From: a virus
IMG/VR virus record: IMGVR_UViG_3300028800_000048
Coordinates: 1-37,695 of that record
Direction: 5' to 3' (one strand)
DNA: 37,695 bases
Shown in pieces: positions 1 to 37,695 of the stretch; the first letter of the stretch is position 1, and each line of letters opens with the position of its first letter. Made by a program: the position numbers and the translations under genes. A model generated the notes under the pieces. The model did no database searches. It was not told the DNA's origin and worked only from the letters and a program-made list of their open reading frames with translations.

Positions 1-127
1 TGGTTCAGCAGTTCAACAAGCTACCTATTTGCAGAAAGAAGAGCAAAATCTTTACAAGCGCGAACAGGATAGATTGAATCGCTTGCAGCAAGAACAAGCC
101 TTTAATTTAAAGAGATTTAAAAATGAA
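1..127. repeat. Terminal direct repeat, left copy (circular-assembly overlap)
   Basis: Bases 1-127 are identical to bases 37569-37695. The overlap lies inside one coding frame, and joining the ends restores that frame. An exact overlap of 127 bp is typical of a circular or circularly permuted genome assembled with a 127-base k-mer, so the unique genome would be 37568 bp. It does not show that the virion DNA physically has 127-bp terminal repeats. Confidence 0.93.
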
Positions 128-682
128 ATTGACACGATAAAAACCGAAGCGCCCGTTGCCCAAGACAGATTAGGATCGGCAGAAAATGCGTTAAAGCTTC
201 TCAATAGCAACAAGTTTTACACGGGCCCAGTTTTGGGTAAAGCTTCGCAATTTACCAGTGATTATATTGCAGCAAATCCTGCACTTCAAGATTATGATCG
301 TCTGCTTAATCAATTTGTAGTTGACAGTTTGGGAGATCTTTCAGGTGTTGCTACAGATAAAAAAGCTGAACTTATCGAAAATACAAAAACCAAGATAACT
401 AAGAGCAAAGAATCGCAAGAAAATTTTTGGAAAGAAGTTATCGAAAAACAAAAAAATAAACTAAATAAAGCATATGCTTATGAAGATATACTTTTAGAAA
501 ATAATAATCAGATTCCAAATAATTTTGACAGTGAATTGAATAAGCGTGTCGCTCTTTACAAGAAAATGCCTTCAAATATGCCCAAAGTTACAGAAGTCCT
601 TGATGATTCGGTTTATCAAGATAATGGTATTACATGGATTATAAGAAATGGTCATTGGGTTCCAATTGGAAAGGAATTATAA
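1..682 (+). CDS. Internal/ejection-like virion protein, C-terminal part (continues from 37153)
   Basis: This is the 3' part of a gene that starts at 37153. With the overlap removed, the full frame is 416 + 682 nt, giving 365 aa. The first in-frame codon here starts at base 2. The protein is rich in Gln, Lys and Glu and has a long charged helical, probably coiled-coil stretch, then a more mixed C-terminus ending in a Trp-containing segment. It is followed by a TAATG overlap with the next gene, so the two are translationally coupled. Its place after the tail genes and before a Gly/Ala-rich protein matches the position of podovirus internal (DNA ejection) proteins. That role is inferred from position and composition; no specific family was recognised. 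A TTG at 29 is internal, not the real start. Confidence 0.8.
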   Translation, partial: GSAVQQATYLQKEEQNLYKREQDRLNRLQQEQAFNLKRFKNEIDTIKTEAPVAQDRLGSAENALKLLNSNKFYTGPVLGKASQFTSDYIAANPALQDYDRLLNQFVVDSLGDLSGVATDKKAELIENTKTKITKSKESQENFWKEVIEKQKNKLNKAYAYEDILLENNNQIPNNFDSELNKRVALYKKMPSNMPKVTEVLDDSVYQDNGITWIIRNGHWVPIGKEL

Positions 683-2013
683 TGGGAGTTTTTTTAAAAG
701 GCGGCCTTAAAACACAATCGCAAAATCAACCAGAAATATCTGCTCCTTCTCAAGTTAATCAATCAGAATCCTATGTTGATGCAGCAAAGAGAATCGGATC
801 GGGAATTTTAGGAAGCGCTGCTCAAGGAGCAGAAAATATCTTAGAATTGCCTGGGCGTGCCCTTTCGACAGGTCTTGGTGCAGCTGGTGTAGACTTGGCA
901 AATCTTAAGCCTTCGCAACCTGAATTACAAAATCAACAACCCAATCCTCAAGCACCATTTGATGTTACTAAATTCAGGCAAATTCATGGTCAAGAAGCTG
1001 GGGTTCCTATAAAAGAACGTGTAGCAAAAGGGCTTGGTTATGAAAATCTCGAACCGCAAAACTTTGGCGAAAAATTAATTCAAGGTGTGGCGGAAGATTT
1101 ACCTTTACTATTAACAGGACCAGGTGGGTTGCTTGCTAAGACTGGTAGCTCTGTAGCTTCCAATTTAGGCTCAAAAGCTGTAGAACATATTGGATTTGGC
1201 CCTTTGATGCAATTCGCAGCAGGTTTAGGAACTCAAGGAATAGCACGCTATTTAACAAAAAGTGGGTTTGGTAAACTTAGAAGAGCGGCGACAGATCAAA
1301 TGAAAACATCATTTAAAAATTTTGATAAAGCTTCTTCAAAAATTGTAGTTGATTCTTCGCCTTTAGAAACTGCTCTTGATTCTGTTCGACAACAGGTAGA
1401 TAAATTATCTCCTGACACAGGAGAAGCCGTGACTAAAAATATTAATAATTTTGGTAAAGATATCCAAGCTGGGCGTAGTAAACTATCAGATATTCGTAAT
1501 GCGCAATCTCGAATTGGTGATACGCTTTCAGAAACAATGAGTCCAAAAGTTCGAGCAATATATAAGAAGTTATATGGCGATTTCACAGGTTTTATAGATC
1601 AAGAAGCATCAAAGATTCCCGAAATATCGCAAGATTGGACTAAAGCTCGTGAACTTTACAAAGGCATTAATGGGACTTCGGCACTTCGAAATGCCTTAGA
1701 AGAGAGCACAAATCTAAAAAAATTAATAGCGAGTCCAATAGCCAAAGGTCTCATTGGAACGGGCGGTGTTTATTCCTTGGCAACAAGAGGATTATCTGCA
1801 TTGCCTGCTGCAGGAATTGGTTTAACCAAAGCTGCTGGCGTAACTTATGGTTTAAGAACGCTTAATAGGATATTTGATTTTGCAAAAAATCCAGAAACTA
1901 GAAAGTTATATAGCGAAGCGTTAGAAAACGCATTTTTGGGTGATAAAACAGCTTTGGCTAATAATCTTAAAAATCTTAATAAATTAGCGCAAGATTATGA
2001 AAAGGGCGATTAG
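682..2013 (+). CDS. Large internal/ejection-like protein, 443 aa
   Basis: The start is the ATG at 682, which overlaps the previous stop (TAATG) and follows an AAAGGA site. An in-frame ATG at 634 lies inside the upstream gene and is less likely. The N-terminus is Gln/Pro/Ser-rich. Gly/Ala-rich amphipathic or hydrophobic stretches at about 50-75, 140-190 and 360-395 look able to enter a membrane. A charged helical section at about 200-350 separates them. This architecture, at the end of the structural operon, resembles podovirus DNA-ejection proteins, which leave the capsid and enter the host envelope. No enzymatic motif such as a lytic transglycosylase was seen. The role is inferred from composition and position only. 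Confidence 0.75.
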   Translation: MGVFLKGGLKTQSQNQPEISAPSQVNQSESYVDAAKRIGSGILGSAAQGAENILELPGRALSTGLGAAGVDLANLKPSQPELQNQQPNPQAPFDVTKFRQIHGQEAGVPIKERVAKGLGYENLEPQNFGEKLIQGVAEDLPLLLTGPGGLLAKTGSSVASNLGSKAVEHIGFGPLMQFAAGLGTQGIARYLTKSGFGKLRRAATDQMKTSFKNFDKASSKIVVDSSPLETALDSVRQQVDKLSPDTGEAVTKNINNFGKDIQAGRSKLSDIRNAQSRIGDTLSETMSPKVRAIYKKLYGDFTGFIDQEASKIPEISQDWTKARELYKGINGTSALRNALEESTNLKKLIASPIAKGLIGTGGVYSLATRGLSALPAAGIGLTKAAGVTYGLRTLNRIFDFAKNPETRKLYSEALENAFLGDKTALANNLKNLNKLAQDYEKGD

Positions 2014-2116
2014 TCATTGCATAAATGTACTAAAAATATAAACATTAGGCACCCTAATATTATTTCAAACATATCTGTCTTTCGTTTTATATTTATATTA
2101 TATCTATAGAAAATCA

Positions 2117-2153
2117 TAGGGATGCGGATCGTTTTCAGCGAGCTGTATCCCTA
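2117..2153. terminator. Long hairpin between the converging late and tRNA transcripts
   Basis: A 15-bp stem (2117-2131 with 2139-2153, one A-G mismatch and G-T wobbles) closes a 7-nt loop. It sits about 100 bp after the last late gene on the plus strand and about 70 bp beyond tRNA-Glu on the minus strand. There is no good U tract on the plus side. On the minus side a short T-rich stretch follows. It probably ends or processes one or both converging transcripts. Confidence 0.5.
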
Positions 2154-2219
2154 CCAGCCATAAAAAACAAAAAACTATCATTAATTCCGTCAACATATCA
2201 TTCTTTCGTTTTAATTGAG

Positions 2220-2291
2220 CACCCCCAACCGGATTCGAACCGGTATTACTAGATCGAAAATCTAATGTGCTAACCATTACACTATGAGGGC
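2220..2291 (-). tRNA. tRNA-Glu (anticodon UUC)
   Basis: Read on the minus strand this folds into a complete cloverleaf: acceptor GCCCTCA with TGGGGGT (G-U wobbles), D stem GTGT/GCAC, anticodon stem TTAGA/TCTAG around the loop TTTTCGA (anticodon TTC, U33 present), a short variable loop, and T stem ACCGG/CCGGT around TTCGAAT. The discriminator base is G. CCA is not encoded. All parts fit a functional tRNA-Glu reading GAA/GAG, which are abundant codons in an AT-rich phage. It is the best-formed of the four tRNA-like genes in this region. Confidence 0.9.
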
Positions 2292-2301
2292 ATGTAGCTG
2301 G

Positions 2302-2414
2302 TTGCCTTACCAGGACTCGAACCTAGACCTTCTCTATCTGCTTCATCTCCACAGATTCGAACAAGAGCTCTCTCTTACGGATCAGGCAAGATGATCCATT
2401 TAAGCTATAAGGCA
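2302..2414 (-). tRNA. Atypical tRNA-like gene with a long insertion
   Basis: On the minus strand a perfect 7-bp acceptor stem (TGCCTTA/TAAGGCA) and a good T arm (CTAGG-TTCGAGT-CCTGG) are separated by far more sequence than usual: the whole unit is 113 nt. About 46 extra bases lie between the anticodon region and the T arm, and they contain a second T-loop-like motif (TTCGAAT). The anticodon is ambiguous: one fold presents GAT in the loop CTGATCC, while an alternative 6-bp stem GGATCA/TGATCC presents the loop TCTTGCC. It may be a hybrid of two tRNAs, an insertion-damaged tRNA or a tRNA-like regulatory RNA. Confidence 0.4.
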
Positions 2415-2417
2415 TAA

Positions 2418-2570
2418 TTATTCGTTAAATTTGCGTTCTTTATAAATTTGTTCAACCAACAATCTCAAGAGATAATGAGTCAAATCAAGATTGTAGCGCA
2501 TGGCAATGAGCTTTAATTCATTGTGCACTGATCTTGGTATATTAACTGATAATCTCTTCTTCTCATTCAT
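2418..2570 (-). CDS. Ribbon-helix-helix (Arc/CopG-like) DNA-binding protein, 50 aa
   Basis: This 50-aa protein begins MNEKKRLSVNIPRSVHNELK. It shows the ribbon-helix-helix pattern: a short beta strand (RLSVNIP), a helix (RSVHNELKLIAMRY), a turn (NLDL) and a second helix (THYLLRLLVEQIYKE). Such proteins bind DNA as dimers, with the paired strands in the major groove, and usually act as small repressors. The ATG at 2570 follows a weak AAAG site. The stop is 4 bp before the tRNA-like gene at 2414 on the same strand, so the transcript probably continues into the tRNA genes. Candidate targets include the palindrome at 3853-3868 or the one at 13456-13473. Both links are inference. Confidence 0.72.
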   Translation of the reverse strand: MNEKKRLSVNIPRSVHNELKLIAMRYNLDLTHYLLRLLVEQIYKERKFNE

Positions 2571-2730
2571 ATATATCTTTGTTGGTTAATAATGGATTTA
2601 CCTTCATTGATTCCGCCCAAACAGGACCCTAAAAAGTTCCTATGACAAATAAACAAACTAACTTACTTTAGGTCATTCCCAAATAATTACATTCAGGATC
2701 CTATCTTGCTGTCTTGAAACATGCGTACTT

Positions 2731-2778
2731 ATTATAATTAAATCTTACTATCTTCAGTCTTAAAACTTACTATCTTCA
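2731..2778 (-). promoter_or_regulatory. Minus-strand promoter: TATAAT with upstream 13-bp direct repeats
   Basis: On the minus strand a perfect TATAAT (2731-2736) has no recognisable -35 box. In its place are two exact copies of TGAAGATAGTAAG (2744-2756 and 2766-2778), spaced 22 bp start to start, about two helical turns. That layout suggests binding of an activator or repressor on one DNA face next to RNA polymerase. The downstream genes are the ribbon-helix-helix gene and two tRNA-type genes. Confidence 0.45.
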
Positions 2779-2805
2779 AGTGTTCCGTAATGTGGAACAT
2801 ACATA

Positions 2806-2879
2806 AAAATGATGCAGGACTCGAACCTGCTACCTCAACATTAGCGGCGTTGTGCTCTATCCAAATGAGCTAATCGTAT
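2806..2879 (-). tRNA. Degenerate tRNA-like gene (apparent anticodon GCU)
   Basis: On the minus strand the D arm (GCTC/GAGC), anticodon arm (CAACG-CCGCTAA-TGTTG), short variable loop and T arm (GCAGG-TTCGAGT-CCTGC) are well formed. The acceptor stem pairs at only 5 of 7 positions. Position 33 is C where U is nearly universal. The anticodon would be GCT, a serine anticodon, yet the long variable arm of tRNA-Ser is missing. It may be a decayed tRNA or a tRNA-like RNA no longer used in translation. Confidence 0.5.
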
Positions 2880-3144
2880 ACCTTATGGGTATTAATCAAT
2901 TTATTTTAAGGTTTTGTATGTCTGTTTGTCGGAATATGTCAATGAAAGCCACTTTGGTTCGTATGTACCCAATTTAACCCTTATATCAAACGACTAAATA
3001 AAATATAAGGTACCAAAGTAATTTGTTTCTATAGCTGCGTCCAAGTTTTAATTGGCTTTGCACTTGCGTTATTTTTCACACCAAAGGTAAGAAAGTGATA
3101 TAAACAACCCAATATTACTCAATAAACTATAGATAATTTATGAT
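2880..3144. other. Non-coding stretch between tRNA-like genes
   Basis: No credible coding frame was seen on either strand. The stretch is AT-rich and contains a minus-strand promoter (2913-2942). A pair of inverted octamers (ACTTTGGT near 2951 and ACCAAAGT near 3012) may form a long-range stem or bind a regulator. Confidence 0.5.
2913..2942 (-). promoter_or_regulatory. Minus-strand promoter upstream of the tRNA-like gene
   Basis: On the minus strand there is a perfect TTGACA (2937-2942), an 18-bp spacer and TACAAA (2913-2918) as a weak -10. A start near 2907 would precede the tRNA-like gene at 2879 by about 28 nt. Confidence 0.45.
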
Positions 3145-3218
3145 GCAGGATAACTGGACTCGAACCAATAACCTCTCGCACAGATTGCAAGTGTACTACC
3201 TGTTGTACAATATCCTGC
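3145..3218 (-). tRNA. tRNA-like gene with perfect 8-bp acceptor stem, anticodon unclear
   Basis: The minus strand gives an acceptor stem GCAGGATA/TATCCTGC of 8 bp, like the extra G-1:C73 pair of tRNA-His, a D arm (GTAC/GTAC with GG in the loop) and a T arm (ATTGG-TTCGAGT-CCAGT). The anticodon arm best folds as CTTGC/GCGAG around AATCTGT. That would give TCT (Arg) but with A at position 33. A Cys-like TTGCAA is also present but cannot close a 7-nt loop. Nothing resembling a His GTG loop forms. I am confident it is tRNA-derived, but not of its identity or function. Confidence 0.6.
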
Positions 3219-3233
3219 GCGATCTCTTTGGGC

Positions 3234-3265
3234 TGATGTGAGCCAGTTAAGAATGACCCACATCA
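3234..3265. terminator. 12-bp hairpin between a minus-strand gene and a tRNA
   Basis: An inverted repeat (3234-3245 with 3254-3265, including G-T wobbles) closes an 8-nt loop. It lies between the stop of the minus-strand gene at 3294 and the tRNA-like gene at 3218. No U tract follows, so it may be an mRNA processing or stabilising structure rather than a true terminator. Confidence 0.4.
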
Positions 3266-3293
3266 ATTGCTTCTGAACCAAGAACCCAAAATC

Positions 3294-3815
3294 TTAGCGT
3301 CTCTCTATAAGATCAGTAATGCAGTTTGTAACCTCGAGAGTTCTGTCAATAAGGGACGGTTCAGATCTGAACATCTCTATCTTCATGTCTCTTTCAGCAG
3401 GATCAAAATACAGGCGACGCTTAACTTGCTTCTCTGGCGTATTATCCGTTAGTTTTTGTGTATACACTTCTTTTAAGTCGCGGTTAGTAAGCTTGCGGTA
3501 TACGTCTTCTTCTAACTTCGCTAAATCTTTTCTTCTATGAATCCACTCAGCAATCGACTTAGTAACATGGTTACCACCGATTTCAATAGTAACCATGGTT
3601 TCAACATTAGTCTTCTGTATGGAATAACGTAGATGTAAAATCTCTTTAATTACATCACCGTGAGACTGCAGCCATTCCTGAATCTGACGTTTCTGATCTG
3701 GATAAGTCGGAGTTTCGCAATCCAAATCAGCGCAATGCTTTGCAATCAGATCACGAATGTCCGCAGCCTTACGGCTTAAGTCTTTTATTTTTTTTAGTGC
3801 TTCTATAATTTTCAT
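3294..3815 (-). CDS. DIP1984-like helical protein, 173 aa
   Basis: The protein begins MKIIEALKKIKDLSRKAADI and is largely helical. Its layout (N-terminal 'EAL..' helix, a mid segment with SIQKTNVETMV and TKSIAEWIHRRKDL, and a C-terminal helix around EVTNCITDLIE) resembles the DIP1984 (septicolysin-like) family of unknown function. The start at 3815 is preferred over the longer ATG at 3878 because a promoter with its -10 at 3850-3855 would place the transcript start inside that extension. A GAAAG site precedes 3815. It stands alone on the minus strand, opposite the fibre operon, and is probably controlled by the palindrome in its own promoter. Family match is by eye and tentative. Confidence 0.7.
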   Translation of the reverse strand: MKIIEALKKIKDLSRKAADIRDLIAKHCADLDCETPTYPDQKRQIQEWLQSHGDVIKEILHLRYSIQKTNVETMVTIEIGGNHVTKSIAEWIHRRKDLAKLEEDVYRKLTNRDLKEVYTQKLTDNTPEKQVKRRLYFDPAERDMKIEMFRSEPSLIDRTLEVTNCITDLIERR

Positions 3816-3849
3816 AATAATGCTTTCGAACTCATATTCTTTTATTAAT

Positions 3850-3878
3850 AGTATGTACATATGTACATCAAAAGTCAA
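3850..3878 (-). promoter_or_regulatory. Promoter with a palindromic operator in its spacer
   Basis: On the minus strand TTGACT (3873-3878) and CATACT (3850-3855) are 17 bp apart. The spacer and -10 edge are filled by the 16-bp perfect palindrome ATGTACATATGTACAT (3853-3868). A dimeric repressor bound there would block RNA polymerase directly. It drives the gene starting at 3815. Confidence 0.55.
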
Positions 3879-3882
3879 ATTG

Positions 3883-3900
3883 TTGTTTTAAAACCCTGTA
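3883..3900 (+). promoter_or_regulatory. Candidate late-promoter box (TTG-N8-CCCTGTA), fibre module
   Basis: TTG (3883-3885), 8 bp, CCCTGTA (3894-3900), 40 bp before the first fibre gene. The same layout occurs before the portal (23071-23088) and capsid (28679-28696) genes. An AT-rich stretch follows. See findings. Confidence 0.45.
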
Positions 3901-3940
3901 ATACTAGATCATAAAATAAAAAATACTTTATGAGGACACC

Positions 3941-4894
3941 ATGGGAATACAAACAATTAATAACGTTGGATATGGTTTAACGAGTGCGCTACCTACTATT
4001 TTTAATGCGCCCATTTCTAGCACCAGAAACCCAAAGACCACAGATAAAGCTCCAATTGGCCAAATTTGGATTAACCACGTGGCTCAAACAGCTTATATCT
4101 TAGTATCTGTCTCTAATAACACGGCAGTCTGGAACTTGATAGAAGCAGGAGGAACGGGCGGAGCGTTCTCAACTCTAACTTCAACCGGTGCTACTACGCT
4201 TGCAACAACAGGTGCTTCAGTCAATACTTTTGGTAATACAACCGGTGCTACATCGTTAACTTTATCTGCTGGTACAGCTGGAATAATATTCAATTCCACA
4301 ACACCTTCAGAACAAGCTTTCCAATTTAACGCAACAGATCCAGATGGCGGCGCTATATTTAATACAGGATTTGGTGGTTTTGGCGTTGTGACGAGCAACA
4401 ACGGTCCATTCGCTGTATTTAGTGGTACAGGTACCATTGGTATGGGTACAGACGCAACTGCTGCTACAATGCTCTTAAATACGGGTGCGGGTGCCAAGAC
4501 AACTACCTTAGGTTCAACTAACACCACTGCAACGACCACCATTCAAGCTGGTACGGGCGGATTAGCTTTAAATGCTGCGGGGGCAGTATCTATGGCTCCA
4601 GCTACGGTGAGTGCAGCAGCATATGCAGCTACCTTAAATGCTCGTGTTGGTGCGGTGACTTTAACAGGACAAGTATTAGCTTCTGCGGCAGCGCAGGATC
4701 TTACCATAACTAACTCATTAGTTTCAAGTACTTCACAGATTTTTGTAACTGTGGGTAATATAGGTTCAAACGATGCTAAGTTGACTATTCAACGCGTTAA
4801 CCCTGGAACTGGGTCATTTATTGTGAACGTGAAGAACAATGGTGCGGCGGCTCTAAACGGTGATATACACGTCACGTTTTGGGTAATCAATTAA
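3941..4894 (+). CDS. Tail fibre/appendage protein, 317 aa
   Basis: Starts at ATG 3941 after a GAGGACACC site. Residues about 25-72 form a module (STRNPKTTDKAPIGQIWIN... WNLIEAGG) that is repeated in diverged form near the N-terminus of the fibre at 7232 and is likely the virion attachment part. The middle is low-complexity Thr/Ala/Gly/Ser with short hydrophobic periodicity, as in beta-rich fibre shafts. The C-terminal 80 residues look like a compact beta domain ending HVTFWVIN. It is the first gene of the plus-strand fibre module and follows the late-type box at 3883. It is probably a virion surface or receptor-binding protein; the receptor is unknown. Confidence 0.75.
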   Translation: MGIQTINNVGYGLTSALPTIFNAPISSTRNPKTTDKAPIGQIWINHVAQTAYILVSVSNNTAVWNLIEAGGTGGAFSTLTSTGATTLATTGASVNTFGNTTGATSLTLSAGTAGIIFNSTTPSEQAFQFNATDPDGGAIFNTGFGGFGVVTSNNGPFAVFSGTGTIGMGTDATAATMLLNTGAGAKTTTLGSTNTTATTTIQAGTGGLALNAAGAVSMAPATVSAAAYAATLNARVGAVTLTGQVLASAAAQDLTITNSLVSSTSQIFVTVGNIGSNDAKLTIQRVNPGTGSFIVNVKNNGAAALNGDIHVTFWVIN

Positions 4895-4931
4895 TTTGAA
4901 AATTGTACGGTTTAATTTATGAAAGGAAATT

Positions 4932-5174
4932 ATGAACAAAAAATTAACCTTACTAGCACTGGCAACGCTATTCATCGGTTCAGCAGTGGAAGCTTTACCC
5001 TTTAGGAAAAAAACCAGAATGGAAATTATCTATCTTAAATCAAGAGATATATCTCAGTCTAAATATACATTGGCCGCAGGTTCAATGTTGTTTGGAGCTG
5101 CGATGGTGATGGTTTTCCAAAAGTATCAATCTGGTATGTATTTAGCTCCCAAGATAGCAGCGTTCCCGCAGTAA
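4932..5174 (+). CDS. Small membrane protein, 80 aa
   Basis: ATG 4932 follows AAAGGAAATT. The N-terminus (MNKKLTLLALATLFIGSAVEA) looks like a signal peptide or first membrane segment, with possible signal-peptidase cleavage after AVEA. A basic stretch (FRKKTR) follows, and residues about 46-61 (LAAGSMLFGAAMVMVF) form a second hydrophobic segment. Its place inside the fibre module and its small size allow a holin or membrane-associated lysis function, but nothing diagnostic was seen. Confidence 0.65.
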   Translation: MNKKLTLLALATLFIGSAVEALPFRKKTRMEIIYLKSRDISQSKYTLAAGSMLFGAAMVMVFQKYQSGMYLAPKIAAFPQ

Positions 5175-5187
5175 AAGAAATAGAAGT

Positions 5188-5211
5188 GGAGTGGGCATAT
5201 ATACCCACTCC
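5188..5211 (+). terminator. Intergenic hairpin GGAGTGGG/CCCACTCC
   Basis: A perfect 8-bp GC-rich stem (5188-5195 with 5204-5211) closes an 8-nt AT loop between two fibre-module genes. No U tract follows, so it may be a leaky terminator or an mRNA processing or stability element. Confidence 0.5.
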
Positions 5212-5243
5212 TTACGGAATGGTGTTTTATAAAAAGGATTGAG

Positions 5244-5432
5244 ATGGATATTAATTCAGTATTAGTAATAGAAATTAAAAAAGAAAACAGAACCTATACC
5301 TTTACGATGCCAGCAGGCGCTCCGATAGGTGAGGCATATGACGCGGGGCATCAATATCTTGAAGCTATATTAAAGATGGCATCTGATGCATCTCAAAAGG
5401 CAAAGCCTCGCGATATCACCGAAGGGGATTAG
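5244..5432 (+). CDS. Hypothetical small protein, 62 aa
   Basis: ATG 5244 follows AAAAGGATTGAG. The acidic protein has a predicted N-terminal beta region (SVLVIEIKKENRTYTFTMPA) and a C-terminal helix (EAYDAGHQYLEAILKMASDA). Its stop is 1 bp before the next start, and its last codons provide the next gene's ribosome site. It is probably a phage accessory or minor structural protein; no family recognised. Confidence 0.6.
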   Translation: MDINSVLVIEIKKENRTYTFTMPAGAPIGEAYDAGHQYLEAILKMASDASQKAKPRDITEGD

Positions 5433-5433
5433 T

Positions 5434-5781
5434 ATGAGCGGTAGCACCAATATACGAGCACAATATGAGCCATTAAGAAGCCTTGCATCTGGAAGCATTA
5501 GCGGAACGTATGCCAAAGTTGGAACGCCTTTGGCGCATCCTACATCTATGGTTTATATCTGGAATAATACGGACGCAGATCTTCTTATATCTTATGATGG
5601 AATCAATGATCATTCCTTTCAGCCAACTAAGGCAGGAAGAGCAATAGATTATGGTTCTGATAAAGCTGATAAAGCTGGCGAGCTAAGACAGGCGGCTGGT
5701 ACACAAATTTATGTAAAGCAGGCAAGTGGCGCAGCTACAACCGGATCAGTATATTTTGAAATAATTTACGCAGCTAATTAG
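5434..5781 (+). CDS. Putative minor virion protein, 115 aa
   Basis: The start is ATG 5434 with GAAGGGG just upstream. A longer frame from 5386 overlaps the previous gene and lacks a site. It is beta-rich with a motif region (MVYIWNNTDADLLISYDGIN) of the kind seen in small phage structural proteins, where a value such as position or material is held in a beta sandwich. It sits 8 bp before the S74 fibre gene, suggesting that it helps build or attach the fibre. Family not recognised. Confidence 0.65.
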   Translation: MSGSTNIRAQYEPLRSLASGSISGTYAKVGTPLAHPTSMVYIWNNTDADLLISYDGINDHSFQPTKAGRAIDYGSDKADKAGELRQAAGTQIYVKQASGAATTGSVYFEIIYAAN

Positions 5782-5789
5782 GAGAAATT

Positions 5790-7235
5790 ATGTCAAATAT
5801 AATACAATTTAAATCTGGTGGTGGCGGCGGTGGTGGCATAACGAGTATAACCGGGGATACCGGTGGTGCTTTAACTAATAGTAATATTAATATTATAACA
5901 AATCTGGCATTTGATGGAGCTGGCGCTACGGTTTCATTCGATGGTACAGGAAATACAAATTTAACTCTTCATGTGACTGACACCAATGCTAATACTCTCA
6001 TTGGTCAGAGATCTGGAGGCTTTGCCTTGGCTGGAGGGTATGAGAACACCGCACTTGGTAGATTTTCTGCAGCGTCTTTAACGACAGGATATGAAAACGT
6101 TGCCGTTGGAGCAGTTGCGGGTACCGGAGGTGGTGCAACTACTTTAGGCGCTCTCCAAGATGGCAATAATAATATAGCGATTGGCGCCTCGGCCTTAGGT
6201 AGGTTGGTAAGCGGGACAGATAATATTGTCGTTGGTTCTCAAAAAGCAGGTTATAATTTCACCTCGACCGAATCCTATAATATCATTTTAGGTGAATGTC
6301 TCGGCACCAACGGAGAAAGCCAAGTCATGAGGCTTGGTAATGATGGCACTATAGGTTCAGCTACGCTTAATACTTATATTGCAGCATGTTATTCAAACCC
6401 AGGAACTAATAATACCTTTGTTGGAGCATTGTCGGGTAATCTGACCCTATCTGGTGACCATAATACTGCTGTAGGTTATAACGCTCAAACAGGTATAACT
6501 TCGGGGACATATAACGTAGCAATTGGTGCACTTGCCCAAAATGCTGGAGCTTTGAGCGGAAGTTTAAACGTCGCTATAGGTGGCAATGCTCAGCCTAATA
6601 TATCTTCGGGGACGAGAAATATGTCTATGGGTACTTCAGCTCATGGTAACCTTACAACGGGAACCAATAACGTAGCTATGGGTGATGCTGCTATGGACGG
6701 CATATTTACCGGTTCATATAACGTGGCAATCGGATCTTCAGCTGGAAACAATTGTATTACGGGAGCAGAATCCAGCAATATTTATATTAACTCACCAGGC
6801 GGAAATAACGAGTCCAATACTTTAAGAATTGGTAACGGCAGCGGTACAGGTAATCAGCAATTAGCGGCCGCATTTATCAATGGTATATCAGGTGTTACCG
6901 TTACCGGTGCAGCTGTTTTATGTGCAACAGATGGTCAACTAGGTACTATATCATCGTCAAGGGTACTTAAAGAAAATATCCAAGAAATGGGTTCGTTTAG
7001 TGAATCTATATACAAATTAAAACCAGTAACCTTTACCTTTAAAGCTAACCCTGAAATGGGTCAACATTGGGGACTAATTGCTGAAGAAGTGCACGATGAT
7101 ATGCCAGATCTCTGTCTTTATGACGAAGATAACCAACCAGCCTCAGTTAAGTATCATGATCTTCCTGCGTTGCTCTTAAACGAGATCCAGAAACTTCGCA
7201 AAGAAGTGAATGAACTGAAAGCGAGATTAGCATGA
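5790..7235 (+). CDS. Tail fibre with YadA-like beta-roll repeats and a C-terminal S74 chaperone-peptidase, 481 aa
   Basis: ATG 5790 follows AGGAGAAATT. A run of seven glycines at about 10-16 is followed by a Thr/Asn-rich shaft. Residues about 85-330 carry repeats of the type YENVAVG / NNIAIGASA / YNVAIG, typical of left-handed beta-roll heads of trimeric YadA-like adhesins. Residues about 388-481 form a peptidase S74 (intramolecular chaperone) domain: S389 and K394 in SSSRVLKENI match the Ser-Lys dyad spacing (S then K five residues later), followed by GLIAEEVHDDMPD and a C-terminal coiled coil. In this family the domain drives trimer folding and then cleaves itself off before the serine. It overlaps the next fibre gene by 4 bp. 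Confidence 0.88.
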   Translation: MSNIIQFKSGGGGGGGITSITGDTGGALTNSNINIITNLAFDGAGATVSFDGTGNTNLTLHVTDTNANTLIGQRSGGFALAGGYENTALGRFSAASLTTGYENVAVGAVAGTGGGATTLGALQDGNNNIAIGASALGRLVSGTDNIVVGSQKAGYNFTSTESYNIILGECLGTNGESQVMRLGNDGTIGSATLNTYIAACYSNPGTNNTFVGALSGNLTLSGDHNTAVGYNAQTGITSGTYNVAIGALAQNAGALSGSLNVAIGGNAQPNISSGTRNMSMGTSAHGNLTTGTNNVAMGDAAMDGIFTGSYNVAIGSSAGNNCITGAESSNIYINSPGGNNESNTLRIGNGSGTGNQQLAAAFINGISGVTVTGAAVLCATDGQLGTISSSRVLKENIQEMGSFSESIYKLKPVTFTFKANPEMGQHWGLIAEEVHDDMPDLCLYDEDNQPASVKYHDLPALLLNEIQKLRKEVNELKARLA

Positions 7236-8803
7236 GCATCGGACATGTAACAAGCAATCCTTTCCGTCTAAGTAATGACGGACCGATAGCACAAAATCCA
7301 CCTAATTTTTTTGTAAATCGTAAAAGAAGACCAACTACAACCGATTGGCAGAACTTTGATCTTGGCGATCTATGGATGTATGCACCTCCAGCGCCATCCA
7401 ATGTCCAGGAGATCTGGGTACTCGTAAGTCTTTTTAATAACATTGGCAAATGGGTTCTCCTTACTAATGGATCTGGACCAGTACTCTCTCTTTCAGGCAA
7501 TACCGGTTCCAACCCCGTGTTTCCAATAGCTGGAAACATCAAAGTGTTTGGCGACGGCGTTACGATCAATATCTCAGGCGATGGGGTTAATACGCTTACC
7601 GCTTCAACGACGGGCATTATTGCCACAGAATACGTCGAAGATGTGGGTACAGCTGCACCAGCTGCGGGCATCCTGAACGTCATCGGTGGTCAATCTGCTG
7701 GTGGAGTAGCTATAAATATGAACACGATAGGTTCAGGTAATACAGTCAAAGTTTGTTTAAACAATTCAATCAGTCAACCAAAAACCAATTCAAGTGGAAC
7801 AACGGGTGTTTATTCATTGGGTTCTACCGGTGGTGTTACTGACAGATTCATGCATAATTATGGAACAAACAACACATTTGTTGGATATCAAGCGGGGAAC
7901 CTTACCTTAACCGTAGGTTCTGCAGTATCTAATACTTGTTTTGGTTTGATGACTGGTAATGCATTAACAACGGGTTCTGATAATACTCTTGTAGGTTGGG
8001 GAACTGGTGCTGTGATTACTACGGGACAATATAATACGGCTGTGGGAGATGGAGTATTAGCAACAACATTTACAACGGGGAGTTATAACGTTGGAGTTGG
8101 ACACCAAGTATTCTCTACACCTGGACTTGGCTTAGCTACTGGATCATATAATATTGCAGTTGGTGCTGATGCCGGCTCAGATTATACAGCAGCTGAAAGC
8201 CATAATATATTACTGAATAATCTTGGAACTCCAGGCGAGTCAAATACACTTCGAGTTGGGCAATCTACGGGAACTGGTATACAACAATTAAATGCGGCCT
8301 ATGTGCAAGGTATTTACAACATCGATGTTGGGGCTACTAACTTACCAGTCATTATAGATAATACTGGTAAACTGGGAACAGGAACTGGTGGAGTGCCATT
8401 TTATAGTACGGGCACCTTTACTCCTACTTTAACATTTGGGGGGACCCCAATTACTTCGTATACTGATCGTGCCGGCAAATACACAAAAATTGGCAATTTA
8501 GTTTATGTAAGCGTAACCATAACGGTGAATGTTCTGGGAGCAGGTGTTGGTACCAACTTAATATCGGGACTACCCTATGTTGTTACTGCAGCAACTCCGC
8601 CATTTAGTGATGGTGTAATGAGTATAGGAGCGGCGATAACATTTTCAGCAGGATATACGATGAGCCATGCATTATTTGCACCAGGAACAAGTAATATTGG
8701 TTTGTTTCAAGATGGAAGTGGTGTTTCAACTACCGCATTTACCAACACTAATTTTGCCAATGGATCATCATTTACTGTTTTTGGATCATATTTTATATCT
8801 TAA
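7232..8803 (+). CDS. Tail fibre with beta-roll repeats and an alternative C-terminal domain, 523 aa
   Basis: Starts in an ATGA overlap with the S74 fibre. The N-terminus has the attachment-like module (RPTTTDWQNFDLGDLWMY ... KWVLLTNG) also found in the fibre at 3941. Next comes a module resembling the shaft start of the S74 fibre, then YadA-like repeats (NNTFVGYQAG, YNTAVGDGV, YNIAVGADAG). A segment (ESHNILLNN..GESNTLRVGQSTGTG) closely parallels the S74 fibre. After GKLGTG the sequence changes: instead of S74 it has about 130 residues beginning STGTFTPTLTFGG and YTKIGNLVYV, a beta-sandwich type common at fibre tips. The pair probably gives the virion two related fibres of different tip specificity. 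Confidence 0.85.
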   Translation: MSIGHVTSNPFRLSNDGPIAQNPPNFFVNRKRRPTTTDWQNFDLGDLWMYAPPAPSNVQEIWVLVSLFNNIGKWVLLTNGSGPVLSLSGNTGSNPVFPIAGNIKVFGDGVTINISGDGVNTLTASTTGIIATEYVEDVGTAAPAAGILNVIGGQSAGGVAINMNTIGSGNTVKVCLNNSISQPKTNSSGTTGVYSLGSTGGVTDRFMHNYGTNNTFVGYQAGNLTLTVGSAVSNTCFGLMTGNALTTGSDNTLVGWGTGAVITTGQYNTAVGDGVLATTFTTGSYNVGVGHQVFSTPGLGLATGSYNIAVGADAGSDYTAAESHNILLNNLGTPGESNTLRVGQSTGTGIQQLNAAYVQGIYNIDVGATNLPVIIDNTGKLGTGTGGVPFYSTGTFTPTLTFGGTPITSYTDRAGKYTKIGNLVYVSVTITVNVLGAGVGTNLISGLPYVVTAATPPFSDGVMSIGAAITFSAGYTMSHALFAPGTSNIGLFQDGSGVSTTAFTNTNFANGSSFTVFGSYFIS

Positions 8804-8847
8804 AGATGAAATTAATTTATACATACGGATAACTTGAAGGAGAAAGC

Positions 8848-8949
8848 ATGGTTATAACAACAAACATACTTATATTGGCTGGCGTGGCAGTAGCTGTTAT
8901 CGGGTTTTTGGTAGTAAGGTATTTTATTACTGACGAAACCAAAAAATAA
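8848..8949 (+). CDS. Single-span membrane peptide, 33 aa
   Basis: ATG 8848 has a strong AAGGAG site 7 bp upstream. After MVITT come about 20 hydrophobic residues (NILILAGVAVAVIGFLVV) and a charged tail (RYFITDETKK). It is the last gene of the fibre module, just before a terminator. Size and topology fit a small holin-like or accessory lysis peptide; the function is inferred only from shape and place. Confidence 0.6.
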   Translation: MVITTNILILAGVAVAVIGFLVVRYFITDETKK

Positions 8950-8971
8950 CAAACGATAGATGATAGATAAG

Positions 8972-9000
8972 ATTAAGGAGGGGTATTACCCCTCCTTAAT
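8972..9000. terminator. Bidirectional terminator between converging operons
   Basis: A perfect 12-bp stem ATTAAGGAGGGG/CCCCTCCTTAAT (8972-8983 with 8989-9000) closes a 5-nt loop. It sits where the plus-strand fibre operon meets the minus-strand recombination operon, and A/T bases at the stem feet give partial U tracts in both directions. The stop codon of the minus-strand gene at 8996 lies within the stem. Confidence 0.75.
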
Positions 9001-9166
9001 TATAGTACATAACGGTGTGTAGAATTCTCAGGAGTAGTAGTACCACTACTGAGTTCAATTTAATGATGTGGTAGCCCATCAAGTCGAGCGTTAAATAAAG
9101 CACGGCATAGAGAACGGCAAACCAGTTAAATCCTGCTTCAATCTTTGGTATTATAGGGGTCATCAT
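8996..9166 (-). CDS. Two-span small membrane protein, 56 aa
   Basis: The minus-strand frame starts at tandem ATGs (9166 or 9163) and runs to a TAA at 8998-8996. Two hydrophobic stretches (NWFAVLYAVLYLTLDLMGY and LNSVVVLLLLRILHTVMYY) are separated by a short IIK linker. It overlaps the end of the upstream gene by 29 bp. Its stop is within the bidirectional terminator, as expected for the last gene of an operon. Two-span proteins of this size include many holins, so this is a lysis candidate, but an early-type operon is an unusual place for one. Confidence 0.55.
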   Translation of the reverse strand: MMTPIIPKIEAGFNWFAVLYAVLYLTLDLMGYHIIKLNSVVVLLLLRILHTVMYYN

Positions 9167-9338
9167 TTTTGTATCTCAAGCTTATTGAATAATTGGTTTT
9201 TGGGTAGTGAGGATCATGGAGCATGAAAGCAATATAGCTTAAAAAAAGAACCACATAGAGCTCAAAAACATTAATGCCTCCAAATTTGCAACCTATATAT
9301 ATTAATGCGGTAAGAAAAGCGCAGCCAAGAGCGGTCAT
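9138..9338 (-). CDS. Two-span small membrane protein, 66 aa
   Basis: I chose ATG 9338 because it overlaps (ATGA) the stop of a 26-codon frame that has the ribosome site. A TTG at 9359 would add seven residues. Residues 1-15 (TALGCAFLTALIYIG) and 22-40 (FELYVVLFLSYIAFMLH) are hydrophobic; the C-terminal half is polar and charged. Together with the gene at 8996 it forms a pair of small membrane proteins at the end of the recombination operon. A holin/antiholin role is possible but unsupported by any specific motif. Confidence 0.55.
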   Translation of the reverse strand: MTALGCAFLTALIYIGCKFGGINVFELYVVLFLSYIAFMLHDPHYPKTNYSISLRYKNDDPYNTKD

Positions 9339-9415
9339 AATAGATTCTTTCTGTAACAAGTATTGCTCAAAACCCTGTAGTAAATTAACATCGATAGTAG
9401 TAAATGCTGCTTCAT
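9335..9415 (-). CDS. Possible 26-aa leader peptide
   Basis: ATG 9415 has a strong AAAGGAG upstream (14 bp spacing, somewhat long). The frame encodes a hydrophobic/basic 26-mer beginning MKQHLLLSMLIYYRVL and ends in TGA overlapping the ATG of the next gene. It may couple translation of the membrane protein at 9338, which has no good site of its own. Confidence 0.3.
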   Translation of the reverse strand: MKQHLLLSMLIYYRVLSNTCYRKNLL

Positions 9416-9438
9416 TTATTTATTACTCTCCTTTCCCT

Positions 9439-9462
9439 CGTCAGTGTTTCCACCACTGGCGG
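9439..9462 (-). other. Hairpin after the Bet gene
   Basis: CAGTG/CACTG (9442-9446 with 9453-9457), with partial pairing beyond it, lies between the Bet stop and the small membrane genes. No U tract follows on the minus strand, so it is more likely a processing or attenuation element than a strong terminator. Confidence 0.3.
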
Positions 9463-9479
9463 GGTTATAAGACACAAAT

Positions 9480-10268
9480 TTATAATTCAGGTGGTTTCAC
9501 CTTACTCTCTGCGGCTACAATTGCCCTAATTCTATCCTTAGCCGCCCGGTAATCATTCCTCTTAATTGCGGCAAATGTTTTAGCTGGGAGCTTGTTCAAG
9601 ATGCTTTCAGCTATCTTGGGAAACCCAACCAATTCAGCTTCAATCTCAGCAATCTCATGGGGCAACAAATATTCAGTTGTTTCAGGCTCACTCAATATAG
9701 GTTCTTTAAGCAATTCCTTGCTCAAGTTCACTTCCTCTTCTTCATGACCCAGTTCTTCAGAGGTACCAATACCACTGATCGCAAATGCGCGCTTCAATGC
9801 CATTGACTCTGCTACTTTAAGTATCATGGCGTTCGGGTAAGAAAGCCAAATATCTCTGCCTTTATTGTAATCCTTAAAGCTGACAAAGATTGAGACTGAT
9901 TTGGAGATATCTTTTCTGAAAACGTTACAATAAGCGCCTCTAAGCTGCGTTTTATCGAATTCCATATGAGCATCCCCATACTCAAGTAAAAAGCTGCCAT
10001 CGTTGCGTTTTGTAAGCTTATCGCCTACATATACCGCGTCCCCTTCCATGCCATCAAAGTTAGGATGAGACTGAGCTATTTTAAGATAGCCATCACGAGA
10101 AGTAAAGATTGAGGGTTTCTTGCCGGTAGCATATTTAATGAAATAAATTTCTTTTTTCAGCGGGTCTAAATTATATTGATTTGCAAGATATATGAATTCT
10201 TGAAATTCTTCATTGGTAGAATTTGGTGCACAAATTTTGCGAATCATATCTAAATTTTTATCAACCAT
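9480..10268 (-). CDS. bet: Phage Bet/RecT-family single-strand annealing protein, 262 aa
   Basis: The N-terminal 190 residues fit the Bet (lambda beta, RecT superfamily) pattern: KICAPNSTNEEFQEFIYLAN, then NLDPLKKEIYFIKY, then SIFTSRDGYLKIAQ, later KDYNKGRDIWLSYPNAMILKVAE and ALKRAFAISG. These proteins form rings or filaments on single-stranded DNA and anneal complementary strands during phage recombination and replication. The C-terminal 70 residues are acidic and then helical and basic, and are variable in the family. The start overlaps the upstream gene by 8 bp. No partner exonuclease (lambda exo type) was seen nearby. Instead, the operon contains a ComM-like ATPase. Confidence 0.9.
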   Translation of the reverse strand: MVDKNLDMIRKICAPNSTNEEFQEFIYLANQYNLDPLKKEIYFIKYATGKKPSIFTSRDGYLKIAQSHPNFDGMEGDAVYVGDKLTKRNDGSFLLEYGDAHMEFDKTQLRGAYCNVFRKDISKSVSIFVSFKDYNKGRDIWLSYPNAMILKVAESMALKRAFAISGIGTSEELGHEEEEVNLSKELLKEPILSEPETTEYLLPHEIAEIEAELVGFPKIAESILNKLPAKTFAAIKRNDYRAAKDRIRAIVAAESKVKPPEL

Positions 10269-10542
10269 TTTTGTTCTCTTTCTTAGGAATTTCTAAAGGA
10301 ATTTTGGAGAAATTAAAGATTTCGCAGTAGGCATCAAATGTTGGTTTATATTTTACCGCTAATTCTATAATGTTCCCGAGAAGTTGAATAACCTCTTCTA
10401 TATTGTGTTTATGCTCATCGGTTAAATTACCATCAGGTGACATTTGTGCTTTAAATTGTGTTTCATTTTCACCTAATTCTTTTGCATATTCATGAATTTG
10501 AATAATTAATTCCATTGATTTTGAATCTTTAATTTCCTTCAA
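10261..10542 (-). CDS. Hypothetical acidic helical protein, 93 aa
   Basis: It overlaps the gene before it by 14 bp and Bet by 8 bp, so it belongs to the same transcript. It is mostly helical (KSMELIIQIHEYAKELGENE and EEVIQLLGNIIELAVKY) with a Lys-rich tail. No family recognised. Placement directly before Bet suggests a recombination or single-strand DNA accessory role, but this is inference. Confidence 0.65.
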   Translation of the reverse strand: MKEIKDSKSMELIIQIHEYAKELGENETQFKAQMSPDGNLTDEHKHNIEEVIQLLGNIIELAVKYKPTFDAYCEIFNFSKIPLEIPKKENKNG

Positions 10543-10744
10543 TTTCTGCTCCTTCAGTAAAATATTCTTGTAAAAATCTTTCTCTCATTTCATCGGCTAC
10601 TTTGAATGTTAAAGAATCTGGATGATTTCCTAATTCAATCCATTGTTTAACAAACCCGGATGCAAATTGCGTATAACATTTCAGAAAAAGTAACAAACTA
10701 TCGCGATCAAAATTATATGAATCTGTTTTCATTTGAGGCTCCAT
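10529..10744 (-). CDS. Hypothetical small protein, 71 aa
   Basis: This frame overlaps both neighbours (16 bp upstream, 14 bp downstream), typical of compact phage operons. It has a helix-rich composition with FLKCYTQFASGFVKQWIELG in the middle and an acidic C-terminus. No family recognised. Confidence 0.6.
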   Translation of the reverse strand: MEPQMKTDSYNFDRDSLLLFLKCYTQFASGFVKQWIELGNHPDSLTFKVADEMRERFLQEYFTEGAEIEGN

Positions 10745-11334
10745 TCTCCAAATTCATTCTCTTCTATTTTATTTTCTAAAGCAAGACCAGCGACAATCTC
10801 GAGGAGCTCTTTTGGATTCATTTTGACGTGAGCCATAAGATCTTCAATAGTTATGCCATTTTTGCAAAGGTCCATTATTTGATTTTGATAATCCGCAAAT
10901 TCAACATCAGTTTTATCAATTTCCTTTGGCGCTAATCTATATTTGTTATTGAGTTGCTTAATAAACTGACAACGATCGAATACTTTCTTGGTGATGATAG
11001 GCGGATATATGTGGGGATATTCTTTTCCTTCCCATACAATGATTCCCATGTAGAATTTATTAGCAATAATGCGCGCCACTAAACTTCTATGCATTGTAAT
11101 AGCATATTTATTATTAATATATGCCGTTAAGGTAGTAAGACTGTGGCCACCAAGACTAAAAGTATTAAAGATGTCTTGCACAATGGCTGCTTGATCATGA
11201 TTGATACTTACGGCACCTTTTTTGTGATATTTAGTTCTTTGAACAACCTTTTCGACTTTATAACCAAAGGGATATGTAGTTAACCATTGCCCGCGCTCAA
11301 GTTTCAGTTGTTTCCAATAATTAGATTTTGACAT
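10729..11334 (-). CDS. Stand-alone 'Recombinase' domain of large serine recombinases, 201 aa, catalytic domain absent
   Basis: Residues about 20-130 match the Recombinase domain (Pfam PF07508) that follows the catalytic domain in large serine recombinases: PFGYKVEK, DQAAIVQDIFNTFSLGGHSL, then RSLVARIIANKFYMGIIVWEGK and the PPIITKKVFDRCQFI segment. The N-terminal resolvase domain with the active serine is missing, and the upstream sequence is the ComM gene, so this is not a simple frame break. Residues about 150-201 resemble a small winged-helix (GITIEDLMAHVKMNPKELLE). It may bind DNA and regulate or target other recombination proteins. It overlaps ComM by 14 bp and is co-transcribed with Bet. 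Confidence 0.78.
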   Translation of the reverse strand: MSKSNYWKQLKLERGQWLTTYPFGYKVEKVVQRTKYHKKGAVSINHDQAAIVQDIFNTFSLGGHSLTTLTAYINNKYAITMHRSLVARIIANKFYMGIIVWEGKEYPHIYPPIITKKVFDRCQFIKQLNNKYRLAPKEIDKTDVEFADYQNQIMDLCKNGITIEDLMAHVKMNPKELLEIVAGLALENKIEENEFGEWSLK

Positions 11335-12847
11335 CGAATCTCCTTACAAATTTATCAAATGAACGATAAGACAACGCTTCTTGAATATGGGGTATTTCTA
11401 TGTAGTCATAATGATCTATGTCTGCAATGGTACGAGCCACCTTTACAATCTTATGGTAAGAGCGCATAGAAAGATCAAGAGCTTCAAACGACTCACGTAT
11501 GTAATCTTTGGCATCGCTTTTCATGGCGCAGTATTTCTCAACATTACTTCCCTGGAGCTTGCCATTGTAATTACCTTTCGTGTTGCGGGTGTTTTGTCGC
11601 GTTATTGCTTCGTTTACCCGGATAGCAATATCAGCTGAAGATTCCCGTTTTTCAGTATCAATGACCTCAGAATTGGTAGATTTAACATGAAACTGAAGAT
11701 CTATGCGATCCAGGATAGGACCAGATATTCTCGATAGATATGATTTAATTTGGAAAGCGGCACAGCTGCATTTATTTTTATCTCCCAAATAACCACAAGG
11801 ACACGGATTAAGCGAAGCAATAAGAATAAACGATGCTGGATAAGTCACCGAGTAATTAGAGCGCTTAATATGTACTTTCTGCTCTTCTAGTATCTCACGC
11901 AGGCCTTCGATGCAGTTCGCTTTAAACTGCGGAAACTCATCAAGAAACAGAACTCCATGGTGAGCTAAGCTTACTTCGCCTACGCTGGGAGTAATTCCGC
12001 CACCAAGTAAACCGACCGGGCTCACCGTGTGGTGAGGGCGCCTGAGGGGCGATTTGGTCATGGGTAGATTATGCTTGAGCATGCCGGCAGCTGAATAGAT
12101 ACGAGTGGCTTCAATGATTTCTTCTTTATTGAGTGGTGGCAAGATGGAGGTAATACGCTGGCTGAGCATGGTTTTACCTGATCCTGGTGCTCCATAAAAG
12201 AGAATATTATGTTTACCAGCAGCAGCAATCTCGAGAACCCGTTTGGCCTGTACTTGGCCATAGATTTCATTGAGGTCGCCTGTCTCTAATTCTTGAGATT
12301 TAATGAGCGTTATTGGCTTCAATTTCTCAATATGATCAACGTTTAATAGTTGGTTGATGTGAGATATGGTATAGATGTTTTCTTGATTCAACAGCGAGCA
12401 TTCGTTGCCATTGGCGGTGGGTATAATGAGTTTCTTGCCCTTAAGCTTATTGAGAGACAAGGCAAGCGAGATACTATTTTTTATGGGATGCACTTCGCCT
12501 GAAAGGGAAAGTTCTCCAACAAGAATGGCATCTTGCAGAAATGCTTTGGTCTTATCATTGAGAATGTTGTTTTCCTGCAGGATGGCAACAGCCAAGGGCA
12601 GATCATAAAGCGCCCCATCCTTAAGGGTGTCAATGGGAAGCAAATTAATAATATAATGGCCTTCGTTAAGATCAAAATTATTATTGAGGGCGATGCTGAT
12701 CATCTTGTTTTTGAAATCAGCTTTATACTTGGGAGAGATGCCCATGATTGAGAATCGAGTGGTATATTCGCGGATGAAACTTATCTCGCACTCGATGCGC
12801 TTGGGATCTAACCCAAGCAACGAGGCGGTGATGATTTTTATGTTCAT
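11321..12847 (-). CDS. comM: ComM/YifB-family Mg-chelatase-like AAA+ ATPase, 508 aa
   Basis: Full length for the family (about 500 aa). Residues 1-165 form the Lon-protease-like N-terminal domain (DLPLAVAIL, GELSLSGEVHPI). The AAA+ core has Walker A GAPGSGKT (219-226), Walker B VLFLDE (299-304) and RRPHHTVSPVGLLGGG (269-284). The family Cys cluster is NPCPCGY..KCSC (C349, C351, C360, C362) and an arginine-finger region is ILDRIDLQ. The C-terminal Mg_chelatase_C helices follow, with SMRSYHKIVKVARTIAD. In bacteria ComM is a hexameric helicase that promotes branch migration during integration of transforming DNA. In this phage it shares an operon with Bet and a recombinase domain, so a strand-exchange or branch-migration role in phage recombination is likely. 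All motifs look intact. Confidence 0.92.
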   Translation of the reverse strand: MNIKIITASLLGLDPKRIECEISFIREYTTRFSIMGISPKYKADFKNKMISIALNNNFDLNEGHYIINLLPIDTLKDGALYDLPLAVAILQENNILNDKTKAFLQDAILVGELSLSGEVHPIKNSISLALSLNKLKGKKLIIPTANGNECSLLNQENIYTISHINQLLNVDHIEKLKPITLIKSQELETGDLNEIYGQVQAKRVLEIAAAGKHNILFYGAPGSGKTMLSQRITSILPPLNKEEIIEATRIYSAAGMLKHNLPMTKSPLRRPHHTVSPVGLLGGGITPSVGEVSLAHHGVLFLDEFPQFKANCIEGLREILEEQKVHIKRSNYSVTYPASFILIASLNPCPCGYLGDKNKCSCAAFQIKSYLSRISGPILDRIDLQFHVKSTNSEVIDTEKRESSADIAIRVNEAITRQNTRNTKGNYNGKLQGSNVEKYCAMKSDAKDYIRESFEALDLSMRSYHKIVKVARTIADIDHYDYIEIPHIQEALSYRSFDKFVRRFDVKI

Positions 12848-12848
12848 G

Positions 12849-13007
12849 TTAGTACATCCATTTCAGGGCATAAAGCTCTTGCAGTTCCCTGATAGCGTAT
12901 TCTGCTAAGTGCTTATCGCTGGTCAATACTGCTTTGGTATGAAGCTTTTCCAAGGTTTCAATTTGCATGTCTAACTTGGTTGGGATTTTATTGGGATTAT
13001 TGTTCAT
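12849..13007 (-). CDS. Hypothetical small helical protein, 52 aa
   Basis: ATG 13007 overlaps the upstream stop (ATGA), and its stop at 12849 is 1 bp before the ComM start. It reads MNNNPNKIPTKLDMQIETLE... with helical, Leu-rich content throughout. Tight coupling on both sides supports it as real. No family recognised. Confidence 0.6.
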   Translation of the reverse strand: MNNNPNKIPTKLDMQIETLEKLHTKAVLTSDKHLAEYAIRELQELYALKWMY

Positions 13008-13336
13008 GCTTGTATGCTTTTTGATAGATAGTTGAAGATTCTTAATTTTTCGGACAGATATTGCTGTGGCGGACGATTGCTTAGGTAATGGTTAAGCGCT
13101 ATCGTATCGCCAAAAGGAACTTTAGCCCACCATTGTAATGGTTTGAATCCATTGCAGAAATTTTTTATAGCTTTAGAGTCTGCCATGATAGCAGCGACAT
13201 GCGTAGGCTCCATGGCATCTAAGATGACTAAGATCTCAGTCATGGCATCTTCAGTATTGCCATCATTATCTACTGTTTGAATCAGTGCTCTGCAAGCATT
13301 GTACAGTTTTTGGTAATCTTCAATAATTGAATTCAT
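13004..13336 (-). CDS. Hypothetical protein, first gene of the recombination operon, 110 aa
   Basis: The start at 13336 is chosen for its AAGGAAAACC site and because the minus-strand promoter (-10 at 13372-13377) would start transcription inside a longer frame beginning at 13420. The protein (MNSIIEDYQKLYNACRALIQ...) is helical, with a Trp-rich middle (KPLQWWAKVPFGDTIALNHY). It is the first gene of the nine-gene minus-strand operon. No family recognised. Confidence 0.65.
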   Translation of the reverse strand: MNSIIEDYQKLYNACRALIQTVDNDGNTEDAMTEILVILDAMEPTHVAAIMADSKAIKNFCNGFKPLQWWAKVPFGDTIALNHYLSNRPPQQYLSEKLRIFNYLSKSIQA

Positions 13337-13371
13337 GGTTTTCCTTGTGGTTGGTTGTTTATCTGCTATAT

Positions 13372-13399
13372 AGAATAACATAATCCTATGCATTGTCAA
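13372..13399 (-). promoter_or_regulatory. Promoter of the minus-strand recombination operon
   Basis: On the minus strand a perfect TTGACA (13394-13399) is 16 bp from TATTCT (13372-13377). It faces away from the plus-strand promoter at 13414. The two -35 boxes are an inverted repeat (TTGTCAA ... TTGACAA), so a shared regulator could bind both. Confidence 0.6.
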
Positions 13400-13413
13400 C
13401 AACTTATTAATTA

Positions 13414-13441
13414 TTGACAACGTGATAATGTGCTATATACT
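13414..13441 (+). promoter_or_regulatory. Promoter of the plus-strand Cro-like gene
   Basis: A perfect TTGACA (13414-13419), 16-bp spacer and TATACT (13436-13441). Transcription would start near 13448, just before the 18-bp palindrome at 13456, and reach the gene at 13497. Confidence 0.7.
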
Positions 13442-13455
13442 ATAGATAAAAGTAA

Positions 13456-13473
13456 TAGGCCTAATTAGGCCTA
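13456..13473. promoter_or_regulatory. 18-bp palindromic operator
   Basis: TAGGCCTAATTAGGCCTA is a perfect inverted repeat immediately downstream of the plus promoter and upstream of the small HTH gene. Position and symmetry fit autoregulation by that HTH protein or control by another dimeric repressor. Confidence 0.65.
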
Positions 13474-13496
13474 ACGAATTTTACCTGGGAGAAAAA

Positions 13497-13694
13497 ATGA
13501 TATACGTAAACGTGGATAAGCTTAAAGAAAGATTGATGAAGTACCTGGAGGTAACCATTATCTCATACAATGCGTTGGCGGAGCTGTGCAATTTAAGGCA
13601 CCAAACGCTTTCAAGATGGGCTAAGGGCGAAAAAGGATTGGCTGCGGTATCAGCGCGCAAGATAGATGCATATCTTAGCAGTAAGGGGTTCTAA
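13497..13694 (+). CDS. Cro-like helix-turn-helix regulator, 65 aa
   Basis: ATG 13497 follows GGGAGAAAAA. Residues about 22-50 form a helix-turn-helix (SYNALAELCNLRHQTLSRWA), with the recognition helix around RHQTLSRWAKGEKGL. The size and compact helical fold fit a Cro/Xre-type DNA-binding protein. It sits downstream of a strong promoter and an 18-bp palindrome, and faces the recombination operon, so it probably controls the divergent promoter pair. Its stop overlaps the next gene's start by one base. No CI-like repressor partner is evident. Confidence 0.75.
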   Translation: MIYVNVDKLKERLMKYLEVTIISYNALAELCNLRHQTLSRWAKGEKGLAAVSARKIDAYLSSKGF

Positions 13695-13906
13695 TGAGCT
13701 CTGAAACGCCTAAATACTTTGGTGACTGGGAAGTGCTTGCCTACAACTGTGAGAAGGACAAGCATGGCAAGTCCGTATCTCTCTGTAGATGCAAATGTTT
13801 TTATGAAGCGAAGATATTAACGACAGTGCTGAAAGCGGGCAAAAGCCTGAGCTGCAAGACCTGTGCGGGAGAAAGATTTTGGGAGAAAAGAAAGAACCCC
13901 ATGTAA
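13694..13906 (+). CDS. Cys-rich small protein, possible zinc-binding, 70 aa
   Basis: It overlaps the HTH gene by one base (TAATG). Cysteines are arranged as NCEKDKHG, then LCRCKC, then SCKTC, like a zinc ribbon or knuckle. Such small proteins in phages often bind nucleic acid or host RNA polymerase, but no family was recognised. It is followed directly by a hairpin that includes its stop codon. Confidence 0.6.
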   Translation: MSSETPKYFGDWEVLAYNCEKDKHGKSVSLCRCKCFYEAKILTTVLKAGKSLSCKTCAGERFWEKRKNPM

Positions 13907-13920
13907 TGAAACATGGGGTT
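13895..13920 (+). terminator. Hairpin at the end of the regulator pair
   Basis: A perfect 10-bp stem AACCCCATGT/ACATGGGGTT (13895-13904 with 13911-13920) includes the stop of the upstream gene. It is followed by AAACTTT, so the U tract is weak. It may act as a leaky terminator between the regulatory and replication genes. Confidence 0.55.
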
Positions 13921-14087
13921 AAACTTTACATTTGCGCAAACTAGAGTAAGATAACTTAAAATTCTAACTTAAAAATAATACTCAGCTGCGACCACAAAGC
14001 AAGGTTATAAAAAGAGCATCGTGATAAATTATCAAGAAACTACCCTATAAAGCTAGCTAGGTTATAAATAATGCATTTAATATTTAC

Positions 14088-14143
14088 TATGCAATAAATA
14101 CGAAATTATGCAATAAATACGAAATTATGCAATAAATACGAAG
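14088..14143. repeat. Three 19-bp iterons, candidate replication origin
   Basis: TATGCAATAAATACGAAAT is repeated in tandem at 14088-14106 and 14107-14125, with a third copy (14126-14143) differing only at its end. The 19-bp period is about two helical turns, so bound proteins would lie on one face. The array is 10 bp upstream of a gene for a winged-helix Rep-like protein. The 180 bp before it are AT-rich and non-coding. Iterons beside a Rep gene are the standard layout of plasmid-like and some phage origins. Confidence 0.7.
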
Positions 14144-14153
14144 ACAATGTACC

Positions 14154-14672
14154 ATGCCAAATATAATAAGTCAACAACCAATTCTAAGTGAACTGCAGAT
14201 CAAACTGCAAAACATCGTTATATTCTATAATATACACTTCAAAAAATGCTTCTTGTCACAAGAAACAATGGCCTCGCGCCTCAATCTTTCCTCTAGACAC
14301 GTGCGCCGGTTACTGGTGCAACTGAAAGCCATGGGACTCCTGGTGACGAAGCGTCGTGGGTTTAACATGACGTTAAGTTACGAGTTACCTAAGGCGTTGT
14401 TTGAGGCTGCGTTTGTGGAGAAGAATTGGTATCTTTTCCCGCTTTTAAGGTTTGGTTCAAAATGGCGACCTGGAGCTGCTCAAAATCAAAATGTCCGCCT
14501 ATATAATATAAGGAATAATAGTGTAGACAAAATCGGAGGGTTTATACTGCAAAACCTGGGTTTGTTTACCCTGGTTAATCAACAACGTTGGGTTGGGTTT
14601 TTAGATAGTTATGGGTTTTGGAGACTTCACGGGGGGGAACGCCCCCCTGCCCCAAGAATTTTAAAAACCTAA
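14154..14672 (+). CDS. Winged-helix Rep-like DNA-binding protein, 172 aa
   Basis: Residues about 15-65 form a clear helix-turn-helix or winged-helix: FLSQETMASRLNLSSRHVRR, then LLVQLKAMGLLVTKRRGF. Helix-turn-helix proteins of this kind are common as replication initiators in plasmids and phages. The iterons directly upstream support this. The C-terminal part (about 90-172) contains aromatic residues and is not recognised. The ATG at 14154 lacks a clear Shine-Dalgarno. A GGGGGG/CCCCCC hairpin lies inside the 3' end of the coding region. The next gene probably works with it. Confidence 0.65.
   Translation: MPNIISQQPILSELQIKLQNIVIFYNIHFKKCFLSQETMASRLNLSSRHVRRLLVQLKAMGLLVTKRRGFNMTLSYELPKALFEAAFVEKNWYLFPLLRFGSKWRPGAAQNQNVRLYNIRNNSVDKIGGFILQNLGLFTLVNQQRWVGFLDSYGFWRLHGGERPPAPRILKT
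14632..14648 (+). other. G6/C6 hairpin in the 3' end of the Rep-like gene
   Basis: GGGGGG and CCCCCC flank a 5-nt loop in an AT-rich genome. It is inside the coding frame near the stop and is followed about 20 bp later by three CCTAA units. It could slow ribosomes or RNA polymerase at the gene end, or be a strand-opening or strand-switching element near the origin. Confidence 0.4.
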
Positions 14673-14730
14673 CCTAACCTAAAAGGGGGACGGGGAACGA
14701 ACGAAGCCAATCTACAACAAAAGGAGAATA

Positions 14731-15402
14731 ATGATGGATAAGCTACAACGGAAACAAATTCGCCAGCAGATATTAGATGGAACCTTCAGCGGCGACCCGA
14801 TATCTCCCGTGATTGATACCCTTACGTTTTTGCATTTGACGCAAGCTGGGCGCATTGAACTTACCAAATTCCCTGACGCAGCCTTGTCTTACGGCAACGC
14901 CCAGACCCGGCGCAAAAAAAATGTAGCAGATCCGTTTAAGTATTTTTGTGGCATATGCTCCAACTACTGTAAACAGAATGGCCTCTATGTCGATATGGAA
15001 TATCCCAATTTGCTCTTTAATTTCTACAAGGTTGACCCCAACGCCCCACGGTATGAATCGAAGCCCGATATCTATGGCCAAGATATTACTCAATCAGCAC
15101 CAACCAGCTCTAACCCAGTCTGGGTACCTGAGCCACGTGAACGACGCCATGGCGTAACAGAGATAACCAAGCTTACTCTTTCCCTCTTTCATGATGATAT
15201 GCTCCACATGCTCAAACTCTGGGGAGGCAAAGACGGTATATTTAACTACTTTATTCGCATGTCCCACTATTGGGATGAAGGACTCTCTTCTTCTGAAGCT
15301 TTAGTTGAAGCCAAAGCCTACGATGCCTGGTGCAAAAGCGAATTTGGCCTTCAGTTCTTTACCTATTTTAAGCAATATTTACCTTTTTGGTTGTCGTTTT
15401 AA
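14731..15402 (+). CDS. Putative replication-associated protein, 223 aa
   Basis: ATG 14731 (a second ATG directly follows) has an AAAGGAG site. A central segment (DPFKYFCGICSNYCKQNGLY, then Val) resembles the C-terminal half of some winged-helix replication proteins from plasmids and phages, which suggests that this gene and the Rep-like gene upstream act as one split unit. The C-terminus has helical aromatic stretches. It is directly upstream of a strong terminator, so it closes the replication transcript. No helicase or polymerase motif seen. The assignment is inference from context. Confidence 0.5.
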   Translation: MMDKLQRKQIRQQILDGTFSGDPISPVIDTLTFLHLTQAGRIELTKFPDAALSYGNAQTRRKKNVADPFKYFCGICSNYCKQNGLYVDMEYPNLLFNFYKVDPNAPRYESKPDIYGQDITQSAPTSSNPVWVPEPRERRHGVTEITKLTLSLFHDDMLHMLKLWGGKDGIFNYFIRMSHYWDEGLSSSEALVEAKAYDAWCKSEFGLQFFTYFKQYLPFWLSF

Positions 15403-15467
15403 TAAGTTCTTACTACACTAGCTTTAAGCAATACGAATGTGTGGTACATTTTTGTATTATCCCCCCT

Positions 15468-15505
15468 ATCCCAGTGTTTATTATGAACACTGGGATACTT
15501 TTTTG
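15468..15505 (+). terminator. Strong intrinsic terminator
   Basis: An 11-bp perfect stem ATCCCAGTGTT/AACACTGGGAT (15468-15478 with 15486-15496) closes a 7-nt loop and is followed by ACTTTTTT. It ends the replication transcript. Confidence 0.85.
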
Positions 15506-15531
15506 CCTTTTATCTTGTTTCTTACTAGGAT
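15503..15531 (+). promoter_or_regulatory. Promoter for the RusA/terminase region
   Basis: TTGCCT (15503-15508), 17-bp spacer, TAGGAT (15526-15531). It overlaps the terminator's T tract and precedes the gene at 15569. Match is moderate (4 of 6 in each box). Confidence 0.45.
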
Positions 15532-15568
15532 AGTGCAAAAGGACAACAGAGTAGCATGAGGTGCAACT

Positions 15569-16024
15569 ATGAGCTTACGAAAATCTGCCACGTTTACCAT
15601 TATAGGGTCACCTATCCCCCTCTTTAGAGCAAGACCCAATTACCACCAGCGTCGCATGTGGGACTCTCAATCTGAACTGAAAACCTACTGGAAGTTACTT
15701 CTTGAAAAAATGCACAAGAATAGACCACCCTTTGCTGGGCCTCTTTCTCTTCGCGTATTTGCTTTTATAGAACTTCCCGTCTGTCGCCGCAAGAAGTGGA
15801 GCTCTCTCACCAACACCTATCATGGATCTCCACCTGATGCTTCAAATATCGTTAAATGGGTAGAAGATTGTTGCCAACTTGCCAACCTATTTAAAAATGA
15901 TTGTCTTATTGCCGATACCCAGTGCATTAAGATATGGACCACTGAACCTAAGACCGTCTTTACTATTACTGAACTAGATCCCCTCTATCAAATCAACCTT
16001 CAAGATTATGGACTAAACTTATGA
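15569..16024 (+). CDS. RusA-like Holliday-junction endonuclease with altered acidic site, 151 aa
   Basis: The N-terminus (FTIIGSPIPLFRARPNYHQR) and the central block (SPPDASNIVKWVEDCCQLAN) follow the RusA pattern: a beta strand with basic residues, then PDxDN..K...D. RusA resolves Holliday junctions using acidic residues that hold Mg2+. Here the second Asp of the usual PDxDN is Ser (PDASN), and the usual D-D pair downstream is reduced to LIADTQ. The enzyme may be weakened, use other residues or only bind junctions. It lies before the probable small terminase, a common position for phage RusA genes. ATG 15569 follows a weak GAGGTG site. Confidence 0.6.
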   Translation: MSLRKSATFTIIGSPIPLFRARPNYHQRRMWDSQSELKTYWKLLLEKMHKNRPPFAGPLSLRVFAFIELPVCRRKKWSSLTNTYHGSPPDASNIVKWVEDCCQLANLFKNDCLIADTQCIKIWTTEPKTVFTITELDPLYQINLQDYGLNL

Positions 16025-16656
16025 ACGAAGATACCAAATATCATGCTAAATCACTCAGGACTAAAGCTAATCGATCCATCACCAAGAACACCAAAAAACA
16101 TAGCGCAGATTACACTATTATTGCCCCTCCTTCTAAACGACAACTAGCTAAAAAAGCTAAGGCAGAATCTGAAGAAAAAAATGCACTTAGTGCATTACAG
16201 ACATCTGATGCATCTTTTTCATACCATGAATATTTGAATATGCGCACTATGACGAAGGTTCTGATTAATGACGCTTGGGTAGATCGATTTGCAGCTGAGA
16301 TGACTAAGTGGGTGGATACCAACGTAGATGCAATCAGGGTTTCGGAGTTTCTTCAAATTAAGTCTATGGGATGGGATGATTTTGAGAGCTTGATGCTGAA
16401 GTCACTCCCTTTGAGGAAAGCATATGCCTATACGCTGACGATATTAGCCCAAAACCGGGAAAAGCAGGGCGCGAACTTTAAAATGAATTGGGCAACATTG
16501 GCATCAACACAGGCACATTACTGCCGTATAGCAAAAGGAGAGGCAGAGAACAGAGCGAAACTGAAGGAGCAGGCACAACAAGATAGCGGAACGAAATTCA
16601 TTGTTATGGAGAGCGTAGATGAACTGGCTAAACTTATCAAAAAGGAAAGAGAATAA
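16021..16656 (+). CDS. Probable small terminase subunit, 211 aa
   Basis: Starts in an ATGA overlap with the RusA-like gene. The first 60 residues are basic and disordered (KSLRTKANRSITKNTKKHSA). Residues about 85-185 are helical, with a DNA-binding-like helix pair (AIRVSEFLQIKSMGWDDFES) and a REKQGANFKMNW segment typical of small terminases. The C-terminus (KFIVMESVDELAKLIKKERE) may contact the large subunit. Small terminases recognise the packaging site and start DNA cutting by the large subunit, encoded here at 20965 after a run of small genes. The assignment is by pattern and is not certain. Confidence 0.5.
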   Translation: MNEDTKYHAKSLRTKANRSITKNTKKHSADYTIIAPPSKRQLAKKAKAESEEKNALSALQTSDASFSYHEYLNMRTMTKVLINDAWVDRFAAEMTKWVDTNVDAIRVSEFLQIKSMGWDDFESLMLKSLPLRKAYAYTLTILAQNREKQGANFKMNWATLASTQAHYCRIAKGEAENRAKLKEQAQQDSGTKFIVMESVDELAKLIKKERE

Positions 16657-16657
16657 T

Positions 16658-17032
16658 ATGCATGCATGGTTAGTAATAGTTGGATTTGTGTTTTATAGCT
16701 TTACGATCTTTGTGCTGGGAATGCTCACCATTCTTAAGGCAGATGAATCATTAGAATCAAAAACAACCAAGACGCTTCAAATAATTGATAGAGGGTTACA
16801 GGTCCAGGCCGACTCAGTTCGCACAGAGGTGGTGGTTCTTCATAAGCGGGTGAACGAACAACGCGACTATATCAACAAGCAAATTGAAAAAACAATGCTT
16901 AAGATAGAAGAGATGAAAATTGACCTGGCACAAGTGCAGGTACACAAGTGTTTGCCATTGCCTAAGCGTAAATATAACAAGAAGCTCGTAGAGCCTAAGG
17001 TAGAGCATGAAGTGGATACCAGCGCAAAGTGA
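16658..17032 (+). CDS. Membrane-anchored coiled-coil protein (i-spanin-like?), 124 aa
   Basis: The start at ATG 16658 is preceded by AAAGGAAAGAG. Residues 2-25 form an N-terminal membrane segment (AWLVIVGFVFYSFTIFVLGM). A long charged coiled-coil region follows (about 35-95) and a Lys/Glu/Pro tail. This N-in, periplasmic coiled-coil topology is that of Rz-type inner spanins, which disrupt the outer membrane of Gram-negative hosts at lysis. No lipoprotein (o-spanin) frame was identified inside or beside it, so the role is tentative. Confidence 0.5.
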   Translation: MHAWLVIVGFVFYSFTIFVLGMLTILKADESLESKTTKTLQIIDRGLQVQADSVRTEVVVLHKRVNEQRDYINKQIEKTMLKIEEMKIDLAQVQVHKCLPLPKRKYNKKLVEPKVEHEVDTSAK

Positions 17033-17225
17033 CTATTATTTTAAAGCAGGCCAGCATTATATTATCTTCTGTGAACAATACTCAGATGATAATGCAGTCA
17101 TAGATACTCAAATACATTCAGTTGCGTTTGAGGATGATTGCGAGCTGTGCTTGCTCGAAACAAAACTGCCTGAGAACTATATTATTACCCATTACATGAA
17201 TATCAAACCACCTAAAGGTAAGTAA
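17007..17225 (+). CDS. Hypothetical small acidic protein, 72 aa
   Basis: It overlaps the upstream gene by 26 bp and has AAGGTAGAGC before its ATG. The protein is beta-rich and acidic (FEDDCELCLLETKLPENY). Its stop shares a base with the next start (TAATG). No family recognised. It is coupled to the degenerate ligase-like gene. Confidence 0.6.
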   Translation: MKWIPAQSDYYFKAGQHYIIFCEQYSDDNAVIDTQIHSVAFEDDCELCLLETKLPENYIITHYMNIKPPKGK

Positions 17226-17767
17226 TGTACAGAAATATACCACACTACGTAAAACTACCCGAGTTTAACAGCCCCAAACTAGAATGGGAACTTGAAGAAC
17301 ATATCCCAGGATTTCACCTGCGCGTCATATGGAAGACGCATAATAATAATGTATCTTTTAGGGGTAAGCACGATGAGGATATGATACCACCCGAAGTATT
17401 CTCTTCTATGTTTGCTCTATTTAACATTCAATCACTAGGCAAACTCAAAATCCCTTCAAATCATATCAAAATTGAACTACACGCGATCTTTACCACTGTA
17501 TCAAATAAAATACATTGCACCTTGATTGATGTTTGTGTTGACGATCACTATCTTGACAGAATAGCAGTTCGTCTTACTGCTGCTCGATTAGGGGTGAAGA
17601 CGCCACCGCTTTTAGGGCATATGACAAAGAGTCGTATTGCAGAATTGCTGGCAGATAAGCCGCTGAGTATGGTTACCCGTTTAAAGTTGTCTAAATGTAT
17701 TGGCCGGGTTATTATAAACGGCGAAGAAAAGATCATGCAGGTAGTAGCTAAAGATATGAAAGGTTGA
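17225..17767 (+). CDS. Catalytically degenerate RNA-ligase-like protein, 180 aa
   Basis: This aligns along its length with the intact RNA ligase at 27947. Motif I: here ELEEHIPGFHLRV against DVEEKIDGTSIRI, so the nucleotide-accepting Lys is His26. A second block is NVSFRGKHDED against FVSFEGRSKDS. The third block, LGVKTPPLLGHMTKSRIAEL, matches MGIKSAPSLGMMTEHQIINY. Motif IV EGVV is IGRV here, losing the Glu. Motif V keeps a Lys region (EEKIMQVVAKDMK). It is shorter and lacks part of the middle. It should not form a ligase-adenylate. It may bind RNA or tRNA ends, or the active ligase. Overlaps its upstream neighbour by one base. Confidence 0.72.
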   Translation: MYRNIPHYVKLPEFNSPKLEWELEEHIPGFHLRVIWKTHNNNVSFRGKHDEDMIPPEVFSSMFALFNIQSLGKLKIPSNHIKIELHAIFTTVSNKIHCTLIDVCVDDHYLDRIAVRLTAARLGVKTPPLLGHMTKSRIAELLADKPLSMVTRLKLSKCIGRVIINGEEKIMQVVAKDMKG

Positions 17768-17768
17768 G

Positions 17769-18089
17769 ATGATCTCTGCCCATTACTTCGGTTTCTCCTT
17801 TACTCCTCGATATAGTGGATTTTGTAAACAATGCAAAGAATATGCCAGATCAATAGGTCACGATGGTTATGCTGATTTGCCTACTGATGTTAATGTTTGT
17901 AGAAGAAACTGGCTGGGAAATGACAATACCATTTGGACGTGCTTCCATGAATGGAACTATGGTAGAGCTCAAACGCGGTCACTTCTTTCTGCAAAGGTGC
18001 CAAATTTAATACATAAGATGTTATCAGTAAAGAGATTGCCCCAACGAGGTGGCGTTACCTTAAGGATGAAGAAATATGAGACAGGATAG
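17769..18089 (+). CDS. Small Cys/Trp-rich protein ending in a capsid N-arm-like segment, 106 aa
   Basis: ATG 17769 directly follows the upstream stop, with AAAGGTTGAG as site. Residues 1-70 are Cys- and aromatic-rich (GFCKQCKEYARSIG, CRRNW, TCFHEWNYG) and not recognised. Residues 72-103 (LLSAKVPNLIHKML... PQRGGVTLRMKKY) closely resemble residues 21-53 of the major capsid protein (LLSVPVPNMIHKIP... PRNGGTTLRMRRY). The two parts seem to have been fused by recombination. The capsid-like tail could bind capsid or scaffold, or just be debris that keeps the frame open. It overlaps the next gene by 14 bp. Confidence 0.6.
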   Translation: MISAHYFGFSFTPRYSGFCKQCKEYARSIGHDGYADLPTDVNVCRRNWLGNDNTIWTCFHEWNYGRAQTRSLLSAKVPNLIHKMLSVKRLPQRGGVTLRMKKYETG

Positions 18090-18414
18090 AATTCCTTACC
18101 ATGAGATTACGAGGAAGCTTAGTGAAAAAGCTCCTGGCAGCTGTTTTCGATGCCACAATAACATGTTCGAGAGCGCAGGTAAGTTTAATATTACCCGCGA
18201 TTACAATCAATATGACCAAGAAATTGAATATGAAAAATATGCCTTAGCTGCCTTTCATTGCACTTATTGCGGGTTAGTAAATTTCCATGCCATTGGACAG
18301 CTTGTGCAAGCGGAACAAAGATATTTTTACCCTGGTAAGAAGCCTGTATTAGACATTTTTATTTACATTTGTTTCACAATAGCGATTGCTTATCTCGTTA
18401 AAACTTATTTGTAG
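18076..18414 (+). CDS. Zinc-ribbon membrane protein, 112 aa
   Basis: Two CxxC motifs (CFRC at about 23-26 and CTYC at about 57-60) look like a zinc ribbon, and residues about 92-111 (IFIYICFTIAIAYLVKTYL) form a C-terminal membrane anchor. The start lies inside the upstream gene's end. Function unknown; a membrane-tethered metal-binding protein could modify host envelope or transcription. Confidence 0.6.
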   Translation: MRQDRIPYHEITRKLSEKAPGSCFRCHNNMFESAGKFNITRDYNQYDQEIEYEKYALAAFHCTYCGLVNFHAIGQLVQAEQRYFYPGKKPVLDIFIYICFTIAIAYLVKTYL

Positions 18415-18439
18415 TAATTAATTGGAGGTAGAGCATTAC

Positions 18440-18745
18440 ATGCGTTATGAATTTTGGATACCAATAAGAAAAATCACGTTTAAAAATTTTGTGAGATGTC
18501 TTGAATGCGATAAAGAGACTTCCGTGGTGTATTTTAACGTTTATGATATTTCAAAATTTAGATGTGTTGAGTGCTCTGATATACGTCAGGGAAATAGTCT
18601 GAATGATTTGAAAGATAAAGAACGCGAAGAGTATCTAGAAAAAAGAAAAGTTTATTATGAAAAATTTCAAGATGACTTAGTTGAACAAGAGCGGATCTCC
18701 CTTGAGCTTTTTCTTGAAGATAAGTTTGGCAAAAGAAATGATTAA
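18440..18745 (+). CDS. Small zinc-finger-like protein, 101 aa
   Basis: ATG 18440 is preferred; a TTG at 18422 overlaps the GGAGG site that serves it. CxxC pairs (CLEC and CVEC) suggest zinc binding. The C-terminal half is a charged helix (KDKEREEYLEKRKVYYEKFQ). No family recognised. Confidence 0.6.
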   Translation: MRYEFWIPIRKITFKNFVRCLECDKETSVVYFNVYDISKFRCVECSDIRQGNSLNDLKDKEREEYLEKRKVYYEKFQDDLVEQERISLELFLEDKFGKRND

Positions 18746-18754
18746 GAGGTAATA

Positions 18755-19033
18755 ATGATTTGTAGTTGTAACTGTCCACAGGAATTGCGCGAATATATAC
18801 GTATTGAACTGCTCAAGATGACCCGAGATATCAAGCAGCGCATGGACTCTATGGAATACCGCGAGCTTGGACGTGATAAAAGCAGAGAAGATGAAGCGCC
18901 AGCTTTATGGCAAGTGCGCGATGAGCTTATGAAAAATAGAATGGAGATTGATAAAATTCAAGCAATATTAGAGACAGTTCAAAATAATCAAAAAGTTCTT
19001 GGTAGTAAACCCAAATCTACTAAGAAAGATTAA
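18755..19033 (+). CDS. Hypothetical charged helical protein, 92 aa
   Basis: ATG 18755 follows AAGAGGTAAT. After an N-terminal CSCNCPQ the protein is helical and charged (EYIRIELLKMTRDIKQRMDS), with a Lys-rich tail. The composition suggests a small coiled-coil or nucleic-acid-associated protein. No family recognised. Confidence 0.6.
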   Translation: MICSCNCPQELREYIRIELLKMTRDIKQRMDSMEYRELGRDKSREDEAPALWQVRDELMKNRMEIDKIQAILETVQNNQKVLGSKPKSTKKD

Positions 19034-19043
19034 CAAGGATTAA

Positions 19044-19358
19044 ATGGATATACAAGAAGCACACATACAACAAATTATAAGTTACGCACATAGCTATCCT
19101 GAATCAACGGTGCGATGCCAGATGCTAATGTTACAACGTTCATTAGCATTGATAACAGAACTTGAACAAGAAAACGTTAAACGCAACCAGGCTAAGATTG
19201 ATTTAGATTTAGATCAAGCAACAATTCATTGGTTTAGGATGTGCGAGATATTTGATGAACTTATGGAAGCGCGCCACTTGGTCTGTAAGGCATTTCCTGA
19301 ATTTAGAAAAGGGCCTATTTATCGAATGATGCGTTTTTATTATAAAAATAAGGATTAA
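19044..19358 (+). CDS. Hypothetical helical protein, 104 aa
   Basis: ATG 19044 follows AAGGATTAA. Long amphipathic helices (VRCQMLMLQRSLALITELEQ) suggest a coiled-coil dimer. The C-terminus is basic and aromatic (YRMMRFYYKNKD). Next to the Fic cassette. No family recognised. Confidence 0.6.
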   Translation: MDIQEAHIQQIISYAHSYPESTVRCQMLMLQRSLALITELEQENVKRNQAKIDLDLDQATIHWFRMCEIFDELMEARHLVCKAFPEFRKGPIYRMMRFYYKNKD

Positions 19359-19359
19359 C

Positions 19360-19521
19360 ATGGCTAAAGTAATAATATTTAAACAGAGCAGTTGCGTAAA
19401 ATTAGAAGATGCCATCAATTCATTTCTTAAAGAATCGCAACCTCAAATTCAATCAATCTCTTTTAGCACGAAAACTGATGATCTAGGGCCTTGGTATATT
19501 GCCCTGCTGTTATATAACTGA
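19360..19521 (+). CDS. Cse60-like small protein, 53 aa
   Basis: ATG 19360 overlaps the upstream stop region and follows AAGGATTAAC. MAKVIIFKQSSCVKLEDAIN begins a pattern (strand, helix with ED..INSFL, strand QIQSISF, strand ending ALLLYN) similar to small Cse60/DUF2758-type proteins, which are common in phages and have no clear role. It directly precedes fic, and its 3' half is duplicated, with 95% identity, after fic. Confidence 0.55.
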   Translation: MAKVIIFKQSSCVKLEDAINSFLKESQPQIQSISFSTKTDDLGPWYIALLLYN

Positions 19522-19543
19522 GTAGCTTATGTTTTATACTAAT
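19425..19543 (+). repeat. Direct repeat A, copy 1 (small gene 3' end plus fic start)
   Basis: 119 bp matching 20018-20136 without gaps, with about 6 mismatches (about 95%). It covers the 3' half of the 53-aa gene, the gap and the first five codons of fic. Confidence 0.9.
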
Positions 19544-20023
19544 AAAGAACTCTATGAATTTGTGCGTGAAAGTAACGCCATTGAAAATATAACACGTGAA
19601 CCATCTCAAGCAGAACTTGATGAACTTGAGAGGTTTATTCACTTGAAATATATGACTGTTGAAGAACTTGAGAAGTTTGTTTCGGTATACGAACCCAAAG
19701 CTGAACTAAGAACCAAATATGGGCAAGATGTAAAAGTTGGATCTTATTATCCGCCCTTTGGAGGCCCGGAGATTAGAGAAAAGCTTGCGCGCATATTGAT
19801 ACCTGACGATAAGCTTGCTGCAGACATATTGCATAATAGATACGAAGCACTGCATCCATTCACCGATTGTAATGGAAGAAGTGGCCGAGCTCTTTGGGCT
19901 TGGAAAAATAAATCTGTTTTAGGCAAAAGTCTCTTAAAATATGGCTTTTTAAAGCGCTATTATTACGAAACGCTGGGGCACTATAGCACCGATTACCAAT
20001 ATTACGAAAGAAGCCTATCTTAA
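19529..20023 (+). CDS. fic: Fic-domain protein with N-terminal inhibitory motif, 164 aa
   Basis: Residues 109-120 are HPFTDCNGRSGR, the Fic core HPFx(D/E)GNGRxxR with Cys114 in place of the first Gly; His109 and Arg117 are kept. Residues 15-20 (SNAIEN) match the (S/T)xxxE(G/N) inhibitory motif, so this is probably a self-inhibited, class II-like Fic enzyme that transfers AMP or another nucleotide part to a hydroxyl side chain. Target unknown. The protein is short (most have a longer C-terminal helical part), and its last residues (RSLS) come from a junction with repeat A, while a diverged copy of its C-terminal segment lies at 20481-20562. Flanked by duplicated sequence. Phage Fic/Doc proteins act as toxins or host-modifying enzymes. 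Confidence 0.85.
   Translation: MFYTNKELYEFVRESNAIENITREPSQAELDELERFIHLKYMTVEELEKFVSVYEPKAELRTKYGQDVKVGSYYPPFGGPEIREKLARILIPDDKLAADILHNRYEALHPFTDCNGRSGRALWAWKNKSVLGKSLLKYGFLKRYYYETLGHYSTDYQYYERSLS
19931..20012 (+). repeat. Repeat B, copy 1 (fic C-terminal coding segment)
   Basis: 82 bp in the 3' end of fic that matches 20481-20562 with roughly 85% identity. It encodes LLKYGFLKRYYYETLGHYST and a few more residues in both places. Confidence 0.85.
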
Positions 20024-20136
20024 AAAATCTCAACCTCAAATTCAATCAATCTCTTTTAGCACGAAAACTGATGCTCTAGGACCTTGGTATATTGCCCTAC
20101 TGCTATATAACTGAGTAGCTTATGTTTTATACTAAT
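20018..20136 (+). repeat. Direct repeat A, copy 2
   Basis: Second copy of 19425-19543. It overlaps the stop of fic, so the present fic ends inside repeat A. This suggests a past tandem duplication of about 593 bp (19425 to 20017). Confidence 0.9.
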
Positions 20137-20160
20137 CAGGATTGGATTAAGCCACTATAG
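20024..20160 (+). pseudogene. Remnant of the duplicated small gene and fic start
   Basis: After the fic stop the sequence repeats the last 34 or so codons of the 53-aa gene without a start. It then gives MFYTNQDWIKPL and a TAG (20122-20160), the first five codons of fic followed by unrelated sequence. Remains of a second gene pair whose core was replaced. Confidence 0.75.
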
Positions 20161-20171
20161 GAAATAAAATT

Positions 20172-20447
20172 ATGAAAATCAATAAGAAGAAAGATATAAC
20201 CAAATTTGAAAATATTAAGGATAGAATTATTGACCATCTTGATAATATAATTGATAAAACTGAAATGGGTATATATGAAGAAGTTGATCTTATTGATGGT
20301 TTTGTAAATCTCCCCTTTACTTTGGAATTATCATCAAATCTAATAATTGGTGGTTCTACTATACCGATGATAATGCTCTGCGGCAGAGATAGCGGAAGAA
20401 TTTATTTTTTTGCTTTGAAAGCGATAATAGAAGAAATGCAAGACTAA
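20172..20447 (+). CDS. Hypothetical acidic protein, 91 aa, in the replaced fic copy
   Basis: ATG 20172 follows GGAAATAAAATT. It begins MKINKKKDITKFENIKDRII, has an acidic middle and ends FFALKAIIEEMQD. It lies where the centre of the duplicated fic would have been (20137-20480). Whether it counteracts Fic or simply replaced the copy is unknown. No family recognised. Confidence 0.6.
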   Translation: MKINKKKDITKFENIKDRIIDHLDNIIDKTEMGIYEEVDLIDGFVNLPFTLELSSNLIIGGSTIPMIMLCGRDSGRIYFFALKAIIEEMQD

Positions 20448-20456
20448 AGGAAAAAT

Positions 20457-20567
20457 ATGAAATGGATTAGCGTTAAAGATCTGCTGAAATATGGTTTTTT
20501 GAAGCGCTATTATTACGAAACATTGGGTCACTATAGTACCGATTATCAATATTACGAAAGAATGTGA
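20457..20567 (+). pseudogene. Fic C-terminal fragment with a new 5' end, 36 codons
   Basis: An open frame MKWISVKDLLKYGF... ending YYERM. The first eight residues (MKWISVKD) look like the start of DUF551-type phage proteins, and the remainder is repeat B copy 2. Its ATGTGATG end overlaps the next start. ERM is probably the original end of fic. It has AAAGGAAAAAT upstream and could still be translated. Confidence 0.6.
20481..20562 (+). repeat. Repeat B, copy 2
   Basis: Second copy of 19931-20012, with mostly third-position differences, which implies the older copy was under coding selection. Confidence 0.85.
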
Positions 20568-20953
20568 TGCGCAACATTGTGTTTGATATTATATTACCTG
20601 CCATAATAGCTATTTTGATTGGACTTTTTATATTGGTTGTTTCTTGTGTTGTATTAAATGAATGGAAATGGGGAAAAACCCCCGCTGTTGAATGTGAAGC
20701 GCGTCTTATTGGAAGTTCCTTTTTGCCATCTACTAAAACTTCGCATGTAACTCCGATATATGGCAATCGGCAAATGCATGTAGCTTTAACTCAAACCGGC
20801 CATTATGAAAAATATATAACTGAATGGGATTGTGGTGATCTTGGTCGACATGTCTGCCATGAGAAAGAAGTTTATCAGTACGCCAAGGATGTTAGTATTT
20901 TATTGATAAAAAAAAGAGAAGAAGCAATAAGGATCGTAGGCATAAAACATTGA
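20567..20953 (+). CDS. Membrane-anchored protein with exposed domain, 128 aa
   Basis: The ATG at 20567 (a GTG at 20564 is possible) overlaps the previous stop. Residues 1-31 include a strong membrane segment (ILPAIIAILIGLFILVVSCVVL). The remainder (CEARLIGSSFLPS... TQTGHYEKYITEWDCGDLGR) looks like an exposed beta domain with four Cys in total. It is probably in the envelope, but its function is unknown. It is directly upstream of the large terminase. Confidence 0.65.
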   Translation: MRNIVFDIILPAIIAILIGLFILVVSCVVLNEWKWGKTPAVECEARLIGSSFLPSTKTSHVTPIYGNRQMHVALTQTGHYEKYITEWDCGDLGRHVCHEKEVYQYAKDVSILLIKKREEAIRIVGIKH

Positions 20954-20964
20954 GGAGGATAGTA

Positions 20965-22356
20965 ATGAGCAACAACCCTAATCTTTCATTGAATTTGCAC
21001 GAGCAGATACATCTCAATAAGTTTCGACCCAGAGAGTATCAACTTGGTGTTATGAAAGCTTTTGAAAACGATAAATTTACGCGAGCCTTACTCGTTTGGC
21101 CGCGCCGTAGTGGCAAAGATATACTGGCGTTTAATATGTGCATTCGCGCATTACTCAAACGCGTAGGATCAATTTACTATGTATTTCCTACCTATAGCCA
21201 AGGCAAGAAAGTTCTTTGGGATGGCATTAACAATGATTCCCAACCCATACTCAACTACATTCCCAAGTCACTTATAGAATCTATGAACTCAACTGAAATG
21301 AAGATACGGTTTAAAAACGGTTCAATCTTTCAGATAGTCGGTTCAGAAAACTATAACTCACTTATGGGAACTAACCCTATGGGCTGTGTTTTTTCTGAGT
21401 ATGCGCTACAAGATCCTGCCGCGTACCAGTACATCAGGCCTATTCTCATGGCTAATGGTGGCTGGGTAATCTTCATCTCGACGCCTCGCGGCAAAAATCA
21501 TCTTTTCAGCCTGTATGAAATAGCCTCGAATAATCCTGAGCATTGGTTCTGCCAGAAATTAACCGTAGAAGATACCGGGCACATCTCACTCGATGATATT
21601 CAGCGTGAAATAAATGATGGCACAATGTCAGAGGACTTAATTCAACAAGAATTTTATTGCAGTTTTGATCTCGGAGTCGAGGGTGCTTATTATACTAAAT
21701 ACCTCGATAGAATGAAGGTTAACGGTCAGATAGCCGTTGTTCCTTGGGAGCCTGGATTTAAAGTTTATACGGTTTGGGATCTTGGAGTTCGCGATTCAAC
21801 CTGTATCATATTCTTTCAGATCATAGGGCAAACGATTCATGTTATAGACTGCTATGACAATAAGGATGTTGGCCTTGATCATTACATCAAAGTGGTTCAG
21901 CAGAAACCATATGTCTATGGTAAGCACTTTGCGCCCCATGATATAGGTACGCGTGAATTCACCTCAGGATTGGCTAGGATCGACATTGCTCGCAACATGG
22001 GTATAAACTTCTATATCGTTCCTAATCTTTCAATACAGGATGGAATTGAGGCAGTGCGAGCTAAGCTGAGCAAAATATGGATAGACAATACTAATTGCCG
22101 GCAACTTATTAAAGCTCTTGAGTCTTACCGCAAAGAGTATGATTCGAAAAAAATGATTTATAAAGAGAATCCTTTGCATGATTGGTCTTCGCATTACTCG
22201 GATGCTATGCGATATCTTGTACTGTCATTGGGCAATACGGGCGAGCAGACATCTGCTGAAGATCTTGAAAAGCGCTATCGTGAAGCACGGTATGGTAAAA
22301 CAGAAAATGATTTCTTTAATGGGCCTGGAACTAATAGATTCGGAGGAATGTTTTGA
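20965..22356 (+). CDS. terL: Terminase large subunit, 463 aa
   Basis: The start is ATG 20965, which has GAGGAGG upstream. A TTG at 20950 would read through the ribosome site. N-terminal ATPase: Walker A WPRRSGKD (45-52), Walker B-like CVFSEY (141-146), coupling motif ISTPRGKNHL (171-180). C-terminal RNase-H-like nuclease: VWDLGVRDST (D272), APHDIGTREF (D326) and HYSDAMRYL (D413). It pumps phage DNA into the prohead with ATP energy and cuts it at the start and end. It sits directly before the portal region, as usual. The probable small subunit is about 5 kb upstream at 16021. Confidence 0.93.
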   Translation: MSNNPNLSLNLHEQIHLNKFRPREYQLGVMKAFENDKFTRALLVWPRRSGKDILAFNMCIRALLKRVGSIYYVFPTYSQGKKVLWDGINNDSQPILNYIPKSLIESMNSTEMKIRFKNGSIFQIVGSENYNSLMGTNPMGCVFSEYALQDPAAYQYIRPILMANGGWVIFISTPRGKNHLFSLYEIASNNPEHWFCQKLTVEDTGHISLDDIQREINDGTMSEDLIQQEFYCSFDLGVEGAYYTKYLDRMKVNGQIAVVPWEPGFKVYTVWDLGVRDSTCIIFFQIIGQTIHVIDCYDNKDVGLDHYIKVVQQKPYVYGKHFAPHDIGTREFTSGLARIDIARNMGINFYIVPNLSIQDGIEAVRAKLSKIWIDNTNCRQLIKALESYRKEYDSKKMIYKENPLHDWSSHYSDAMRYLVLSLGNTGEQTSAEDLEKRYREARYGKTENDFFNGPGTNRFGGMF

Positions 22357-22535
22357 AGCCAAATACTAAAAATCTAGAAATATATAAAGTCGATGAAAAT
22401 TCTCTGCAGCGCATAATCTGTAATAAATGGCTAGATGAAAGTGCACCGCTTTATGGTAAGCCATGCATATGCTATGCATGTGAAACACGGGATGCTCAAT
22501 TCAAGAAGCCGGCTATTGATTGGAGCTTAAAGTGA
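22353..22535 (+). CDS. Small Cys-containing protein, 60 aa
   Basis: A TTG start at 22353 overlaps the terminase stop and follows GGAGGA at a good distance. CICYAC and a conserved-looking WLDE and IDWSL suggest a compact fold. No family recognised. Confidence 0.5.
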   Translation: MKPNTKNLEIYKVDENSLQRIICNKWLDESAPLYGKPCICYACETRDAQFKKPAIDWSLK

Positions 22536-22717
22536 ATCCATTTAAGCTGTTAAGTTGTCTTCAAACAGAATCATTTCTATCATTTATTGAGTATGATCAT
22601 GTTCAAGATAAAGTAGATTTTAATCTTCTTAAGGGTCAAATATTAAAAGTTCAAATCAAAATCAAAGAAATGGAACGGCATGGAATGGCTCAAAAATTGG
22701 TTCCAAACCAAGAATAA
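22532..22717 (+). CDS. Hypothetical small protein, 61 aa
   Basis: A GTG start at 22532 overlaps the upstream TGA (GTGA). Helical, with LLKGQILKVQIKIKEMERHG in the second half. It overlaps the next gene by 38 bp. No family recognised. Confidence 0.5.
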   Translation: MNPFKLLSCLQTESFLSFIEYDHVQDKVDFNLLKGQILKVQIKIKEMERHGMAQKLVPNQE

Positions 22718-23063
22718 AGAACGCAACGATAAAGAAAACATATTGAACAATCATGCCATGCCTACCGTTCAAGTAGATACGCGTACACAGGACATTGTTA
22801 AAAGAACCAATAAAGCCGTAAAAAAAGAGCTAAAGCAGCAACATAAGTTTGCCGAGATAGCTCATGCGCCAGATTGCCATGTATTACATCCAACTGATGC
22901 ACGACTTGATTGTCGTAAACCAGATTGCTGGAAATTTATGCCAGATGCAATTGTTTCCAAGCCTTATTCGGTGGAAGGTCGGGAAAATAACTCACATCCA
23001 ATTAATGCGGTGAAAGAAATAGATGCTCGTCTTTATGATGAAGAAGCGCTTCCTGAAAAGTGA
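22680..23063 (+). CDS. Hypothetical protein before the portal gene, 127 aa
   Basis: ATG 22680 with GGAACGGC upstream. Basic N-terminal half (KRTNKAVKKELKQQHKFAEI); the second half has APDCHVLHPTDARLDCRKPD with three Cys and two His, a possible zinc site. It ends the terminase gene cluster just before the late-type box at 23071. No family recognised. Confidence 0.6.
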   Translation: MEWLKNWFQTKNKERNDKENILNNHAMPTVQVDTRTQDIVKRTNKAVKKELKQQHKFAEIAHAPDCHVLHPTDARLDCRKPDCWKFMPDAIVSKPYSVEGRENNSHPINAVKEIDARLYDEEALPEK

Positions 23064-23070
23064 GAAAGTT

Positions 23071-23088
23071 TGCGCGCAATCCCTGTAA
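23071..23088 (+). promoter_or_regulatory. Candidate late-promoter box, portal
   Basis: TTG (23071-23073), 8 bp, CCCTGTA (23082-23088). TATATAA follows about 15 bp later and the portal ATG 44 bp later. Confidence 0.45.
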
Positions 23089-23132
23089 GGTATTAAGTTT
23101 TCTATATAACTTATTATCAAAGGATTGTATCT

Positions 23133-25169
23133 ATGTTATTTCCGCAACTAGGACCTGCCTACTATGACGAAAAGCATCAAGCTATACTTGCTCGCATGGA
23201 AGCATCATACGCAGAAGGCATCTCTATCAACCAATCTTTTTGGGGCGAAGCCGATACTGATACTCGTTTTTACATGGGCGATCAGTCTGTCTGGAATGAT
23301 TTGTATGGCAATGTTGCGGTCAACAGACGTGAGCAGTTCAACTTTAATAGGCTGATGCGTATCATTAACATGATCGACGGCCACCAGCGCAAAAATAGAA
23401 AAAGCATTATAGCTACCGGCATAGAGAACTATGACGACAAAACAGCTGACCAATTAACCAAGACCCTTTTCTGGATTAACCAGCAACAAGGCGTCCTGGA
23501 GACCATTTCTGATTCTTTCCGCGGTGCACTTATAACCGGCATGAACTTTCTTCATGTATGGGTCGATTATCGCTCAGATCCAATATCAGGTGACATCCGC
23601 GTCGACAACTGTTCATACAACAGTTTTTTAGTAGATCCCTATTTCCGTAAAACAGATATGTCTGATTGCAACTTCATGTGGAAACGCTCGTTTCTCACCA
23701 AACGTGACGCCATATCGTTACTTCCTGAACATGCAGAAGAGATTATTAATCTTCATGGTAATGATGAAGGAACGGCTCGCGATGGTAAGTTCCAGTTTAT
23801 GGCAGAATCGTATAACTACGGATTTAAAAACCTTTTAAGCTATGACGAATATTATTACCGTGATTATCGCACCCAAAAGATGCTTGTTGATGTTGAGACT
23901 GGTGAATCAGTGGAATGGAAATCTGATGATAAAGAAGCATTAAAAGAATATTTAGCAGCATATCCACAAATTACGGTTATTGAACAAGAAATTCCAACAG
24001 TACGATGTGCCATTGTCGTTCAGGGTAAAGTAATGTATGAGGGCCCAAATCCATTAGGAATAGATAAATACCCATTCATACCTACCCTGGCATATTATAC
24101 TCCAGAAAGCCCTTATTTCCCTTGGCGCGTCCAAGGTGTTATCCGAGGGCTTCGTTCTTCTCAGTATCTTTACAATAGACGTAAGATTATTGAACTCGAT
24201 ATCCTCGAATCGCAAATCAATTCTGGGTACATATACAAAGAAAACTCACTGGTGAACCCGAAAGATATATTCCTTTCTGGGCAAGGTAAAGGTTTAGCTC
24301 TTAAAGACAGTGCTCAGATGACGGACGTAGTGCAAATACAAGCACCGCAGATTCCACCGTCTATGATCCAGCTTTCTGAGCTTTTAGGTAAAGAAATTCA
24401 AGAGATATCCGGTGTTTCTGAAGAACTTCTTGGTACTGCTTCAGATGATCTTGCAGGCGTGCTATCTATGCTTCGACAAGGCGCCGGACTTACCACGTTA
24501 CAGCATCTTTTTGATCGTTTGGATCATACTCAAAAGCTGCTTGGCGATATTATGATTGAATTAATCCAAACAAACTTTACTCCCGGTAAACTGCAAAAAA
24601 TTCTCGGTGAACAGCCAACGGAGCAGTTCTACAATAAATTTTTTGGCAAATATGGTGCAGTTGTTGAAGATGGTTTAAATACCGCGACACAAAAGCAGAT
24701 GAACTTTGCGCAACTTCTTCAGCTAAAACAACTTGGCGTCAATATACCTGACGATGCTCTTTTAGAGGCATCAACCATCCAAGAAAAAGACAAATTAATT
24801 GAAGCAATTCAAAAACAACAACAACAAATACAACAGGCTCAACAAGCGCAACAAGAGATTCAAACTGCCGAAATCAAATCAAGAATCAATCTTGCAGAAG
24901 CCCGTGCCAAAGCAGATGAAGGTCTTGGTTATGAAAGATTGAGCCGTATCGAAGAAAATAGAGCACTTGCTGATGAGCGCAGAGCCCAAGCAGTAAAAGA
25001 TGAAGATCTGGCATTGCTTAATAAGGTAAAAGCTCTGAAAGAGATTGACGGTCTAGATATCGAGCATCTCCATAGACTGCAAGAACTGGCCATGATGTTA
25101 AAGCAGCACGATAGTAAATTGAACCAAAACTCAACTGTCGCTGGAGTAGAGCATGGAAACAACTACTAA
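23133..25169 (+). CDS. Portal protein, P22-like, 678 aa
   Basis: Length and layout match P22-type portals: an N-terminal NFNRLMRIINMIDGHQRKNR block, then DPYFRKTDMSDCNFMWKRSF, a central PYFPWRVQGVIRGLRSSQYL stem/clip region, VSEELLGTASDDLAG, and a Gln-rich coiled-coil C-terminus (about 555-660), which could form the barrel of the dodecameric portal. The portal is the gateway for DNA packaging and ejection and nucleates the prohead. Start at ATG 23133 with AAAGGATTGT. Overlaps the next gene by 17 bp. Confidence 0.9.
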   Translation: MLFPQLGPAYYDEKHQAILARMEASYAEGISINQSFWGEADTDTRFYMGDQSVWNDLYGNVAVNRREQFNFNRLMRIINMIDGHQRKNRKSIIATGIENYDDKTADQLTKTLFWINQQQGVLETISDSFRGALITGMNFLHVWVDYRSDPISGDIRVDNCSYNSFLVDPYFRKTDMSDCNFMWKRSFLTKRDAISLLPEHAEEIINLHGNDEGTARDGKFQFMAESYNYGFKNLLSYDEYYYRDYRTQKMLVDVETGESVEWKSDDKEALKEYLAAYPQITVIEQEIPTVRCAIVVQGKVMYEGPNPLGIDKYPFIPTLAYYTPESPYFPWRVQGVIRGLRSSQYLYNRRKIIELDILESQINSGYIYKENSLVNPKDIFLSGQGKGLALKDSAQMTDVVQIQAPQIPPSMIQLSELLGKEIQEISGVSEELLGTASDDLAGVLSMLRQGAGLTTLQHLFDRLDHTQKLLGDIMIELIQTNFTPGKLQKILGEQPTEQFYNKFFGKYGAVVEDGLNTATQKQMNFAQLLQLKQLGVNIPDDALLEASTIQEKDKLIEAIQKQQQQIQQAQQAQQEIQTAEIKSRINLAEARAKADEGLGYERLSRIEENRALADERRAQAVKDEDLALLNKVKALKEIDGLDIEHLHRLQELAMMLKQHDSKLNQNSTVAGVEHGNNY

Positions 25170-25365
25170 CATTAAGTTAACTAAGCGAATGCAAAATAAG
25201 ATCGACAAACATACGTTGTTTTTTGCAAATTTTAGTTTGCCCAAAAAATTGTTTTGTCATGAACTCAGATCATTTGATGCAAAGAATTATTATACATTGC
25301 TGAAATCTGATAAAAAGGAATTGAATTTAGCGAATTATTTTAAACCTGAAACCACTAACACGTAG
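25153..25365 (+). CDS. Hypothetical basic protein, 70 aa
   Basis: ATG 25153 overlaps the portal's end and has GGAGTAGAGC upstream. Basic and aromatic (KRMQNKIDKHTLFFANFSLP). No family recognised. Confidence 0.55.
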   Translation: METTTNIKLTKRMQNKIDKHTLFFANFSLPKKLFCHELRSFDAKNYYTLLKSDKKELNLANYFKPETTNT

Positions 25366-25414
25366 TTAGAGGTATAAACCTTGCCGATATGGCAGTTACT
25401 ACGAAAGGCCTACA

Positions 25415-25669
25415 ATGGCAAAAAGATACTACAATGAGAGTTATGCTGGGCAAGATGCACGCAGAACTCAAGAAATGGAAGATGCTGGTATGATCCGTGA
25501 AAACAGATCTGCTATTGCAAACCTTCCTCAAGAAGTGATGATTAAAACATACCCGATGTCAGGTAATTATATGCCTGAAGAGCTTGATGATACTATTCGT
25601 GGTGTTGATAAACAAATCAACATGGATGATAACAAGCGCAGAGAATTTAACGTTCCTAAAAAGGTATAA
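25415..25669 (+). CDS. Small late protein, paralogue pair member 1, 84 aa
   Basis: ATG 25415. Contains DARRTQEMEDAGMIRENRSA and ANLPQEVMIK, followed by an acidic C-terminus. The gene at 25832 has a diverged copy of the same core (SRRKQEMKDANMISEDHGA, ANLPTTPIHR). Position between portal and scaffold suggests a minor head protein or capsid decoration; no established family is known to me. Confidence 0.65.
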   Translation: MAKRYYNESYAGQDARRTQEMEDAGMIRENRSAIANLPQEVMIKTYPMSGNYMPEELDDTIRGVDKQINMDDNKRREFNVPKKV

Positions 25670-25670
25670 C

Positions 25671-25823
25671 ATGCCTGTTATGGTAAGAACGAAAAGTAAG
25701 GCTACCCAGATTGCTTATAACATTCTGGGCGTGCCCGCTAATCTTCGTAAACAACACAAAAGCAAAGAGCAAAAGTGGATCAATCAGCGTTTAACTTTTG
25801 AAGAGACGACGCGTGTTAGATAG
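25671..25823 (+). CDS. Small basic protein, 50 aa
   Basis: ATG 25671 follows the upstream stop directly, and AAAAAGG provides a site. A longer frame exists upstream in the same phase but lacks a site. Basic: MPVMVRTKSKATQIAYNILG, then RKQHKSKEQKW. Probably nucleic-acid-binding, no family recognised. Confidence 0.55.
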   Translation: MPVMVRTKSKATQIAYNILGVPANLRKQHKSKEQKWINQRLTFEETTRVR

Positions 25824-25831
25824 GAAACACT

Positions 25832-26047
25832 ATGTTATATAATCCCAAGAACTGGATGTTAAAAACGCTGAAGCAGCAAATTATTTATGCCAATATGGAT
25901 TCTCGGCGCAAGCAGGAGATGAAAGATGCTAACATGATCTCAGAAGATCACGGAGCTATGGCTAATTTGCCTACAACGCCGATACATCGTGAGTTTAATA
26001 ACAACACATTCAACCAAAGTCCTTTGTTTGACGATGAGGTTTACTGA
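25832..26047 (+). CDS. Small late protein, paralogue pair member 2, 71 aa
   Basis: ATG 25832, with GGAAACACT upstream. It shares the (S/A)RRxQEMxDAxMIxE ... ANLP core with the gene at 25415, but has a different N-terminus and a shorter C-terminus. Local gene duplication in the head gene region. Confidence 0.62.
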   Translation: MLYNPKNWMLKTLKQQIIYANMDSRRKQEMKDANMISEDHGAMANLPTTPIHREFNNNTFNQSPLFDDEVY

Positions 26048-26048
26048 G

Positions 26049-26300
26049 ATGGCTAAGAAACTTAAAAAAGTAAAAAAAGTTTTGCATGAGTATAAAGAAG
26101 GTAAACTTCACTCGGGCAGCAAAAAGGGCCCTCAAGTAGAGAATCCTAAGCAAGCCGTGGCAATCGCTCTTTCAGAAGCTCGCAAAGCTGGTGAAAAAGT
26201 AGAAAAACCTAAAAAAGGCAAAAAAGAAGAAACCAAAGCTGAAAAAACTTTGGCCCGCGAAAAGCACAAAATGAAAAAAGAAAAGAAAAGCAAAAAGTAG
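26049..26300 (+). CDS. Lys-rich DUF6496-like protein, 83 aa
   Basis: ATG 26049 follows the upstream stop. Core LHEYKEGKLHSGSKKGPQVE and AVAIALSEARKAGEKV matches the DUF6496 pattern seen in bacteria and phages. The remainder is a Lys/Glu-rich tail. About one third Lys, so it probably binds nucleic acid, perhaps internal DNA in the head. Function of the family unknown. Confidence 0.72.
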   Translation: MAKKLKKVKKVLHEYKEGKLHSGSKKGPQVENPKQAVAIALSEARKAGEKVEKPKKGKKEETKAEKTLAREKHKMKKEKKSKK

Positions 26301-26319
26301 ATAAGAGTAATGGAGCAGC

Positions 26320-26808
26320 ATGGCAGATACCGTTGGTAAACTTGCAGGTTTACTATTAGAAAAGGCCGATAATAAGCATTCGGTTGTGGAACAAACAAAC
26401 GAGAATCTGAAAGAATATGAAAAAGAATTTCTGATCTGCCTGGAGCGTGGAAAAAAGCTTTATGATGGCGATTTCTTTATTGAAGTTCAAGCCAAAAAGG
26501 AAAAGCTCATGGAAAATGTTATCCGGCATTATTTCATACCCAAGAAAGCATGTCCTACTCCGACTTGGGATCAGCATGTTTATCATTACATACGCATATT
26601 TGATCAAATTGAGTATTTATGGTCCGTTCCGAATCGTGAAACCTGTGATTATTTAATAGATTTTGCACTACAAATACCAAAAGAAGAGAAAAAATTACTT
26701 GAATTCGTGATGGATTTCAAGAGTGGCGAACTTGACGCAAAAGCACGTAAATTAAATGGTGAAGATCGTCCACAAGCAACAATATTTACTTTGGAGAATG
26801 AAGCATGA
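26320..26808 (+). CDS. Hypothetical head-region protein, 162 aa
   Basis: ATG 26320 follows TGGAGCAGC. It is helical with many aromatic and charged residues (FLICLERGKKLYDGDFFIEV and PKKACPTPTWDQHVYHYIRI). It overlaps the scaffold-like gene by 4 bp (ATGA). Placement in the portal-scaffold-capsid run suggests a head assembly or head-completion role; no family recognised. Confidence 0.6.
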   Translation: MADTVGKLAGLLLEKADNKHSVVEQTNENLKEYEKEFLICLERGKKLYDGDFFIEVQAKKEKLMENVIRHYFIPKKACPTPTWDQHVYHYIRIFDQIEYLWSVPNRETCDYLIDFALQIPKEEKKLLEFVMDFKSGELDAKARKLNGEDRPQATIFTLENEA

Positions 26809-27794
26809 CACAAAAAAGTAATATAAGCATGAGAGCAATGGCAGATCGTGAAAGTTTCCGCAACATTGAGATGCCTCCATTGGATGAAATACAAAATGTG
26901 ACGGCAGCTCTTGCAAATGATCGAGCGCCTGTGCTAGAAGCTGCTCCAAAAATTGCGCAGCCAACAGCCGAGTTAGATGCTGATGGATTTCCAACAACCA
27001 CTTTAGATGCATTGCCAAATTATGACTCAGATTATAATCCACAAGCAGTTGACCTACCCGATTATGAAGCCCCAGCTGAACCTGATTTATCTCAGCAAGT
27101 ACAAGCAGTACACCCTAACTATGACCATCAAAAGGCGGAAGAAGAAAAAATACAAGCTCGTAATTTCCGTGAGCTGAGACTTCAAGCTCAGCAAGCTGCC
27201 AAGGAACGTGATGAGTTACTTGCTTATGTGCGCCAAATGGAACAGCAAAAGAAGACACAAGTTGAGCAAGTGATTGAAGAAGAGCCTGACTTGAATTTTG
27301 ACCCTGAAGACATTGCTAATGGCAAACAGCTCAATGAGATGGCCAAGTATGTTAAGAATCTTAAAAAACAGGTTCAACAAACTCAAATTCAATCACAAGA
27401 AGCTAAGCGCTTATCGTACGAAGCAGAAGTTGAACGCAATATGCGCAGATTGTATCCTGATTTTGATGCTATCGTAAGCGCCGATAATATTCAGAAATTT
27501 AGAGAACAATATGGACCTCTGGCTAATTCTATCGCTGCTGACCCTGATTTTTATAACAAGTGTAACTCGGTATATTTGGCTATTAAAAATACTGGAATTT
27601 CAAGAGCAGCAACATATCAACCGCAGGTCGATAAGGTTCGCCAAAACATGGCGAAACCAAGGCCGCTAACCTCAATCGCTCCACAACAAGCTGAAAGCCC
27701 GCTCGCTCGCGCTAATGCTTTTGCAGAGGGATTGACCGATGATCTACAACGACAACTTATTAAAGAAATGAACCAAGCGCGGATGAAATTATAA
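26805..27794 (+). CDS. Probable scaffolding protein, 329 aa
   Basis: Located directly between portal and capsid genes. The N-terminal 120 residues are acidic and disordered. A long charged coiled-coil follows at about 120-220 (EEEKIQARNFRELRLQAQQA). The C-terminus is helical and basic (KEMNQARMKL). This arrangement fits phage scaffolds, which chaperone capsid assembly and then exit. No sequence family recognised. Followed by a promoter and terminator unit. Confidence 0.6.
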   Translation: MTQKSNISMRAMADRESFRNIEMPPLDEIQNVTAALANDRAPVLEAAPKIAQPTAELDADGFPTTTLDALPNYDSDYNPQAVDLPDYEAPAEPDLSQQVQAVHPNYDHQKAEEEKIQARNFRELRLQAQQAAKERDELLAYVRQMEQQKKTQVEQVIEEEPDLNFDPEDIANGKQLNEMAKYVKNLKKQVQQTQIQSQEAKRLSYEAEVERNMRRLYPDFDAIVSADNIQKFREQYGPLANSIAADPDFYNKCNSVYLAIKNTGISRAATYQPQVDKVRQNMAKPRPLTSIAPQQAESPLARANAFAEGLTDDLQRQLIKEMNQARMKL

Positions 27795-27820
27795 ACAGTT
27801 TTTTTTTAATATAACTGTGC

Positions 27821-27826
27821 TATAAT
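27821..27826 (+). promoter_or_regulatory. Extended -10 promoter for a short RNA
   Basis: TGCTATAAT: a perfect TATAAT (27821-27826) with the TGN extension. There is no good -35 box, only an upstream T run. Transcription would start near 27833, and a strong terminator ends it at about 27909. Confidence 0.6.
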
Positions 27827-27832
27827 CTAGCA

Positions 27833-27909
27833 ACTAAATCCTCCGCGGTTTTGGTTATTACTACTCTCACCACCAATGGTTCTCAACCTTCCATTGGTGG
27901 TTTTTTTTT
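27833..27909 (+). ncRNA. Predicted small RNA or attenuator leader of the RNA ligase
   Basis: From the predicted start of the extended -10 promoter to the terminator is about 75 nt. No credible frame with a ribosome site was seen in it. It ends 38 bp before the ATG of the RNA ligase. It may be a free sRNA, an attenuator or a substrate of the ligase. Prediction only. Confidence 0.45.
27870..27909 (+). terminator. Strong intrinsic terminator upstream of the RNA ligase
   Basis: A perfect 10-bp stem CCACCAATGG/CCATTGGTGG (27870-27879 with 27891-27900), an 11-nt loop and nine Ts. It would end transcripts from the scaffold gene and from the promoter at 27821. Confidence 0.9.
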
Positions 27910-27946
27910 GGCTCTGGGATATACTGATAGCCAAAGGAGAAACGTT

Positions 27947-28675
27947 ATGGAATACCCAAAAATTAACAGTTTATGGAAGCGTTACGGAGCTAATCTCGGC
28001 ATCAATGATCGCCAAAAAATAATTGAACAATATGGTAATTTACCCCTCGTTCCAGGGCTCTATTCTGAAAAAGAGTTTCCTTTAGTTGAAGCATGGGACG
28101 TTGAAGAAAAAATAGACGGCACTAGCATTCGTATTACCCTCAAAGAAATTAACAAGCGCTATTTTGTCTCATTCGAAGGCAGATCTAAAGACTCCATTCT
28201 TCCCAGTCATGTGCATGACTATCTCACCGAATTATTCACACCAGAACGGCTATTAAAAGGCTTAAAAAACACGAAAATACAAGTTCGTGGTGGTAGGGTC
28301 AAACAAGTGCGCATCATCTTTTATGGCGAATTATTTGGCTATAAGATACAGGGTGATTACTACGATATAAAAGAAACATCATTCATCCTGTTTGATGTGT
28401 ATGCTTATACGCTGTTTTCATCGCGTGAAGAGGTACGATCAATTGCCCGTGCAATGGGCATAAAATCAGCCCCATCATTAGGTATGATGACCGAACATCA
28501 AATCATCAACTACGTTAAATCAAATCCCCAAAGCGAAATTAACCCCGAAAAAATTATGGAGGGCGTTGTTTGCCGCGGTGAGGCTTGGGAGACTCAAGAA
28601 GATGGCATGCGCCTTTTTAGGGGTATCAAGAAATTCAAGCTCCGTTGCGAAGATATGAAACGCATAGCTTTCTAA
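27947..28675 (+). CDS. RNA ligase (nucleotidyltransferase superfamily), 242 aa
   Basis: ATG 27947 follows AAAGGAGAAA; an upstream in-frame extension runs through the terminator. Motif I EEKIDGTSIRI (catalytic Lys55), SFEGRSKD region, motif III IFYGELFG (124-131), motif IIIa FILFDVY (146-152), motif IV MEGVVCR (E205) and motif V KKFKLR (228-233) are all present in order. Such enzymes take AMP from ATP onto the lysine, transfer it to a 5'-phosphate and seal RNA nicks, for instance after tRNA cleavage by host anticodon nucleases. Length fits a minimal Rnl2-like ligase without a large C-terminal domain. A degenerate paralogue is at 17225. Oddly placed between scaffold and capsid genes, with its own control unit upstream. 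Confidence 0.85.
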   Translation: MEYPKINSLWKRYGANLGINDRQKIIEQYGNLPLVPGLYSEKEFPLVEAWDVEEKIDGTSIRITLKEINKRYFVSFEGRSKDSILPSHVHDYLTELFTPERLLKGLKNTKIQVRGGRVKQVRIIFYGELFGYKIQGDYYDIKETSFILFDVYAYTLFSSREEVRSIARAMGIKSAPSLGMMTEHQIINYVKSNPQSEINPEKIMEGVVCRGEAWETQEDGMRLFRGIKKFKLRCEDMKRIAF

Positions 28676-28678
28676 AAT

Positions 28679-28696
28679 TTGCTTCAAAATCCTGTA
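28679..28696 (+). promoter_or_regulatory. Candidate late-promoter box, capsid
   Basis: TTG (28679-28681), 8 bp, TCCTGTA (28690-28696), then TATATA about 12-14 bp further. It lies 146 bp before the capsid ATG. Confidence 0.4.
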
Positions 28697-28725
28697 ACTC
28701 GTTAGCTTTATATATAGCGTAAAAC

Positions 28726-28745
28726 AGAGAGTCGCTCTCTCTTTT
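28726..28745 (+). terminator. Small hairpin with U tract in the capsid leader
   Basis: AGAGAG/CTCTCT around TCG, followed by CTTTT. It would lie 30 bp beyond the candidate late box, in the 5' leader of the capsid mRNA. It may be an attenuator or mRNA-stabilising structure. Confidence 0.4.
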
Positions 28746-28842
28746 GGCGTATATCGAGCATCGCCCACTCAAGCTGACGTATAAATAAGTAAGTTCTCGT
28801 CAAACTTAAGATAGAATTCAAAAACTACTTAAGGTGCTTATT

Positions 28843-29793
28843 ATGGCAATAACGACCACAAGTATTCTTCCTGCGCCAGTGCAACAAAGCTTTAGCTATA
28901 AATTGCTCTCGGTTCCAGTTCCGAATATGATCCACAAAATTCCAGCTATGTTAAAGCAAATGCCCCGTAATGGTGGTACGACTTTACGTATGCGCAGATA
29001 CAATCCTTTAAATACCGCAATGGTACCACTAGGAAACTCTGGTGTAACTCCTCCAGCTCAAAATTTAACCGCAATTGATATTGACGCAAAAATTTCCTTC
29101 TATGGAACCTATATCGTCCTTAATGAGCAAGTGACATTACAAAACCAAGATCCAGTTCTTAATGAATGCGCAGCACGTCTCGGCGTTAGTTTGCGACAAA
29201 CTGAAGATCAGCTCACCCGCAATATGTTAGCATCTACTGCTTCATTTATTAACTGCACTGGTGGTGTAAACGGCGATACGCCAACTGAACTTTCACGTTC
29301 AGATGTATCAAACGTTGTACAAGCACTATTGGGCAATAATGCTTACACGATTCTTGACAATATAGAAGGTGAAGACAAATTCGGTACAGCTCCCGTTCGT
29401 GATGCTTATTTTGCATTAACTTCAACTGATATGACCGGAACTTTAGAAAACGTGACTGGATTCGTTCAAAAGAACCAATATCCAGCTCCAATGAATGCTT
29501 TGCGTTCTGAGTGGGGTGCAGTTGGTAACTTAAGATTCTTAGTCTCATCAATTGGTTCTGTTACACCTAACGCATCTTCAAATGGTGCCAATGTTTATAA
29601 CATCTTCTGCGTTGGTATGGAAGCTTATGCTTGCATACAGCAAGATGGTTATTCTGCAAGTTTTATTTACAGACCGCCAATATATGATTCTGCTTTAGCT
29701 CAAAATGCTTCAGTTGGTTATAAATTCGCTGAAGTGCCTAGAATCACTAATGATCTTTGGGTAATCAATCTTCGTTCTACTTTAGCTATTTAA
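28843..29793 (+). CDS. Major capsid protein, N4-gp56-like family, 316 aa
   Basis: ATG 28843, with AAGG upstream (a GTG at 28834 is possible). HK97-fold N4-gp56-type capsid: N-arm LLSVPVPNMIHKIPAMLKQM with RNGGTTLRMRRYN, then the central QVTLQNQDPVLNECAARLGV, QTEDQLTRNM, DVSNVVQALLGNN, and a C-terminal EVPRITNDLWVINLRSTLAI. It forms the icosahedral head. The N-arm also occurs as a fragment at the end of the small gene at 17769. It is followed by a probable decoration protein. Confidence 0.9.
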   Translation: MAITTTSILPAPVQQSFSYKLLSVPVPNMIHKIPAMLKQMPRNGGTTLRMRRYNPLNTAMVPLGNSGVTPPAQNLTAIDIDAKISFYGTYIVLNEQVTLQNQDPVLNECAARLGVSLRQTEDQLTRNMLASTASFINCTGGVNGDTPTELSRSDVSNVVQALLGNNAYTILDNIEGEDKFGTAPVRDAYFALTSTDMTGTLENVTGFVQKNQYPAPMNALRSEWGAVGNLRFLVSSIGSVTPNASSNGANVYNIFCVGMEAYACIQQDGYSASFIYRPPIYDSALAQNASVGYKFAEVPRITNDLWVINLRSTLAI

Positions 29794-29802
29794 GGAGCAT
29801 AT

Positions 29803-31002
29803 ATGGACGGAACAATATTAGGACAAGGTACATTTACTGCGTCCTCTTTAAACTTAACAAACCCAAATACTGGCGTTGCGTCAGTTGGTCAAGCAAACGC
29901 TGCTTTCCTTCAGATCCCGTCTGGTGCTGATTGGCTTAAAGTATATAACTACACTCAAGCTGGAACAGCAGGTAATAGCGGTGCTTATTTTAATGGTACA
30001 GCTAATGCTTACGTAGGTTATGAATTCTATTGGCAAAGAGGTATGGCTGCTGGTACTGGCATGGTTAAATACCTTGCTAATACAACTTCAGTAGTAAACC
30101 AAGATACTTTGCTTACTGGTGGATTCACTATTTATGATCCATCTGGTAATGATACAAGCGCGTTACCGTTACTTGGTAATGCAGTAGCAACAACGGCTTC
30201 AACTAATGCTACAAGACCTGTGGTTTCTACAGCAAGCACGGCTGGAATATCTGTTGGAACTGTTGTTCGTTTAAGCAGCACAGCGCAAACCGATGTCAAT
30301 GGTATCGACTTTGTGGTTGGTGCAGTAACGGCAAATACTAACTTTACTTTGATGACTTCAACCAACGCGTTAGCAACTGCTCCAGGTGCTATTGGTGGTG
30401 CTGGATTCTATAGAATTGTTAATTACAGTTCTCTTTTCTATCCACGCGTTAGAACGATCACCAACATTACGAAAGCAACTAATGGTCAAGTTAGTACTTC
30501 AATAGCTCATGGATTAACTCCAGGGCAAGCTATTAGATTCAACATACCGGCAGTTTCTGGCATGATCGAGTTGAATTCTAATTCCTTGAATAACTACAAA
30601 GTAGCTACAATCGTAAGCGTTGTTGATGATTATAACTTCACCATTAACGTAGACACGACTGCATTTACAACATTTACTTTCCCAACTATAGCACAGCAAC
30701 CATCCTCTTTCCCAGAAGTTACTCCTGTGGGTGAAGATACTGCTACTGCACTTCTTTCCAATACTGCTCAAGTTCCGACTGTTGGCGGTGTTCAGATCTT
30801 TAATACCAACACCGGTATTCTTGCTGACTCAACCGTTAATACTGGCTATATCGGTATGATTCTTGGAACAGGCGGAAACGGTAAAGTACTCACAACTCCA
30901 ATCCTTGGACCATCAGGAACACTGGCTTGGTCTTCTGGCAACGTTGCTACAGGCGACACCATGTACTGGGTGGCCGGTAAATCAACATTTGGCGGATTAT
31001 AA
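29803..31002 (+). CDS. Probable capsid decoration/structural protein, 399 aa
   Basis: ATG 29803 with AAGGAGCAT. Thr/Asn/Gly-rich and beta-structured throughout. Residues about 215-295 contain a module beginning RTITNITKATNGQV and SIAHGLTPGQAIRFNIP, whose relatives occur at 31526 and inside the tail protein at 33644. Its place directly after the capsid gene suggests a head-decoration or reinforcing protein. Family not recognised. Confidence 0.65.
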   Translation: MDGTILGQGTFTASSLNLTNPNTGVASVGQANAAFLQIPSGADWLKVYNYTQAGTAGNSGAYFNGTANAYVGYEFYWQRGMAAGTGMVKYLANTTSVVNQDTLLTGGFTIYDPSGNDTSALPLLGNAVATTASTNATRPVVSTASTAGISVGTVVRLSSTAQTDVNGIDFVVGAVTANTNFTLMTSTNALATAPGAIGGAGFYRIVNYSSLFYPRVRTITNITKATNGQVSTSIAHGLTPGQAIRFNIPAVSGMIELNSNSLNNYKVATIVSVVDDYNFTINVDTTAFTTFTFPTIAQQPSSFPEVTPVGEDTATALLSNTAQVPTVGGVQIFNTNTGILADSTVNTGYIGMILGTGGNGKVLTTPILGPSGTLAWSSGNVATGDTMYWVAGKSTFGGL

Positions 31003-31014
31003 TACAGAAAACAA

Positions 31015-31036
31015 TGGGGGCAAGCGCTTGCCCCCA
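31015..31036 (+). terminator. 22-bp perfect palindrome hairpin
   Basis: A GC-rich palindrome (TGGGGGCAAGC and its complement) just before the ribosome site of the next gene. No T run. Probably an mRNA processing or leaky termination point that sets higher capsid than tail expression. Confidence 0.55.
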
Positions 31037-31053
31037 CCAATTAAAGGAGCATT

Positions 31054-31518
31054 ATGGATAGCATAGAAGCAAGATTAGATGTTTTAGTTGACCCAGTCGA
31101 TTTAACACCTGCTAAAAAATCAAGAAAAACAGAAAAAGAATTCACCCCTGAACGTGAACTTACAGCCAAGGAAAAAGCTGAAGCTGCAACTGAAGCATTA
31201 CGCTTAAAGATGCGCGAGAAAGTTAAGGGAATATTTCATTTTTATGAATGCCCACAAGGGATGATGCCTTTTATCTACAAAGAATTCAAAAAAGATCCGC
31301 TTGAAAAGTTTGAACTGGTTGACGGTCAAATATACGAGTTGCCTTTAGGGGTTGCTCTACATTTGAATCGCAGTGGAAAATATCCGGTTCATAAATATTC
31401 AAAAGATCCTGAAGGAAAAGTAGCGATGAAAGAAGATCATATGATCAGCCGCTATGGATTTGAAAGCCTTGAATTTAAAGATATTAATAGAGAAATCAAC
31501 ACCAATAAATTGTATTGA
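31054..31518 (+). CDS. Hypothetical head-tail joining protein, 154 aa
   Basis: ATG 31054 follows AAAGGAGCATT. Lys/Glu-rich N-terminal half (SRKTEKEFTPERELTAKEKA), then a folded part with GIFHFYECPQGMMPFIYKEF and YELPLGVALHLNRSGKYPVH. Positioned between head and tail genes. No family recognised. Confidence 0.6.
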   Translation: MDSIEARLDVLVDPVDLTPAKKSRKTEKEFTPERELTAKEKAEAATEALRLKMREKVKGIFHFYECPQGMMPFIYKEFKKDPLEKFELVDGQIYELPLGVALHLNRSGKYPVHKYSKDPEGKVAMKEDHMISRYGFESLEFKDINREINTNKLY

Positions 31519-31525
31519 GTGGTTT

Positions 31526-31897
31526 ATGCCTGGACCTATATTAGCTATACCGTTCCCCACCTATCAACCATCGATGCGGATCATTACAAATATTACCAAC
31601 GCAAGTCCCGCTGTGGTAACTACTAGTTTTGCCCATCAGTATTTGACAGGTACAATTGTTCGCCTTGATATACCTAAGGGTTTTGGAATGGTCCAGGCTA
31701 ACCAGTTATTTGGCGATATAACCGTGTTGAGTCCCACAACATTTAGTATCCCCATCAATACCATTTATTTTGATCAATTCATGATATCAAACGTATTTCC
31801 ATATAGTTATCAATCGGCACAATCGGTCCCCATTGGAGAAAATAACAACATGCTTACTGCAGCAGTGCAAAACGTATTACCCTATTCAGCTACTTAA
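31526..31897 (+). CDS. Small beta-rich virion protein with an ITNITN module, 123 aa
   Basis: ATG 31526 lies just after the previous stop; the longer frame from 31454 overlaps the upstream gene. Almost the whole protein is one module: MRIITNITNASPAVVTTSFA, then the HQYLTGTIVRLDIPKGFGMV and DITVLSPTTFSIP segments. The same kind of module is in the genes at 29803 and 33644. It probably is a virion connector or decoration domain. Confidence 0.65.
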   Translation: MPGPILAIPFPTYQPSMRIITNITNASPAVVTTSFAHQYLTGTIVRLDIPKGFGMVQANQLFGDITVLSPTTFSIPINTIYFDQFMISNVFPYSYQSAQSVPIGENNNMLTAAVQNVLPYSAT

Positions 31898-31905
31898 GGA
31901 AGATT

Positions 31906-33057
31906 ATGCCTATTGTACCTCCTACGAGTACGTTACAAACCATACAAAATAAAGTTAGATTGCTTACCAGATCACCATCAGAGGCACAGCTGACAACCGC
32001 ACAACTGCAGCAATATATAAATACTGCAGTTGTGTATGATTTCCCTGAACAACTGCGTACCTTTAATTTAAGAACGCAATTTACGTTCTATACAAATCCA
32101 GGCCAAGATGTGTATCCAACTGATATATTGTCATTTGGTGGCGCATCCGGCGCTACGACTAATCCGCTCTATAACTTTCAGAATATATATCTCACGGTTC
32201 ATGATCCGGTATTTATAGCTGGTTTCCCCTCTCAATATAGTCAATCAAGACAACAGTTCTTTCAACAATGGCCAATTTTGAACAGTATTGCATCTATTGG
32301 AGTAAGTGGTGACGGTGTTGAAACTTCGTTTACTGGTGTAATCAATTCGCAGCAAGCCAATATTCCTGTTGGATTCAATCAACAAATCAATCTCCTTCAA
32401 AATCAAGTGCTCTTTAGCTCCGTTGATTTGAATGGTAATGGATTGGCTATGGTTGATATTCCTCTTTTAGATTCAGTAACTGGTATGCCAACAATCTACG
32501 GCAACCTCTATGATCCTAATAATTTTCCAGGAACACCAATATTAATAACTGCGCCGTATATTGTTGGTGTAACACCTAACCTAAACCCAACAAACTATAT
32601 AAATTATTCAACTGGCCAATATGTAGTGACGTTTGATACTGCTCCCGGTGCTGGTCAACAAATTAACAGCCAAACAGTGCCACAGAATCTTTCAAGGCCA
32701 TTAGCGCTTCTTTTTTATGATAACAAGTTCACCGTTAGACCAGTGCCAGATCAACCATATAGGGTAGATTTTGAAGCCTACATAAGGCCGACAGCGCTGC
32801 TTGATACCGCTCAAAGTCCTCAATTAGAAGAATGGTGGCAATATATTGCCTATCTTGCGGCAAAAAAAGTACTTGAAGATAGACTAGATATGGACAGCGT
32901 AGCACTCATATTGCCTGAACTTAAAAATCAAGAGCTCCTCTGTCTTAGAAGAACTATCGTGCAATATACCAATGAAAGAACGGCTACTATCTACACAAAC
33001 CAAACTGACATGAATACCGGTTACGGATCAGGTTGGTGGGGTGGCGGACAATTTTAA
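31906..33057 (+). CDS. Probable head-tail adaptor or tail accessory protein, 383 aa
   Basis: ATG 31906 with AAGGAAGATT. The N-terminus (LQTIQNKVRLLTRSPSEAQL, then TTAQLQQYINTAVVYDFPEQ) looks like the helical head of podovirus gp4-type tail accessory factors or connectors. The middle is beta-rich. The C-terminus (EEWWQYIAYLAAKKVLEDRL) is helical. It ends in a Gly/Trp tail (GSGWWGGGQF). Position after the capsid genes supports a connector that seals the portal. Confidence 0.55.
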   Translation: MPIVPPTSTLQTIQNKVRLLTRSPSEAQLTTAQLQQYINTAVVYDFPEQLRTFNLRTQFTFYTNPGQDVYPTDILSFGGASGATTNPLYNFQNIYLTVHDPVFIAGFPSQYSQSRQQFFQQWPILNSIASIGVSGDGVETSFTGVINSQQANIPVGFNQQINLLQNQVLFSSVDLNGNGLAMVDIPLLDSVTGMPTIYGNLYDPNNFPGTPILITAPYIVGVTPNLNPTNYINYSTGQYVVTFDTAPGAGQQINSQTVPQNLSRPLALLFYDNKFTVRPVPDQPYRVDFEAYIRPTALLDTAQSPQLEEWWQYIAYLAAKKVLEDRLDMDSVALILPELKNQELLCLRRTIVQYTNERTATIYTNQTDMNTGYGSGWWGGGQF

Positions 33058-33069
33058 TTAAGGAATACA

Positions 33070-33642
33070 ATGGCATATCAAAATGACATTCCGAAAGCTA
33101 CCGATAAGATCAGCCAATCTCAGTCTGATATACTCGGTAATTTTGCGGCTATACAAACGCTTATAGATGTCGATCATGTAGATTTTGCAAGCGCAAATCA
33201 AGGTCAACACAACAAAGTAACAATGCCAGTACAAGTAGCTGCACCAGTTTTTGCTGCAGGTTCACTAGGACTTTACAACTTGTTAAATGCTACAACTGGG
33301 GTTAACGAACTCTATTTTAACAACCAAGCAGGTGTTAACTATCCTCTTAGCTCTAAAGTTACAGCAACAGCTGCAGGTGTAACGGGAACCTCTGCGTTTC
33401 TGCCAAATGGCCTGTTAATGAAGTTTGGAACGAGTAACGTAAGTGGCCCTGGTGTAGTAACTATTGCTATACCGACGCTTATTCGCGCATTTGCAGGAAC
33501 ATTATTTGCTATAGCAATACCTATTGCAGGCGCAGGTGCAACCTATTGTACGGTTGTAAACGGCTCAGTAACAGCAACAAGTTTTAATGTGAACGTAGTT
33601 GGCGGCGTTTCAGGATTTTATTGGTTAGCAATAGGAACATAA
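33070..33642 (+). CDS. Tail appendage/fibre-like protein, 190 aa
   Basis: ATG 33070. The N-terminal 50 residues (MAYQNDIPKATDKISQSQSD, then DHVDFASANQGQHNKVTMP) are of a type found at the start of small phage tail proteins. The remainder is beta-rich, with a C-terminal GLLMKFGTSNVSGPG domain like gp53-type fibre tips. Encoded between two tail body genes. It may be a small tail spike or needle-like part; tentative. Confidence 0.6.
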   Translation: MAYQNDIPKATDKISQSQSDILGNFAAIQTLIDVDHVDFASANQGQHNKVTMPVQVAAPVFAAGSLGLYNLLNATTGVNELYFNNQAGVNYPLSSKVTATAAGVTGTSAFLPNGLLMKFGTSNVSGPGVVTIAIPTLIRAFAGTLFAIAIPIAGAGATYCTVVNGSVTATSFNVNVVGGVSGFYWLAIGT

Positions 33643-33643
33643 T

Positions 33644-35929
33644 ATGATGGACAGATTTCTCATAGCTCCCTTTAAGACAGGTCTACAGACTGATCTTCGG
33701 CCTTGGCTCATTATGGACGATGCCTTTGAGGATCTGCGCAATGCTTATGTTTTTCGTGGACGCGTGCGTAAAAGATTTGGCTCCCGGTTAATGACCCCAA
33801 ACCCTGGCGGCAGTAGATTGCGAATTCAAGTAGGAACCACCGATGGCTCTGGCAATATTAGTGTCACGGTACCGGGCAACCAATTTAATATTGGCCAACA
33901 ATTTACCATCGGCCTAGAAATATTTACGGTTTATCAAACGGGTACTCCCGCTGTAATGCTCGATACGGGTGCTGCAACGGTAAAAACTTTTAATACTACT
34001 TCAGGCGCCTTAGTCATTCATGGTGCAACAATAAATACCGCAGTATATTGGTATCCAGGGCTTCCCGTTATGGGAATCTGTAACTACGACGTTGGCCCCA
34101 TTAACGACCAACCAAGTTATGCATTCGATACCCAATTTGCCTATAAGTTTGTAACAAATGGATGGCTACGTTCTGGTTCAGGCACAAGTCCTTTATGGCA
34201 TGGTGGGGATTCTGATTTCTTTTGGACGTATAACTGGCGAGGCACGACATTAACGGCTGGGCTATTACAAAACCAGGTAGCGCTATTTGTTTCTAACTTT
34301 TATGCAGTTAATCCCAGCGGGGCATCATCTGCTAATGATGATCCTATTTGGTATACCCTAGATGGTGCAACGTGGTCTAAGGCTAAATTTTATTTCTCGC
34401 CAACCGCAATTAGTGCAGGGCCTTATGTCCTAACCGCCAAACTTATTGTTGCCTTTTATGGAAGATTAATACTGTTTAATACAATAGAACAAAGCACCGA
34501 TGGAAGTACTAATGAACAATATCCACAACGAGCTCGCTTTAGTTTTTATGGCAGCCCTTTTGCTACTAATGCTTGGTACGAACCGAACACCATTGATGCT
34601 GGCGGTCTTACCGGTGCCGGTGCAGGATATATCGATGCTAGTACTGAAGAACAAATAGTAGGCTGCGAATTTATAAAAGATAGGCTCATAGTATTTTTTG
34701 AACGATCAACGTGGGAATTAGCGTACAATGGCAACCAGGTTGAACCATTTTCGTGGCAAAAAATTAATACCGAACTTGGCTCTGAAGCCACATTTTCTAC
34801 CGTACCTTTTGATAAAGCAGTTTTAGCAATTGGTAATACGGGTGTCCATAGCTGTAATGGTGCCAATGTTGAACGCATAGATAATAAAATACCCCAAGAG
34901 ATATTTGATATTCACGACAAGAATGAAGGCGTTTACCGCGTAGCCGGTATCCGTGATTACTTTGCAGAAATGGTTTATTGGACTTTTCCATCAAATGATT
35001 CTCAACCGACTTCAATATATCCTAATAGAATATTAGTTTATAACTATCAGAATGGTGCTTGGGCAATTAATGATGATTGTATAACTGCGTGGGGTTACTT
35101 TGAGCAACAAACTGATATAACCTGGGCTGATATACAAAATACATGGGAAGAAAATGATAATACCTGGAATAGTGGGGTATTGAATGCCCAGTTTAGACAA
35201 GTTCTGGCTGGCAACCAACAGGGCTATATGTTTATTATTGACGTAGATCAAAATAGAAACGCGCCGGTTATGCAAATTACCAATATAGCGGTTTCAGGAT
35301 TCTTAATAACGCTCACGATCATAAATCATACGCTCACTGACCACGGTCCAGAATATGGTGATTATATCCTCATAGAAAATGTTCAGGGTCTGACTAATAT
35401 AAATGGAACTATAGTTGAAATTGCATTTATAGATAAAGACACTGTTTCTTATATTAATTTAGGATTGCCAATAACGGGAGCGTATACCGGTGGTGGTACG
35501 GCAACAAGGGTTTCGGACATAAACATACTTACCAAGCGTTGGAATCCATATATAAGTAAAGGTAATAACGTTTATCTGCAACGCATAGATTTTGCAGTTG
35601 AAAAAACTGAACTGGGTGAAATAACTGTGGATTATTATCCATCAGGAACTCAGCTATCAATGTTGCAAGCTGGCGGTGAGTTTGGAACTGATTGTTTACA
35701 GGGAAATGGCGTTCTTGAGACAAGACCATACGATCCGGCATTATATCCGTTAGAACAAGAGCAATATTTGCTTTGGCATCCGATATATTTCCAAAGTTAT
35801 GGTGAAACCATACAGCTGTTTATTTATATGACATTCGATCAAATTACGAATCCTGATATTGCTTTAGCGCCATTCCAACTTGAAGGTTTGGTTTTACATA
35901 CACAAAGATCAGGCGCAAGGTTACAATAA
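33644..35929 (+). CDS. Tail hub/nozzle-like protein, 761 aa
   Basis: ATG 33644 (tandem ATG). Begins FLIAPFKTGLQTDLRPWLIM, then DAFEDLRNAYVFRGRVRKRF. Long, beta-rich with many Trp and Tyr, as in podovirus nozzle or hub proteins (T7 gp12 or P22 gp10 type beta-propellers). Residues about 545-620 contain an inserted ITNI module similar to those at 29803 and 31526. The following genes are internal proteins. It likely forms the short tail through which DNA passes. Confidence 0.65.
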   Translation: MMDRFLIAPFKTGLQTDLRPWLIMDDAFEDLRNAYVFRGRVRKRFGSRLMTPNPGGSRLRIQVGTTDGSGNISVTVPGNQFNIGQQFTIGLEIFTVYQTGTPAVMLDTGAATVKTFNTTSGALVIHGATINTAVYWYPGLPVMGICNYDVGPINDQPSYAFDTQFAYKFVTNGWLRSGSGTSPLWHGGDSDFFWTYNWRGTTLTAGLLQNQVALFVSNFYAVNPSGASSANDDPIWYTLDGATWSKAKFYFSPTAISAGPYVLTAKLIVAFYGRLILFNTIEQSTDGSTNEQYPQRARFSFYGSPFATNAWYEPNTIDAGGLTGAGAGYIDASTEEQIVGCEFIKDRLIVFFERSTWELAYNGNQVEPFSWQKINTELGSEATFSTVPFDKAVLAIGNTGVHSCNGANVERIDNKIPQEIFDIHDKNEGVYRVAGIRDYFAEMVYWTFPSNDSQPTSIYPNRILVYNYQNGAWAINDDCITAWGYFEQQTDITWADIQNTWEENDNTWNSGVLNAQFRQVLAGNQQGYMFIIDVDQNRNAPVMQITNIAVSGFLITLTIINHTLTDHGPEYGDYILIENVQGLTNINGTIVEIAFIDKDTVSYINLGLPITGAYTGGGTATRVSDINILTKRWNPYISKGNNVYLQRIDFAVEKTELGEITVDYYPSGTQLSMLQAGGEFGTDCLQGNGVLETRPYDPALYPLEQEQYLLWHPIYFQSYGETIQLFIYMTFDQITNPDIALAPFQLEGLVLHTQRSGARLQ

Positions 35930-36468
35930 TGGCAAATGCAAGTGATTTTGGCATAAATGTTAATACAACGTATGTCTGGGAAGTTTCCCAGCTTTATCAT
36001 ATTGACGTTAACAGCGAAGAGTTTAAGCAACTGCTCGTTCGTCTTTATCAGAACTTGAATAGGATAAGCTTAGCGCTAAACGCAAAAGAATCGGGGATGT
36101 ATCCCTTACAGGAATTTGTAACGGGACAACAATTTTTTCCTAATCCTGCGTTGGGATCAGAAACAGATCAGTTTCCTATACTTCGACCCGTGTTTAGGAC
36201 TACAATTAATTTTGGAGCGTTACCAAATACCGGAACCAAATCGGTCGCGCATGGCATAACCATGAATAAGAATGTAACGGTCACGCATGTTTATGGTGCA
36301 GCAACCGATACAACGGGATTAAATTATATCCCTTTGCCTTATGCTTCGCCAACCTTGGTCAGCAACATTGAACTTAAATTGGATGCGACAAACGTGACCA
36401 TTATAACTGGATCAAATAGAAGTAACTTTAATATCACCTACGTTGTGATCGAATATATGAAACAGTGA
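35929..36468 (+). CDS. Putative tail protein, 179 aa
   Basis: The ATG overlaps the hub gene stop (TAATG). N-terminal helix (EFKQLLVRLYQNLNRISLAL), then a beta-rich C-terminal domain (TINFGALPNTGTKSVAHGIT). Located between the hub and ejection proteins. It probably is a tail or tail-tip component; no family recognised. Confidence 0.6.
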   Translation: MANASDFGINVNTTYVWEVSQLYHIDVNSEEFKQLLVRLYQNLNRISLALNAKESGMYPLQEFVTGQQFFPNPALGSETDQFPILRPVFRTTINFGALPNTGTKSVAHGITMNKNVTVTHVYGAATDTTGLNYIPLPYASPTLVSNIELKLDATNVTIITGSNRSNFNITYVVIEYMKQ

Positions 36469-36475
36469 GGAAGAG

Positions 36476-37153
36476 ATGGCAATATTAGATGCATTAAAGA
36501 ATACACCGGCAAGTTCAATGCAGCTTAGTCGGCTCAATCCAGCTCAACAAAATTTACAAGACCTTGTGGGAACGAAGGTTACCGCTTTATTAAATCAACC
36601 TCAACAACAATTCAGTTTTCAGCCCTATGCAGATTTGGCGCAAAAGAATTTCCAAAGGCAAACAATACCCTCTATAGCTGAACGATTTGCTTCTTTACGC
36701 GGCAATGGTACTCAAGGAGGTTCGGCAACGCTGCCGGCCTTTGCTAATGCGGGCGCAGATCTCCAAGAAAGATTAGCAGTTCTTGGGCAACAATTTGGTA
36801 TGCAGCAACAAGGCCAAGATAGAAGCTATCTACTCAATCTTTTAAGCCAAGGGCTTCAACCCAATCAAGAAAACTTTGTCACGCCTGAGCAACCAGGATT
36901 TGGAATAATTGGTGCCCAAGCAGCTCCACAGCTGGCAGGTAAAGCACTGGATTATTTCACCTCTGCTGGACAGGGAGCCGCAACAGGCGCTGCAGTGGCG
37001 GGCCCATATGGTGCAGGCTTAGGCGGTCTTTTAGCTTTATTAGCTCAGTATATAAAGAATCAAGGTGGGCAACAAAACAATCTAAGTCAATTTGGAGCTA
37101 GTCCGGCTCAAACTATGACTGGCGGATTTCCGTTACAAGGAGGGGGATACTAA
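36476..37153 (+). CDS. Internal virion protein, possible ejection protein, 225 aa
   Basis: ATG 36476 with GAGGAAGAG. Gln-rich N-terminal half; the C-terminal third has a Gly/Ala amphipathic or membrane-active stretch (AGQGAATGAAVAGPYGAGLG, then GLLALLAQYI). It resembles P22-type ejection proteins in composition and position. Its stop overlaps the next start (TAATG). Confidence 0.62.
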   Translation: MAILDALKNTPASSMQLSRLNPAQQNLQDLVGTKVTALLNQPQQQFSFQPYADLAQKNFQRQTIPSIAERFASLRGNGTQGGSATLPAFANAGADLQERLAVLGQQFGMQQQGQDRSYLLNLLSQGLQPNQENFVTPEQPGFGIIGAQAAPQLAGKALDYFTSAGQGAATGAAVAGPYGAGLGGLLALLAQYIKNQGGQQNNLSQFGASPAQTMTGGFPLQGGGY

Positions 37154-37695
37154 TGGCAACTATATTACCAGGTGCTGGAACGTATGGCGGTGCTTTGGCA
37201 ACCGGCCTTTCACAAGGTCTTAATAATCTGTTGGATTCAAAACTTCGTCAAGTTAATGAACGTAATAAAATCAATAAGACAGCCACAGCGCTTCAAGCGT
37301 TAGATCCTAATTTAAGTCCGGAACAATCCCAACAAATAGCCCAAGCTCCCGAATCATTGATCAATCAATATTTCAAGAACGCCCAACAACAACGTTTGGG
37401 TGAACTAGAATATCAATCTCTTCAAGGATTGCGTGGTAATTTACAACCACAACCAAGCCAAGAAAATCTTTCGCAGTTTGGCCAACAAGCTCAGCAACCT
37501 GTATCTCCCGCAACGCCGGGCGGCCAAACACCTACACGAGGAGTTTCGCAAACTGGCTATATTAGACCTGGTTCAGCAGTTCAACAAGCTACCTATTTGC
37601 AGAAAGAAGAGCAAAATCTTTACAAGCGCGAACAGGATAGATTGAATCGCTTGCAGCAAGAACAAGCCTTTAATTTAAAGAGATTTAAAAATGAA
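37153..37695 (+). CDS. Internal/ejection-like virion protein, N-terminal part (continues at 1)
   Basis: ATG 37153 overlaps the previous stop. It begins MATILPGAGTYGGALATGLS and has a Gln-rich helical body (DPNLSPEQSQQIAQAPESLI). The frame is open to the window end, and the last 127 bases duplicate 1-127. The full gene is 37153-37568 joined to 1-682, 365 aa. See the entry at 1. Confidence 0.8.
   Translation, partial: MATILPGAGTYGGALATGLSQGLNNLLDSKLRQVNERNKINKTATALQALDPNLSPEQSQQIAQAPESLINQYFKNAQQQRLGELEYQSLQGLRGNLQPQPSQENLSQFGQQAQQPVSPATPGGQTPTRGVSQTGYIRPGSAVQQATYLQKEEQNLYKREQDRLNRLQQEQAFNLKRFKNE
37569..37695. repeat. Terminal direct repeat, right copy
   Basis: Identical to bases 1-127. See the left copy. 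Confidence 0.93.

Follow-up and report, generated by a model that had tools for sequence, protein, structure and literature searches.

In bacteria, ComM is a helicase for splicing taken-up DNA, and DprA is another protein of the uptake apparatus. A comM gene that belongs to a phage genome, and is not a chromosomal gene for DNA uptake, raises the question of what such a motor does for a virus, and why it lies in one operon with a RecT/Bet annealase and a relative of the serine recombinases. We addressed this in the phage genome IMGVR_UViG_3300028800_000048, the whole 37,695 nt of which constitute the window analyzed here. It bears terminal repeats of 127 bp and is therefore taken to be complete, so that the absence of a gene from it is meaningful.

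The leftward operon

The operon comprises nine minus-strand ORFs running from 13336 to 8996 (Table 1). A first-pass annotation had described them as nine overlapping genes transcribed from one promoter: the nine ORFs stand, but overlaps (4-29 bp) are seen at six of the eight junctions, with one further junction being a single-base gap and a 120-bp gap following the RecT gene. The single promoter is assigned by position only, since promoter-like sites are as frequent in the region (19) as in shuffled sequences (18.9). The divergently encoded HTH regulator likely controls divergent promoters. Among the small products, the first has no PHROG family and only a sub-threshold Pfam match, while those of 71, 84-93 and 73 aa matched no Pfam or PHROG family.

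Table 1. Coordinates of the operon and of associated features in the window
Feature	Position	Strand	Basis and remarks
RusA-type Holliday-junction resolvase	15569..16024	+	PF05866, 42.5 bits; among rightward early genes
Cro/CI-type HTH regulator	13497..13694	+	PHROG transcriptional repressor, 9.9e-6; divergent from operon
Promoter-like site TTGACA-16-TATTCT	13372..13399	-	TG before second box; upstream of leftward operon
Operon gene 1, about 110 aa	13004..13336	-	ORF; ATG at 13336, TTG start at 13420 possible
52-aa gene upstream of comM	12849..13007	-	ORF; 1 base before comM, 4-bp overlap with upstream gene
ComM/YifB AAA+ ATPase, full length, 508 aa	11321..12847	-	TIGR00368, 447 bits; phage clade
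Putative RD-winged-helix adaptor, 201 aa	10729..11334	-	PF07508; overlaps comM by 14 bp
71-aa gene, no family	10529..10744	-	ORF; overlaps of 14-16 bp on both sides
84-93-aa gene, no family	10261..10542	-	ORF; 8-bp overlap with recT
RecT/Bet single-strand annealing protein, 262 aa	9480..10268	-	PF03837, 102 bits; PHROG RecT/Bet
73-aa gene	9138..9359	-	ORF
56-aa gene, last of operon	8996..9166	-	ORF
Terminator-like hairpin, 13 pairs	8972..9000	-	Downstream end of operon

The central observation of that annotation, the union of ComM, Bet and a recombinase devoid of its catalytic domain in one operon, was confirmed. The annealase also exceeds, if barely, the threshold of the bet_lambda model (TIGR01913; 77.5 bits against a cut-off of 76.95). 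An annealase is encoded in every comM carrier with about 20 kb or more of sequence, and wherever the sequence of the other carriers suffices it is of the Erf type, which makes Erf the annealase of most carriers and the Bet of the window a local substitution for it. The genes for ComM and the annealase share one operon in several carriers and lie far apart in four others (L010, L017, L020 and L068). The exonuclease partner of Bet had been noted as absent, and indeed neither the YqaJ exonuclease (PF09588, none of the 13 carrier records) nor an exonuclease PHROG (none among the genes scanned) was found; however, this absence is the normal state in the other carriers and not unusual. RusA is common among related phages. 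The combination of RecT/Bet or Erf with RusA in one genome recalls the lambda Red, P22 Erf and Rac RecT modules, from which the present systems differ in having no YqaJ-type exonuclease and in adding the ComM motor and its putative adaptor.

A distinct clade of phage ComM proteins

As judged from its sequence and an AlphaFold2 (AF2) model, the ComM of the window is an intact motor. It exceeds the TIGR00368 cut-off of 362 bits and those of the Pfam families Mg_chelatase, Mg_chelatase_C and ChlI, and scores below the cut-off of the narrower E. coli equivalog PRK09862 (345 against 530 bits). The full-length protein with Walker A, Walker B, Cys cluster and arginine finger that had been described is borne out: Walker A (GAPGSGKT, 219-226), Walker B (LFLDE, 300-304), the sensor Asn347, the cluster Cys349/351/360/362 and the arginines 317, 381 and 462 are all present, and these features are invariant or nearly so across the phage ComMs. 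The model superposes over its whole length on Legionella ComM (8rxt; Z 35.2, 466 residues, rmsd 3.4). Thus, the protein shares the Lon-like, AAA+ and Mg-chelatase-C domains, catalytic residues and Cys cluster of the transformation ComM/YifB of Legionella pneumophila (8rxd/8rxt) and Vibrio cholerae, but differs from these in being phage-encoded, in falling into a separate clade, in adjoining a putative DNA-binding adaptor, in sharing an operon with an annealase in several phages and in having some changed DNA-contact residues (K43, K64, R366 and R369 of the Legionella protein are not kept).

In scans of viral contigs, relatives were found with alignments, but not with a single ComM or RecT sequence as the query. 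Thirteen phage records carry comM, which is accessory and patchily distributed on the terminase tree. Eleven phage ComMs form one clade (support 100) on a long stem, apart from all bacterial ComMs tested, and are 36-50% identical to that of the window (48-50% for L009 and L011). Among the roughly 260 matches listed, the best bacterial ComM reaches 42% identity (374 bits), and none from Gammaproteobacteria, Chlamydiota or other samples exceeds 42% over most of the protein. Purifying selection is apparent on comM (dN/dS 0.08, L020 versus L068), and the value for the RD-winged-helix gene of the same pair is 0.11. The annotation had reasoned that tight grouping with one host lineage, want of conservation in related phages and a unique gene order would speak for chance acquisition. 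The opposite was found: the phage proteins form a clade of their own, related phages carry them, and adjacency to the RD gene recurs. PHROGs contain no ComM family, from which it follows that comM is rare in described phages, and our literature search returned no paper on a phage ComM; this rarity would be expected of a recent host gene that happened to land beside phage recombination genes, yet the separateness, diversity and selection of the clade and its greater likeness to L009 and L011 than to any listed bacterial protein make such a capture very improbable indeed. We conclude that the ComM of the window is not a chance capture.

The remaining virus-contig comMs (L014, L021-L034, L036-L067, L069-L088 and L169-L185) were all excluded from the clade. 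They lack a homologue of the terminase or portal of the phage group; many of them resemble host flanks or attachment-site fragments, and some form distant groups. ComM matches from the phage-record collection were likewise not counted, being mostly unannotated gut, Salmonella or Acinetobacter contigs and attachment-site fragments. On many virus contigs a full serine integrase lies directly against a truncated comM, and the sr1WO prophages attach in the magnesium chelatase gene (PMC9203015), which similarly places serine-recombinase sequence next to comM. These cases would fit a history in which comM served as attB for the large serine integrase of an ancestral phage and was acquired by that phage, the RD protein being a decayed integrase, repressor or att-site blocker and ComM having no dedicated role with it. 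Such integration may well be what first brought the two genes together. As an account of the present pair it is improbable, for purifying selection acts on the full-length ComM, the RD protein is itself selected, duplicated in L009, L011 and L294 and augmented by a winged helix, and the two stay together despite changed orientation and place. The comM of sr1WO is the host's broken attachment site beside a complete integrase, whereas that of the window is an intact phage gene.

The RD-winged-helix partner of ComM

The description of the neighboring gene as a serine recombinase without its catalytic domain proved accurate: its product matches PF07508 (46.5 bits, cut-off 21.1), while the resolvase catalytic domain PF00239 is absent from the window genome and all 13 carrier records. 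Residues 2-133 constitute the RD domain of large serine integrases (the model matches 6dnw with Z 14.9 in the PDB comparison), and residues 141-201 a winged helix predicted in the AF2 model, though this C-terminus has no Pfam match. Several relatives add a zinc ribbon. The RD fold and the zinc ribbon of those relatives are shared with the large serine integrases of A118 (4kis, 6dnw), Bxb1 and phiC31, from which the phage proteins depart by the loss of the catalytic domain, the duplication of RD in some and the addition of an apparently DprA-like winged helix.

The winged helix of the RD proteins appears, from profile and model comparisons, to be most like that of DprA. DprA_WH is the best Pfam family for five C-termini of relatives, above the cut-off only in L010; searching the PDB with the C-terminal profile of the adaptor was unspecific and returned DprA 3maj (E 0.19) together with other winged helices and with designed helical proteins. 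The architecture appears to parallel DprA with its winged helix (DML1, e.g. Helicobacter pylori) in that C-terminus, and parallels it in adjoining comM, as dprA itself does directly at several bacterial or host-flank loci. It differs in that RD takes the place of the Rossmann-fold ssDNA-binding core, which none of the RD proteins possess. This apparently DprA-like element, missed in the first reading, gives the strongest hint of the unit's mode of action.

The RD gene directly adjoins comM in nine of the 13 carrier records, co-directionally with overlap in the window, L009, L010, L011 and L294 and back-to-back in L013, L017, L020 and L068. When the RD protein was used by itself as the query, every locus recovered was comM-linked, the new L294 among them, and PF07508 is missing from all 28 related records that lack a full-length comM. 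An RD-winged-helix partner is absent from three distinct carriers (L012, L015 and L016/L035), which use other putative adaptors instead. Hence, the earlier idea of an unusual recombination unit of Bet, ComM and RD protein is well supported as to the unit but not as a fixed trio, given the prevalence of Erf and the three other adaptors.

The accessory, patchy occurrence of ComM is reminiscent of many anti-defense genes, and the DNA-binding part of its partner differs among phages; the pair might disrupt host ComM, transformation or defense, or shield replicating phage DNA. We regard such counter-defense or host takeover as quite improbable, given that neither the catalytic residues nor any part of the fold has been lost from ComM, and that it occurs together with annealase genes in several phages, with no defense-related neighbor noticed. 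Alternatively, a site-specific DNA-binding partner beside a ring motor resembles an initiator with its helicase. The ATPase domain of ComM is structurally close to MCM, no carrier has a DnaB gene, and the pair immediately precedes the O-like and RusA genes of L009 and L294; the RD protein might thus mark the phage origin and recruit ComM, which would serve as replicative helicase or melt the origin. However, five ComM-less relatives also lack DnaB, indicating that ComM is not needed for the DnaB role in this group and weakening its candidacy as a DnaB replacement. O-like initiator genes occur in phages with and without ComM, the patchy distribution is unlike that of an essential replication helicase, and several carriers have comM in the annealase operon. 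A replicative role is accordingly unlikely.

A candidate branch-migration module of phages

The winged helix of DprA is reported by Dalia, Radicella and colleagues to bind and recruit ComM. We give about even weight to the proposal that the annealase (Erf or RecT), the ComM motor, the RD-winged-helix adaptor and RusA constitute a phage-owned branch-migration module. Here, the annealase (RecT in the window, Erf in relatives) would make DNA joints, which ComM, predicted to act as a hexameric AAA+ DNA motor, would extend and move, and RusA would cut the resulting junctions. The neighbor, no longer a recombinase, would serve as an adaptor: we infer that its integrase-derived RD domain binds DNA and that its winged helix, apparently of DprA type, attaches to ComM, recruiting and loading it at the RD-bound DNA. 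Less probable, and offered tentatively, is that this represents a domesticated transformation machine, in which the fusion of RD to a DprA-type winged helix provides sequence-addressed loading of ComM, with swappable DNA-binding adaptors in relatives.

ComM is established as promoting branch migration, and how it is loaded is an open question (PMC11612176, PMC11784430). The phage ComM and its putative adaptor, a compact natural gene pair outside competence that recurs in varied arrangements, bear on that question (PMC11612176). If the proposal is true, the branch-migration motor of transformation is used together with annealase-based recombination. Phage mosaicism and DNA repair could then be shaped by this use, and laboratory recombineering could gain from the adaptor a natural means of directing the loading of a recombination motor. 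The evidence suggests that phages have recast a portion of the transformation apparatus of bacteria as their own recombination tool.

The comM operon and its genome

The virus record of 37,695 bases, which encodes a large terminase, portal and major head protein along with three tRNA genes, is very probably a complete genome, since perfect 127-bp direct repeats occupy its termini. The identity of its terminase is up to 44% in named phage records and 58-66% in IMG/VR contigs. Imperfect direct repeats before the terminase gene flank an ORF that weakly matches Fic-like proteins and are a local duplication.

The nine minus-strand genes that the first-pass annotation read from one promoter are recovered as nine ORFs, with comM overlapping the gene for the RD protein (PF07508, the DNA-binding domain of large serine integrases) by 14 bp and the latter overlapping the next gene by 16 bp. 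A terminator-like hairpin of 13 pairs closes the operon; a promoter-like site upstream is supported by its position, such motifs being no more numerous in the region than by chance. The palindrome between the divergent operons, adjoining the HTH gene, is a likely operator.

Positions of features in the window and on other virus contigs
Feature	Record	Position	Strand	Remark
Nine-ORF operon	window	13336 to 8996	-	
ComM	window	11321-12847	-	operon ORF
RD protein	window	10729-11334	-	operon ORF
RecT/Bet	window	9480-10268	-	operon ORF
HTH regulator gene	window	start 13497	divergent from operon	beside 18-bp palindrome
Palindrome	window	13456-13473		perfect, 18 bp, TAGGCCTAATTAGGCCTA
Direct terminal repeats	window	1-127 and 37569-37695		
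Imperfect direct repeats	window	19425-20562		124 and 88 bp, 86-94% identical
comM carriers, IMG/VR scan	L009, L010, L011, L012, L013, L015, L016/L035, L017, L020/L068			
comM carrier	L294			later addition
RD-WH partner	L009	4223-5308		
RD-WH partner	L011	11517-12605		
comM N-terminal piece	L288 (G026)	16787	-	
ComM-like gene overlapping DprA gene	L053	9452-12441		
Full-length serine integrase + truncated comM	L029, L031, L046, L052, L059, L073, L078, L083, L084, L085, L174, L176, L183			
Full-length serine integrase + truncated comM	PP197248	15550-17710		

ComM itself was rightly called full length (447 bits against TIGR00368, cut-off 362), and its Walker A, Walker B, sensor Asn, arginines and Cys cluster remain intact, as they do in the phage relatives. 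Its AF2 model (mean pLDDT 85) matches Legionella ComM over the whole length (Z 35). Among the DNA-contact residues named for the latter (K43, K46, K64, R328, R366, R369 and K373; PMC11612176), an alignment reading indicates that the window keeps K46 and has Arg at the R328 and K373 positions, whereas K43, K64, R366 and R369 are changed.

A distinct phage ComM group

An IMG/VR alignment scan found comM in phages with window-type terminase, portal or neighbouring genes, and the carrier set comprises thirteen records including the window, several of them fragments. Eleven tested phage ComMs form one group (support 100, 118-row tree), separate from the bacterial ComMs sampled; a phylogeny against host copies had been proposed. 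The best bacterial match in whole-genome searches of a broad bacterial sample is 42% (374 bits). In the contig scan the best bacterial ComM among the matches listed has E 5e-121; in the IMG/VR scan L009 and L011, which are 48-50% identical to the window protein, reach E 2e-162 or lower. Carriers are scattered on the terminase tree, forcing at least five changes; therefore, comM either passes between these phages or is frequently lost. In the ComM-less relative G026, an ORF of about 80 aa lying two genes from the Erf gene matches roughly 73 residues at the N-terminus of phage ComM and is probably a remnant.

A second, very divergent ComM-like group occurs on virus contigs L041, L047, L048, L049, L051 and L054 (support 100, stem length 2.07 in the same tree). 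Elsewhere, on L053, a ComM-like gene overlaps that of a DprA whose C-terminus resembles a winged helix.

Large serine integrases also often use comM as their attachment site, as already known for sr1WO prophages, where the site is the magnesium chelatase gene (comM) (PMC9203015). On many virus contigs a full serine integrase abuts a truncated comM, whose matches often stop around the conserved NPCPCG segment (residues 347-353). Hence, the pair may have originated by hitch-hiking of comM after integration into it; however, this leaves unexplained both the present purifying selection (dN/dS between L020 and L068: comM 0.08, RD-WH gene 0.11) and the linkage of comM to its partner.

Linkage and architecture of the RD-WH partner

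The comM neighbour encodes an RD protein in nine of the thirteen carrier records, either co-directional and overlapping (window, L009, L010 with two in a row, L011, L294) or divergent (L013, L017, L020, L068), and the pair relocates to between terminase and portal in L020 and L068. PF07508 is present in 8 of 11 distinct phages with comM, but in none of the 28 records of related phages that lack a full-length comM (Fisher test p ~1e-5 on a slightly smaller count, 7 of 10, uncorrected for kinship). No carrier record encodes a resolvase catalytic domain at any position. In L012, L015 and L016/L035 the gene after comM instead encodes a different, likely DNA-binding protein, which either matches HNH-type PHROG families weakly or combines zinc-binding motifs with an HTH; Erf comes immediately next.

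In its AF2 model the window RD protein consists of an RD (Z 14.9 to 6dnw) and, C-terminal to it, a winged helix. L009, L011 and L294 carry two copies of the RD, and an integrase-type zinc ribbon is present in several relatives. The C-terminus of the L010 partners scores 33.5-37.4 bits against DprA_WH (PF17782; cut-off 22.9), which is also the top family, at weak score, for four further C-termini; those of the window and L020 have no Pfam match, and L013 only weak unrelated ones. Partner C-termini align with 91% profile probability to DprA C-termini from the loci analysed, DprA being the sole winged-helix family compared and winged helices being common; the PDB profile search was unspecific.

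Between L009 and L011 the partner is 37% identical and ComM 75%; the partner evolves much faster, as if its DNA specificity were changing. ComM has 13 residues after its final Tyr-Arg motif wherever an RD-WH partner is present, whereas three without it have 1-3; these three form one clade, so the difference is a single event, and the correlation gives only a hint of a docking element in the sequence.

A predicted adaptor for ComM

As a ring motor, ComM drives branch migration in DNA, and in transformation the winged helix of DprA reportedly binds and recruits it, according to Dalia, Radicella and colleagues. The phage partner likewise ends in a DprA-like winged helix, but has an integrase DNA-binding domain in place of the ssDNA-binding core. 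Both sequence and model thus fit the comM-adjacent RD-WH protein being an adaptor that would bring ComM to DNA, recruitment and direction of ComM being treated as open in PMC11612176 and PMC11784430.

An annealase is encoded by every carrier for which at least ~20 kb is available: the window has RecT/Bet and the others have Erf. Thus, Bet is a local substitution rather than a defining part of the Bet-ComM-RD machine that had been proposed as a possibility. The exonuclease noted as absent is indeed so, YqaJ being in no carrier. RusA-like genes are common in the phage group, with ComM present or absent. A replicative role of ComM is possible given its MCM-like motor, but DnaB is absent from five ComM-less relatives too, and therefore ComM is not needed for such a role in the group; a counter-defence role is a further, less probable candidate. 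From gene content, architecture and linkage we infer that, with the putative adaptor placing the motor, RecT or Erf would produce DNA joints for ComM to extend, with RusA as the candidate resolvase of the extended joints.
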